Assembly: GCA_032164295.1 (NCBI GenBank) | Contig: JAJHTX010000005.1 | Location: 868,001 to 932,000, forward strand | Source: Inonotus obliquus | Taxonomy: Eukaryota > Basidiomycota > Agaricomycetes > Hymenochaetales > Hymenochaetaceae | Direction of reading: 5' to 3' | Length of the DNA stretch: 64,000 nt | Shown here: positions 1-64,000 of the stretch, piece by piece | Layout of the letters: each line of letters opens with the position of its first letter | How positions within the stretch are numbered: position 1 is the first letter of the stretch | Translations under genes and position numbers: made by a program | The notes under the pieces: model-generated | Databases searched by the model: none | What the model saw: the letters and a program-made list of their open reading frames with translations, nothing else | What the model was told of the DNA's origin: nothing

Positions 1-65
1 AGGTCATGTCAATTAGCGCTCAAGACTGTCGTGCCTTCTACACCCATTGCAGATATATCAGATAG
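1..65 (+). pseudogene. C-terminal end of a DDE transposase, cut by the window edge
   Basis: The first 65 bases read in frame to a TAG stop and encode the same last residues (ending CRYIR) as the transposase on the opposite strand at 22034. It is therefore the 3' end of a second copy of that Tc1/mariner-IS630-like element, in opposite orientation. The catalytic part lies outside the window, so intactness cannot be judged. Similarity to the other copy continues for a short, diverging stretch past the stop and then fades. No terminal inverted repeat was recognised. Confidence 0.75.
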
Positions 66-186
66 TGTGTAGTTGTTTTTCTCTGTATTATGTATCTGGC
101 TCACGTACGTACAGATGATGCCAAGTAGGGACAGAGTTGAATCCGTTATTCTATGTACAGTTCCAAATGGCCACGTATGAACCCCT

Positions 187-1895
187 TTACCATCCACTCT
201 TTCTGTTGATTTGTTCGATGTCCTCTGATGCATAACGAATGATGCGATTTACAAGTCCGACGTTGAGCTTAACGTTGGCTTCACGCGCGAGGTCCTCTAT
301 GCCTTGTCGTTTCAAATCACCAACGTCATCAAGCCTGACTATGTCATTGCTTTCGAAAAGAGGAATGAGTGACTCATAGTCAAATCCATCATAGCCTCTT
401 TCCAAATCTTCAGAAAGGGATCGCAGCCAGTTTGGCGCCAATGGAAAATTCCTTGCCATATGCAGGCCAGGAGGCAGAGCATTGCATGGAAGCTCTTCGG
501 TTGCGGGATACATAGTTGTCATAGAATGTGTGATAGGCACAGTGGGTTTTGGGGTAATGTTCTCTGGCACGGCAGAGGGAGTCTGTTGTTTGCCTTTCTT
601 CCGGTCCAAAATCTTGAGAGACTCCGGTACTTCATATTCAGTAGCTCCAGGCATTCCTTTATGCTAAGAGCAATGTAGGTGAGAGAAGAACAACAGATAA
701 AAGGGTAGGTGGACTCACGATCATTTTTGCGTATTCAAGGAGGTCTGCATTGGTGTAAGGAATGTGGTTATTGGAATTTTTGATGCGACCGCAAAGAATT
801 CCGCCATGCTTGTCACATTTGAAATTTGTTGCAATCCTCCTGGAAATCTGCTCAATCTGGTGGTCATATTCAACCCGAGCACTCTGCAGCGCATCTCGAA
901 CTTGCTTTATCTCACCCCTCTTCTGAGTGGTTGCTTTACTAGATGCCTGTGAACAGCCATCAATAATTAACAGATGCCAGTAGATGATTGATAATACTAC
1001 CTGAGCCTGAGTTGCAACAATAAGGGTGATGTCTGGGTCGATATCCTTCTTCTTGAGGCACTTTTGTTCCTCTTGGTAATCCCGAATATGGTTAAAGAAC
1101 TTGTCTACCTCCATCTGAGAGTCTAGGAAATGGGGCACATATTTGTTCGTTCCGATCTTTCTGGACCATGACGTCGACTCGTAACTAAGCCCCTCAATGA
1201 TGCTCCGACCGCTGAGTTGGTCGATGACTGCATTGAGAAGGTCAACAAGGGTCATTCCGGAGTTGATTTCAAGGGAGCGCGATCCAGATCCATCAGACAA
1301 TTGGACATCAAGGTTAAAGATATCCTGCTTTGTCTCACGTTGGAGCGTTGATGTGACCAGACCCCATGTCTTCGCTCTTCCAAAGGACATGCTAGTATCT
1401 ATGTCAACATGATCTTCCAAGGTTGGCATTGTCTTAGCATTTCCCCATCTGGATATTGAGCAGTGTAAGATGAGACACACTGGAAAAGTCAAATACATTT
1501 TCTGGTTTAGTCTTATCGGGAGAGTCGGGGGTCTCGATGTATTCATCTGTGTCCTCATCTGGCACTTCTAGCCCAGATGCAAGTGCCACGTCGTAGATGG
1601 ACCTGTCTGCCACTTCATTACCCCTGTCTAAGCTTGCCTTGCAAGCCCTTTTGTTTGACTAGTGATCCTGATCAGATTTGAAGAGAATGATTTTGGTATA
1701 GATTCTCCATACCCTTCCTTTAGTTTTCCTCATTGTCACCTCACGAGCAGGGTTCGATGGTGGATCTGACTGCGCATTCTTGCAAGTGCAAGGATGACCT
1801 TGGGGGCGCTTGGTATTTGCTGCTGTTCTCCGAGCATCTTCGTGCTCCTCGGCTTCCTTGAGCTTGCCCGACTTTCTTGTTGCACGAGGGGGCAT
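187..1895 (-). CDS. Orphan multi-exon protein, function unknown
   Basis: Not recognised. At least four exons on the minus strand look coding: a basic start (MPPRATRKSGK, from 1895), an acidic linker near 1500-1600 (EDTDEYIETPDSPDK), a central domain between about 700 and 1430, and a C-terminal part from 187 to 650. One clear intron lies near 955-1010, with a GTAGTA donor and CACAG acceptor; removing it joins ATQAQ to ASSKATTQ. Another lies near 655-725. The central region has a Cys-His pair (CDKHGG..C), and the C-terminus ends in a helical segment rich in Asp/Glu/Leu. No membrane segment is visible. It sits between a transposase fragment and the retroelement stack, so it may be a lineage-specific or element-associated gene. 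Exon borders are approximate. Confidence 0.55.
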
Positions 1896-2884
1896 GTTGT
1901 GTAGAGGATGAAAAACCTTAAAAAAAATTCCGGGTCCTAGCCGACATGCACCGTGGCAGAACGATTACTTCATCTGTCTTGAGACCCAAGACCATGGCCA
2001 TAAACGATAATAGAGAGATGAGCAAAACCTGACAAACTGTCCTGTCCCGTTGAATGTGCGAGAACGCGGCCGGTATCAGAAGTACCGGACGAGGGGGGTA
2101 CGATTTAGATGCGTTGGGAGGGCCGGTACGTGGCGGTACTAAGTCGTACAGTCACAGACAAGTCGTCAAGAGAGAATAGTAGGGCCTGGCTGGATTGATG
2201 AGTACAGGAGGCTATAGGTGACCGCTCAAGAGGAGAGGTATCAGGAGGCGATCAATACCGAGACGAGTCCGTCAATACCGAGTCGTCTGGTGTCCGGTAT
2301 CACGGTAGAGAGAACGAAGCAGTAGAGAAGGCGAGCTGAGGAGGTGTTTCTGATGGGACTGGTCATGAGACGATAGACAAGGGCGACGAAGACGAGAACG
2401 ATGACTACCGGTGTCAGGCCAGGATATTGCCTGGACATAAACAATCGTAATATTGGCACGCTTTACACTATCGGAAGCAAGAACATAGTAGGACATCAGA
2501 AAGGATAAACAAGAAATATCGGACGTCGCAGTAACTCGTAATTCTGCACACAAGTTAGCAAATCGAAAGCCGATGGAAAGTGCCAAGCTTACTATCAAGC
2601 GTTGAGCACAACTCGTCTAGTAACAAGCACCGGTACCCACTCGACCCACTCCTCCTCGATCATGATAGTCGTCTCCACAAATACTCTTCGTGCTATTAAG
2701 CATAAAGATCGCAAAGTGTCGAGAAAGTAACTCACTGAATCGGGTTAGAGGAAGCGCGACGATACACAAAAGTCAGCCTGAGAAGTTCAGAAGCGTGGCA
2801 GAGCAGATGGTGAAGTCGTGCACGAAGTCGTGAAGGTGGCATTAGAACAAAGAATTGCAGAAAAGGAACTCGAGCGGCGATAGA

Positions 2885-3335
2885 TGTTACGCCTTGCACA
2901 GTCAGAGACGTCGATCAGAGGATCAGAGACGTCGACGAGCAAGAAGACGAGCTACCACTTAATCACAAGAGACCGGAGTCTGCGACGTAGGTGATAGTAC
3001 TAGATTTTAGCACGTCTATATAATACACGAGGGGGATACGACTTACCTGCGACGTAGGTGATAGTACTAGAACAAGAGAGTGAAGAGACGATCACTCTCT
3101 AGTCCAGCCTTATATACCCAGACGCCGCGGGAAAGCTTTACATAAACTGTACAGTATAAACAAAGACAAATAGAAACAAGGGAAGAAAGGGGAATGGCGG
3201 GATAAAGTTGTTATAGATTGTGATTAGCTAAGCCAGTAGGGATTAAGTAAGGAACGTGATTTAAAATGAAAGTAAATATGCGTCGACGAATAGAAAGAAT
3301 GGCCGTATGAGGAAAAGAGAAAAGACGTCGTAACA
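2885..3335 (-). repeat. 3' LTR of the chromovirus
   Basis: This is the 451-bp LTR downstream of pol on the minus strand. By eye it matches the other LTR (8922-9372) base for base, with the same TGTTACG start and CGTAACA end. The predicted RNA start equivalent lies at 3081. The pol stop codon abuts its inner edge. Confidence 0.95.
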
Positions 3336-6300
3336 TCACCCCCCTCTTAAGGTTGGGCGACCCGACCAACCATGGGTTCGATCCGGCTCCGTGTAACGAA
3401 AAATCGGTTTAAACGTCGAAAGACCTAGACGTGCGGCGAAGACTCGAGGGGCTCCTGGGTGTAGCTTATAGAAGTCATCGATAGCCTCGTTAGAATTTGG
3501 AACGAGGTTATCGCGGGGTTCCCAGGTAGTTTCATCGTAACCTTTCCAACGGACGAGGAATTGTAACTTTCCTCTATGTTCGCGTGAGTCTAGAATTTCT
3601 TCGACTTCGTATTCTTCTTCGCCGTCGATAAGTTCTGGTGGAGGTGGGGGTGGCTTCTTCTGTCCTTCAAACGATGGGTCGACGTACGGTTTAAGAAGTA
3701 CCTCGTTGAAGACGGAGTGTACCTTCTTCCACGTCTTTGGCAGCTTGAGTTTGTACGCTGCTGCGCCGACTTTCTCCATGACGTCGAAAGGACCGTACCA
3801 TTTATCCGCAAACTTCCGAGTTGGTCTGACCGTCGTAATGTTTCGTCCGTCTAACATAACCTTGTCTTCAACCTGATATTCAACGACATCGGCCGCCTGT
3901 CGATCGTGTGCTTTTTTCATAGCGTTGTTTGCCTTTTCAAGGTTCTCTTTTGCTTGAGAATGTGCCTCCTTGAGTTCTTTGGCAAACTCTTCCATTGACA
4001 GGTTTTTTGACGTTGTTTGAATCGTTCCTGGATTAAGGGGGTTAAGGCCCGTATTGACGAAGAAAGGAGACATTTTTGTCGACGAATGTTCCCGGTTGTT
4101 GTAGGCGAACTCCGCAAGCGCCAGCCATTCCGACCAATCCGACTGTCGATGATTGACGTACATCCTCAAGTACAGTTCGAGTTCTTGATTAACTCGCTCT
4201 GTTTGTCCGTCAGTTTGAGGATGATAGGCCGTCGATGGATTTCCTTCGATATGAAGGAGCTTGTAAAGCTCTTTCATGAAGTCGGCGTCGAATTGGGGAC
4301 CTCGATCATGGACGATCTTTTTGGGGAGTCCGTGTAACCTGAAGACGTGGTCCCTGTAGAGTCTTGCCGTTCCTTGAGCCGTTATCTTCGTCGTCGTCGG
4401 AATCGCATGTATTTGCTTTGAAAACTTGTCGACGATGACGCAGATCGCGTTGTAACCATTTGACTCAGGAAGTTCACCGATGAAATCGACCGATATCATT
4501 TGCCATGGGCCTTCAGGGATGTCGTGCGGATGTAAGGTACGTCGTTTCGGTTGTCTAGACGGTTTAGTTCTTTGGCAAACGTCGCAGCCCTTGACATATT
4601 TGACAACGTCTTGGATTAATCCAGGCCACCAGTATTTCTGACCGATGGATTTCCAAGTCTTGGTCTGACCTGGGTGTCCTGCTAACGGCGAGTCGTGGTA
4701 TTCCTTTAAGACGTCTTCGATCAATTCGATCGGTACGACAAGTCGGCCATCCATCCTGGGCTCCAGTCCTTCACCGGCATCCTTGATCCGTTGTTCCAAC
4801 ATTGTCCGCGTCGTTTCTACGACAGCCCTAGCCTTAAACCATTCGTCCTTCAACAGCATCAGCCCCTGGTTGTCCTCCTTCCCTTCGTCGTAGTCATACC
4901 GACGGGAGAGAGCGTCTGCCTTTGTCATGGTTGTACCCGGTTTGTGAACGAACATAAGATCGAATTCCGACAAAAACAAGGACCAACGAGCTTGTCGACG
5001 GTTTAGATCTTGCGGCTTCCTAAAGTACGTCAGGTTCGCATGATCTGTCCAAAGTTCGACGGGGTGTTTGGCGCCTAGGAGGTACTGCCTCCATTCCGTC
5101 AATGCTTGGACGACTGCAAGAAGCTCTTTGTCGTAGATCTGGTAATTTCGTTCGGCTGGCGACAACGTTTGGGACCTGTAGGCGATTACCCTCCACACGC
5201 TCTCCTGCTTCTGGAGTAAGACACCTCCAGTCGCAAAGTCCGATGCGTCGGTTTCTACTCGGAACGGGTCGTCGTCGTTTGGGATCGCTAGGACGGGAGC
5301 GCTGGTCAACCTTTGTTTGATTTCCTCAAAGGCTGCCTGTTCCTGTGGAGTCCATTCCCATGCGACGTCTCCAGTTAGACGAGTAAGCGGCTTGATGACA
5401 GCACTGTAACCTTTGACGAATCGTCGAAGCCAATTGCCGAGCCCAAGAAACTGTTGTAGCTGTTTCTTGTTCTTTGGAACGGGCCATTCGGCGACTGCGT
5501 CGATCTTTGTAGGATCCATGCGTACCTCACCATTACCGAGGATGTATCCGAGGAACTTCACCGTTGACACTTCGAACTCGCACTTCGTCGATTTCAGATA
5601 CAGCTTATGCTCCCTCAGCACGCTGAGTACCTGTTTGACTAGTCGTCGGTGTTCTTCGACATTTTCCGAGAAGATGAGGATATCGTCGAGGTAAATGACT
5701 ATCTTTCCTTGTCCGATCAGGTCTCTGAAGATGTGATTGACGAACGTCTGGAAGGTGGCCGGCGCGTTGCACAGGCCAAAGAACATGACGGTGGGTTCGA
5801 AAAGTCCCTCGTTCGTTCTAAAGGCCGCCTTCCATTCGTCACCTTCTCTGATGCGGATATTATAGTATCCCCATCTGACGTCGAGTTTCGAAATAACCTT
5901 AGCCGTTTTGACCTTATCAACAAGTTCACCAATGAGTGGTAGAGGATATTTGTTTTTAATCGTTCCTTCGTTGAGCTTCCTGTAATCTTGGATAGCTCTT
6001 AACGAACCATCGGCTTTCTTGATGAAGAAGAAAGGGGATGACATGGGAGACGATGATTCACGTATACGTCCTGACTTGAGATTTTCGTCGATGAAAGCCC
6101 GTAGTTCTTCGCGTTCCTTCACACTCAAGGGGTAGACCTTACAATCGGACGGTTTAAAGTCCGGTTTCAGGTCGATGACGTGGTCCCACACTCTATGCTC
6201 TGGTAGCCGCTCAAAGTTTTCTTCGCTGAAAACGTCGTAGTACTCCCTTAAATACGGTAACTCCGACGATGGTCTTCGCTGAGGGATGATGTAACGGGCC

Positions 6301-6980
6301 TTAGGAACATCGTGCTGTTTGCAAGACGTCGGGCATTTGTCGAAGTTGATGTGTCCACACCTCCAATCAATCGACGGGTTGTGTTTGCTCAACCACGAAT
6401 AACCCAGGAATAGATTCGACGTCGAGATCGTAAGAACGGGTAGGCGTACCCTTTCCTCATGATTCTCAATTCGGAGGTTTAGCTCGACGTATTGCGTCAT
6501 CTTGCCTCCTTCATTTGGTGTTCCATCAGCATTCATGACGTTCGTCGCAGTCGGGAGTTTCAGCGTCGGGATTTGGTATCTTTCAACAAAACCTGCATCG
6601 ATATACGAGTCTGTACAACCCGAGTCTATCAACGCATGAGCATCTAATACTCTTCCATCATCCAGGATTATGTCGACGTAAAGATCCAGCTCGTCTCGAG
6701 CTTTTGCCGGGGTTTCCTTATTTATCTTTCGGACGACCGGGCCTTTGACGAGTTCGTCGAGGAGAAGCTCAAAGTCATCATTGTCGGATTCATTTTCTTC
6801 AAACGGTTCGCTTTCGATCTGATTTTTTAATTCGCCAATTTTATTTGCAGACGTCGCATCTAATAATTGTACATTTGACGAATTATAATTTACAGGGGAT
6901 CGAAGTGAAGAGTTTGAGAAACCTAAGCCAGTGACACCGACGTCATCTACTGGCTGATCGAAAAATCCTCGTCGTCGGGA
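3336..6980 (-). CDS. pol: Chromovirus pol polyprotein (PR-RT-RH-IN-chromodomain)
   Basis: The frame opens at 6980 and runs about 1214 codons to a TGA touching the LTR. It overlaps the end of gag by 34 nt in the -1 frame, so expression probably needs a -1 ribosomal frameshift; a U run (GAUUUUUC in gag codons near 6962-6967) is a candidate site. Domains in order: protease with IDSGCTDSYI (near 6630); reverse transcriptase with the polymerase core YLDD (near 5685-5700); RNase H (DASDFATGG, then YDKELLAVV); integrase with an HHCC zinc domain (HPGQ...CDVCQR), VDFIGEL and DRGPQF for the catalytic aspartates and a downstream glutamate; a GPY/F-like WYGPF segment; and a C-terminal chromodomain (YEVEEIL...FLVRWKGY..TTWEP). 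All key residues are present. Ordinary starts such as the Met at 6632 would lose protease context, so it is not independently initiated. Confidence 0.93.
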   Translation of the reverse strand, partial: SRRRGFFDQPVDDVGVTGLGFSNSSLRSPVNYNSSNVQLLDATSANKIGELKNQIESEPFEENESDNDDFELLLDELVKGPVVRKINKETPAKARDELDLYVDIILDDGRVLDAHALIDSGCTDSYIDAGFVERYQIPTLKLPTATNVMNADGTPNEGGKMTQYVELNLRIENHEERVRLPVLTISTSNLFLGYSWLSKHNPSIDWRCGHINFDKCPTSCKQHDVPKARYIIPQRRPSSELPYLREYYDVFSEENFERLPEHRVWDHVIDLKPDFKPSDCKVYPLSVKEREELRAFIDENLKSGRIRESSSPMSSPFFFIKKADGSLRAIQDYRKLNEGTIKNKYPLPLIGELVDKVKTAKVISKLDVRWGYYNIRIREGDEWKAAFRTNEGLFEPTVMFFGLCNAPATFQTFVNHIFRDLIGQGKIVIYLDDILIFSENVEEHRRLVKQVLSVLREHKLYLKSTKCEFEVSTVKFLGYILGNGEVRMDPTKIDAVAEWPVPKNKKQLQQFLGLGNWLRRFVKGYSAVIKPLTRLTGDVAWEWTPQEQAAFEEIKQRLTSAPVLAIPNDDDPFRVETDASDFATGGVLLQKQESVWRVIAYRSQTLSPAERNYQIYDKELLAVVQALTEWRQYLLGAKHPVELWTDHANLTYFRKPQDLNRRQARWSLFLSEFDLMFVHKPGTTMTKADALSRRYDYDEGKEDNQGLMLLKDEWFKARAVVETTRTMLEQRIKDAGEGLEPRMDGRLVVPIELIEDVLKEYHDSPLAGHPGQTKTWKSIGQKYWWPGLIQDVVKYVKGCDVCQRTKPSRQPKRRTLHPHDIPEGPWQMISVDFIGELPESNGYNAICVIVDKFSKQIHAIPTTTKITAQGTARLYRDHVFRLHGLPKKIVHDRGPQFDADFMKELYKLLHIEGNPSTAYHPQTDGQTERVNQELELYLRMYVNHRQSDWSEWLALAEFAYNNREHSSTKMSPFFVNTGLNPLNPGTIQTTSKNLSMEEFAKELKEAHSQAKENLEKANNAMKKAHDRQAADVVEYQVEDKVMLDGRNITTVRPTRKFADKWYGPFDVMEKVGAAAYKLKLPKTWKKVHSVFNEVLLKPYVDPSFEGQKKPPPPPPELIDGEEEYEVEEILDSREHRGKLQFLVRWKGYDETTWEPRDNLVPNSNEAIDDFYKLHPGAPRVFAARLGLSTFKPIFRYTEPDRTHGWSGRPTLRGG
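3339..3348 (-). other. Polypurine tract overlapping the last pol codons
   Basis: On the minus strand a 10-base all-purine run (AAGAGGGGGG) is followed directly by the pol stop TGA and then the LTR start TGTTACG. It is the expected plus-strand primer site. It encodes the final residues of pol, so coding and priming are superimposed. Confidence 0.85.
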
Positions 6981-8194
6981 TTACTTTCATCGACAACTTC
7001 TTCTTCTTGCAATCGACGAGCAGCTGCTGCCCTTGCCGCTTCCACGTCAGCGTCCGCGAACAAAACCTCACGAAGCAGTTCCTTCGCCTGCTCGGATAAT
7101 TCGGCGACGACCGCACGAACTTGTTGTTTGGTCGTCGGTGTCGGACAATTTGCGGAGATGTGGCCTTGTTTGCCACACTGGAAACACCTTCCTTCGCGAC
7201 GAAGCCGTCGAAGGATGTCCTGCATCGGTTCGCCTTGGCCCCCGAAGGTAATTCCCGTCGCATCCTTTTTGTCGCCGCGCGAAGGATCGAACAGGGCCGG
7301 CTGTTGTGGTGCTGGCGGGTGGACTTGTCGACGCGGTAGTGGTTGCGTCGGTGTCTTCTGGTTACGCAGTTGACGAACTTCGCGCTCGTTCGCGTCAAAC
7401 ACGATGGCGTACCCTTTCATCATGTCATAATTCGTCGGCTTCGTCGGGAGACGAATGATCGCCGTCGCTACCTCCTCACGAAGAGCCTTCTTCAGCTGCG
7501 GAAGCACGACATTGACGTCCGTCGTTTTGACTCCTGCTTGACTCATTGCAATCTCGAAATTGGCGAGGAAGACACCGGCGTCGGCGTTTCCTTGGCGCAT
7601 CTCCGTCCACCGAGTGTACGCTCGGTCCTTCTCGCCAGGGTCCTTAAAGGACTGGTCGATCTTTTCAAGGAACTTCTTAAAGGTGTCGACAATCGTTATC
7701 GCACCCTGGTCATTCGTTATTCCGTCGTAGTAGTTTTGAGCCCACGTCGATGCTGTGCCTTCCTTCATGTACGACAGCACGAAGGAGATCTTCTTCTTGT
7801 CGTTGACGAAGATCGAGCCAGTATCGTCGGCGCTAATGTACGCCAAACATTCTCGACGGAATCGGAGGTAGTCTTTGCCTCCAGCGAAAGGCGTCGGCGG
7901 TGCGATCCCAAGATCTTTCATCGTCGACTGTTTAGGCGCTTGTCTCTGTTGAGCAGACATCGCCGCCGCGACTAGAGCGGCGAAGTCCTGGATTTGTTCG
8001 GCGGTGAGGGATGACATCGTCGTTCGAGGGTTCGACGAAGTTCGTGTCAGTCCAAAGGCAGTCGACGTCGAAGGTAGAGACGGCGACGAGAGAGTGGGAG
8101 ATCGAGGCGGTGGTGTGGGGGCAGCTGTCGGTGGTGACGGATTTCTCGGCTTCCACCTGAAAGTCTTTGTGTGTTCGTCGTTATCCCACGACAC
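6947..8194 (-). CDS. gag: Chromovirus Gag with CCHC zinc knuckle
   Basis: This 415-residue capsid/nucleocapsid protein is the structural protein of the retrotransposon particle. A Pro/Ser-rich N-terminus (residues 15-60) is followed by a helical capsid-type domain (about 65-280, including a W..NYYDGI segment) and one zinc knuckle near residue 340 (CFQCGKQGHISANC, C-X2-C-X4-H-X4-C). The C-terminus is Ala/Glu-rich and ends in acidic residues. The Met at 8194 is followed by a long uninterrupted frame; a second Met within the Pro-rich part is possible. The last 34 nt overlap pol. Confidence 0.9.
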   Translation of the reverse strand: MSWDNDEHTKTFRWKPRNPSPPTAAPTPPPRSPTLSSPSLPSTSTAFGLTRTSSNPRTTMSSLTAEQIQDFAALVAAAMSAQQRQAPKQSTMKDLGIAPPTPFAGGKDYLRFRRECLAYISADDTGSIFVNDKKKISFVLSYMKEGTASTWAQNYYDGITNDQGAITIVDTFKKFLEKIDQSFKDPGEKDRAYTRWTEMRQGNADAGVFLANFEIAMSQAGVKTTDVNVVLPQLKKALREEVATAIIRLPTKPTNYDMMKGYAIVFDANEREVRQLRNQKTPTQPLPRRQVHPPAPQQPALFDPSRGDKKDATGITFGGQGEPMQDILRRLRREGRCFQCGKQGHISANCPTPTTKQQVRAVVAELSEQAKELLREVLFADADVEAARAAAARRLQEEEVVDESNPDDEDFSISQ

Positions 8195-8921
8195 CCAAGA
8201 CTTGCTAGTCGGCGACCACCAGGATTCGAACTTATTGCCTAGTTTGTCGGTGACTGTAACGTTGTCCTGCTCGTCGACGACGGAGTTGGAGGGGAGCGCC
8301 GCTAACTGCTCTTGTGTTAAAGGCAGTTTGTCAATGTCGGCGGGTTAGAGGCGTCCACAACTCGTAGATGCGGACGGTCGGTACCCAGGTAATGAGCGCG
8401 CGATGGAAGTGACCGACGACCTCAAAATAGGCTCCGACTTCGAAAGGAACAAGATGATCGTTATCGTCGAGGTAATAACCGACGATCGCGTAGGTGGGGT
8501 AACACTCGAGAAACCCGATATACTCACGGAGGGAACGTGGTACACCGGACATGTAACGTCGATCGACTCGACGCTCAGATAGCACGTGAACTCTCACGTC
8601 GTCTCAGGGGGTTCAGCAACACTTCGACAAACAACTTTCCAACGAAACGTATCCGCAAGACACTACTGGGCTTTCTTGTCGCAAGCGACAACCGACGGTA
8701 GCGTTGTCAGAGAGAGGTGTCTAAGTCAAACGTCGAGCAAGGACGTGGGACGACACTTCACCAACAATAGGTATACGATCGTCTCAGGAGTCTGACAACT
8801 ATCCACTGACCAACGTCGACAACGAGAGAAACAGAGGTGGAACGGAGGATGTCAGAGACACGTACGAGTTTGTTGTTTTAACGTCGACAACAACGACACG
8901 AGTTAAGAGACTCTCTTGTTA
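8195..8921 (-). other. Untranslated leader between 5' LTR and gag
   Basis: About 730 bases lie between the LTR and the chosen gag start. Short open frames here (for example 8331-8597) have no recognisable domain and no good coding bias. The stretch begins with the primer site (8910-8920) and probably carries packaging signals. Confidence 0.6.
8910..8920 (-). other. Self-primer binding site (11 nt)
   Basis: One base after the 5' LTR the minus strand reads AACAAGAGAGT. This is the exact reverse complement of ACTCTCTTGTT (9118 down to 9108) inside the same LTR, about 30 bases downstream of a TATA box. Pairing stops at both edges, giving exactly 11 bp. It does not look like the usual TGG-starting match to a tRNA 3' end. 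Known family parallel: Tf1 primes reverse transcription from the 5' end of its own RNA with an 11-nt pairing. Confidence 0.8.
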
Positions 8922-9016
8922 TGTTACGCCTTGCACAGTCAGAGACGTCGATCAGAGGATCAGAGACGTCGACGAGCAAGAAGACGAGCTACCACTTAAT
9001 CACAAGAGACCGGAGT

Positions 9017-9083
9017 CTGCGACGTAGGTGATAGTACTAGATTTTAGCACGTCTATATAATACACGAGGGGGATACGACTTAC
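9017..9083 (-). other. Intron-like cassette inside the LTR, bounded by direct repeats
   Basis: On the minus strand GCAG|GTAAGT (edge at 9083) and CGCAG|ACTCC (edge at 9017) delimit 67 nt with a CTAAAA branch-like word. A 25-bp direct repeat sits at 9017-9041 and 9084-9108, so removal would delete exactly one repeat period. The diverged LTR at 63799-63866 keeps the same architecture with donor GTATGT and acceptor TTGCAG. Splicing itself is inferred. Confidence 0.5.
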
Positions 9084-9146
9084 CTGCGACGTAGGTGATA
9101 GTACTAGAACAAGAGAGTGAAGAGACGATCACTCTCTAGTCCAGCC

Positions 9147-9153
9147 TTATATA
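9147..9153 (-). promoter_or_regulatory. LTR TATA box
   Basis: TATATAA on the minus strand, about 30 bases upstream of the predicted RNA start at 9118. The same box at the same spacing occurs in the diverged LTR near 63929-63935, which supports it as the real promoter. The 3' LTR carries the same motif at the matching position. Confidence 0.75.
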
Positions 9154-9544
9154 CCCAGACGCCGCGGGAAAGCTTTACATAAACTGTACAGTATAAACAA
9201 AGACAAATAGAAACAAGGGAAGAAAGGGGAATGGCGGGATAAAGTTGTTATAGATTGTGATTAGCTAAGCCAGTAGGGATTAAGTAAGGAACGTGATTTA
9301 AAATGAAAGTAAATATGCGTCGACGAATAGAAAGAATGGCCGTATGAGGAAAAGAGAAAAGACGTCGTAACAATAGATAAACAAACCATTCTTTATATGG
9401 TCACGATCTAGAAGCAGAAATGAAGGTTCAAGAACCACCGGTTGCACCATTCATTTGGTCTTATCTGAGAAGCCATCCGATACATCGCTCTGGAAAAACC
9501 AAAGACCACAGTCCAGATACCAAAAACCAAATAAGCCCAAACTG

Positions 9545-9712
9545 GGTAATCGGTTATATCATCCATCAGGTCATCGATTATATCATCCATCAAGTAATCG
9601 ATTATATCATTCATTAGGTCATCGATTATCTCATCTATCAAGTAATCGATTATATCATCCATCAGGTCATTCATCAAGTCATCGATTAGATCATCGATCA
9701 GGTCATCACCTT
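9545..9712. repeat. Tandem repeat, 24-bp unit with 12-bp half units
   Basis: About six degenerate copies of a 24-base unit built on ATCGATTATATCATCCATCA, alternating AAGTA and AGGTC joints, with one 12-base half copy. It is AT-rich and lies inside element X. It creates an artificial repetitive open frame on both strands (DDLMDDIID-type translation) that is not a gene. Confidence 0.85.
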
Positions 9713-9734
9713 GAACCATATTCTGGACTCATCA

Positions 9735-9925
9735 ATTGATTCATTGATGGCACATCATTCATCAAGTAACTCATTGATGCACATCATTCATCAAATAACT
9801 CATTGATGCACAGCATCTATCAAGTAATTCATTGATGCACAGCATTCATCAAATCATGCATTGATGCACATCACTCATCAATTAATTCATTGATGCACAT
9901 CATTCATCAAATAACTCATTGATAC
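9735..9925. repeat. Tandem repeat, 29-bp unit
   Basis: Roughly six head-to-tail copies of a 29-base unit beginning ATTGATGCACATCATTCATC, with scattered substitutions, directly after the 24-bp array inside element X. The two arrays share the word ATCATTCATCAA, so one may derive from the other. There are no spacers of variable sequence. Confidence 0.85.
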
Positions 9926-11199
9926 ATTGATACATATCACTTGATTTGGAGTATTTGATGCATAGCTTTGGAAGGAGATATCAAATTTTGATGATGTGGT
10001 TGATGCAGATCTATTTTTAGCTTATGCTGTGGATTATGTAAATTGGTCTTGGAATTAGTATTTAAGGACCAGCATGTAGCCCCCCAGAGGAGCATATAGA
10101 ATTAACTCCTCATAGAATAACTCACCAGAGTTCTCCCCCAGAACAAGACAAGCTCACATCACTCTGTGACCTCTTGTCACACCATTTGCAAGTCAAGTCA
10201 AGGTTTCGTCGCATACAGTTGACCACAGCTTAAGACTGGGTAACTGCATTGCTCAAGGACTAGTTTGGTACTAGTCAAAGGTATTGTATCACCTCTGTTC
10301 CAATTGGACATTGGTGATAAACTCCCTCTCAAAGTCGATATCTAATAACTCGAGACTTCGAGTGTGTGTGTCCCTCTAGACATTGACATCTATTCTGCAT
10401 AGCTTGTCATTGCCTACCTCGGTGTGGACAATTTAATTGCTCCTCACCCACGGTGACCTATCACTCACTTTCAAGAGAATTGGATAAAGACTCATCTCTC
10501 ACTCACTCTACATCTCTACTTGAACTCGAATCTCTCAACCCTCCGACTACAACAAGTTGCCCATAGCTTCAACGAACAACTGGGAAGACTACCTGCCTAG
10601 ATAATTAGACCGGTTAACTCAGTGGGAGTGTACTTGGTTATTCAACAGCCAATACCATCCCAGCACGACACCGGTATCGATACCGGTGACTACGAGACGA
10701 GACGAACGAACGGGGACTTGAACGAGATGAGCAAAACCCGGACCTTCACTCTGGAAGTTCCTCTCAGATTAACTGGTTTGCTACAGTAGAACATGCAGGC
10801 TATAAATACCATAATACCGTAGCCATTCAAGATACCAAATGGAGGGTTTTTACAAGTCGAATCGTACCGTAATCCGGTACAAGAAATGGAACATAAAGTC
10901 GAATTGAATGTAAAATTACAATCAGGGGAAACATAAGATGATGAATGAATAAGAAGTTTTATCAGGGGGTAGCTAAGAATAGGGTGGGACGAGACAAGAA
11001 CCCAATGAAAACTCACGACGAGTGATACCGAGGTAGGGCGGCGATACCGACGTCGACCAGCGCTAAATTAAGGACGTGTCTCAAGCTACCGCATGGGCAC
11101 TCCTGGCGATGTCCCTGTTGTAGGAGAAGCACGTCATCCTGATTTACCTTTGTTCCAGTATCATGATCCGTGCGGCGTCAGTCTGGGCGTCTACCGGTA

Positions 11200-12475
11200 A
11201 ATTTTCGAGATCGCGGCCGGTACCGGAGGTACTGGTCGAGGGGTGTATGGTATAAGAATACGGGGAGGGCCAAATGAGGCAGTACTTATCCAGTACGCTC
11301 ACGGTACTTGTTGTCTGTAGAAGGGGGATGTAAAGAGAGCCAAAGGAATGGTAGAAAGGGGTGCTGGATCAGCTAGATGTTGGGGGGAATGTGTTCTTGT
11401 CTGGAATCGAGAGGGTCGGTACCGTGGGAAAAACGTCGGTACAGGTCGGTACTTGAACGAACAGGATCGGTATGTGCAGAAATGTTGTAGAACAAAAGCT
11501 CAGTACAGAAACGAAAGGTGGATGTGCAAAATACGAAGAATAACAAAATGTTGGTACCGTGGGAAAAACGTCGGTACAGGTCGGTATTGCAAGGAAACAG
11601 CTAGCACGGGGTGGTATAGCGAGAAACAGAATGAGGGAGACTGGTGGATGAAGGTGTCGACTGGACTGGGAAGCAAACCTGAGCCCTCGCACGGGAGGCT
11701 AACTCCTGAGGTGAACTTGAGACGAAACTGGGACAGAACTTGAGACGAAGCTGAGATGAGACTGAGAAGGGGGTGAGGAAAACCTGAGCCCTCACGCTAG
11801 AGGCTAGCTCCTAAGATTACCTGGAGAGCTACTACGTACAGGAGGAGATATTTATACTACTGTACCGTAGTTAGCTCATAAATCCAAAAGGAGAAAGTAG
11901 AAAGGAAGATCAAAACAAAGAAAAGTCTGAAGAAAAATGTAACAAGGAAAGTGAACATTGCAGCGCCATCAGGGGGACAACAAGAAAGGGTTAGGGATGA
12001 CAAGATACCAATGAAAACGTAGCATATAGTACCCCTGGATGAAAAGTCCTCAGGACAAGAGATTTGAGCCCCTGCCAATTGATACCGACACATTTCTGGT
12101 GGTACCGGACCTGAAAACCTTAACAGATACTGCCCTGAGCTTCCCCAAAGAACCGGCATGCATAGTCCAACCATCAGGAATGAATACCAGAGAGGAAGAC
12201 GTCTGATCCATGTCATGAGAGCATGTCGAATTGCCAAATTGTCTCGGTACCGGGTTTCTCGGCACTCGGTACTCTCGGTATTCTCGGTACCGGGTTTCTT
12301 GGCGCTCGGTACCGGTACTCTCGGTGTTCGGTACTTCGAGAAATGGGACCAGCAGTTTCTCTGGGTGTGCTGGTGGATACTGGAAGGTGTAGACGGGACA
12401 GTACCGTAGCATGGGATAAGTGTAGAATGGGATACCGGGCTCGATACCGAGCTCAGCCGCACGTAGTTCTCTTCA
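11200..12475 (-). repeat. 3' LTR of element L1
   Basis: This 1276-bp LTR is uninterrupted and serves as the template for reconstructing the split right LTR. It is dense in GGTACC/GGTATC words. The open frames within it (for example 11348-11743) also occur in the other LTR and are not genes. A short purine stretch (GGGAGA) precedes it on the minus strand as a weak polypurine tract. Confidence 0.85.
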
Positions 12476-12849
12476 TCTCCCGGGCACTTTAAATAGTGAC
12501 TGTCCTCAGTCATCCTCCATAGCCAAGGTGCATCGGTAACGTGAGGTGGCACAAGAAAAGGTAAGCCGATGAGTCCTTCCTCCAACCCAATCCATCATCA
12601 AGTCGACTCGGCATCTCCGGTACCAGTGATTAGTAAGCTTCGGTACCGGGAGTGGTAGTGGAATGCAACTGCAGTGTCATCGAATAGGAACCAATACCGA
12701 AATTCGAACAAAGGACAGAAGAACGTGAATAAGTGAGACAGTGAAAGAATGTACAAGATAATTTGAGAATGGGATGGGGGTATAGGTACGGAAGGTAAAA
12801 CAATCAAATACCGACCGTGCAAACGGATTTCAGAAGTAGAAGTTCAAAA

Positions 12850-15342
12850 TTATCCATAATCAGAAAGGAGAGGGTGGAATAGAAGAAAGAATAGCTGGGA
12901 AAGGGGTAGCAACCAGTCCACAGCCATACCGAGGTATGTTCCACCATTGATACAATAGCCCCGTCCGGTACCGAGCTTATGTAAGCGGTACCGAGGCGGT
13001 ACTGAGATCAGGAGAGAGTCTTGCACAGTACTCTGGTACCGGTAGCTGCTGCGAGCCGTCGCTAGTTGCTTGCCCGGGTTGGCAGGGAACGTCTGGCTGA
13101 GTTGTCCTAAAATGAGCAAGCCATAGTCGTCCTTGAACCATAGTCCGTCACGTGTACCAAATACCGACGACTCCTTGGTGCTTGTAGACTTTACGGTCAC
13201 CACATTTCCCAACTCGAGAGCCCTTACTGAAATACCGGAAATGCTTCGATGGGTCGTAGAATGAGTTCCAAGAGCTGCTGCCACCACTGAATGAACTACC
13301 GAGCCAATACCAGGGGGTTGGTACCGATGCCGAGAGAAAAGTACCGGTACCGGTACCGGAAATCGATCGAATAAGCCAAGACGTGCAACTCCTCCAATAC
13401 CAATAGAAGCTCTACTAGTTCCAGTAGATGTCGTACGGCTGACCTGAGACTCCAGGGATGAATTCTTCCTAGTACCATAGTCCAAATGGCTGGCGTCTAC
13501 CGACTCGATGTGGCTGTGCTCGGTACCGAGAGGCTGGGGAATCCCGGGTGACAAGACGCGCGTGGGGGAGCAACCAGTAAATGCCTTCCGAAATTCGTAC
13601 ACTGGATCCAAAACCTGAGGATGAGTGCCAACTAGACAGAAGATTGAAGCGGGGGCCTTCCTAACAATGCCAACGACTGGGAGAACAGGTACCGAAAAAT
13701 CTAGAGCATGTACCGGGGCCTCGACGATTGCATCCTGCACTGGAACGATTGATACCGGGGACTTGACAATTTCATCTGGCACTGGAATGACTGGTACCGG
13801 AGCCACCGATGACACTAACGAGTCGTCAGCTGGATCCATATCCTGACTGATACCAGGGTCCGGTATGTGGCTGTGCACCTCAATTCCGATCGATACTCGA
13901 TGCTTGTCCACCAGACGTATGCCTTCTAGACACTGCATTACTTCCTGACCTAACACGTCTCCTCCTGCAACCGAATCTGCTGGTCCTTCTTCAACTAGCG
14001 ACCTGGAGCTGAGTACTGGGAGATCTTCTTCCTTCTCTGACGGCTCTCCTGCTGTCTCGGTACCAACTGCATACACACTCCCGGGACCTCCACACACAAC
14101 TGAAACCAACTCGCTCATCTGCCTTCTAAGCTCCTGCGACAATGCCAACAACTCGCGTTGAGATACTGTAAGCCCAGATCCAAGAGGCTGATCTACCGAG
14201 GCCAGTACCGGAGACTTCCAGTCAGCTACCGAGGGCTCGTACACATCTTCTTTGGGTTTCGGGAGTGGGTCTGGCATTGCTAAGACTCTGCTGGGAGACG
14301 TGTCCTCCATATAGTAGTACTCCGGTATGGATGATCTCTCGGCGCTCCGGTACTCCGGTACTTGCAATCTCTCGGTGCTCCGGTACTCCGGTACTAGCAG
14401 TCTCTCTGCACTCCGGTACTCCCTCCTGCGTGCTCCCTCTGCCTTTCTTTGAGCCTCCTCAAGCAGAATCTCCAACCTAACGACCTCCTGATCATCTCCT
14501 ACCTCCTCTGCAATTCTCTTCCTTGCAACTGGGGACTCTCGGCATTGCTGGATCGGTACCGGGACTGATACCGGAGGTGAATGGGCCACTACTACGTTTA
14601 CCGAAGGCAACTCCAATGGTTCCAGTAACAACTGCTGCTCCTGCTCCAGTTCCTCTACCTGTAACTGAAGGACCTGCAACGTCTTCCAGAGTGTACCAAG
14701 GTCTGGCTCCTCCTTGACTGGCTGCGACTCAGCATTACGTAATCCGGTACAAGGTGATTCATCGAAAAAGTCGGTACCGAGAACGTAATCAGCATGCTTA
14801 TGGATCTGCTCCACTGTATATATCGTTCCAGGCTGGGGATCTGCTTCTTTTGTCTCGAGACGTAAACGGATGCGATCCCGAAGGCTACCGGTGAATACTG
14901 AGAAGTAGTACCGGGCTGCTTCCTCTACCGAGAGGGTACCGAGACTCTTCAGATAGCTCCAATGCACGAAAAATTCGTTCCGGTACTGGGCCAGATCGAG
15001 TCGTGTCTTGATCCCTTTGCATCTCCAGAACTCTACAAGCTGAGCAACATCTTCTCGAGTATACCGGGCTCCTTCAGACAAAATTGGGTAAAATGACTTG
15101 ATAGCTGCTTTGGCCTTCGACCAATCGGTAGCGGTATCTGACGCATCTGGTGAGGTCTTCCAAAGCTCGGCTACAGTGCGAGATGCATAGTATCCAGCAT
15201 ACCAAATCGTCTGGGCTGGGTCTAGGTTGTATTCGGCAGCTAGGTACTCTATGTCTTCAAGGTACCGGGGCAGTTCTCGTGGTTCGGTACCATCGAACGA
15301 AGGAGTGTCTTCGGTTCCGCGTCTGGGAGGACGTCCTACCAT
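12850..15342 (-). CDS. Gag-like protein of element L1 (830 aa), no zinc knuckle
   Basis: One uninterrupted 830-codon frame starting at 15342 (MVGRPPRRG). Residues about 15-200 look like a retrotransposon capsid domain: an FDGTEPRELPRYLEDIEYLA start, a Trp/Tyr helix segment, a QYRNEFFVHW-type motif and YYFSVFTGSLRDRIR. A Leu/Glu-rich coiled-coil stretch follows (about 215-250), then short YRS(A/T)ER-type repeats near residues 305-345 and a long Pro/Val/Ser-rich tail. There is no CCHC motif, no D(S/T)G protease and no RT. The codons are saturated with GTACCG/CGGTAC words, like the surrounding LTRs, which is odd for coding DNA. It stops about 375 bases before the 3' LTR. Confidence 0.8.
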   Translation of the reverse strand: MVGRPPRRGTEDTPSFDGTEPRELPRYLEDIEYLAAEYNLDPAQTIWYAGYYASRTVAELWKTSPDASDTATDWSKAKAAIKSFYPILSEGARYTREDVAQLVEFWRCKGIKTRLDLAQYRNEFFVHWSYLKSLGTLSVEEAARYYFSVFTGSLRDRIRLRLETKEADPQPGTIYTVEQIHKHADYVLGTDFFDESPCTGLRNAESQPVKEEPDLGTLWKTLQVLQLQVEELEQEQQLLLEPLELPSVNVVVAHSPPVSVPVPIQQCRESPVARKRIAEEVGDDQEVVRLEILLEEAQRKAEGARRREYRSAERLLVPEYRSTERLQVPEYRSAERSSIPEYYYMEDTSPSRVLAMPDPLPKPKEDVYEPSVADWKSPVLASVDQPLGSGLTVSQRELLALSQELRRQMSELVSVVCGGPGSVYAVGTETAGEPSEKEEDLPVLSSRSLVEEGPADSVAGGDVLGQEVMQCLEGIRLVDKHRVSIGIEVHSHIPDPGISQDMDPADDSLVSSVAPVPVIPVPDEIVKSPVSIVPVQDAIVEAPVHALDFSVPVLPVVGIVRKAPASIFCLVGTHPQVLDPVYEFRKAFTGCSPTRVLSPGIPQPLGTEHSHIESVDASHLDYGTRKNSSLESQVSRTTSTGTSRASIGIGGVARLGLFDRFPVPVPVLFSRHRYQPPGIGSVVHSVVAAALGTHSTTHRSISGISVRALELGNVVTVKSTSTKESSVFGTRDGLWFKDDYGLLILGQLSQTFPANPGKQLATARSSYRYQSTVQDSLLISVPPRYRLHKLGTGRGYCINGGTYLGMAVDWLLPLSQLFFLLFHPLLSDYG

Positions 15343-15611
15343 CTTGCTCGAGTGGGGTTATACTTCTAAATTGATAATGGAGTGAAATACGAACTGAAAA
15401 GGGAAAACGACTAATGGCTGGGGGATTGTGAAGCGGCAATAAGAACAAATGCTACCGTCCGGTACTGAGGTACCAGTCTGCCGAGACTTTTACAGAGATG
15501 AACTGGACAAAACAAACTGTCGGTATTGAAAGGGAATGAAAGGGGAGTAGTCAGAATAATCAATTAGACAACAAGACACCTTGAAAACCCTCCCTCGCCG
15601 TGGGCTCCAGA
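15343..15611 (-). other. Leader of element L1 with tRNA-type primer site
   Basis: Between the 5' LTR and the gag start. Its first bases on the minus strand (15609 down to 15592) read TGGAGCCCACGGCGAGGG. They start with the TGG expected opposite a tRNA CCA end and lie 2 nt from the LTR. The primer tRNA was not identified. No other feature is visible. Confidence 0.6.
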
Positions 15612-18600
15612 TAAATTTTCGAGATCGCGGCCGGTACCGGAGGTACTGGTCGAGGGGTGTATGGTATAAGAATACGGGGAGGGCCAAATGAGGCAGTACT
15701 TATCCAGTACGCTCACGGTACTTGTTGTCTGTAGAAGGGGGATGTAAAGAGAGCCAAAGGAATGGTAGAAAGGGGTGCTGGATCAGCTAGATGTCGGGGG
15801 GAATGTGTTCTTGTCTGGAATCGAGAGGGTCGGTACCGTGGGAAAAACGTCGGTACAGGTCGGTACTTGAACGAACGGGATCGGTATGTGCAGAAATGTT
15901 GTAGAACAAAAGCTCAGTACAGAAACGAAAGGTGGATGTGCAAAATACGAAGAATAACAAAATGTTGGTACCGTGGGAAAAACGTCGGTACAGGTCGGTA
16001 TTGCAAGGAAACAGCTAGCACGGGGTGGTATAGCGAGAAACAGAATGAGGGAGACTGGTGGATGAAGGTGTCGACTGGACTGGGAAGCAAACCTGAGCCC
16101 TCGCACGGGAGGCTAACTCCTGAGGTGAACTTGAGACGAAACTGGGACAGAACTTGAGACGAAGCTGAGATGAGACTGAGAAGGGGGTGAGGAAAACCTG
16201 AGCCCTCACGCTAGAGGCTAGCTCCTAAGATTACCTGGAGAGCTACTACGTACAGGAGGAGATATTTATACTACTGTACCGTAGTTAGCTCATAAATCCA
16301 AAAGGAGAAAGTAGAAAGGAAGATCAAAACAAAGAAAAGTCTGAAGAAAAATGTAACAAGGAAAGTGAACATTGCAGCGCCATCAGGGGGACAACAAGAA
16401 AGGGTTAGGGATGACAAGATACCAATGAAAACGTAGCATATAGTACCCCTGGATGAAAAGTCCTCAGGACAAGAGATTTGAGCCCCTGCCAATTGATACC
16501 GACACATTTCTGGTGGTACCGGACCTGAAAACCTTAACAGATACTGCCCTGAGCTTCCCCAAAGAACCGGCATGCATAGTCCAACCATCAGGAATGAATA
16601 CCAGAGAGGAAGACGTCTGATCCATGTCATGAGAGCATGTCGAATTGCCAAATTGTCTCGGTACCGGGTTTCTCGGTGAATGTGCGAGAACGCGGCCGGT
16701 ATTAGAAATACCGGATGAGGGGGGTACGATTTAGATGCGTTGGGAGGGCCGGTACGTGGCGGTACTAAGTCGTACAGTCACAGACAAGTCGTCAAGAGAG
16801 AATAGTAGGGCCTGGCTGGATTGATGAGTACAGGAGACTATAGGTGACCGCTCAAGAGGAGAGGTATCAGGAGACGATCAATACCGAGACGAATCCGTCG
16901 ATACCGAGTCGTCTGGTGTCCGGTATTACGGTAGAGAGAACGAAGCAGTAGAGGAAGCGAGCTGAGGAGGTGTTTTTGATAGGACTGGTCGTGAGACGAG
17001 AGACGAGGGCGACGAAGACGAGAACGACGACTACCGGTATCGATACCGGTGACTACGAGACGAGACGAACGAACGGGGACTTGAACGGGATGAGCAAAAC
17101 CCGGACCTTCACTCTGGAAGTTCCTCTCAGATTAGCTGGTTTGCTACAGTAGAACATGCAGGCTATAAATACCATAATACCGTAGCCATTCAAGATACCA
17201 AATGGGGGGTTTTTTACAAGTCGAATCGTACCGTAATCCGGTACAAGAAATGGAACATAAGGTCGAATTGAATGTAAAATTACAATCAGGGGAAACATAA
17301 GATGATGAATGAATAAGAAGTTTTATCAGGGGGTAGCTAAGAATAGGGTGGGACGAGACAAGAACCCAATGAAAACTCACGACGAGTGATACCGAGGTAG
17401 GGCGGCGATACCGACGTCGACCAGCGCTAAATTAAGGACGTGTCTCAAGCTACCGCATGGGCGCTCCTGGCGATGTCCCTGTCGTAGGAGAAGCACGTCA
17501 TCCTGATTTACCTTTGTTCCGGTATCATGATCCGTGCGGCGTCAGTCTGGGCGTCTACCGATCGATCGGACGGCGTGCTCCGATGTTGACGTGTCGGTAC
17601 AACCCAACCTTGGCAATGGGGTACTCTACCGTTCGGTACCAATCAGTACCCTGGGATCGTCCCTGAGCATCGCTCTAGCCCCTCGATATCGACCGGTACG
17701 CGTCGCCTGACTCGACTGGGCATTGCTTGGCTTCCCCTCCGAGTCGGATCGATGGCCTCCTCCGAGATCGAAGCAGCATACGGTGGACTTGATTCATTTC
17801 CCAACCTTCCTCTCGACGTAGATCTCCGATGGCGTGGTCTCGACCTAGCACACGTAACGAACTCCGGTACCGGAGCGGACCATCGGTATCAACACCGGTA
17901 TCGTCGGTATCGATGCATGGCGGTTCGGAAGGGCATACCGTCGGGCTTGGAACCTCGACCATGATCCAACTCTTCGCAGCAACGTATGGCAGACCGAGTG
18001 CAGCTTTGTGAGTCTTTTTCTATGGTATGGGCTGTCGAGGGCGTAGTATCGACTAGGTGTGGAGTATTACGCGTCGGTATCAGGACGGGTGGACGGTACG
18101 GTATCGGTATCATCGGTATCGAAGTCTGGTGGTTCGGTACTATGATGGAAGACGGGCGTAGGGATTGGTGATTCGGTATTGGCGCAGAAGTGGACCAGTT
18201 CTCAATCGCTCTCAGCCTTGTCGAATCGCAGAAGCCTCGTACTTTGTTGGAACCGCAGGCGTAGATAGGACGGCAGAAGTACCGTGGTCCGAAGAGAAGT
18301 AAGAAGCGGTAGAATCGCAGAAGTATTGTTAATTGGAAGAAGCGGTAGAATCGCAGAATTAAGCCCATATCGATCGTAGCCTCCGGTATTACTCTTTATC
18401 GGCACTCGGTACTCTCGGTATTCTCGGTACCGGGTTTCTTGGCACTCGGTACCGGTACTCTCGGTGTTCGGTACTTCGAGAAATGGGACCAGCAGTTTCT
18501 CTGGGTGTGCTGGTGGATACTGGAAGGTGTAGACGGGACAGTACCGTAGCATGGGATAAGTGTAGAATGGGATACCGGGCTCGATACCGAGCTCAGCCGC

Positions 18601-18615
18601 ACGTAGTTCTCTTCA
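15612..18615 (-). repeat. 5' LTR of element L1, split by solo LTR R1'
   Basis: Positions 15612-16676 and 18399-18615 together match the left LTR (11200-12475). The break falls at CTCGG, where the intact copy reads TCTCGGCACTCGG. TCGG is present on both sides of the insertion (16673-16676 and 18399-18402), a clear 4-bp duplication. Confidence 0.85.
16677..18398 (-). mobile_element. R1': intact solo LTR inside the LTR of L1
   Basis: A complete 1722-bp R1 unit, TGAATGTG...CTCTTTA, with a 4-bp target duplication TCGG. It is very similar to the outer R1 blocks, with scattered substitutions and small differences. As the only uninterrupted copy it is the key to decoding the stack. Open frames in it (for example 17889-18368) recur in the outer copy at 18947-19426 and are judged non-genic. 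Confidence 0.85.
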
Positions 18616-19734
18616 CCGGTCGATCAGACGGCGTGCTCCGATGTTGACGTGTCGGTACAACCCAACCTTGGCAATGGGGTACTCTACCGTTCGGTACCAA
18701 TCAGTACTCTGGGATCGTCCCTGAGCATCGCTCTAGCCTCTCGATATCGACCGGTACGCGTCGCCTGACTCGACTGGGCATTGCTTGGCTTCCCCTCCGA
18801 GTCGGATCGATGGCCTCCTCCGAGATCGAAGCAGCATACGGCGGACTTGATTCATTTCCCAACCTTCCTCTCGACGTAGATCTCCGATGGCGTGGTCTCG
18901 ACCTAGCACACGTAACGAACTCCGGTACCGGAGCGGACCATCGGTATCAACACCGGTATCGTCGGTATCGATGCATGGCGGTTCGGAAGGGCATACCGTC
19001 GGACTTGGAGCTTCGACCATGATCCAACTCTTCGCAGCAACGTATGGCAGACTGATTGCAGCGTTGTGAGCCTTTTCCTCTGGTATGGGCTGTCGAGGGC
19101 GTAGTATCGACTAGACGTGGAGTATTAAGCGTCGGTATCAGGATGGGTGGACGGTATGGTATCGGTATCATTGGTATCGAAGTCTGGTGGTTCGGTACTA
19201 TGATGGAAGACGGGCGTAGAGATTGGTGATTCGGTATTGGCGCAGAAGTGGACCAGTTCTCAATCGTTCTTAGCCTTGTCGAATCGCAGAAGCCTCGTAC
19301 TTTGTTGGAACCGCAGGCATAGATAGGACGGCAGAAGTACCGTGGTCCGAAGAGAAGTAAGAAGCGGTAGAATCGCAGAAGTATTGTTAATTGGAAGAAG
19401 CGGTAGAATCGCAGAATTAAGCCCATATCGATCGTAGCCTCCGGTATTACTCTTTACCGTGCATATCGATCATCTGATTATGATCTTGATCTAACCTAAT
19501 GGCCTCAACAAGACATTCATCGGTCTAAAAAAGTCCGACTGACCAGTATATATAAGGCCCCACCCCATTTAGTTTGTCGCATCCCCACTTGTTCCCCACT
19601 CTCACCTCCATTGCAAGACATCCCCGTATCGTATGTAAATAGCTGCAGCCATGCCCAATTTGAAGACGCTGTAGAAAACTGATCCCATCCCGATTGAGAA
19701 GGGAAAGCCACATACAGGTGCATACTCCTTTCTC

Positions 19735-21683
19735 TTGTGTTTTGTGTCGGTTGATTCAAATAGAACGTTGATTATAGAGGCTGATGTATCTCCAAAATTG
19801 GATTTGCCTCCTTCACCTTCTGATTCGGGAGTAGACCCTAAATCAGCCGCAGCTTCTCACAAGTCTGGTTTATCCCCCAAGTTGATATTGTCATCATCTG
19901 CAGCTCCATCAACACATAGTGGGTTTTCAAGCCTCAGGTCCCAGAGTAGGTTTTTACCATAAGACAAATTGCGATGTAACTGATCTCTGATGGTTCTAGC
20001 TCATTACGGTAAAGAAGCACATAGGATTGTAATAGAAAATGCCAACGCATTTGTGGAGTCAGTGGGAAAGCCTGACCAAAAATACCGAGAGAAGGCCTTC
20101 CACAATTCGGTCGTCATGGCTAAATTGCGCAAGCAGACCGTCAACCCTCTCAGGAAGGAAGTTGGTATGATGCAGAGCCGCATTGAGAACATGCAGCAAA
20201 ACATCGATGACCTTAATGCAAAAGTATTTGGCGCTGGCGAAATTGCTTTAGCCAAGGAACTTGCTGAATCGGTTGGTTTTCTAATTTCTGACACATATCC
20301 ACTTAACTTATCAGGTGACACCAGAGTCCCGAAAGCACATCTATTTATCGCCGCCAATTCCTTCGCGTGTGTCAAATGCGCTTTTACCAGGTGATGGTGC
20401 AGTTCTATCAGCTCCATTATAGGAGCAAGGCACTGGAAAATCTTCGGCTCGACAATTATCCACAGCGTGATACGGAGGAGTTGATAAAGGTGCTGCAAGA
20501 GTGTAACAAGCATGGGAAACAATTTTGCAAGATAGGCATTCAACATAAGTTCGATTTGAATAATTGGACAAAGAAAACGAGCACGAGCATTTACGATGAC
20601 GAGAAAGGAACAGTGGCTTCTCTCCCCTTGCCTTCAGGTGCAGTTTCGATCCACGCACAACAATTGACGGCCTCCTTACCCGCTCACGCCTTGGGGAAGA
20701 AGGTTACATTCTTTTGGGACGATGCCAATGAGGTTCTTCATCTCGACAGAGGTTTAGAGGAAGTCCTGGACCCGATGCACTTGTATGGCGATAGTTTCCT
20801 CCATCATTCTGAGGCGCAGTTCAACATCTTCTGGCAGAAGCTTTGTTGGGGCAGAACAACTAAAGACTTGAAGTATGTTAATCTGATGACTCAAATGGAG
20901 AAGGAAGGATCATATAGCTGGCCGGGGAAGAGAACTTTGGGTGACTGGGAGACACACTTACCCAACTTCATTTCGCATCTTTTCAGACAAGTGAAGGAAA
21001 AAGATATTGATCTCAATCATCCCCCGCCGAATCAGCCAAACGAGGATGACACCAAGAAGAAGAAGGTGATGATACGTCTTGCGCAGTCTCTCCAACAAGT
21101 CAGCAGTGCACTGCAGCGTCATGATCGCGATGAAGGTTTCAATGCCGAAGATGCCAAAGGCAAGAAACCGGTCCCACGTGGTAAACCGACCAAAGCCGCC
21201 AAGTCTACGGAGGTGGACGACGCCTTCCAGAAGTGCTGGTCTAGTCTGAAGAAGATGGTAGATGACTGCGCATTTGCCTTGTACCTCATAAATCACCGAA
21301 AGCTGCTCTTATCTATTGTTGCCGCCCCCTTTCCGATAAAGGAGGAAGGGAATAACTATGCTCACCCCGAGTTGCCTGACGAAGTCGATGTTGCCGCGCT
21401 CAACAAGTACGGCAGAAAGATGCACATCAATAACGTTGGTGACAATCCGAACAAGGGCCATATCGCAGCTCTTCAAAATGTCTTGTCCTACATTGTACAT
21501 CAGTGAACTGCAAAAGATTATCATGTTGATCATTTCACCAGTCTTGTTCCTAAAGAACTGGAGGGTGAAGTTGAAGACAGTGACGTTGGCGGCGGTAACG
21601 GTAGCCTAAACATAGTCGCTGAGGAGCCGGCGGATAACTCTCACCTGGATTCGTCTGGCGACAGTCAGGGCAAGTAGGTGAGG
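19735..21683 (+). pseudogene. Degenerate orphan gene with frame breaks
   Basis: Coding-like sequence continues for almost 2 kb but not in one frame. A first exon (19735 to about 19944, Ser/Pro-rich) joins through a plausible GTAGGT...TCTAG intron to a block reading HYGKEAHRIVIENANAF, with a coiled-coil-like MQSRIENMQQNIDDL. Near 20370-20395 the frame changes without a good intron and then runs about 370 codons (acidic, Lys-rich patch KKKKVM, DDAFQKCWSSLKKMVDD). Near 21506 there is another break, after which an acidic tail (VDHFTSLVPKELEGEVEDSD) runs to TAG at 21683. It lies between mobile elements, and no domain was recognised. It may be a decayed gene, or a real gene with sequence errors or unusual introns. 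Confidence 0.5.
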
Positions 21684-22033
21684 TTTGATAATTAGTTCCC
21701 TTGTATTTTCCAAAAGTGTTTATTCCGCGCATCAGTAAATCTACTTGCAAGTGCGCTGTTGATGATTCATTGCATGGGTGGGACACCAAGCCGTTCAATG
21801 CTCGCCGAGTATTTTTCAGTTCTGGATTATTGATGCCTCGCATTACAGCTTCTTTGAACTTTACGGAGAGGGCCTTTCGACTTTTCTCGTCTTACTCACA
21901 TGTCGTTTCATGTATGTATGTATGTAAATGGCAGGGTTGAAAAACCTTTAGTATATTTAATGCTATCAATCACAACAAACCTGATCTTCATGCTTCGAGC
22001 CATCTATACATCACCGGGAAAAACAACCACACA

Positions 22034-23093
22034 CTATCTGATATATCTGCAATGGGTGTAGAAGGCACGACAGTCTTGAGCGCTAATTGACATGACCTCT
22101 CCATATAGTTGTAAGATGACCGCATCAATCTCTTTGTGTGTCCAACACACTTTTCGAAGATGGGCTTTCAACAGAGAAAAGGAAAGCTCAATTGGGTTGA
22201 AATCTGGTGAGTATGCCAGAAGGAATTCAAGTTTCATTCCCCTAAACCGTCGAGGATCAAGAAAGTTGGTGGCGGATGTGATAAACATACCTGGATTCAA
22301 TAAGCTCCTGAACCTCTGGCACCTTGTGGATTGCGCAATTGTCCATGACAATAACAGAATTCCGTGCTGGCCACTGGTTCATGTGCTCCAATAGAGCGGC
22401 GACAAAATCATAGAACGATGCAGAGTTGAAGGACCCTTCCACGATTGTGCAATAGATAATACCGTCCAATGTAATCGCAGGAAGAATAGAATATCTGGAA
22501 GGATTGAGACGGATCCCACAGAGTGGGCGTGGTACGTACTGTTTGCCTCTCAGAAACACCTGTTTGCGAATTGCTTGGTGACCCTCTAAAGCCCATGCTT
22601 TACCCCGCAGGTAGGTACGCCTATTGCATGCACTCTCGTCCACGAATACCAGCTGATCCGCCGAATACTGGGAGGCCATCCTAAGCCGATACTGCAACCG
22701 TTTCGTTTCATTGCATTCCAGCGCCTCCTTGCTGATCTGTCATCGATAAGATGTGAGTCATTATTCTACGAGACAATCTGAGATACATACCTCTTTCAGA
22801 GTAAATCCCGCTCGCTTCAGCATTTGTCCTATTGTTTGTGTCGAAGCCTCCTTGCCTCGAATGCGCAGGAGCATGTCTTTCAGTTCAGCAAGGTAAGAAT
22901 CGCGTTGCCGTTCTAGTGAGTCCAAAAGAAACTGCGGTGCATCACTCAGCCAGCAAATGAAAAGAAAAGGAACCACCCTCAGCATCCAAGGAGCATTCCC
23001 GCTCAAACTCAAAGTCTTCTCCTTGTGAATTCCAGCCAAATATTTGATTTGAGATATAGATGTGGATCCTAGAACAACCGTGGCTGATTGCAA
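22034..23093 (-). CDS. DDE superfamily (Tc1/mariner-IS630-like) transposase
   Basis: A DDE endonuclease that would cut and rejoin its own element. After an N-terminal helix-turn-helix-like region (LLDSLERQRDSYLAELKDML...TIGQMLKRAGFTLKE), an intron at 22737-22790 joins to SKEALECNE. Catalytic motifs follow: VFVDESACNRR, VIVMDNCAIH and SPDFNPIELSF. A second intron at 22242-22290 (GTATGT...TTTAG) restores the frame between LIES and RGMKLEF. The 5' end is uncertain and another short intron near 22925-22975 is possible. The three catalytic acidic residues are present, so it may be functional. A second copy, inverted, ends at position 65. No terminal inverted repeats or TA duplication were located. 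Confidence 0.75.
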
Positions 23094-23842
23094 AAAATAT
23101 TATGAGCTATTTATGTACTGTTCGCAGAATGATGGTGAAGGAGCGCGTACCGGTGACAGGTATTGCAGAAACCAAGCCGGAGACTTCGTAGGTGGTTCCT
23201 TCGGCGCCTGCTCCCAGATTTCTTCCTTGGAGGTCTTCGACGGCATGAACAGCTTCAGGAAATACGCTCATAGTAGTCGTCTGGGCAGAAGCGCCTAGCG
23301 ATTTATTGGATCATGAGTGGGAATCCAAATGGAAGAAAGGGTTAATTAATAGGATTATACTTAGAAACAAACCGATTCCAACAGACGCGAGCACAGGCAG
23401 TTTCGCGAGCATGGTTGTGGAGTATCAGGGAGAAGGAGGTGGAGAACCTGAAGGAATCACTAGTCTGTCCCGGATATTCCGTCGTCGCTTTATGGCTTCT
23501 AGAAAGCCTTGGCGCCTAAGCAGGGAATACTTCGTTCTATAACGCATCAATAAAGCACATCGTGCGCGCGATTCTTAGTTGCGGCACATAAGCTCACAAG
23601 GCTCATTTTTTCCCGTCCGGGACGGGAACGTCCCAAGTAACCCCTTGGCTTGTATGTGGATGCTAAGAAGGACGTCATTGATAATTGGACCTCCATGCTT
23701 CATCGATTCTGAACCATACGACTCAGGAATTGGGTCCATAGCGAAACAAGAATCGTCTTCGTCCTGTGGACGTGTGAGTTGAGTGTCAATTAGACGTTTA
23801 CAGAAGATATTCAGCATCCTCTGATCATGTTGTTTATTGCTG
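23094..23842. other. Intergenic stretch, no gene seen
   Basis: Short frames at 23062-23298, 23306-23542 and 23575-23817 have no recognisable domain. A minus-strand piece around 23130-23250 (MSVFPEAVHAVEDLQG) could be a lost 5' exon of the transposase or of another gene, but no join was convincing. The right end would hold the 3' UTR of the deaminase gene. Confidence 0.4.
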
Positions 23843-25135
23843 CTAACTCTTCATCGCAATGAATCTACTATCCATACTCATCCTCGCGATGGTCCGTACA
23901 TCCTCTTCGCTCAATCCAAGACCAACTGGCTTGGACGCTAAAAGTAGAGCATACTCACCGAGGAGAGAGTTTCGGAATGGTAATGTGTCGTCCGTCTAAC
24001 AGGCCGAATCGTGTGAATACCTTCGAGACAGATACAATTTGGTAATACTTTACTCACGCAAATTGCGACAGGATGATTAAGACTGAAGTGGTAGTTGACG
24101 TGATGGTCCTCAAGGTTCTTAACTGTCTTGCACCTGAAATGAACAAGGCGATCAGTTTCCGCGAGAGGAAATACTATAGTGTATATATTTGAAAGCTCAC
24201 AGGATATTCGACGTCAAACAGATTTCAATTGCAATCTTGTTCTCCAGAACAAATTTCTTCGCTTCTTCGTCTAAAAATGTAGCATGTCCCAGACGATCTG
24301 GTCTCAAAGATAAGAGCTGCATCGTCTCTTCCGGAGAATTTGCCTCTGTCTAGCAAGGTATGAGATGAAGATCTTCCAATAAAAGTAAGCAAGGATACCT
24401 CAGCCACGTGCAGCGTTATTCCAAGATCGGTAGCCTTTGCTTTTTGGATGCATGCCGTAAACGTATTCATATCGCCCGCCTAAAGAATCGTGCGTAACTA
24501 TATGACAAGATCATCATGTTTTTCTTGGGATATTTACGACTTACAGTTGGATCGCCGCAGAGATCTACACCGACGATTCGTCGACCGAGTTGTTTGAGGG
24601 TAATCGCAATATTGATACATTCTTCCGCGACGTCCGGGTGCATCTTTCGATCTATCGCTAAGATGTACGCAACCTCCTCTTCAGGAAACTTCTCAATTTC
24701 ATCGAGGACGGTCTCGACATATTGCATCCGGTCCATATACGGCGTTGCTCGGGGGGTACTTCGAAGTTCTAGATAAGTGCATTGCCTATCAGGCCCTCGG
24801 ATAAAGTCATTGAGAACTGCACGCGTTGCGAGAGCGAGAGCTTCTCGTGTCGAGGTTAATGCGTAGATTGCTGTGAAGAGGCCGAAGAAATCGTCTATCC
24901 TGTTTAGTCTCACGCCGTTCCGCAATTTCTCAATGCCTTCGTTTATTGTACTCGAAGAAGTGGTCCCGGGTTCTGGAGTGTATGATTTGGCGAGCTCCTG
25001 AAGACAAGGAAGTGGGATACAGCCATTCAGATGAGCGTGTAACTCTGCTTTCGGCAGAGATTGAAGAAAGTCGATCTGCGACCTTGAAAGAGAGGCAAGA
25101 GCTTCCGCAGGAGGACCAAAGATCTCCCTTGACAT
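23843..25135 (-). CDS. Adenosine deaminase-like protein (N6-methyl-AMP deaminase type)
   Basis: A zinc hydrolase of the adenosine/AMP deaminase superfamily. Similarity to ADAL proteins suggests deamination of N6-modified AMP to IMP in purine salvage, in the cytosol. Exons on the minus strand show PKAELHAHLNGCIP (metal-binding HxH) near residue 30, ELRSTPR, VDLCGDP, LHVAE (zinc His and catalytic Glu), RLGHATFL, CLTSNILCKTVKNLEDHH and ICTDD (metal-binding Asp). The last exon gives SEEDVRTIARMSMDS and a TAG stop at 23843. Introns of about 50-70 nt fall after GDPT, HVAE, TSNIL and HPVAIC. The start at 25135 is the first Met in frame before the conserved core. All catalytic residues are present. 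Classical adenosine deaminase is the alternative. Confidence 0.88.
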
Positions 25136-25429
25136 AGTAGTACTCGGTCAGTGTGAGCAGAGTTGCTCCCGGTGCAATATGAGCGGTGGCTGGTGGTCGA
25201 GTCAGAATTACAAGTCAAGATGTGTTAGGAAAATGCCGACTATCCTGGAACATTCGGCTGCTTGATCCGTAGATTCGGCTCGCCGGCAGGATCCCAGCCG
25301 TACTTGCGGCAATCGAGCATTCTTACTCAAATTATGGCTGACAACTGCTATTAACAAGGTCGGACTCTAACTTCCAAGCTCGCTGACTTCTTCAGCTTCA
25401 CGGGTATTCTCTTTGAAAGATACTCAGAC

Positions 25430-26599
25430 ATGCGCGCATCAACGTCCCTCACGTCCTTTCTCTCTTCTCTGCGGAGTCCATCTTTGTCCTCACACATGCT
25501 CATCCCGATCATTAATATCATGAGTCCAACAGAGTCAGCTTCTCCTCGACTCTCACAAGGTCATTCTGTAATCCGCCGTTGGCGGGGAGCTCGGGGTACT
25601 CTGGGAGATTTTACGCTGCAACTTCCGAGCCAAGGTCTAACCAGTGGCGCACGTCTTGCACTCGCGCGTCAAGGGTGTGCGACGGGAAGCTTCCGACTTA
25701 ATTGTTCCGAGAGCCTTTATGTGAAGGACGAACGAGGGCTAGCAATGTTCGAACGAATCGAGCTGGAGGAAGAACTAGAAAAGGCTGGGCTTGGGCTGCG
25801 CGAACGACCTCCTATGCTTTCCACTTCTCTCAGCAAGTCTGCAGACCTCAGCACAGATATCGATACTGAGAGTTCAAGCGAAGTGGCTGACCAGTCAATT
25901 CAGAAGAGGAGACCCTCGCTGCGAACTCAAAGGAAGAATATGCTTGCCCTGCAGAATATGCGGTTCGACTCTGGTGGTCTGTCAAGCTGCGTCACGTTTT
26001 CTGAGGGGCTTTGCAACCTGGAAGACTACGTTCGCGCTAGTGACTCGGAATCCGCCATCTCCGATATGCCGACCGTCCATTCTGAGGAAGAAATTAGCCA
26101 CCTAACTTCAGTGGGAGAGACTTGTAAGATATCCTGGCTGGACTCCCTTCGAAAGAAGACCCTCGCAAGTGCCGTGAAATTCGCTAGTATCAGGAGTCGG
26201 CGATCCGCCTCCGAACTCGTCCGACCGATCACAGATCTCGAAATGTCCTTCTCAGAAGCGGATCTCACTCTGCACGTCGATTCGTCCTCTTCCAGCTCGG
26301 ACGATTCGAGCCATATCATGGAAGACTCGCCGAAGAACGCAAGTTACCAACTAGGGGAAGATGAGGACCTCGATGCAATGTCACTCGGCATGTTACAACG
26401 AGAAGGTTCTTGGACGCGACTTCGGCGAAGGTTATCCAAGAGATTATCCATGAGGAGCTTGTCGGTGAAAAATCTAGATTTAACAGTCCAGGACGCATCT
26501 CTGGACGGATCCATCAGCATTGCCTCGGGGCTTTTTCGATTTATCCAGCAGGGAATCCCGACGACTTTCATTCAGTCATCCGTGCACGTTTATAGCTGA
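25430..26599 (+). CDS. Orphan Ser-rich protein (389 aa)
   Basis: Not recognised. A single uninterrupted frame from 25430 starts about 295 bp from the divergent deaminase start. The protein is rich in Ser, Glu and Arg. It has a short hydrophobic stretch near residues 22-31, several Ser/Asp/Glu clusters (for example SSSSSSDDSS near residue 287) and a basic segment near the C-terminus (RLRRRLSKRLSMR). This looks like a largely disordered regulatory or phosphorylated protein. Later Met codons at residues 23 and 31 are possible starts. Length and steady amino-acid composition favour a real gene over chance. The 3' end faces the UBA4 gene, with about 200 bp between stops. Confidence 0.6.
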   Translation: MRASTSLTSFLSSLRSPSLSSHMLIPIINIMSPTESASPRLSQGHSVIRRWRGARGTLGDFTLQLPSQGLTSGARLALARQGCATGSFRLNCSESLYVKDERGLAMFERIELEEELEKAGLGLRERPPMLSTSLSKSADLSTDIDTESSSEVADQSIQKRRPSLRTQRKNMLALQNMRFDSGGLSSCVTFSEGLCNLEDYVRASDSESAISDMPTVHSEEEISHLTSVGETCKISWLDSLRKKTLASAVKFASIRSRRSASELVRPITDLEMSFSEADLTLHVDSSSSSSDDSSHIMEDSPKNASYQLGEDEDLDAMSLGMLQREGSWTRLRRRLSKRLSMRSLSVKNLDLTVQDASLDGSISIASGLFRFIQQGIPTTFIQSSVHVYS

Positions 26600-26796
26600 C
26601 AAGCCTCCTGCTCTCGTATATTGCTACTATCCTTGGTCCATTTATTTCGCTACACTTTGACTCTTTTCGAATCTGCTGTTATCATGTTGTCAAAAGCATT
26701 TTTCCTTGTCTGCTGTTCCGTTGGTACTATATCGCTTCGTACAACTTTCATTTCATATCATGATATTGTCTCGGAGCCGGAGAGGTTGACCAGAAC

Positions 26797-28422
26797 CTAG
26801 TAAACGGGAAAATCTGCATCAACGTCCGTCGTCCAGCTCCTCAATCCCCCAACAAGGTCCATACATTCGGCACCGCTGCTGTCTTTGAATGCATCCGTGG
26901 CGATCTGGGAGTCGTTTCCCAGTCGACAGACAAAGACAGTGACCGGTTTTCTGCCGTTCACCTGTTCGTTCATTGAATTTGCCTGTGGTATGGAGGAAGG
27001 GGAAGTGACGAGCTCTTTTAATGGTATGTCTGTATGTACATATCTGAATTAAGTGACGAGGAAGAAAGGTAACGAGAATCGCGCAGCGTACTTTCAGAGG
27101 CTGGCAAGTGACAGATACCGAACTCAACTGGACTTCGAACATCCACTATTCGTATTGGATCCTTGCCGTTCCTCAGTCTTTGGTCTAATTCCTAATAATT
27201 CGCCGGATCAGCTTAAGAACCATGCATTATATCTAGTATCGACATACTTTTGCACTGATTCTTCTTCGGGATGCGTCGGTGAGTAAACCTCGTTCGACCC
27301 AGTCTGGTCTAGGACCACCGCAGAAAGCGACGTAGTCAAGCTCAGAAATGTTCCCCAGTCGTTCACCCTCGTCTCCACAAGCGGCGCAAGTCTTTCTTCG
27401 CGAACGAAGCTTGACGCTACGGAAGGGAGGAAATGCAAGGGCGGAATATATCAATAATGAGGGTTTGCAGTCTAAAACCGATTTCAAAGGGTAAGTAACA
27501 TGGGAATGCGAATGGATGACTGAGATATGAACCATGAAGACCACATATGACTTTAATCGCTTCTAGTGCTTGTAGCGATCCAATCACCCCCGTAACTGCA
27601 CCCAGGATACCAGTCTCTTCGCAGCTTCCTGCCATCTCTGGCGCGGGTGGAGAAGGAAATAGACATCTATAGCACGGACCACGTTCCTGCGTACCATCTT
27701 TATCATAAAAAAGGTTGTATACGCAGAGTTGACCATCCAGCCTCTGGGCTGCGCCACTGACGAGTGGCAAACCGAGGCGAACGCATGTATCGGAGAGGAG
27801 GTATCGCACGGGTGCGTTATCCGTGCAGTCGAGGATTACGTCGTATCTGGATAATATGTGTTCTGCATTGGAGGGTATTAGAGCTTCGTTGTACGTGTCT
27901 ATGCGTATAGAACTGTTCAATCTGAGACGAAGATTGATTATTGGCTGATTCCGAAGTTGGTGAATTGACGAAAAGTACCTCTTGAGAGCATGAGCGGCTG
28001 AATCCACCTTTGGTATGCCTAGAGTCTTCTCTGAGTGAAGAACCTGCCGCTGCAGGTTGGATAGTTCGACGACATCGTGGTCTACGATGCCAATTCGGCC
28101 TATTTACATGAGCGAGTGTCGTCAAATGTGCTTGTAACAAGATGGACATATTACACACCGACACCAGAGGCACTTAGATATTGTAAAGAAGGACAACCAA
28201 GACCACCCGCACCAACAACGAGTACAGAGGAGTTCTGTAGTTTTACCTGAGCTAAGTAGTTCCCCAGCCAACGATATCATAAGTAATATTAGAAATATAG
28301 CGACTGCGCCGAGGTCAGTGCACACCAGGAAGACCCAGTCCATCGATGATCATCTGTCGACCATATCTACGGTAGTCTGAGAGGGAAGAAAGCGTAAGGC
28401 TCGAGTCTTTGCTTGATTCCAT
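26797..28422 (-). CDS. UBA4: Uba4/MOCS3: E1-like adenylyltransferase and sulfurtransferase
   Basis: Activates the ubiquitin-like protein Urm1 (and in many organisms the molybdopterin synthase small subunit) by C-terminal adenylation, then transfers sulfur for tRNA wobble-uridine thiolation and urmylation. Exons show YRRYGRQMI, the nucleotide-binding [39 protein letters not shown], zinc-binding CYRC and CAAC pairs, and a complete rhodanese domain: after an intron the frame reads [22 protein letters not shown], and the last exon has the active-site loop [10 protein letters not shown]. The stop is TAG at 26797. The Met at 28422 (MESSKDSS) is the most conserved-looking start; one two codons upstream (28428) is also in frame. 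It is divergent from COX10. Confidence 0.92.
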
Positions 28423-28428
28423 GGCCAT

Positions 28429-28614
28429 GATGAATGTAAGAAAGACATCAAAGTTAATGTGATATTTTATTTGATATTGATTATTGACTTTCCCACGATT
28501 CATTCGTCAACATTCCCGTTCCCAGAAAAAAGCGTCTAGCTGGTCTGGAGGAATGTCAAGGTGCGTCGTACAAAACGTCCAAAAAATCCAAAACTTGCTA
28601 AATAATCTATAGGC
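28429..28614. promoter_or_regulatory. Shared upstream region of UBA4 and COX10
   Basis: About 190 bp separate the two divergent start codons, so both promoters must lie here or overlap the 5' ends. AT-rich words occur near 28460-28490, but no specific factor site was identified. Confidence 0.5.
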
Positions 28615-29940
28615 ATGCCTATTATACTTCGAGATGTCCTACGAATACCACGTCTCGCACATTTATCAAGAGTTTCAACACCTTTGCATCGTAACTCGTC
28701 GACCGCATCTGCTACACTCACCTCGTACTTTTGGCGGAATGACCATTGGTCCCCGATTTCTCAAAGGCGAATACGATTACAACGAAGAGATGTTGCCGCC
28801 CAGGCTACCGCGGTAGCAGCGGTTGCACCCGCTCCCATCCCTTCGCCGTCTGACATGGTCCTCGACGGACTCGAGCTTCAAGGGACTTCGTATCCGCCCT
28901 CACGTTCCAATGTACCTTACAAACCCATACCATCGCTAACCCTCCCTCGCCTTCTCAAAATATACTCCGAACTCTCAAAATCTCGCCTATCAGTACTCAT
29001 AGTCCTAACAGCCATGTCCTCCGTTGCGCTCTCTCCACTACCTACAACCGTTCCTGTTCTGCTTTCCACGGCTCTCGGGACAGCGCTATGCAGCGCTTCA
29101 GCCAACGCGTTCAACCAGCTTCAAGAGGTGCCGTTTGATGCGCAGATGGCGAGAACGAGGAATCGTCCTCTTGTTCGACACGCAATTTCAACCGTGCATG
29201 CGATGGGTTTCGGTATCGTTACAGGCATCGCGGGTCCAGCGCTTCTATGGGCATGCGTGAATCCTGCAACAGCGATGCTAGGAGCGGCGAACATTGCGCT
29301 TTACGCGGGTGCTTACACGTATCTAAAGCGACGAAGCATTGCGAATACGTGGGTTGGTGCTGTTGTAGGCGGGATACCACCTTTGATGGGTTGGACAGCT
29401 TGTGGAGGGCACCTTCTACCTTCAGCAGACTATCCTATTCAGCTATTCCTACCCCTCACATCAATGCCGCTCCCACCCGCGCTTGCGGATAACCCGCTCG
29501 CGCCGTTAGCGCTGTTCATGTTCCTCTACAGTTGGCAATTTCCTCACTTCAACTCTCTCGCTTATTTCGTTCGTGAGTCGTACGCAAAAGCTGGGTATCG
29601 CATGCTCAGTGTCATATCTCCCCCACGAAACGCCGCCGTCTCTCTTCGACACGCTATATTTATGATACCGCTTTGCAGTGTGCTGTTCCCACTAAGCGGG
29701 CTTGTAGGATGGGGTTTTGCGCTGACTAGCTTGGTACCAAACATTATTTGCCTCCGACATGCGTATAACTTTTGGCGTGTTGGAGGGAATAGCGAGAAGG
29801 CTGCACGTAAGTTGTTTTATACGTGTTTGTGGTACCTTCCTGTGGTTATGGGTCTTATGATGGTGCATAAGAACGGACTCGATTGGACAGGCTGGTTGAG
29901 GAAAGAAGAGGCGAACGAGGAGAAACGGGAGACTGAATGA
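28615..29940 (+). CDS. COX10: Protoheme IX farnesyltransferase (heme O synthase)
   Basis: Adds a farnesyl group to protoheme in the mitochondrial inner membrane, giving heme O, the precursor of heme A for cytochrome c oxidase. It is a single 441-codon exon. The first 60-70 residues are Arg/Ser-rich with few acidic residues, typical of a mitochondrial presequence. The prenyltransferase core has the polyprenyl-diphosphate motif NAFNQLQEVPFDAQMARTRN near residue 163 and the second motif YTYLKRRS...WVGAVVGGIPP near 232. Several hydrophobic helices follow, including LALFMFLYSWQFPHFNSLAY and the C-terminal ones. Length fits fungal Cox10. It ends 45 bp before the stop of the convergent ZNF830-like gene, so the 3' UTRs probably overlap. 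Confidence 0.95.
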   Translation: MPIILRDVLRIPRLAHLSRVSTPLHRNSSTASATLTSYFWRNDHWSPISQRRIRLQRRDVAAQATAVAAVAPAPIPSPSDMVLDGLELQGTSYPPSRSNVPYKPIPSLTLPRLLKIYSELSKSRLSVLIVLTAMSSVALSPLPTTVPVLLSTALGTALCSASANAFNQLQEVPFDAQMARTRNRPLVRHAISTVHAMGFGIVTGIAGPALLWACVNPATAMLGAANIALYAGAYTYLKRRSIANTWVGAVVGGIPPLMGWTACGGHLLPSADYPIQLFLPLTSMPLPPALADNPLAPLALFMFLYSWQFPHFNSLAYFVRESYAKAGYRMLSVISPPRNAAVSLRHAIFMIPLCSVLFPLSGLVGWGFALTSLVPNIICLRHAYNFWRVGGNSEKAARKLFYTCLWYLPVVMGLMMVHKNGLDWTGWLRKEEANEEKRETE

Positions 29941-29984
29941 TATTACTATCGTGTATACGATATATAATGCAAGCTAATCGCGAC

Positions 29985-30920
29985 TTATTTTGCTTTCCGC
30001 CTTGCTTCCCGAGCTTTTTTGAGAGCCTCTACGCGTGCTTTCAATAGTCCGACACGTTCGTCTGCTTCTTCTTGTGCTCGCTCCTTTTGATGCAATATAA
30101 GAACAAAAATGCAACCAAAGTTAGCAAACAAACGTACCTCCTCTATTAGTCGATCCATTATCAGCTCTCGCTCCTCCTGCTCCTTTCGTAATCTTTTTTC
30201 TTCTTCCGTCTCTTCCTTTTTCTCCTCAGGCTCTACTGCATTCACGTCTCCGGCGACTCCCGCCGGGAATCCATCCGCATTAGCAGCTATGATCTCGGGC
30301 TCTGCAGCAATAGTCGCACGTTCGTATGCTACCCGGCGTTCATCGTCCTGCTCTTCTTGCGTAGCATTTGATGCGAGCAAAGACGCTTGGAATTGTTCCC
30401 ATTCAAGATCGATTTGGGATTTTGGTTTGTCTGCAGCCGGTGGGCGTGCTTGTGGGACCCCCTCCTCTTCGTCGTCTTCGTCTGCTGTCGAAAGGATAGG
30501 TGCTTGTGATGGATCCGAGAAGAAGTCAGCAGGCAGAAGACCTTTGCCTTGGGGCTGCGCTTGTGGTTGAGTATGTCGTGCCTCCTCCGGCTGAACGCTC
30601 GTCTTCCTCTTCTTTGTACCGTTGACATTCTCCTGCGATTCATCAACGTCCATCCCATCAGTAGCTAGCTCCGCCTTCCGTTTCCCTAGCCTCTTCACCT
30701 CTTTCTCCCTCTCCGCTTCCTCAAGAGCCTTCATATTCCTAACAGCGACGCGATGTGCTTTACTCCCGATGTGTCCTTCCCACATTGCAGCACTTTTTAT
30801 GGGTACGCCGCATGCCGAGCATCGTAGTTGACCCACAGAAGTGTAGGATGCATAGGGATGGTTTATTCGCGCTTCGGATTCTTGGCGCTTTGCACGGAGG
30901 AGGGCGCGTGCATCGGCCAT
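29985..30920 (-). CDS. ZNF830/CCDC16-like spliceosome-associated zinc-finger protein
   Basis: The N-terminus (MADARALLRAKRQE) and the U1-like C2H2 finger LRCSACGVPIKSAAMWEGHIGSKAH near residue 33 match the ZNF830 family, which associates with spliceosomes and supports pre-mRNA processing and genome stability. The middle is acidic and low in complexity. A conserved IDLEWEQFQASLL segment lies near residue 168, and the C-terminus is a charged coiled coil. A 54-nt stretch at 30084-30137 has a GTACGT donor and an AAAAG acceptor and encodes an out-of-character hydrophobic insert (FGCIFVLIL). It is almost certainly an intron even though the frame stays open, so the mature protein is 18 residues shorter. 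It is divergent from TIM13. Confidence 0.85.
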   Translation of the reverse strand: MADARALLRAKRQESEARINHPYASYTSVGQLRCSACGVPIKSAAMWEGHIGSKAHRVAVRNMKALEEAEREKEVKRLGKRKAELATDGMDVDESQENVNGTKKRKTSVQPEEARHTQPQAQPQGKGLLPADFFSDPSQAPILSTADEDDEEEGVPQARPPAADKPKSQIDLEWEQFQASLLASNATQEEQDDERRVAYERATIAAEPEIIAANADGFPAGVAGDVNAVEPEEKKEETEEEKRLRKEQEERELIMDRLIEEVRLFANFGCIFVLILHQKERAQEEADERVGLLKARVEALKKAREARRKAK

Positions 30921-31159
30921 GTTGATTTAGTCGGTGGTTAAGGCGCTACTAGTGATCGACTGATCGTCGGCATGTCGATCTCTGGAATGATCACGTGGCG
31001 GACACGGAGCGAGAAAATCTTTCGAAAATTCGAGCTGTGTTGCGACGACCAGCTCTTTCTCTTATTTTAGTGTCTTTGAGTAAGTCGGGAAGCTCGCGAA
31101 GCAAATACTGCTTGAATTGCTCCTGTGGACTCACTGTTTTGTTTTGAAAGATAGAAACT

Positions 31160-31718
31160 ATGGCGTCGCTCTTTAGTTCATCCTCGACTCCTGCTCCAGG
31201 TACTGCTGCGTCGAACGGTACGTGTCTCGATCCTTTGGTATCTCAAGAATGAACTGAGCATTGATTTGCTGTGACTAGACATGCAAGCGCGAAAAGAAAA
31301 GCTTATGCAGCAAATTCGGGGCGAACTCGCGCTCACTGGAGCACAAGAACTAATTAACGTGCGGTTTCTCTTTTCACGTTTAACGACTGTCAAGCAAGAG
31401 AGACTGAGAGGTTCCTGTTCTTAGAAAATAAACGAAAAATGTTTTGCGAAATGCGTAACAAAGCCGAGTACGTCGTTGTCCAGTTCAGAAGAGGTAAGTA
31501 TGCCCTCCTACTAATCAAAGGCGGTTGCCTTGCTAATAGATTGAATTGTAGACGTGCCTGTCGAGGTGCATGGAACGGTACATGGAAGCCTGTATGTCTT
31601 TTTGACTCCATCCCGCAAATAACAGGTACTCATTTTCATTCATTTAGTCAACATTGTCAGCAGGACCTACTCAGCACGTCTCGCACGAGAACGCACCGAG
31701 GGAACATTCGACAATTAA
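31160..31718 (+). CDS. TIM13: Tim13, small Tim chaperone of the mitochondrial intermembrane space
   Basis: Partner of Tim8 in the chaperone hexamer that escorts hydrophobic precursors across the intermembrane space. Five exons (31160-31217, 31279-31358, 31425-31493, 31552-31591, 31648-31718) give 105 residues. The twin CX3C motifs are CFAKC (residues about 52-56) and CLSRC (about 71-75), preceded by the typical MQQIRGELALTGAQELINKINEK helix region and followed by RTYSARLARERTEG. The exon joins all keep phase, and total coding length is divisible by three. No ATG-started frame longer than fragments exists because the exons are tiny. The stop is TAA at 31716-31718. Confidence 0.93.
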
Positions 31719-31861
31719 ATTACTCTTCTTCATAGACCGTTACTACGTTGCAACCTGCACAATCGTCAATGTCTCACGCTACTCTACATAATATATTGTC
31801 GCTTTCTCGCTATCTTGCGGTCTACGTCTATAGGTGCAATGCATTATTCAAAACAACGCCA

Positions 31862-33914
31862 TCATCGTTTCTTGCCCTTCGCAGGACCGGGAGCCTTCTT
31901 CGTAACCCCTCGGTTAGGAGTTCCTGCTGCTGTGGAGGCCAGGGCATGCCCTGTTTTGTTAATGTGCTCGAAAAGCTTCGTGCGTGAGGAGAAGGAATCT
32001 CCGCATACATTACATGTCTAAGGAACAACAATTAAATTATAAGCATAGCCAAGAAAGAAGCACCAAAACTAACGTACTTGTTGTGTAGCACTGCTCACAG
32101 GCTCGGCCTCCGCTCGTGCTTTCTTCGCAGCCTCCCGTGCACGGCGCTTCTCTTTCTTTGATACACCGAGCTGTACCTGGGCCTGCAGCTCCGCTTTTTC
32201 GTCTAGATCCTCCTTCTCGGCTTGCATGTCTTCGAAACTCGGATCCAACTGTAAGTGTGACTTAGCAGCCTTCCTCCCTTTCTTCTTGCGCGATTTGGGA
32301 AGGGAATCTAGGTCTGAGTCCGAGTCTGCGCCACGATCAGCCGGTGGTGTTGAGATTCCGGGGGACGTCCCCATTGCGTCGCTATTTTTGGTAGGTGTTG
32401 GAGACCTAGGAGGTTCCTCTACTCCGTCTCCCGGCGGACGAACTTTTCGGCCGTCTGAATCTTGTGGACCGTCTCTGCCTACGAGCTCCTCGGCCAGGCC
32501 TAGTTCTTCCTCCTCTGCAAGCATCTCCTGTCGAAGTAGCTCCATCTCTTTCATGTGTTTCTTGCTCCTTGCATGACTATCCCAAGCAGCCTCACTCCGG
32601 AACGTCTTCCGACATGCAACGCATTCGTATACCTCTTCGTCTTCTTCGTCTTCCTCGCTTTCTTGTCCGGCTGCAGTTCTCCGTGAGCGCGTGCCCTCCG
32701 CGGCAGCCCATTCATCTCCTGCATCCGGCGCGTTTGCAAGTGGGTCGACTTCTTGCCACGCTTGGGGCACGAAGGTCGATATAGTTGGTTTAGGCTTGGA
32801 TGAAGAGGGCGTAGAGGTGCCTGAACCTCCTCGTGGCGTCGACGCTTTGACTGCCGCTGCTGCGGCTTGTTGTGCGAGATGTGCCTTGTACCGCGGATCA
32901 CGCTTGCGGATGAACTTAACCAATTGCTAGAGGTGACATGGTTTAATTATCATTACATAGCAACGAATAGCATATTGATAACATTTACACACCCGGACCG
33001 TATCGTTGTATTCTTTTCGCGCGCTTTCTCGCGCCTTCTTATTATCCTTTTCCATATGTCGTCGGATTTGTCGATCGGGTGCTTCATTAAGATTCCACTG
33101 TTCCGCCCAGACAAAATCTTTTGAGGTCGCAAACCCGAGCCAGAAGTTGTAGAAATGTCGTGCACCCCTGTCTGCACTTTCGTCTCCTGTGCTGCCGTGT
33201 CCAGGTGACCCGTTCCATGTCCATGAAGAATGTCCGAATGAAGGATAGTCGGATAAACTGTGAGAGGTTACGGTGCATTCGTCGTTGGCCAGACGAGTGA
33301 AGAGGTTTCGATAGAGTGTAAAGAAGCCCTGTGCCAAATTCAGCTCGTGGTATAAGATTAGTTGTAGAGAAGACGTACATTATCATTGTCGTCAAACCCG
33401 GACCAGCTGGATGGATCGAAGAAAGGCGTCAAATGTTTGACAGTAAGGCCACGGTCTCCTGGTCGTCCGCCTCCTCCACTTCCTCGTCGGACCTCCTCAA
33501 ATATGGTCTCAGCATCTGGCTCGGGCACTAGCGATGCGCGATGCGAGTCATACCATGCACGTTCCTGATCACACGGTCAACACCCTTGTATGTGCAGATC
33601 AAAGAGGACACACTTGTTCATCGCTCAGAACCTATTGATGGTATGCAACCTGGTGTCAGTGAGTTCTTTGCATCTCTCTTGTATATAAGAGGGAGCATGC
33701 GCACCTCGTAAGCCTGCTGGATCGCAGTAAATCGCCTGGTCGCAGCCTCAACATCGTCAGCATTCTTGTCCGGATGGTGCTTAAGTGCGAGCCTTCTAAA
33801 CGACCGCTTGATTTCCTCCGCTGTGGCGTCTTCGCTCACTTCAAGAAGGGCATAATAGTCATCTTTCTCTTCCTGTTCTTTTTGGTCATTTTGCCTGGAA
33901 GTGTTTGCTCCCAT
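31862..33914 (-). CDS. JJJ1: Jjj1/DNAJC21: cytosolic J-protein of 60S ribosome biogenesis
   Basis: Stimulates Hsp70 to release Arx1/Rei1-type shuttling factors from cytoplasmic pre-60S particles. The first exon holds a J domain with [13 protein letters not shown] and the HPD triad ([10 protein letters not shown]) near residue 45. Middle exons give [16 protein letters not shown] and [14 protein letters not shown], both typical of the family, joining to [16 protein letters not shown]. Two C2H2 fingers follow: [17 protein letters not shown] and, in the last exon, [18 protein letters not shown]. The ending is basic (GPAKGKKR) and the stop is TGA at 31862. Acidic and Lys-rich linkers separate the parts. 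All domains are present. Exon borders in the middle part are approximate. Confidence 0.93.
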
Positions 33915-34151
33915 TGTTTCTCATCGAGTTGAGTGTAAAGCGGAAGGACTCGTCGGTCGGTGCCGATCACTTGTGAAAGTTTATTTCTAGTCTATTTTTC
34001 TCGGAATTTGCCATGTCTAACCAATCCCACAAATTCACAAACAAAGAACGCAGAGTCTTGCAGGAACGATGTATGTGACAATGAAAGCGCGGATCACTAT
34101 AACTGGCGACGGGAGAAGAATTATGCGTGTGATAGTCGAGTAAACCAAAAA

Positions 34152-36286
34152 TTAGTCCTGCTTTTTCCGCGTCCTGGAAGGAACCAAAGACTTGAGCCGC
34201 TGGACTTGCTCCTTTTCAAAAAGAAAACTGCCAGGAGGCATCAGCTGACGACTTTCAATTCGTAGATAGAGTATAACCTACCATACGATGAGCAGGCCAA
34301 GTCCACATGATGCTCCAACGCCCAGATGGAGAATGCATGGTCGTGATCTTAGCACCCCTCGTCCCGCGGACCGTGCAATGGCCTCTACTTCAAAATGTCG
34401 GACACTAGCACGCGTGACGAGCCCTGCGAATGCAAACGAGAAGATTACCGAAAACGGGGGAACGGCGTCCGTCCAGGATAACATTTTAATCGCATGCTCG
34501 GTGGTAGTATGTTTACGGACCAACCACGAGATAAACTGGAAGCAGTAAAGAATCCGTGCACCCAAATTTGCGATATTCGCATATACGACGGCTGTATCAC
34601 CCAGGCCCCCGAAACTATACAATGAGATGGTTAGGGTAATGTATGCCGCGGAGGCTCCAGCCATCCACCTGTGAAGAGAACGTAAAAAAAGGAAGTCAAG
34701 GGTAGCCGAAATGCTCCGATCACGTACTTGGACTGTCTGGCCAGATCTTTCGGTGATGCAGCACTTGATACAAAGGCCTCAAGGACGCCATTCATAGCCA
34801 GCACAGGAATGTAGAACACCCAAGCTGATAACACGGCTGGAGCACTCGTGGTCAGGTACCTAACTTGGGAGTAGTTTATCCAAAGATCTGAGATTGAGTT
34901 CAGCGGAGACCTACTTACCTAGGCGGAAGCAACACGGACAATACTAACGTTAAATAAGGTGGTGCTAAAGCCAGCAGGAAAAGACTAAAGTGCGTATAAA
35001 AGAGCAGAAGAGAACCCAGTCGTGAAAGGGAAGACTGGAGGGCTCCGGCGTTTAGAGCTCCAGCATTGCTTGAAGTTAGCGTCTTTGAAAAGAATAGCCG
35101 GGACGTCTCCTCAACGGGCTGAAAGAAGATACGTGCGATTAAGGCGCCTGAGTTCCACTGCTCCATCAACTTCACGAAAGAACGGCGGTGAAATGGAGTG
35201 CTTACCATAGTTGTTCGCTACAGCATACCCACCTTGGTCTTTGAGAGGGCTGATACGGGATATAATTAACTTTGCGGGCAAGAAACCTCATCAGTCTCGG
35301 CGAGTTGCTGTAAGCGGCATAGCTACCTTGTCACCCTCGGTCAAGATGTGTTTTACGAAGGCTTGTGCGGTCATCGCCAGAGAGAGTTCCAGCAAATTTT
35401 CGTCAAAGAAGCGTCGAGCTCTTGATGTTATGTATTTCAGCATTGATTTCCCTGTTGAGCTGTATTGTCCATTGAGATGATGTCCAGTTGTCAGGGAGAG
35501 TGGGAGAATTACCTTCCAGGCTTTCGAGTTTTGTTCCTTGTAGGACGGAGGATGAACGATACTGATTTGCCGTACTCAGGAAGGTAACCGAGAAGCAAAG
35601 TGGTTGAATATGATAGTTGGCCGAGAGCAAAAGCCACCAAACCAAGACTTCCTAGTCCCCCAATCGAAGAGTCAAACGCAAGTACTGCGACCGTGACAAC
35701 GCTTTTTATAATGACGGCTGTACCCTCCGCTCGCACGCGGGTAGCATAGTTGAGTGATTGAACAGATCTAAGTATAAATTTCAGTAAACACACTCGAAGT
35801 CTAAAGTAACACGTACCTAATGTGCATTGGCTCGCTGAGTAGCTCAACAATGGCTGCTATAGTGTAAAGGAGCACGCTAAGACGAAAGAAATGCTGCTCG
35901 GTTGTTGCTATTGACGCTGTATACAGGTATGCAGCCGAAGTAAGGGCAGAGACTAAAATCCCAAAGTACACGGGTAACAGAGCTATGTTTGACACAAGTA
36001 ATGAGTCTTCCTTCTGTCCCTGTTTATCTGCATCTGCTCTTAACAGACTGTTTCGAAATCCTTCCCTACTGAGAAAGAGAATGGTATTGAGCAAGAGCTC
36101 GAGCTGAATTGATACTGTGCCATAGACATCAGGAGATGCTAGTCGCACCAATGCTTGGTTCAGCGCAAAGGTCACAAGTCGAGAAAGTACTTGTAGGCCC
36201 ATAAGTGAAGATGCTGACTTGAGAGCCGCATCGGTGAGGCTGTGTGCTGCTGCAATCTCCGTTGGCTGGTTGTTGGTTGAGGTCAT
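34152..36286 (-). CDS. RFT1: Rft1, ER membrane protein of dolichol-linked oligosaccharide translocation
   Basis: Needed in the ER for flipping or supply of Man5GlcNAc2-PP-dolichol to the luminal side in N-glycosylation (its direct flippase role is debated). The first exon begins MTSTNNQPTEIAAAHSLTDA and continues SSLMGLQVLSRLVTFALNQALVR, the family signature. It is followed by FGTVSIQL-like TVSIQLELLL, LSREGFRN and SEPMHIR. Later exons supply many hydrophobic helices (about 12-14 expected) spread over 34280-35850. The last exon ends SLVPSRTRKKQD with TAA at 34152, a Lys/Arg-rich tail suited to ER retention. Introns of about 50-60 nt break the frame at least five times; their borders are not all fixed here. 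Confidence 0.92.
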
Positions 36287-36393
36287 CGCGGTTCGCGTCA
36301 GACACGCACATCACGACGCGTCGACGCGGAATACGTACTCGCGAATTTCTCAAACAATTTTTTCTCCTTTCCACCACCTGAGGTCGCACCACT
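36287..36393. promoter_or_regulatory. 107-bp divergent promoter region RFT1/RRP41
   Basis: The two start codons are only 107 bp apart on opposite strands. The core promoters therefore overlap or lie inside transcribed sequence. It holds a CATCACGACGCGTCGACGCG stretch, but no named factor site was assigned. Confidence 0.5.
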
Positions 36394-37309
36394 ATGGTAG
36401 GGTTCTTGCTGAATTACAGCTCTACTTTCTCACTGAAGTACAATCTCTAGTCATCTCGGGTTGAGATTCTCAACGATGGAGGATACCGTTCCGACGGTCG
36501 TAGACAGTATGAACTTCGGAACCTCAACATCGACCTTTCTGTCCGTGGACAGGCGGACGGTTCTGCTATGGTCTCACACGGCCTTACCCAAATCATTGTA
36601 TCTGTCTTTGGCCCAAGGGAGGCAAAAGCTCGCTCCCAGACAATCCATAATCGCGCGAATATCAACGTTGAACTTAGCATTGCACCGTTTAGTACTGGTG
36701 AACGAAGGAAACGATCTAGAAACGACAGGTGCGTCGCCACTGCAATATGTTGCTATGTAAAAGCCCTAACTGTTCGCATCACCAACGTCCAGACGTATCT
36801 TGGAATTTGCGGCAGCAATCAAATCAACATTTGAACCCGTCATCCAAGTACATCTCTACCCTCGATCCCAGATAGATATATTCGTCCAAGTGTTGCAACA
36901 GGACGGAGGTGTTTTGAGCGCATCTATCAATGCAACAACACTCGCGCTTATCACAGCTGGAATATCCTTATTCGACTATGTTTGCGCCGTCTCTGCTGGT
37001 GTACACGCAACGTATCCGCTCCTCGATCTGACGGCGCTGGAGGAGAACGATGTTCCACATCTGACAACAGCCGTCATGCCTCGTACCGAGAAAGTCACTC
37101 TTGTGACTCTCGAGACTCGCCTCCATGCGGACCGCTTCGAGGAAATATTTCGGCTCGCGTGCAATGCAGGGAATGTCGTTCACAAAGAAATGCGAGAAGC
37201 GATCATGGCAAGAACCGGACAGCTTGTGCGCGCACTGGATGCCGGGCTTCTTGATCAGAGCGCTCTTCAAAGGGACGCAGATGACGACCAAGAAATGCGA
37301 ATCGACTGA
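36394..37309 (+). CDS. SKI6: Exosome core subunit Rrp41/Ski6 (RNase PH fold)
   Basis: Subunit of the six-membered RNase PH-like ring of the RNA exosome, for rRNA processing and mRNA turnover in nucleus and cytoplasm. Proposed coding exons are 36394-36396 (the ATG only), 36451-36728 and 36793-37309, giving 265 codons in frame. The protein begins MSSRVEILNDGGYRSDGR, continues LSVRGQADGSAMVSHG, PREAK, FSTGERRKRSRNDR, HLYPRSQIDIFVQVLQQDGG and INATTLALITAGI, the expected family order. The two joins use GTAGGG...CTCTAG and GTGCGT...CCAG. The single-codon first exon is required because no in-frame ATG exists before the conserved start. An ATG further upstream is the alternative. Confidence 0.9.
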
Positions 37310-39039
37310 ATTACTCCCGTTCTGGTTCTTTTTGCTGCGCCCGTCCAATCTCCTCACAAATTGAATGGTTTGTGATTTGTCGCTCATCAATGCCTCAAGA
37401 TCGCTGAGACTTTCATTCTTTTCCGGAAGTCTAAAAGATATTGAACGTCGTTCCTAAGCGACATCACCGACATCACCTTATCGAAGGCTTCGGCCGTCGC
37501 AATTCGATGGACAACAAGAGCTCCTTCGCGCGGGGTCATTGTTCCTGATGTGGTCTTCCCCGCAAATTCGATTTCTCACAGTTTTTCACTTGCATTTGTC
37601 ACTATCCCTCCACCCTCGCACGTTTCGTTCTAAACGACGATCCGGCCTTGATTTTTTCATGGGGAACGTACAAATGACGTTTTCAAAATCACGGTCCTTT
37701 CGTCGACGCGGGACGTGTGTTTTTCCACGTTTCGGTGCCCCGTTTTCGCTGCATAGCGTATCACGCATGCTCTCTCTCATTATTCGGACGAATTCACGAA
37801 CTTATCGGTGTATTATTCGGAGAAGCCATATTCATTTTGGCTCAAGAGGTCTCGTTCGTTCGTCTCAGGGCTCACTTCTGGTCAACTTGACGTCTGCAAA
37901 TACATCGTTACTTGAAAGCTCCGATATCGGTGCTAATGTCTTTCCGGACCAAGAACTTCCTTTTCTTTCAAAGACCCTCACGAGACTGCATAAATTTGTC
38001 TCCTACCAACGTGCAATTCGCCTACCTGGTTCGTGGATCAAGAAGGCCCGGTCGCTGTTTGACTTTTCGCGCGTCTTGTGCCTTTAACATCCCAGCGTCC
38101 ATCCGACGGAACAAGGAGGATGGAGGTGAACTAAAAATTACTTGGGAGAAGGAGAAGACTCGCTTGTAAGGCGTTGATTATCGCTATGTTTGTCTTACCC
38201 TTCCCTTCTGCCGCAGCTTTCTTACAAATACAAATACTTTGTTATTTCATCACCACCCCCTCCTCGTGGCTGCTGGAGTGCTGTGGAGAGGTGTGCGATG
38301 AGCTGATGTAGAGAATGAAATTATTTTTTCTTGTTCCTATGTGGATACCGGAGCCGCTGAATACAAATCGCGGGTGGGGGATCGAGGTACGATCAGTGAA
38401 CTTCTCGGCTGGCCTCGTGCATTTTATATACATATACACTTCAGGACTCGTCGATCGATTAGGATGCAGGAGAGAAGCCGCCCGTTAGCGTGGTAACTAC
38501 TTCCAGACCATACTCCTTTCAGCTCGACGGGTAGCATTTTTAGACGAGAAGGAATCAAATATTGCACACAATGAAGAGACGATCAAGACAAAGTGCTTTG
38601 ATATTCTACCTGGATTCAAATTTGTTTAGACTATTCTTCTGTTGTTGGATCATGCGAAAGCAATAGGACCAGGTATACTACGAGGAAAACAAAGGGCTGA
38701 TGCTACAGGAGTGGTGATCAACACATATTGGTATCAAAGGAATGAACAATTCTGGCGACTAGTTGCAGCATGAGGTATAGGGAGATTAAACAGGTGGACA
38801 ACGGGAAAAGGGGTCAATGATTGTATTTCACAAGATAGAGAAAAAAAGCCGAGACCGTTGCTCTGAACGACGAAACCACGAGGACAACAAAAAGGAGCAA
38901 AACAAGAAACCAGCAGGCGACTGAGGGGTATACGAATGCGCGCGTATGATGAGGACCTGATGATGTAAGGGAGTGAAAATGAGGGTAATGGATCCGACTT
39001 GTCGGATTTTGCACCGCTCTGCGAGCTGAGAATCTGCCT
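37310..39039. other. 1.7-kb intergenic region, no supported gene
   Basis: It holds the 3' side of RRP41 and the 3' side of the homeobox gene. An open frame at 37539-38087 (182 codons) has Ser/Arg/Leu-rich composition and no domain and is not accepted. No tRNA-like cloverleaf or repeat array was noticed. The right part (38170-39039) is probably the 3' UTR of the homeobox transcript. Confidence 0.4.
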
Positions 39040-41051
39040 TCACATTAGTGGTGGAGGCGAGAGGATATCTGAGGATGAGGACGCAGTCCCAAAAGCACCA
39101 GAAAGCGAGCCTTGGTCATGTCCGGGGCTACCGCGAGCCCCCTGACCTTGCGATTCGCCATGGCCCATGTATGATAAGCTCTGAAGGCTCATTGATGGGT
39201 CTGTGCCGTAAGGTGGAGAAATGAGTGGCGGGGACGGTGTCACGCCGTGTGGAGATTGAATAGTTGAGTTCTGCCGGAGACCTACTTGGAGGGGTGAAGT
39301 GTTCCGCTCGCCTGTCGGAAAGAACTGGGTTGTTGTAGGTCCGGAAGAGAAGGGCCGCTGAGATGCCCCATGAGAGATGGGAATGCTACTATAATCGGGT
39401 ATACTCTGCTCGTGAATGGTCTGCTGTATCGACGTATGCATCGGGCCCGGCATATAGTCAGAAACCACTCGCTGTCCATACGGATATGAAGGCATATGAG
39501 ATGGCCGGTTGAACGTGGTCGACGCGTAACTCGCTGAGTAGGGCTGCGAATTGACGGTCTCGGCGACGGGGCTAACCGATGGGATGTTCTCTAAATAAGA
39601 CGGTGGAGCTATACGCGTGAGAGCAGGCGGACCCGAGTTTGATCGCTTCCTTGAATGACCCATGTAAGGTGGTCGCTGTAAGAAATTATCACCGTGTAAA
39701 TTCGCGAGTGGCGGTTGAGGTATTTGCATCGTAGTAGGCGATGCTGAATTTGGGGCCGTAAGCATACCGCTTGAGCTGTAAGCCGATGGACTCAATAATG
39801 CAATACTAGATCGCTGGCGATACTCCCGAAGGTCACTCAAGACATGAGCAAGCTGTACTGCTGACCCTATGAGGTCGTGACGCATCACTTGAGAAGCCTG
39901 GGTCCCCTCCGTCCAGTCAGAACACTTCTTCCAAATCTTAACAATTCCGCCACCTATTCCACCAGCTGAGCGAGGTGAAGCAATATGTTCAAGGTAAAAG
40001 TTCGGAGGTTGAGAGAGGTGGAAAGACGCGAGGCCCTCACCAGGGGCCGCGTTGCGAAACTCCGTATGCACGATGAATTCAAAGGGTATCTCCATTTTAA
40101 ATCCGTATCCCGCGGAGTGGATGAACCAGGTCAAACAACGTTTGGCCTCGCAAACGTATGCGACAAGATCATGTTTTCCGGTAGCAATGCGCCGCCATGA
40201 GCCGATAGATAGATCGGTACAAGGAATAATCGAGATCGCTGATTAAATTTGAGGGTTAGGAAAAAGGTAAACACGGAAATTTTACCCAGTTCAGACTTAC
40301 GATGATCTTCGTGAATGAGACCGTGTAGGTCGGCTTCAAATCCGGCACTGAGCTGTGGCGGGGTGTCGGGTGGTGTATCGGACCATTCATTCCCAAGGTG
40401 TCTAGACTTTTTGCCGTCTAACAGCTTCGCTTTCGCTCGTCTAGTTTCGGTAGGGTGTAAAAAACGTAATCAATAACCATGACAACGGCGCTCGAGATCA
40501 AGCTGCGGATGCACTCACCTATTCTGGAACCAAATCTGCGTTTGTCGTTCTTGCATGCCCAAGAGCTCCGAGATCTCCTTACGGCGTGCCGCTGTCGGAC
40601 TCCTGTCAGCTGCGAAGAAGCGTTCAAGATGCGTAAGCTGTTCGGGGGTAACGCGCGACCTCTTGCGCTTCTCTCGGGGCTCCCCGGACTTGGTCTTTGA
40701 GGTCGCCGTCGAGGCCGATCGGGGCTCAGGTGGCATCTCCTGTTTCTCTTCATCCTTTGTTGGCGAGTCTGGGTGAGCGTCTGTCGAAGCCGACAGTGGC
40801 GCATCACCAGACGTGGTAGGAGACATGGAAGCGCTAGGCGTTGACTCCGCGTCTTCCGTTATAAGAGTTATGTCCTCTGCAACACCGTATTTAGACGAAG
40901 AGTCGAGGCTAAGTTGTGGGAGTTTGGCGCGGTTTCGAAGTCCAAGAGGGCTGTCGATGGAAAACAGCGAGTCCTTGGCTGTAGTAGGCAGGTGGATAAT
41001 AAGCTTGCAAAGAAAAGCGATGGGATACCGAAATGGATACATACCCTCCAT
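39040..41051 (-). CDS. Homeodomain transcription factor
   Basis: A nuclear DNA-binding regulator. The Met at 41051 is followed after seven bases by a GTATGT...CTACAG intron (40979-41044), giving MEAKDSLFSID. A Ser/Thr/Pro-rich acidic stretch precedes a homeodomain near residues 120-180: basic arm EKRKRSRVTPEQLTHLERFF, helix 2 around ARRKEISELLGM, and recognition helix TQIWFQNRRAKAK, interrupted by an intron right after WFQNR. A further exon has NEWSDTPPDTPP. The next part (ITIIPCTDLSIGSWRRIATG, then MEIPFEFIVHTEF) is a conserved-looking globular region, and the long tail is Ser/Pro/Tyr/Gln-rich. Related factors in mushrooms act in fruiting development; that role here is inference. It stops with TGA at 39040. 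Confidence 0.9.
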
Positions 41052-43815
41052 ACCCAGGAGGTCCCAAGAAGAGTAATTAGTCAGGAGAGCAGCCGCCAGA
41101 TTGGATACGCGGAGGTGCGAACGGGCCAGAATCAGGCGCGTTCACGCGAAAACTTGGATACAGCTTTATAGGATATCTATCTTGCCAGGATAGAGGGTCA
41201 CGATGTGTGATGAATCGGCGCAGCCGGGTTATGACGCCGCGAATGTTCAAAATCGGAAAGGTAGACGCGACGCGATTGTGACAATGGAAGATATTGACGG
41301 ATGAGTAATTAAGCGTTTTGGCGTCAAGCGGGTCACAATAGGAGTGGAAAAGGGAAAAAATTGAGAGCGATCAATGAGCGACAGGATTGAACAATGAGCG
41401 AATCGCGATAGCAAAAAAGACAGCGAGTGTGAATAAACGAGTGTGTGGGCGCCGAGATCGATGGAAAGATAGCAAAATTAGTCGGGGGAGGGGAGGGACA
41501 GCGGACAGGCGAGAGGAGAGGATGGATGAAGAGAGGAGAGAAAAAAAGTCAACGGAGGTAGGGATCGGTTTAAGCTTTGTAGGCTTACCCGTCGCTCCGT
41601 TACCGGAGACAGAAGTAGAGCCGATCAGACGCCCCTCGCGTACGGTTAGGGATGCGGACGAGTGGCAAGGAAACGGGGAAAACGGAAAACGCTTCTGGTT
41701 GCCTTCAGGACGAGGGTTCTAGGAGGGTCTCTGTCGGGAGCGGAGAGGGATACACGTACAGAACCATGTTTCTGTATGTATTATATGTAGGACGCGAAAC
41801 TGACGCCTGAGATGACTTAACCTGGGCGTGAACAAGCTGGAAAGAGACTGCAGCCGGAGATGACGATAGTACGGGTGAGTCGCCAGACAAGAAACAGATA
41901 TGGAGATGATGGACCGAGTCGGAACAGGGAAGAGGGTACGGGTAGGGAAGAAGTTGGACGGATACTGTGAGGGAATGATCTTGATCTGGATATGTGGCCG
42001 AAATAAAATATATCTGTAGGTATATGTACGTGTGTGGAAGCACCGAAGAGGTGAAAGGGCGAGCCAGGGGGCCGGACGACGCCTAGGGACCTCTTAGATC
42101 GGATCTTTCGGTTCAGAAATTCACCTGAACGGGAAGAAGCAAGTCCACAAGTCCCTAGCCCGGATCGTCTGCTGGAGCCCCCTTTTTTTTTCTCTTCGTC
42201 AGGCACCGGCAACAGAATGACTCTGCTGAAACGAGACGAGCGGTCGCGTCCCCTGACAACGAGCACGTCGCAGAACGCTCGACCAAGCACCGACGGGTGT
42301 CGGTTCGCGATCGTAATGAAGATGGCGGTGGCCAGGCCAATAAGTGGAATTCGTCAACGTCCACTCTGTCCCTCTGGAGACACGGGCAAGAGTGAAGATG
42401 GAAGAAATTACTGATGCTGCTGCGCTTGCGCGAAGATACACGGAATGACTGAATAAGTAACACTCCGTGACACTAAAAACACATTGTGACTTACATAGCC
42501 GGAGACCAAGTTGCACTGCCAAGATGGTCCTGAGACGAGAATTGAGTCCTAAAACTTGGGCCCGCAGAACGCTCCCTCCACTTTCGGTGGTATGCAGGAG
42601 TCCGTTAGTGATTGTATGTTGATTGTTCGAGCGCGTGCCGCTGGATCAGTATCAGTTCGAGGAGGGCAAGACCCACAGGGCAGGAAGACCCGGGAACAGG
42701 GCTACCGTCTCTCAATCTCACTCAAGGATGTACGCGTGGTCTCCATGGACCGTGGCCCTTGGTTACACCCGCTCTTCACTCGCCCCCGTTCCTTTCTATA
42801 AAAATACTTCGGCCCATTTGGGTTGTCCTATACTGACGAATACGGTTTCACTGTATCGATCCAACGGCCCGCTCGTGCTTTTCACAAGGACGCTCTTGTG
42901 GGAAACGGGGAGGGTTTGGGTGGTTGTTTGTCCAATGGATCTGAGCATTCGCTTGGACCTTCCTCCATCTAGAAACACCAGTCGATGTCTCGATTCTTTG
43001 TCTATCTCCGTGATCCCATCATCATCTCATTCATCTATCTGATGAGACAGAGATATAATTTGATGCTTTGGTCGGTGTTCTTGGGTGTGATTGAGGAGAG
43101 AACGCTTGTTTACGACAGACAAACCTTACGGCAAAACGACGGCCCGCAAGTATTCTGTCACGGTGTGTTACACGGGAAAATTACATAACACATGAAAAGA
43201 CTGGACAATGAACAGAACAGAGAGAACTACTGGTACTCTTGGGAAAAACTGAACATAGACGCTGTACTTACCCTGCAACATAGTTCGTTCAGTTCCTAAT
43301 GGGATTAGCTTAATAACAGACGTGTGATGATGTTTTCGCCAGTTGTGTAATGCTCCCCATACCTTCATATACGACGATGAACCTCAAGTATTCTGCACCG
43401 ATCAACACCGGCCAGCGTTGGCACACCACATGGCCGAGTCTTCGGGTTCTTAACCTGTTGCCCTACGAAACTTCATTCAGACGGAAAAGTCGCAGCTTGT
43501 ATACTTGCCTCTCTCTCTCCTCCGATTCCAACGTATATTACCTTGGCTTTAATACTTACGCAAAGCAACACATTGTTTTGAATGTAGCGAGGGGGAAACC
43601 AATAGAGAGGGGGGAAGAACGCAACAGAAACAGAGGATGAAGGTGAGGAAAAAGAAACGTACACTTACATGCCTCGACATGGGTAACAACAAGAAATGTG
43701 CCTACCAAGTCCATAGAGACATGATGCGTGCACCAAGCAGGATCTGCTAGATCAGCAAGCACAATAGGACGGGATTAGAAGACAAAAACATAAATAATCG
43801 TTTTCACCCCAGCGC
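41052..43815. other. 2.8-kb region upstream of the homeobox gene, no supported gene
   Basis: Frames such as 41387-41722 (+), 41817-42290 (-) and 42623-43042 (+) are low in complexity or show no family signature. The stretch includes a purine-rich block (41450-41560) and an oligo-T run near 42183-42192. It probably contains a long 5' leader and regulatory DNA for the homeobox gene and, at the right end, the 3' UTR of the U1-70K gene. Confidence 0.4.
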
Positions 43816-45278
43816 TCAATAGCGCGGACGTTTCGCATCTCGGTCATCATACCCACCACCGTCCCTCTTGTATCCACCAGACGGAGGTCCATAGCCACCC
43901 CCACCTGGAGGTCCATAGCCATTAGTATGGCCGCCGCCGGAAAATCCACCTTGATATCCGATACCCCCACCGCGACCACTGCATTTGAATATAGTCAGCA
44001 AGAGCGATGCATCGTGTGAAGACAAGAGAAAAAATGCGTGGACAGAACAGAGCATGCCCTGGAATGCACGGAAACGATGTCCACGACAAGCTTTCTGGGA
44101 AATGGAAAAACATTAATCATGAACGGAACTTACCGATAACCACCGCCTTCACCTCCATAACCGCCAGGAGGTCCGCCGCCTCGACCACCATAACCGTTAT
44201 CACGGGGGCCGAAGTCTCGTCCTCCAGGATTGAATCCTCTCCCTCCGCGAAAACCGCCGCCACCTCCACCCCTCCCGCCATATCCTCGATCGGAGCCTCT
44301 ATCGCCAAATCCTCCACCGCGGCCACCCCCGAAACCGCCACCTCGACCCCCTCGGAAGCCGCCTCCTCCGCCTCTGAGTCCGCCAACACGAGGTGGTGGG
44401 GGTTCCTCTAGGAGTGGTTCAGGCTTAGGTCGTCCACCGAGTCCTCCTCCAAGGCGACGCGGCTTCCAACCACGTACAGTACGCCCACGTTCTACGTCAA
44501 CAAGAATTCGTTTGTCAAGAATATACGCGCCATTGGACTCCTTATAAGCAGCTATTATAAAATCAGTTTAGTACCCCTTTCTTTCTTCCGAAGTAGGCCA
44601 CCGCAGGCGAAATCAGTAATCTGTGTATATATACCTTTCATATCTCGCTCTCGTTCATAGACGATAAAAGCATATCCTCGACTTCTAGCCTTTCTGTCAC
44701 GAACCACCCTAATTCGTTCGATAGCGCCATAGCCTTCGAAAACTCTGCGTAAGTCAGTTTCTTTCGCCTGCTTACTCTGTAAAATTTTAAAATCACGTCA
44801 AGACAGCATGAAGTTGAAGTACTCACAAGACGTGCAACAAATAGTGTCTTGTATGGGTCACCTATTGCTTCTGGGTCTTCTGATGGCTTGTCTGTGCGAA
44901 AAGAGCAAAGGTCATTGAACTGAGCTTTCAAGTAGGACATAAAGAAAAATTGAACGTACACAACTCCTTTGCTTCCTTGAATTTATCCGCCTTGGCCTTT
45001 TTTCGCTCTTCCCTCTTGATCTGTCGTTGCGTCTCTTCCGTATGTGTGAATACGGGCTCTTCGCCCTCCTCCATACCCTCAGGTAGTTCCTGAATGCCTG
45101 CATCAATCAATTCTTGCGTGCTTTGTTCTTTGAGCTGAGCTATCAGAGCCGCAACTCCGCTAACATGTTTCGGTCGAACTATATCCGGGTCCTTTCCTAC
45201 TGGACGGATGTATGGGAGAGGGTGACGAGGGGCGAAAAGTTTAAGGAGATTAGCGGGTAAGAGATGTGTCCCAGGCAT
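43816..45278 (-). CDS. SNP1: U1 snRNP 70-kDa protein
   Basis: Binds stem-loop I of U1 snRNA and helps define 5' splice sites in the nucleus. The first exon has the family N-terminus [23 protein letters not shown] and a charged [21 protein letters not shown] helix. After an intron the frame gives [22 protein letters not shown] (RNP2), then [16 protein letters not shown] and [16 protein letters not shown] (RNP1), then [31 protein letters not shown], all U1-70K hallmarks. The C-terminus is a long Gly/Arg-rich (RGG) tail, unlike the RS/RD tail of animals, ending KRPRY with TGA at 43816. Glycine-rich coding creates long proline-rich shadow frames on the other strand. Confidence 0.93.
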
Positions 45279-45702
45279 GCTTGAGTACGACGCTCAGCCT
45301 GCGTTGTCAGAGATGTATCGAGTAGTGAGCAGCAGATGCGATAACGAGACGAAAAGGGAACGCTTTACAGAGATGAGTACAATGACTCGATGGTCGGTCA
45401 ACAACGAGAACGACAACAAGGGAGAAACGAGACGCCTAATTTGCTTATGTAACCTCACTTTCCGAATGCGGTCTTCAACCAACTCTCAGCACACTTGACA
45501 CATAAAATCAAGTTATTTAATGGGCTCATCCGACAAATAAGATGAATCGAAGGGCAAAGGCATTGGATTGGAATGAGAGCAAAGTACGAGAGAGTAGTTA
45601 CTATTCATCGGTAGTTCTGCTTTCACCGTGCGTCCGACTGCCACACTTTAGCTCTAATGATCCATCTGGCGAGATGCAGCTGCAATGCTTGTCGCCTCGT
45701 TT
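45279..45702. promoter_or_regulatory. Upstream region of U1-70K and 3' flank of COX12
   Basis: The 424 bp between the COX12 stop and the U1-70K start, both on the minus strand. No coding frame is convincing. It should hold the U1-70K promoter and the COX12 polyadenylation region. No specific site was recognised. Confidence 0.4.
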
Positions 45703-46211
45703 TCAAGGCTCTAGGGATGCCGGGAAGGAGCCATTCTCGCGTTGCTCATCCCACTTTGAGATCTATTCGTCTCGTCAGTGACAGATGCTTCCAAATATTG
45801 TAAGTTCGCGAGGACATACCCATTCGTCTTGAAAACGAGTATAGAAAATTTGCTGTAAGTTGAAGCCATGATTATTGTAGTTGAATGCGACTCACTTGGG
45901 CAAAGAGAGTTGTAGGCACGCTTGAACTGAGTGCATGGCGCGAAATCCTCGCCCTTGGCGGCAATGCACTTGAAGTAGTCGGTGTAGTTCTGGAAGCAAT
46001 GCCTAGTTTGGTTCGTATTGGGGAACCGGGCTGTAAAACGATTGTCAAGTCCGACGAACTGAGGATGCCGTGGCATTCTTTCTCCTACCATCAAAGCCAG
46101 CAGTCTGCAGAACGTATTTGCTAGAAGAGGCGCATAAAGTCAGAAGAATAAGTTAGAAACAGAGGAAATCGCGCACCTCTTGAGAGTGTTTTCAGCAGCG
46201 ACTTCGGACAT
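45703..46211 (-). CDS. COX12: Cytochrome c oxidase subunit VIb
   Basis: Intermembrane-space subunit that bridges cytochrome oxidase monomers. Five exons on the minus strand (46211-46177, 46120-46089, 46030-45896, 45827-45820, 45762-45703) total 270 nt and 89 residues. The core reads FDARFPNTNQTRHCFQNYTD, with a CX9C pair (HCFQNYTDYFKC) and a CX10C pair (CTQFKRAYNSLC), as in known Cox12. The ending is NEWISKWDEQRENGSFP. Exon 4 has only 8 nt (ACGAATGG), encoding NEW together with the preceding base; without it the conserved Trp and the frame are lost. All donors are GT and all acceptors AG. It starts 213 bp from the divergent PRP18 start. Confidence 0.93.
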
Positions 46212-46424
46212 AATTATCTGGAGGATCGAATGTCAAGAAAGCTGCTCTCTGGGATATGGGATGGACAACACAGCGACGACGAATCCACCCGAATCACGGA
46301 CGGCCATTCTCGGATAATAAGTCACGTGAAATATCATGTATTCCAATTACATAATATTCAATTCACAATGCTCGAATCTTGCTTGCCATCTTGTTGGTTC
46401 ACCTTTGCTTGTTCTTCTGTCGAC

Positions 46425-47729
46425 ATGTCTCTTGACGCTTTAAAATCTGAAATCGCGACTAAGCGCAAGCTCGCTACAGAAGATGGGCCTCGGCCGACGA
46501 AGTACATGCGACGTGGCGAACTGGAAAGACTTAAAGCTGAGCAGGAGAGAAAAGAGAAGGAGAAACAGAAGCGGGAGCTGGAGCAAAAGGAGCGTGAAGC
46601 AGCTGAAGCTAAGGAGCGGATAAAAGTGAGCAATCTCTGGTGAATATCTCTCGGATGAAGAGTGCTAAGATGGGATTGGAGAATAGAACGTACGCGCTTA
46701 CTCGAACTCGCCGATGCCAGAGTCTTCAGGTTCTGCGAGGAATTCCGCTTCACCTGCACCAGAGACAGGTGGCTTCAATATATCGAATGAGGAAGTCATC
46801 AGGCGACTGCGTGCAAAAGGCCAGCCTATTCGTCTCTTCGGCGAGACTGACCGGGAGTGCCGTCTTCGATTACGAGCTCTTGAGCTCATCGAGGGGAAAG
46901 GACACGATCGTCAGGGTGGGCAGAATGATTTCAGGAAAGCTCTGGAAAATGTGGAAATCAAGGAGCTTGAGGCGAAGGCGAAGGGCAAGGATGCGGAGTC
47001 GAAGACTAAAGACGATGCGGACACATCTGGAGCTGCGTTGATCGACCTCGAATTGATCAAGACGAATCCGGATAAGCTCTACCCATTGATTTACTATGCG
47101 CTGAAGAAAACTCTAAGGGAGTGGGCGGAGTATATGGATGAACGACCGGAACACATTAAGCAGTCGACACAGGGAAAGCTTGCCGCAGCAACCCAGGTTC
47201 AGTCCGCACAGTATCTAAAGCCACTGTTCAAGAGTTTGCGGCAACGAGTAAGCCCTTTTCTTTGACTGAGAGCTTGAAGAAAGAAGCAGCTTATGTTACC
47301 AACCAGAACCTCCCCTCCGATGTATTGGCCCGAATAACAGAAATCGTCCACCATATGCAAGGGCGGCAGTATCAGAAAGCCAATGATGCCTATTTGCGAC
47401 TGTCGATCGGGAATGCTCCCTGGCCTATCGGTGTTACCATGGTTGGGTAAGTCCTTACATGGCGCTGATCAAAGCCTTCTTTGTGGACTAATCATCCTCA
47501 AGTATTCACGAACGATCTGCGCGAGAGAAGATTTCGTCTGACCAGGTTGCTCACGTTCTTAATGACGAAGTCAGTCGGAAATACATCCAGAGTCTGAAAC
47601 GGTAAGTGTTGATATTGACGAAGGAAACCTCGAAGCAACTCGGCTAACTTGTCTGCTTCCGAATCCAGACTACTCACCTTCTCACAAACGAAGTATCCCC
47701 CGGAAGATCTTACGCAACTTATGGGCTGA
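46425..47729 (+). CDS. PRP18: Pre-mRNA splicing factor Prp18
   Basis: Acts in the second catalytic step of splicing with Slu7, stabilising U5 interactions with exons. Exon 1 (46425-46625) encodes [14 protein letters not shown] and a long charged coiled coil. After an intron ending TAG at 46686 the frame gives the PRP4-like segment [33 protein letters not shown], then a QNDFRKALE linker. The Prp18 domain follows: [80 protein letters not shown] and [17 protein letters not shown]. The two last short exons join in phase at MVG/GIHER and LKR/LLTF. The TGA stop is at 47727-47729. All conserved parts are present. Confidence 0.93.
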
Positions 47730-48219
47730 GCGAGTCTGTCATCCTTGCTGTACATTAATCACTAGTATTTATGTATTCTGAATACTGTACGGGTGCAACC
47801 GAGACGACTGTTACAGCGCCAACCAGGGCAGGGTTACGCGTTACAGAGCCTATTTCCAATCGAAATCAACCGGAAGGAGATGATAGGTTTGAAATGGCTT
47901 CCGAAAGAAGATAATTACAAGCCAGGAAACACCTTTTCTGGAAGTGCAATTTACATCTTGTCCAAGTATAGGTAAACCAAGCTATCCCAGAGGAAAATTG
48001 GAAGATTTTTCATCGTTACACCCTTAAGCAACTCAACCTGCACCCGCAGATGTTTGTGGTTACGTGGACATGATCGCGGGCACGTGACGGATTGATGTGT
48101 GCATTGGGCCCACCACCCCGCCAAGACGGGGGCAAGACAAACTAGGCAAGCAGACCGAACGCAGGTCGTGTTGAAGCACCTTGTACAACTACTGATTCCT
48201 TGCTTGTATATGAACAACC
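47730..48219. other. 490-bp gap between PRP18 and CWH43, no gene seen
   Basis: Both neighbours are on the plus strand, so this holds the PRP18 3' UTR and the CWH43 promoter. A minus-strand frame at 47951-48217 is Cys-rich but has no family match. No repeat was noted. Confidence 0.4.
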
Positions 48220-51200
48220 ATGTCGGCCACTCAGAGCCATCAACACTTGACGGCTCTCAAGTTCCAAGCTTCTGCCATTGCACGTATACACACGACCCTG
48301 GCACTTCTTGCGTTTGGCATAGCGCTTGTACTTGGCTGTCTGTTTCATTACAAGAAAATCGTCAAGAATGGTGTTGCGGGTTATCCCCATGAATGGTTTC
48401 CTTCTGTATCTTCAACGTAAGCGATATATTCGTTGACGGAACTAGAAAGTCTGAAGGCGACAATGTAGGATTGGGGATTGGTATCCGGAGCGTAGTGTTT
48501 TTCAAATACTCATCGCTGTGAACTCTGGTGAGATGCCTTGTGTTCAAAGCCTTCGTGCCTCCCTGACATAATCTTCAGGGCCGCGGTTTGCAATGGTTGC
48601 ATTGCAGTACCTTGTGCAGCGAACGAACGCCTCTTACCTACCTTTCGTCGTTTTCATCACTGGGATCACTCGCACCCTTACATGTGGCGGATGGGTGTAT
48701 ATAACCTCCTCGGATGACCACGACGCCCATGACGTTCTTATGATCTCGTATATTCTGTGCAATGTACCTTGGATGCTAGGTGGTATAGCTTGTACTCCTA
48801 AGGAGTGTACACGACAAAGACGAAGACGGTGAGCGAAATGTTCTTTTGCACATTCCATGATACTAATTCCGAAGAAAGAATAATGTTGGCCTCTACGTGC
48901 GTTTCGTCTTCACGAATATGCTGTTCTTGTCTGACATGGTTTCGGATGGCAGTTTCTTCGTATCAATTATTCCCATGATGTATTTCTTCGTGCGGCACAA
49001 GGTTCACAGAATTCCCGGAGGTAAATAACATGTTTGGACTCCTGCCACCTGATTGAAGCTGACTGCGCCATACAGCATATACTCATTATTCGTTCTTTGA
49101 ATGGGGCCTTATTATTTTAGATGTTCTTTACGACTCAGTCACAGAGCTAACCTTTGCAGAAGCAGGTCTCGAGGTAATGTCCTTCAATCATCAGACAGAC
49201 TATTCACCGTATCTGATATCCAGAAGATCAGCATCGGGACAAAGGGCAGCATAGATTTCCAGGGCAAAGATTCGCCGTATGTAAAGTGTTATGTGTAATA
49301 GTGGAATGAAAAAAGGCTAATATCTCGTATAAGTGGCATTGATTATAAGTCTTCGAAGTTCGTAGATGCGACAGAGTCTGAACCTCGATATGCTGGAAGT
49401 CCAAATGCTCGTTATGGCGAGCTAGCACGAGTTACAACTGGCGAAGCGCTCGTCGATACCGCTGGAATTCGTAAACACTCACTTTCCTTCATCTCAGATC
49501 TTTATCTCGGTATGATGCTCTCCTCTTGTAAAGAGGTGCAGAATTGTCGCTTAACACATCGATCTAGCATTTATCTTTTGGACCGTCTTTACTTCACTTA
49601 TCCCCACACTCTTCTACTTCTCCGTTTGGAAGCTAGGCATCGCGGGTGCTGAACTGGCGATCCTTTCTATCCTCTCCCCGGCGTTACTCGGTGTCAAATT
49701 CTTCAGGAGATGGGCCTCCAGAAGACACGGACGCGTGACATTACATCTCTTGAGTCTGGCGGGACTTGTTGCGTATAAATTCCCGACTCCCGCTCAACGA
49801 CTCTTGTTCGTTACTTTTGCGAGTTTCGTATCATGCATCGGAGTTGTCGTTGATTGGTCAGAAGCGTCTTCGATGCCATACCAGTCTATATGTACGTCGT
49901 CCCCACATCAATCGTAAATCGTAAGCATAAACGAACATAAATATTCTATATCTATCTAGTATATGGACTCGGACTGCTCCTATCCTCCCTTTCAAAGCAT
50001 GCAAACCATTCCAATAATCCACGTGCGTGTTCTTTTTCATTTGTTCTCATTCGCTCTTTCTTAATGTGATGTCAGTGTGGCCAATGGTCGATGAACGTAC
50101 GGGAGGATACAACAAAACGGGAATTCTTCTCGCAGTTCTTGCCATTCTCGAACTCGCTCTGCGGGGAGATGAATCAGCGTTGAGAAGGGCAGAAGAAGTG
50201 GGAAGTAGAAGTCCTCTCTCACGAGCTTCGGTTAAGACATGGTTACCCGATTCCCTGGCTCTTGGAAGCTTAATTTTCAGTCTTCACTGCTTCCTCACGG
50301 ATCCGAGCACGTTGATTGCATGGTCATGGACCGGCTATCCTATCAAAGGGCCCGTCCCCCATGTCCATGGCTCCCTGACCCACGTGGCTCAATCAGCGGG
50401 CCTTCTACTTCCTCTATTGGGGTCTTTGGCTACTCGCGCCCTCACCAGTCCGATATGGTTCTTTTTCGGTGCCACTTCTGCTTTTGTCCTGTACAGTTAT
50501 AAGGATTGGTTTGGCTATTATGGAGGCCTTGGACTTGCGGTGTTCCTAATGTCAATCATCCCTCAGACACTTCGAAAGGCCGCCTCTACACCCTTCGCTG
50601 GAAGGACGTTCTTCGCGGCATTCTTTGTTACTGTCCTTCTTTACTTGGCAAACGTGTGGACTGTTGCCTACGCTTTCGTTCCAGCTGGATTTTTACTGAG
50701 GGAAAGGACTGATCTGTACGTCTCCGCCCTTCTCTCTACTTTGAGCTCTACTGACTTGAGTATACACTGCAGCGTCCTTCTCGCTCAGATCGCCCTTTTG
50801 GCACCTGCGTTTACTTGGCAAGGGAGACGATCTGCTAGAGCATCAACTCTGAGAATACCACCATGGTTGACGCAAAGTTCACTTACTGCTCTATCCCTCA
50901 TCGCCGTTACCTCTGGATTAGTGACACTGTATCGGGCGCCTATGAATCCGCCTCAGCCTTACCGACCAGGATCTCGTATCATTCGTGCAGGTATCTGGAC
51001 CGTGCATTTTGGGATGGATAATGAGGGCCGGGATAGTCAGCGGGCCATGAGGACTCTTGTTCGGTATGCAAAACCCTTTCGTATTGACTGCGATGATGAA
51101 CGCTTATGTACTGATCTATTACGCAGTGATTTGGAATTAGATGTGCTTGGGCTCCTTGAAACAGACCTTCATGTAAGTTCCCTCCTGCGCTAGTTGTGAT

Positions 51201-52327
51201 AGCGAGTTCCAACTGGCTTGTCTAGCGTCCTGTGTACGGGAATCGTGATCTGTGAGTGACTCTCTACAGGATAGTGATTTGCCTAACATACATACAGGAC
51301 CCGGGTGATGGCCGAGGAGATAGGATTTGTACGAATAATTCCACTGCCTCTGTGGAGAGTGAAAACTGACAATCTTACCTCAGCACGTCGATCTGGGTCC
51401 CGGACCCAATCAGCACACATGGGGTGCTGTTCTTCTGTCCAAGGTCTGAATTTCCACCTGCATGTATGATCTGTGTGATGCTAAGTCTTTTGCTACGAAG
51501 TTCCCTATCATCAATTCTACGCATCATCTTCTACCTTCCCCTCATGGGGAGCTTGCTCCAGCCATTTCTGCTTTCCTGGACGTGTATGGGACAGAAGTAT
51601 TGGTCATCGTATCCCATAATGGCCAAGGCAAGTCCAAACAGCGTGCTATCGTTAAATGAACATTATCTCATGCCGAAGGGTAGAGGAAGATCCTTTAGAT
51701 AGGGAATTGCAATCAACCGAATTGGCTCAGATCATGAACTCAACGTATCCAACACCCGCTATCTTCTTAGGCTACGTCGTTTCGAAGCCGCATGCTCCTC
51801 GACGTACGTAACTCAGCAACTCGTTAATGAGATGTACTGATTATCCATCCGTAGCTTCCCCGTATCGTATTTTGGTAGAAGATGGTAGAATGCATGATAT
51901 TGATTCTGATGACCGCGATCGATGGTAGGCCTTTCCGCCCTTTGACGAATGGTTCAATGACTGGGAGAATAGGTGTGAGTATATCTTGTATCGCGGGTTG
52001 TATCGAACTTCGTACTTGCGCATGTCGCGCGGCAAAGTCACGGATACGGAGCTGCAAGTTGGCCAATTCGTCGTCCATCGTTATGGACAACCCGTCGTAG
52101 ATGAATCCGTGGAGGCAAGGTACCTCCGCGTACGAAAAGAGGCCTTGAACCCTGTTCACGTAAGGATATCCTATCTTAATCTATCTTGCATGTTCATTGA
52201 TTGGCTCGTCTAGTGGTTCCCAATGGAATATTATGGAAATAAACGCTCGGGCGGGAAGAACGGGCACTTCTACCATGTGTTCGGCACGCCTTTGTATTAC
52301 AATATTCCTGAAGGGGCCGACTTGTAG
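48220..52327 (+). CDS. CWH43: Cwh43: GPI-anchor lipid remodelling protein
   Basis: An ER/plasma-membrane protein that replaces diacylglycerol by ceramide on GPI anchors in yeast; it corresponds to fused animal PGAP2 and CWH43-C (PGAP2IP). The N-terminal PGAP2/FRAG1-like part has helix 1 ([14 protein letters not shown]), then [25 protein letters not shown], and further helices through 49100. The multi-spanning middle runs 49500-50960. A C-terminal hydrophilic domain of endonuclease/exonuclease/phosphatase type follows: [74 protein letters not shown] and [12 protein letters not shown]. It ends PEGADL with TAG at 52327. There are at least ten short introns; exon borders are approximate. The stop lies 48 bp from the convergent AP-3 beta stop. 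Confidence 0.92.
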
Positions 52328-52375
52328 TTTCTTTTATAAAATTTGTTGTACCTCTTGTTTTCTAGCTATACACAA

Positions 52376-55348
52376 TCATGAAGTTCTGAAACTATACTCA
52401 TTCCCGCTCTTTGAAGGACTCTCTTCCCCACTGCTTTCATCCTCCTCATCACTGTCGGTTGCTTCTTCAGAGCTATCTTGAACCAGAGGCATCCCATCAT
52501 TATCGACGGTCTTGATTTGTGCGGACACTTTGGGATCATCGATGTCATCCTCTTCCCTGCTGCCTTCTTCCTCTTCTTCCTCTTCCTCCTCTTCACTGTC
52601 AGAATCATCGTAAAATTCATCGAGACTCTTCCATTGACCTAGTCTGCTCGTGCCGCCCTGCATAGGGGATTCACGACCAGTTGGTGTTAAGACTACTGGT
52701 GAAGCTGTAGTTCTTGCTACCGAGTCAGAAGCTATTGCGCGCTGTCCTGCTAAGTTTGAGACGGGTGCACTTGGGTACTCTTCTGGAGAATCACGCAAAG
52801 ATGAGTCGGTGCCTTCTTCTGACCAGTCTGGTAGACGTAAGCTCGAGTCTAATCCGGTAGATTGGCGGCCTGTAATGACATGTAGAGAGCCTAGAACCTC
52901 GTCCTTTCCTGGAATGCAGAATTAATATGAAGAAAGGAAGGGATGAAGAATGACACGCCTTGCGGTGGTTCTTCTTGCTGCATTTCGAGCTTTCCCTCGA
53001 ATAGAATAAGCTTTACTTGTTCGCGACGCAAGACGACCCCTCCTCGGTTAAACGCATCGGCCTCATCTCCAGTAATATCGTCCCTATCTAGGTTTCCGTT
53101 TGTCTGCTGCAGCTGAGGTGCTACCCCAAGGAGGAGGCCGCTCAATAATCGAGCGCGATCTCGTACATCGAGATTCGGGTCGTAGCGAGCGAGTGAAAAT
53201 ACGTATCGTGTGAGAAGTGAGAATGAATGATGATAGTTTCTTGATAACACCTGTAGCTTTGCGGCTAACATAAGCACCTGGAGTTTAACGATGGGCGCCT
53301 GCTTGAAGGTTAGCACCGATTCGTGAATGTGGGATAAACCAGAAGCGCAATACCTCGTTAGGGAAGGTTTTGGCTATCCTGCGCAGTACATCCGGAGCCC
53401 ACCATGCTACTCCATCTAATCCCCCATCCTCTACTATGGACCCCTCCTGGGGACCTGTGTCTTGCTCCGCATATTGTCCGACGAGCCATATGACGCAAGC
53501 ACGGGCTGATGGATGTCGTATCTCGTCTATCCTTATGGCTAGATCTGAAATGATGCGCAAAGGTGAATGACTCTCTGATATTGATGGACCGACCGAGTGA
53601 ATCTGAAGGTGGGTCTGAACGAGAGCCTTCAGAACGAGAACAGAAGCCGGAATGGCTTGCTCTGCATCGTATTTAGTTGACAACGCGAAACAAAAAGTTG
53701 CGACATACTTGACTTACCAGGTCCATGCTTTATGAAATCCATCAGAGCAGAAAGACATTGGTTTATGGACTCGGGAACAACGTTCGCGCATGCTCCAATG
53801 GCTCGGGTCGAGTCTGAAACAATAGCTGTATCCTCATCCGCCGCATATACCTTGATGGTATTCACTACTTGCGTTTGTTAAAAAGGGATCACACAACACT
53901 CTCACCACAAATTCCTTGAGGAGGATCTGGTAATTTTCGGAAGATAGAAGTCTCAACAGAATGCGAAGCTTGAGCTTCTTGGTCTCTCTGAGGTCCGTTG
54001 TGCGGATGAGGAATCGAGAGAAATGGGGAGCAAATAATGTCTGCAAGACCTAGCCGTCAGGGCATCAATTTATCCTGCCGACGAAGGTTATACGCACTGG
54101 ATGCTCAGCGACGATAAGTGTGAGATTTGCTAACACGACTCGTTCAATTTCCTTCGATGAGGAAAGGAGCCGAAGAAGGGGACCAACGACCTTGCTCAGC
54201 TGTGAGGGAAGAGCAAGGTAGTAAAATACGCGTGTAACCGTCATAACCACCTGGACATGGAGTAAATGGATATTGAAGTGGTGATATCAGACTGGTGACA
54301 TACCGAAGGGTTACGTGACATGAGAAGAGGTTCAGAACATGACAAAAGGAGTTGCAAGTCCGGATCGATGTCTTCGCTCCTTGATTCTGGATTGCTCACC
54401 ACTGCATCACCCTCACTCGGTTTAGGAAGCATGCTACGGGCGTATCGGGCCAAGAGATCGAGAACGTGTACCTGGCCCCATGAATCGATATCAGGAAGCA
54501 TGCGACAAAATCGGCGATAGTGTGTGTGAAGGAGATCGAGGCGCGTTGGACATGTCGTTTGGAAGGCAGTGGCAATGGATCCAATTGAGAGCGGAGATTT
54601 GTCTTTCAGTAGAGTTGATACGATAGGTATCAGGGATGGTAGGTGACCAGGGTCCATGCTGTACGGAACGTAGTTGTTCAGCCCAGTCCAGAGTGCTTTG
54701 TAAACTTCAAGGGGGTAGTCCTTACGCGCACCTGTGACATTTGATAACAGCCAGCGCTGCTGCCTTGCGGACGTAGGGGCTCGGGTCGTTCGCGCATTTC
54801 TTAACTGCAAGGATTATTATGTTTCCGACCATAGGTACATTTATTCCACTGAGTACACGGAGAGCCATTGCGCGGATGAGAGGATTCGGGTCGGCCAAGT
54901 CGCGCTGAAACGTGTTGATACTAAGCAATGCGAGATCCGGCTCCGTCTCCGCATATCGCAGAAGGAAGATGTAGACAAGTTTGCGAATTTCTAGATTTGA
55001 TGATGCGACATTCTTGACAACGGAAGGGAAGAAGTCCGAGACGTTGCGGCCTTTTGAGATGAGCTTCAAAAACAATGTATGTCAGGCTTGAAGAGACATC
55101 ACGGGCGAACAACGCGGGCTCACGGCTATGAGAGTTTTGAGTGCGTCAAGCTTTTCGCGGTCGCTGTTAGTCTCGAGTTGTTTCCGGACGTTGCGTATCT
55201 TGTCCTCGGATACATCAAAGTATGCCGCACCAGGGCCTCGAGTCAGAGCAAGATCGCGCGTATGCTCGATGAAACTCTCCTGGATGCGGGCACCAAGCCG
55301 GGAAGTATTCTCGGTTATCGTATTCAGGTTGAGTCCAATTCCTGCCAT
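52376..55348 (-). CDS. APL6: AP-3 complex beta subunit
   Basis: Large adaptin of the AP-3 coat that sorts cargo from the Golgi/endosome to the vacuole. It begins [23 protein letters not shown], then [54 protein letters not shown], the typical adaptin trunk start. It continues with [63 protein letters not shown] and [24 protein letters not shown]. The C-terminal hinge has long Asp/Glu and Ser runs ([17 protein letters not shown]), characteristic of AP-3 beta. An upstream Met at 55486 is also in frame, but the 46 residues before MAGIG lack family likeness. From 55348 the start fits; from 55486 only 33 bp would separate it from the neighbouring stop. Confidence 0.9.
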
Positions 55349-55519
55349 GAGGCGTACTCCTTGACCCGCCGTCAATTTACTAAATAATGACGGTGAGAGT
55401 ATGGGAGGAGCAAGATCCAATTCAATAATCTCCAACGCGAAGGTGCGCAAAGTACGCGTCTCTCGCACGTGATCAACAATTGTCATACACTATATTGGTT
55501 TATCCTCCTACAATACAGA

Positions 55520-56844
55520 CTATCTATCTATCTGTCGGATCTCAGCACCGATAGCTTTCGCGAATCGAGAAACAAACCTTCTCATCTCTCCCCGCTCGCC
55601 CATCACCGTCAATAGCACACCCTCTTTTGAGTCGAACGTTCGACTCAAAGGATTGCCATTATTGGATGTCGATAGCGGTGTGAGCTCGAGTCTGCCAAAC
55701 GCCCAGTTGACGATCGATATCAAGGGCGAATCTGATAGCTTAACAAAGCCCTTTACTCTCCACACACTTTCCTTGGGCAGTATAGCTAATGCCGAAGCAA
55801 GCGTAGCCTCGTCCAATACAGCGTCAGTCCTGCCCGCCTGCTCATGCGATCCGGGATGTTTGTCAGGGCTTGCGCAGTCACACTGTGGCGAGTGAGCCGG
55901 TTCTGCGCCTCGCCCCACCGTGAGCACTTCAACTTCATCATTATGAGCCCCATCTTGCGAGAATTGCGACACGTCGTTAAAGATCTTGGTATCGAGCCCA
56001 AAAATCAGAGATGAGTCAACGCCGCCTCGTCCATTACATTTGATTTTTGGCGTCAGATCATTGAGCGTGTGCAGGTGATCGAGTACGATGTCAAGCTGTC
56101 GCTCTGAAACGAGTTCCCATTTGTTCTATATTGTAGTCCCGTCAATGGAAGTGCTATCAACCATTCTAAGAATACGAGACGAACAATCAGAATGATATCT
56201 GTGTAGCTGGCCTGCATTCTGGCTGTCGGGCTCGTATCCTCGTACCCCGCGAAATTTTCCGCGTCGATAACGGTGACTATGGCATCAAGTTTCAAGGTTC
56301 CGCCTGTCTCCTGTTCGAGCTCCCGAATCTGGAATGCAAGCGCAGCGGGGAAAGCCGAGCCACTGCCAGCCAGCCAGTATACTTTAGCGTTCAGCATTGA
56401 GGATGTAGCTCCAACAATAATACTCACGAGGTCTCTATGAATATTCTGTCTGGACAATACTTGTCTGAATGCATTCATTCGGCAGTAATTCAGTGTGACA
56501 GACCGTCGGAAGCGGACCGAGCAAACAGAGCTCCAGCTCACCCATTATCTCGAGAAGGGCAGTCTTCATCTGACCGACAAGTACACAGCACCTTGAGCCA
56601 GATACATGAGCTTGAAGCCACGGTGATGGGGTAGAGAGACTAACAAGCATCCATTGAGAATCTCGCTGACGGCTGCCAGGCTGGACTGCTTAGCAAGCTG
56701 GGAATCCACTTGCACGTCGCCAAACTCATTCTTCAGAAGGCACGCTTTGTAGCCAGGTGGCAATGATGAGAGCAAGCCCAGAATTGTAGTTGTCTTACCA
56801 GCGCCTACGAATCCGGTGAAGATTGTGATTGGGATAGTAGCCAT
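55520..56844 (-). CDS. CobW/COG0523 family GTPase, ZNG1-like metallochaperone
   Basis: A G3E-family P-loop GTPase. Eukaryotic ZNG1 delivers zinc to methionine aminopeptidase; whether this protein does that is inference. It starts MATIPITIFTGFVGAGKTTTILGLLSSL (Walker A GxxGAGKT), followed by LLKNEFGDVQVDSQL. The metal-binding GCLCC motif is produced by an intron that joins GCL to CCVLVGQMK. AFQIRELEQETGGTLKLDAIVTVIDAENF follows, then the NKWELVSERQL guanine-specificity region. The C-terminal CobW_C part has VWRVKGFVKLSDSPLISIVNWAFGRLELTPL. A His/Cys-containing insert (SPQCDCASPDKHPGSH) may add metal ligands. It is divergent from the Zn2Cys6 gene, with 164 bp between starts. Confidence 0.88.
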
Positions 56845-57008
56845 CGTGCTGGTTTAATGAAGAAGACTGAAAAAATAAATAAATAGAATTTAATATCAAG
56901 ATACTTTTGGAAAATGACACCAAATAATTGTAAACAACAACCACGAGGCCTCATTCCCTTCCTCGTCGCTGTCGCCCTCGCCCTCGCCGCCCACCTTACC
57001 CACTGCTC

Positions 57009-60000
57009 TTGCTGGCAGCACTGGCAATGGCTCATCCAGGTCGCCCTGATCTGACCATCGCTCCATCCATATCCTCTGCCCTTGCTATGGAGCAGCAACA
57101 GCAACAACAACAACAGGCACAGCAGTCCCCGCTCACTCCGCAACATGATGGGCAACATTCGCCCGTGTTGGTGGGGGCGAACCGTAAGCGCAAGAAGGTA
57201 CCAATGGACGGTGAAGAAGCCGCGGCAATGAGCGAGCCGCGGCGCCTGCGTCGTTCGCATGAGGCGTGTTCGCGATGCAGGAGCAAGAAAATCAAGGCAA
57301 GTGCCGTTCGGTACAGACCGACCAACACCCGGCAAACTCCCTAACACTCACCGTTACAGTGCGACTCCAAGCATCCCCGCTGCACGGCCTGCGCGTCGGC
57401 AGGCGTGCAGTGCAACCAAGAAGATAGACACAGGAAGACGCTCACCCCAAGGGGTCATGTCGAGAAAATCGAGCGTCAGCTTCTTCAATGCCAGGCCCTT
57501 CTTCGCAGGCGCATTCCTGGCTTCTCCCTCGACAACATTGAAAGTATTATGATACATGAAGGTCTTGAAGTCGAACCATCAAATGAGGATTACGCAGAGA
57601 CATTCCATCTACAGCCCGCCAGTGGAGTTCCGAGGCCGTACGGCGAAGGAATGCCTCCGCCAATGTCAGGCAAGGCTTATCCGTATCCTCCTCCTCCTCC
57701 GCACATGATGCACCCGGGATATCCGCCAATGGGCATGCCTCCGCCCCCAGGCTACCCGGGACTTGCGCCTTATCCCCCCATTGGAATGGCGCCAGGCGCA
57801 CCAGCATACGATCCTCGGATTCATCCGTCTTTCCAACCTCATGCTCTCCCTCCGCAACCACCTGGCGTTGCCCAAGGTCGGCAGGACATGGACATCAAAG
57901 GACAGGATCCCCAATCGAATGATATGTCTAACGATCAGGTCTGCTCTTACTTCTTAAAAATAGGATTTCTGGAGCATGTTTAACTCGAGCAATAGGCACT
58001 GGCGAAGAACTTCGGAGTCTCTCCGCAAATCGTAACAGAGGCCAAACTGGCCAGTGTTCCCGCTGGGGCAGAGATGGAAGATCTCGCCGTTGGATCCGGT
58101 GGTCTCTCATCCGGTCGCGATCGCGATATAGCAGAGACCAAAGAACCGCGTGAAGTGAAGAATTGGCACCCTGCGAAGATGCAGCATTTCAGTGCAGCGT
58201 ATCCTGGCCATGCTCGCGACGTTACCGTTTGGCTTCCGAAAGATCGTAAGAGGACGGAGCACGTTGTGCACGCATACTTCAGTTATCTCAATTACCACAG
58301 ACCCGTGTTAGAGAAAGACAAATTCATGAAACATCTAGAGGCACTGTACGACAATCATCCCCAGATGTACGACCCTGGGTATATCTGTTGCCTGTACCTC
58401 GTTCTGGCGCTGGGTACTATGAGCGAGCTGAACAAATCCGTCGGCAACGGACTGGACGAGCAGACGGATACTAGCTTGAAGAAGCTTTTGGCGCCGGGAT
58501 GGCCAGAGCATGAGGAATTCTTTGAGCGTGCTCTGGCTGTGAAACCTGATCTCAGGATGACCATCTCAAGTTTACAGGCCCTGATTTTACTGCACTGGTA
58601 TCTATATACAGAGGTATGCTAATATTCCATTCCACTTCACTGGATTTCCTATGAGTAATCCTATGGATCTTAGCGCCAGCAGCGTTCGTTATGGCGCTTG
58701 GTCGGCAGCTTGGTTCGGGTGGCCATCGAGCTCGGTCTGCATCACAATCCATTCCAGCAGGGCCAGACTTTTACCGACGAAGAGTCTCAACTGCGAATTC
58801 GATTATGGTCTATCGTAATGATCCACGATCGCGGGACATCGATCCTTCTCGGTCGACCATTAGCCATCTCGCCAGCTGATACTAGCACGCCGCATCCCAC
58901 TCGCGGCAAACTCGTTGATTTCTCCGAACACTTCTTTCTATCCGCGCCTGTGGCTGAAATTCAGGCGGATATCGTGAATGCGCTTTATTCGCCAACTCGT
59001 CACACTACCGAAGCGATCATGAGAAACGCGACGCGAATAATTAAGAGTATGGTGGAGTTTCGCAAACAATTGCCCGAAAGCTATGGTCACTTCTTTGGCG
59101 GTACCGATGCTTGGACAATCGATCAAAAGAGGAAGCTCGTCGAGGAGATTACGGAAGACCAAGGATTGACGCTCCTCAAGGTTGGCATCGCTCGAATTCT
59201 ACTCTTGAGGGCAATATTTAGCTCCGGCGAGCTTCCGTATGCACAACGGCGGAAAGCATTGACAGACGGTAAGTCAAGTACCAAATGTCGCTGTGTCCTT
59301 GTCTTACGGGTCTGCCCCTTTTAGCAATTGTTGCGTCGCACAATATCATTGTTGTCCATCATACCCTTATTAAGTTCGCTGACGTCGCATTTTTCGTTTC
59401 CCCAATTCCATTGCACATCGCCGCCATGGTGATTCTGTACGGCCAAATGTCACAGTGCGACCGGCTCCCTCGGGACGTTGCTATCGAGGATATCTGGTTC
59501 GCGCTTGACATGTTACCGCGTTTCCGTTGGCGTTGGGAACGCAAAGACATGAACGGCGGTCACCCGCTTATTGAAAAACTGGCAGAGAAGGTTCTGGCCA
59601 TCAACCTCGGTGAAATGAAGCGCAGTGCTGGTGTTCCAGTGCTCATTCCAGAGGACGATTGGGAGGCGAGCAGCCCGACGGGTAATGGTTCATTATCGCC
59701 AATTGTTGGGTCTTTGTCGTCACCGAAGCATGCCCGTGCGCAGTTCTCTGGGTCGTACGCAAGCTCGAACTCGTCGAACGAAATGGATGGCAAGTCTCTT
59801 GCGGCTTTGCCTGCTGGATGGTTCTGGCCCATGGATCCAGAGAACCCTGTCGAGCTGCCTCCGGAACAGGCGCATGTTGCCGCTCAGCAACAAGTGACAC
59901 CGCAGACTTACCAGCCTATTGGCACGATTGGCTGCGCACCGTCCCAAGGATCGTACATATTGGAAGAGAAGGATCCTGCCGTCCCGAAATCAATGGTACA

Positions 60001-60040
60001 GAATTACATGAATCGTGTAGGATTCTCTTCGACGTCTTGA
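57009..60040 (+). CDS. Zn2Cys6 fungal transcription factor
   Basis: A nuclear regulator with a binuclear zinc cluster near residue 85. Spliced across 57297-57359 it reads C-X2-C-X6-C-X6-C-X2-C-X6-C (CSRCRSKKIK then CDSKHPRCTACASAGVQC). The intron has a GC donor (AAG|GCAAGT) and a CAG acceptor. A Gln run (residues about 28-36) precedes the cluster, and a Pro/Tyr/Met-rich region follows. The middle homology region (fungal-specific TF domain) contains YFSYLNYHRPVLEKDKF, YLVLALGTMSE, SLQALILLHWYLYTE, LVGSLVRVAIELGLHHNP, RLWSIVMIHDRGTSILLGRPLAI and a DIWFALDMLPRFRWRWERKD segment. The tail is Ser/Pro-rich, ending SSTS. The target genes are unknown. The Met at 57027 or 57087 could be the real start. 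Confidence 0.9.
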
Positions 60041-60489
60041 GGATCATTAAATCGCTCTATCAGATTGACTTGAATCACCCTGCCCCACTTGAGTCTTCTT
60101 GAATGTGTTGTTTGCTTTATATCCGATAGCTTCGTTTCTCCCCTGCTTCGTTTTTGTTCCCCGTCAGTGCACTTCGCTTCTGGATTGTTTTTTTCAGTTG
60201 CGATTGTATAATATGTCGTTGAGCTTTGTTCTCGCCATTGAGATTGCTACTAGGAAATATCAAGGTATTGTTTCACCAAGAAAATCGACATTGTTAGCGA
60301 CGATAGAGTAAAAGTTTTGATAAGGTACAGTACACGGTGCCAAATATTGAACTCCTAGAGTAGAAACACTACAAACAAGATATTTGGACAGGAAAGAAAT
60401 GAGTGAAATTACACGATGCCGCTGATCATGAGATGACCGATGTGAATTGAATCGAGGAAAACGCCTCGGAGTCGAATCGCATCTGCTTC
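60041..60489. other. Convergent 3' flanks of the Zn2Cys6 and wc-2 genes
   Basis: About 450 bp between facing stop codons. Short frames have no likeness to known proteins. This should be the two 3' UTRs and terminators. No strong hairpin was noted. Confidence 0.4.
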
Positions 60490-62798
60490 CTACACTTGTT
60501 GGCTGAGATAGGGGGGCATCTGGTCGTTGTTCCGCATCGGTTGAAAGTCGGGGGTCGAAATGACATCAATACCCGGGCCAATCGCCGGCCAATCACTGGT
60601 ATCCCTGTTCTCCGCAGCCACGGAGGACTGTGTGGGTGGCGCTTCGGCGAGTCTTTCACGACCTCCCTGCGGAAAAATGCCGCGGGCGCCTGTTGCAGAA
60701 GTGTGAGGTTGCGCTCGTGATGTTTTGCTCAAAGGATGGTTTTCGCCCTCCTTGTTCTTTCGTCGGCGAGAAACTATGCCTTCGGTTTTCGCCTTGGATC
60801 GAGAGAAGCGGAGACCGCATCTAAAATATATAAAGCGTCAGGCGAAGAGGTAAATCAGTTAAAGATCGCGACATGTTTACGCATTGCACAAGTCCTTTTT
60901 CCCACTAGGACCCTTTCTCCATTCTGGACTATGCGTTATTTGACAATGTGCACAACAGGTTACACCCAGAGGCGGATTCCCTTGCCCTCTTCCATAAGCG
61001 CTTATGCGCTCTTTTGCTGACCTGATTTTGCTCGGGCCGATCAATGCATCAACATCGCATGGCAAATTGCGAGTCTCTCCGTTAATCGCGTAAAGTTTGT
61101 GGCTTGATGAGGACGTAGTTGAGGGTGGCATGGTACTCGGGGTTTCACATTTTGACGTAGAAGAGGTCTGAATGCCAGAACTAGTCACTGCAGAAACAAG
61201 ATCATTATTGCCTAGAGTCCGATAGGGTTCCTGCCATTGTTCTTGAGGATAAGGTCGCGTGTCCAAGTGATTGTACTTGACATCAGTATACGTTATGCAA
61301 GAACCTGAAGTAGGTGGAATGCTTGCTGAATTTGCCCAATGACAACTGTCTTGCTGGACTTGAGTTTGTAATTGTTGACTGACCCACTGTTGGACATAAT
61401 TGCGAGACGCGGGATCTTGATGAGTCGTAACATGATAGTCTTGCGGTTCGGTACTCGTTGCCTCACGACGGTCAACATCGGGATATTGACTATTGGGATT
61501 GGACGAGGAGGGTGAATAAGTAGGAGGTGCGTCAAGATAAGCGTCACATATTTTGTGGCAAGCAAATATGATGGACCCTGAGGGTATACGTCAATATACA
61601 GACAATAGAACTAGCAAAGTTGATGACCACAAACCGTGGGGTATGAGGATGGTCTCAACCTGGACAGTCTTCGGACCTGTAACCGCAGGCAATTTGACCG
61701 TTTGAACACTCTTAAACCGTCTCGTACAGCTTGTCCTTGGGTCATCACTATCTCCATTGCTTCCAAAATATCCGAGTTGTACGTGATGGGTGAGCTGAGC
61801 AAGACTGCTTGCAACTGGAACCAAATAGCCATCCTGGAGTAATGTCGAGTCCGGAGGCCAGGAAACGACAAGAGTACGATCGGCCTGGTTCCGAAGGATT
61901 TGAAGTACGTGGAGGGATGGGTCCGCTGCACTCCTGGTGATAGGTAGCGCAATCTCGCAAAGGCGTTGGTATAATGCATGTGCCTGCTGCAGCAGCCAAG
62001 CGTCAGTGTAAGGTAACGGTAAGGAGGATGAGACCCACTTCCTGATCGAAACCGTAGGTAGAGCACCAATTTGACCAACCAGTTTTTCGGAGCTCGTCAT
62101 TGTCGGCATGAGGAGCGATATCTACGACGGCATGGATGAAACAGAGAACAATGCCGTCAGCAACACAATTAACAACAAGGTAAACGGCCATGTAATCTGC
62201 ATCGACAGCTATACGATCTGCAGGGAAATTGGACGGATAGGGTTGGGAATTGTCTGACCACCCAAGGAGTCGGCGGACACGACTAAGGCGGCAATATCGG
62301 ACGCTGCACTCTGATGTCAGGATGTCTGATGCACAACCATGATTCAAGCCAGAAAGACCAACCGAGTCACACTACCATGAAGAGCTCGCTCTGCCAGAAC
62401 ATTACCCAGGTCTGTCCGAGCTGACTCTCTTTCATCTGGATGAACGAAGTCCAACAAGCCGTAATCAAGGATGGAAGATGCTTGCTCTTGCAAATGATAC
62501 TGAAGAACCGGATCGAGGACTGTGAATTGTAATGAAGTCGTAAGCAGGGCCCAGTCTACAGGGTCTGTGAGTTCTATCGGACATGATCTGGTATGGGAAG
62601 GAAAGGCATACAGCACCGGGTTTGACCGACTTGAGGTAGCGCGGGTGGAACCCGCTTTAAAGGGAGGCCAGGAGAGGGGGAAGTACTCTGGTTTATACGT
62701 GGAGGAGGAAGTGAGCCGTGATGGGGGTGAAAGTGATGGTGGGAGTCTGTGTGATACACTGAGGAGAAGCCAGCAGAAGGTGGGGGAGTAGGGTCCAT
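60490..62798 (-). CDS. wc-2: White-collar-2-like PAS/GATA protein of the blue-light response
   Basis: Partner of the photoreceptor WC-1 in the nuclear white-collar complex that activates light-induced genes. The Met at 62798 opens a Pro/His-rich leader. Exons then give DPVDWALLTTSLQFTVLDP, SILDYGLLDFVHPDERESARTDLG and an RVRRLLGW...VVNCVADGIVLCFIHAV block, together a PAS domain. A long Ser/Thr/Gln-rich linker follows. Near the C-terminus is a single GATA-type finger, C-X2-C-X18-C-X2-C (CAHCQITHSPEWRKGPSGKK, then DLCNACG), followed by the basic LRFSRSKAKTEG. There is no LOV flavin Cys motif, which separates it from WC-1. The finger is split by an intron between DLCNA and CGLRF. Introns are short, with at least four; exon borders are partly approximate. 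Confidence 0.9.
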
Positions 62799-63722
62799 CG
62801 AGGAAGAAGTCGAAGAGTGGTTAGAATGACATGGGACTGGGGGTGAGAGGGGGCGTCGAGTCGAGTGATGTTTCAGACGACGATGCGCGGAGGTTACGTG
62901 AAGAACGTCGAACGCACCGCCACGCCACCGCCGCCGTCGATAGAGATTTTATCAGGGCGCGGCGGGAGGGATGTGGTCAATGTGATCGAGAGAATTGAAT
63001 TGGATCGACGCGTCCCGTGCCTTTTCTCTCGATCACCCGCGCTTTTCTTACGACGAATCCTACAAAAAATACTCGGCCTTCTTCGATTCTAATCGAATCC
63101 CCTGGCACACGTGACTCAGTGGATTTGGAATTCACAACACGTGTGATTCTCATCAATTTAGGTTGCTGAATTCATGTGCCTTCTTCAAGATAACAACAGA
63201 AATGGTTGAGAGTTGAATTATTGATATCTAAATATTACACTGAGAGCTGTTTAAGTCGAGACTTTTTTTAATGAGAATAGGAATGCACAGAAATAGAGCA
63301 ATATAAAGGGTACAATGCAATCTGAAAAAATGTACCTTACTGTGTGTGATCTCTCCATCAGCAGAAAGTCTTAGCACTTCTATTGGCTTATAAGGTTATG
63401 TAAGATGCAGAAGAGGTGACAGCAGTGAAAGCTCATGTATTTAAGGTTGGGTTTTAGAAAGATGATAGAAAGTACTATAAGCAATCAAAGGTCTTGTGCA
63501 TCTTTCAGAAATATGTAAGACTGGTAGAGTTTTACTTTTCATGAGAAGCATTGTCATACTTTACATACCATTCACCAAATGTAGGAGTTTGAATGTGATT
63601 GTATATAGACATATGAATCTTGATTATGTGGAAGGATGGTGAGCTTTTAGATGTGATCAGAGACTTTCCAAATATTTATTGTGCTGATCAATGTTTACAA
63701 ATATATGGAAGTGCATACAATC
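62799..63722. other. Upstream region of wc-2, turning AT-rich to the right
   Basis: The first 300 bp probably contain the wc-2 promoter and leader. From about 63100 base composition becomes clearly more AT-rich and no coding frame is seen up to the LTR at 63723. CACGTG occurs twice (near 63107 and 63139, both as CACGTG or ACACGTGT), but no factor is claimed. Confidence 0.45.
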
Positions 63723-64000
63723 TGTTACGCCTTGTGCTGTTAAAGACGTCGATGGTTATAAGAAGGCGAGCTACCACTTAATTACAAAAGACCATAGTCT
63801 GCAACAAAGATAATAGTACCAGAATAAATTAACAATCTACATAATATATAGTGAGAGGGGACATACCTGCGACAAAGGTGATAGTACCGGAACAAGAGAG
63901 TGAAGAGCAATCTCTTGTTGTCCCAGCCTTATATACACTTCGATGTTAGGACGGACAAGGTGGCAGTGCATGCTCGAGGCCTGTTCTCACGAAGATCATC
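63723..64000 (-). repeat. Diverged LTR of the chromovirus family, cut by the window edge
   Basis: It begins TGTTACGCCTTG like the LTRs at 2885 and 8922 and keeps the same order: GAGCTACCACTTAAT, the two direct repeats (63799 and 63867), the intron-like edges (donor GTATGT, acceptor TTGCAG on the minus strand), AACAAGAGAGT at 63891-63901 and the TATATAA box at 63929-63935. The rest has many substitutions and gaps, so this is an older or separate subfamily. Whether it is a solo LTR or the start of a full element is not visible. Confidence 0.85.

Follow-up and report, generated by a model that had tools for sequence, protein, structure and literature searches.

The window, a stretch of 64,000 nt from Inonotus obliquus, has an LTR retrotransposon on its minus strand, and the question raised by this locus is how the element primes its reverse transcription. 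Features of the element, which is termed family A, are listed in Table 1. The pol ORF displays the Pfam domains that define a chromovirus, in the order RVP_2, RVT_1, RNase H, H2C2, rve, SH3_Tf2-1 and Chromo. The best solved-structure matches are 4ol8 and the Ty3 polyprotein 7q5b, and two of the 120 homologues among the matches listed are named 'retrotransposable element tf2'. The two LTRs are identical, which suggests a recent insertion. The gag and pol frames overlap by approximately 34 nt (positions 6947–6980); pol is in the -1 frame, and the overlap, a possible frameshift site, includes five consecutive T residues. Near the 5' end of the element, positions 9521–9952 contain short tandem repeats spaced at 12/24 and 29 nt.

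Table 1. Positions of the family A element and related features in the window
Feature	Position	Strand	Remark
LTR retrotransposon (family A element)	2885–9372	-	Ty3/gypsy chromovirus
5' LTR, 451 bp, TGTTACG...CGTAACA	8922–9372	-	identical to 2885–3335
3' LTR, 451 bp	2885–3335	-	no difference from 5' LTR
Target-site duplication ATAGA, 5' side of the element	9373–9377		
Target-site duplication ATAGA, 3' side of the element	2880–2884		
Spacer base T (element strand) between LTR and primer site	8921	-	T also in families C and D
Primer binding site AACAAGAGAGT	8910–8920	-	sequence read
Self-primer ACTCTCTTGTT, predicted RNA nt 1–11	9108–9118	-	exact complement of 8910–8920
Predicted RNase H cut TT^CT	between 9108 and 9107	-	after self-primer ACTCTCTTGTT
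TATATAA promoter element	9147–9153	-	sequence read
U3 stretch directly upstream of predicted RNA start	9119–9145	-	pairing of 9129–9145 hypothetical
gag ORF (Ty3-type capsid, CCHC knuckle)	6947–8194	-	ORF list and domain match
pol ORF (protease, RT, RNase H, integrase, SH3_Tf2-1, chromodomain)	3336–6632	-	ORF list and domain match
Polypurine tract GAGGGGGGTGA	3336–3346	-	adjoins 3' LTR; contains the TGA stop codon of pol
Diverged related LTR remnant, same 11-mer, TATA spacing 34	63723–63943	-	family C LTR end begins at 63944

Comparison of sequences indicates that this Ty3/gypsy chromovirus very probably starts reverse transcription with its own RNA. In the proposed mechanism the 5' LTR would drive a transcript that starts at about position 9118, and the first 11 nt of this RNA (ACTCTCTTGTT in DNA letters) would loop back to pair with RNA nt 199–209, the primer site. 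By analogy with Tf1, the RNase H of the element would then cut after nt 11 at TT^CT, and the freed 11-mer, kept on the primer site, may be extended into minus-strand strong-stop DNA.

Across the inner edge of the 5' LTR the minus strand reads CGTAACA-T-AACAAGAGAGT-CTC. The first-pass annotation had claimed an exact complementarity of 11 nt between the primer site and a segment of the LTR, and this is confirmed: AACAAGAGAGT (8910–8920) and ACTCTCTTGTT (9118–9108) match at 11 of 11 positions. The pairing also ends sharply on both sides, as had been claimed, with RNA nt 12 (C) opposite the spacer T and the base that precedes nt 1 (C) opposite C. The TATA box that was placed approximately 30 bases before the 11-mer is found there, with the first T of TATATAA 35 nt and the last A 29 nt before 9118. 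The diverged LTR at 63723 was said to preserve both features, and it does have the exact 11-mer and a TATA spacing of 34 nt at an overall identity of 78% over 181 columns. There is no primer site adjoining this LTR, and it therefore tests the RNA side only. Its U3 side is cut by a family C LTR end (positions 63944–63997, 93% over 54 nt); because this end abuts the U3 side, the 63723 LTR is interrupted or recombined.

The genome to which the window belongs, 36.07 Mb in 30 contigs, was searched for further copies. The family A LTR gave 42 matches, of which two short fragments were left out; the remaining 40 are long (at least 277 bases), represent the two LTRs of the window and 38 others, and are 91–100% identical to the query. 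The 11-mer is 35 nt from TATATAA in 40/40 of these LTRs, and LTR-T-AACAAGAGAGT is present in 23/23 copies that have an internal flank (the window copy and 22 others). Since the copies are closely related, conservation of the 11-mer is by itself weak evidence. Genome-wide, the word CGTAACA-T-AACAAGAGAGT is found 33 times exactly, ten times with 1–2 mismatches and eight times with 3 mismatches, and the 11-mer is intact in nine of the ten words with 1–2 mismatches; matches to the reversed control numbered 6 and 4 at up to 3 mismatches. Somewhat stronger evidence than that of the close copies comes from two copies with an RT that is 83–84% identical (C8:1596508 and C11:1841297), where the 11-mer is intact approximately 2.5 kb upstream. 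A third diverged copy, C6:2874522, has the 11-mer with one change, and a diverged A-like copy, C6:2878686, carries AACAAGAAAGT at the primer site, as read on the primer-site side only.

The window has other repeats as well. A direct repeat pair at 11198–12262 and 15612–16676 is 1065 bp in length with 99.8% identity, and the two repeats flank an 830-aa minus-strand ORF with no Pfam match. The segment 11198–16676 has the appearance of a second recent element bounded by repeats, and the first bases inside either edge of its repeat pair contain no self-complement of 8 nt or longer. Around it are further repeats with 95–98% identity (10665–11196/17027–17560, 17557–18404/18615–19463 and 2045–2412/16671–17038), and this nest probably represents nested or rearranged insertions. 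A heme farnesyltransferase ORF at 28615–29940 shares 81% identity with its counterpart in Sanghuangporus baumii and 76% with the one in Fomitiporia mediterranea, which points to a hymenochaetoid bracket fungus as the host.

Probable primer pairs in families C and D

Two other families in the same genome, with RT sequences that are approximately 66% (family C) and 64% (family D) identical to that of family A, provide a comparison of the primer and its site. In family D, GTCTCACTATT is located 34 nt after the start of TATATAA. At locus L080 of this family, a T adjoins the LTR and precedes AATAGTGAGAC, which is exactly complementary to GTCTCACTATT. The family D word, CATAACA before T-AATAGTGAGAC, has 27 exact occurrences and four with 1–2 mismatches, and the controls gave 0 and 1.

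For family C a single 3' LTR was read, and the primer site was then predicted from the position and the rule. This LTR yields ACTCGACTCTT and hence a predicted 19-letter word, CCTAACA-T-AAGAGTCGAGT. The predicted word occurs genome-wide 25 times exactly and seven times with 1–2 mismatches, with 0 and 1 in the reversed control. Thirteen of the 32 words are at the inner edge of LTR matches when the best 40 near-full-length candidates are considered, and one of these 13 is the 5' end of the same element whose 3' LTR was read. Six of the seven near words differ within the 11-mer, four of them with AAGAGTCAAGT and two with AAGAGTTGAGT; these six variants are known from the primer-site side alone. 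The AAGAGTTGAGT variant could still pair by G-U.

The complementarity is exact in all three families, with 11/11 in each of A, C and D. The 11-mers differ at four positions between A and C, at eight between A and D and at six between C and D, and every one of these differences is compensated in the primer site. The place is fixed as well: each primer site is one T inside its LTR, the TATA spacing is 34–35 nt, and the TT^CT context after the 11-mer is common to the three families. The LTR sequence that surrounds the 11-mer is common to families C and D, so that their 11-mers look changed in place and not separately originated. This comparison of three families supports the reading of family A as a self-primed element that the first-pass annotation had proposed from one locus. 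The point at which the RNA begins, its cleavage and its use as a primer are inferred.

Additional chromovirus-like sequences were observed. Two groups of long ORFs, G000:C6:89434 and G000:C1:72846, are 1808 and 1521 aa in length, and in neither group could an LTR be recognised within the 901 bp downstream. The 901-bp stretch downstream of the G000:C1:72846 group has the TATATAAAG motif. At G000:C5:41223–48583 two family-D-like elements are apparently in tandem with one LTR in common, after which a primer site is present.

Alternative explanations

Self-priming could be real while the transcript starts elsewhere, in which case the 11-mer would be internal to the RNA and would need a further processing step to become a primer. 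In favour of this, the start is placed by the TATA spacing only. Against it, the spacing is the same 34–35 nt in three families, a pyrimidine-purine step is present at the boundary (CA, CG, or TG in the family D copy L080), and the pairing ends exactly at the predicted RNA start. A different start thus has only a slight probability.

The complementarity might also represent a chance or low-complexity GA/CT match, or a neutral inverted duplication carried along as the family multiplied. Among 20,000 dinucleotide-shuffled LTRs, 68 matched the sequence immediately inside the LTR over 11 nt or more, and because the sequence is GA/CT-rich the 11-mer in one element is only moderately surprising. The family A copies, with their 91–100% identity, say little on this point. 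The fixed place near the TATA box further lowers the chance of a match. Families C and D argue directly against chance in that they have different 11-mers at the same place with every difference compensated, and the family C site was predicted beforehand and then found 25 times exactly. Nor would a neutral duplication remain complementary while both arms change. The weight for self-priming is carried by the TATA-box position and the other families, not by the single 11-mer, and with these a fortuitous or neutral origin is very improbable.

The primer could instead be a tRNA of the host or a fragment from inside one, and the match to the LTR would then be incidental. Half-tRNA primers occur in some copia elements. 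The tRNA set in which a primer was sought is incomplete, with 63 of the 1410 candidates scored, 30 loci taken and 25 distinct tRNA predictions read. Within this incomplete set of 25, the longest exact complementary run to the family A primer region is 6 nt, in keeping with the earlier statement that a tRNA primer is not evident. The same 25 tRNAs show somewhat longer internal runs for the other families, 8 nt in one tRNA for family D and 7 nt in two tRNAs for family C. The tRNA-end pattern, a T-loop word with CTCTTGTT after it, is at control level, with 6 matches against 5 in the control. A leading TGG at a primer site would pair with the CCA end of a tRNA, and the family A primer site is without this TGG. 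The three families have three different sites, each of which matches a segment of its own LTR. As judged from the 25 tRNAs and the three families, priming by a tRNA is very unlikely.

RNA folding and the U3 region

Folding of the 5' end of the RNA had been suggested as a check on the self-priming reading. The predicted fold does pair nt 1–11 with the primer site, with per-pair probabilities of 0.73–1.0 in family A and 0.64–1.0 in family D, but it does not amount to independent support. When the interior was shuffled, the mean helix probability was 0.91 vs 0.96 observed, and 34% of 100 interior shuffles of family A reach the observed value. Fold strength was therefore rejected as evidence for self-priming, the helix being nearly as strong with the interior shuffled. 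The flanking duplexes of the Tf1 'pretzel' are not above shuffles in family A or D, where the central helix is predicted; the test covered nearly the whole of R-U5 and is weak for short helices.

A separate consideration concerns the second copy of the self-primer. As R is present at both RNA ends, the 3' copy could occupy the primer site to no use. U3 is present only at the RNA 3' end, so a fold of U3 could hide the second primer copy and leave the 5' copy free. Models suggest, tentatively, that U3 folds over the 3' self-primer copy in families A and D and would act as an element-encoded mask by which only the 5'-terminal copy primes; we regard this as possible but rather unlikely. In the models, a hairpin across the predicted start can form between positions 9129–9145 and the 3' self-primer copy with the sequence on either side of it. 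Five LTR sequences were scanned for dinucleotide z-scores, and the second of these scans also covered flank upstream of the LTR. The start window of family A has the strongest z-score in its LTR, -4.1, and the ranks of the start window are 1, 2, 3, 7 and 7 for family A, the A subfamily with CCCC before the start, the 63723 LTR, family C and family D, respectively.

The opening energy of the family A 11-mer is 13.5 kcal/mol with U3 and 1.3 without it. Shuffled U3 sequences have a mean of 3.9, and 0/200 are as high as observed. The A subfamily with CCCC has a value of 14.5 (0/200 shuffles as high), and two copies of family D have values of 9.1 (1/200) and 8.4 (0/200). There is no clear effect in the 63723 LTR, with a value of 6.2 that 7.5% of shuffles reach, and no effect in family C, with 3.7 and 43.5% of shuffles as high. 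Because the six LTR sequences are from three families and are not all independent, and family C is a clear exception, the U3 mask is offered as a hypothesis only. The same fold is explained just as simply by a palindrome in the promoter DNA. No mask on a 3' primer copy is described in the available portions of the open-licence literature searched (e.g. PMC3601003), and a mask in families A and D, not in C, is possibly new. If real, it would explain how self-primed elements escape misuse of the second primer copy.

Relation to known self-priming elements

The mechanism of self-priming is already known from Tf1/sushi elements, and the family A elements add to this known class. According to PMC10085805 and PMC6317226, as far as their available parts show, Tf1/sushi elements commonly self-prime, whether they come from fungi, vertebrates or non-seed plants. 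In Tf1 the first 11 bases pair with the primer site and RNase H cuts between bases 11 and 12, according to the portion of PMC7175516 consulted, which agrees with the use of Tf1 in the first-pass annotation as the established case of an 11-nt self-primer. The Tf1 structure has extra duplexes, the 'pretzel' (PMC10085805, in part).

Family A resembles Tf1/Tf2 of Schizosaccharomyces pombe in the 11-nt complement between the predicted RNA start and the primer site, and in a chromodomain integrase and a Ty3/gypsy pol with SH3_Tf2-1. It differs in its basidiomycete host, in a primer sequence of its own and in gag and pol that are in different frames with a short overlap. In addition, the three-duplex 'pretzel' of Tf1 was not recovered here by a simple test. 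For Tj1 of S. japonicus and Tosmo/Tcry of other fission yeasts, a primer site complementary to the mRNA 5' end has been proposed on the basis of sequence, as given in the sections seen of PMC4600332 and PMC10085805. These are ascomycete elements, with transposition data for Tj1, whereas the three families described here are from a basidiomycete and are known by their sequences.

Among basidiomycete chromoviruses, self-priming has been proposed for Tcn1 of Cryptococcus neoformans (PMC7175516, in part), and Tcn1-like moss elements have been proposed or predicted to be self-priming chromoviruses (portions of PMC7175516 and PMC6317226). Tcn1 and the moss elements are likened to family A by the proposed self-priming, not by a sequence relationship. 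According to the available part of PMC2864245, SM-Tcn1 of Selaginella yielded no tRNA site and no self-primer. In the literature on Hymenochaetales, Sanghuangporus and Fomitiporia, the terms 'self-priming' and 'primer binding site' are absent among the open-licence matches listed.

With their natural compensatory changes, the three co-varying pairs from one genome add to the comparative evidence that a lineage of basidiomycete elements self-primes. They suggest a simple rule, in which the LTR end is followed by a T and the 11-mer, and a TATA box is located 34–35 nt before the partner of the 11-mer. This rule could predict RNA starts and primer sites in chromoviruses that are seemingly without a tRNA site.
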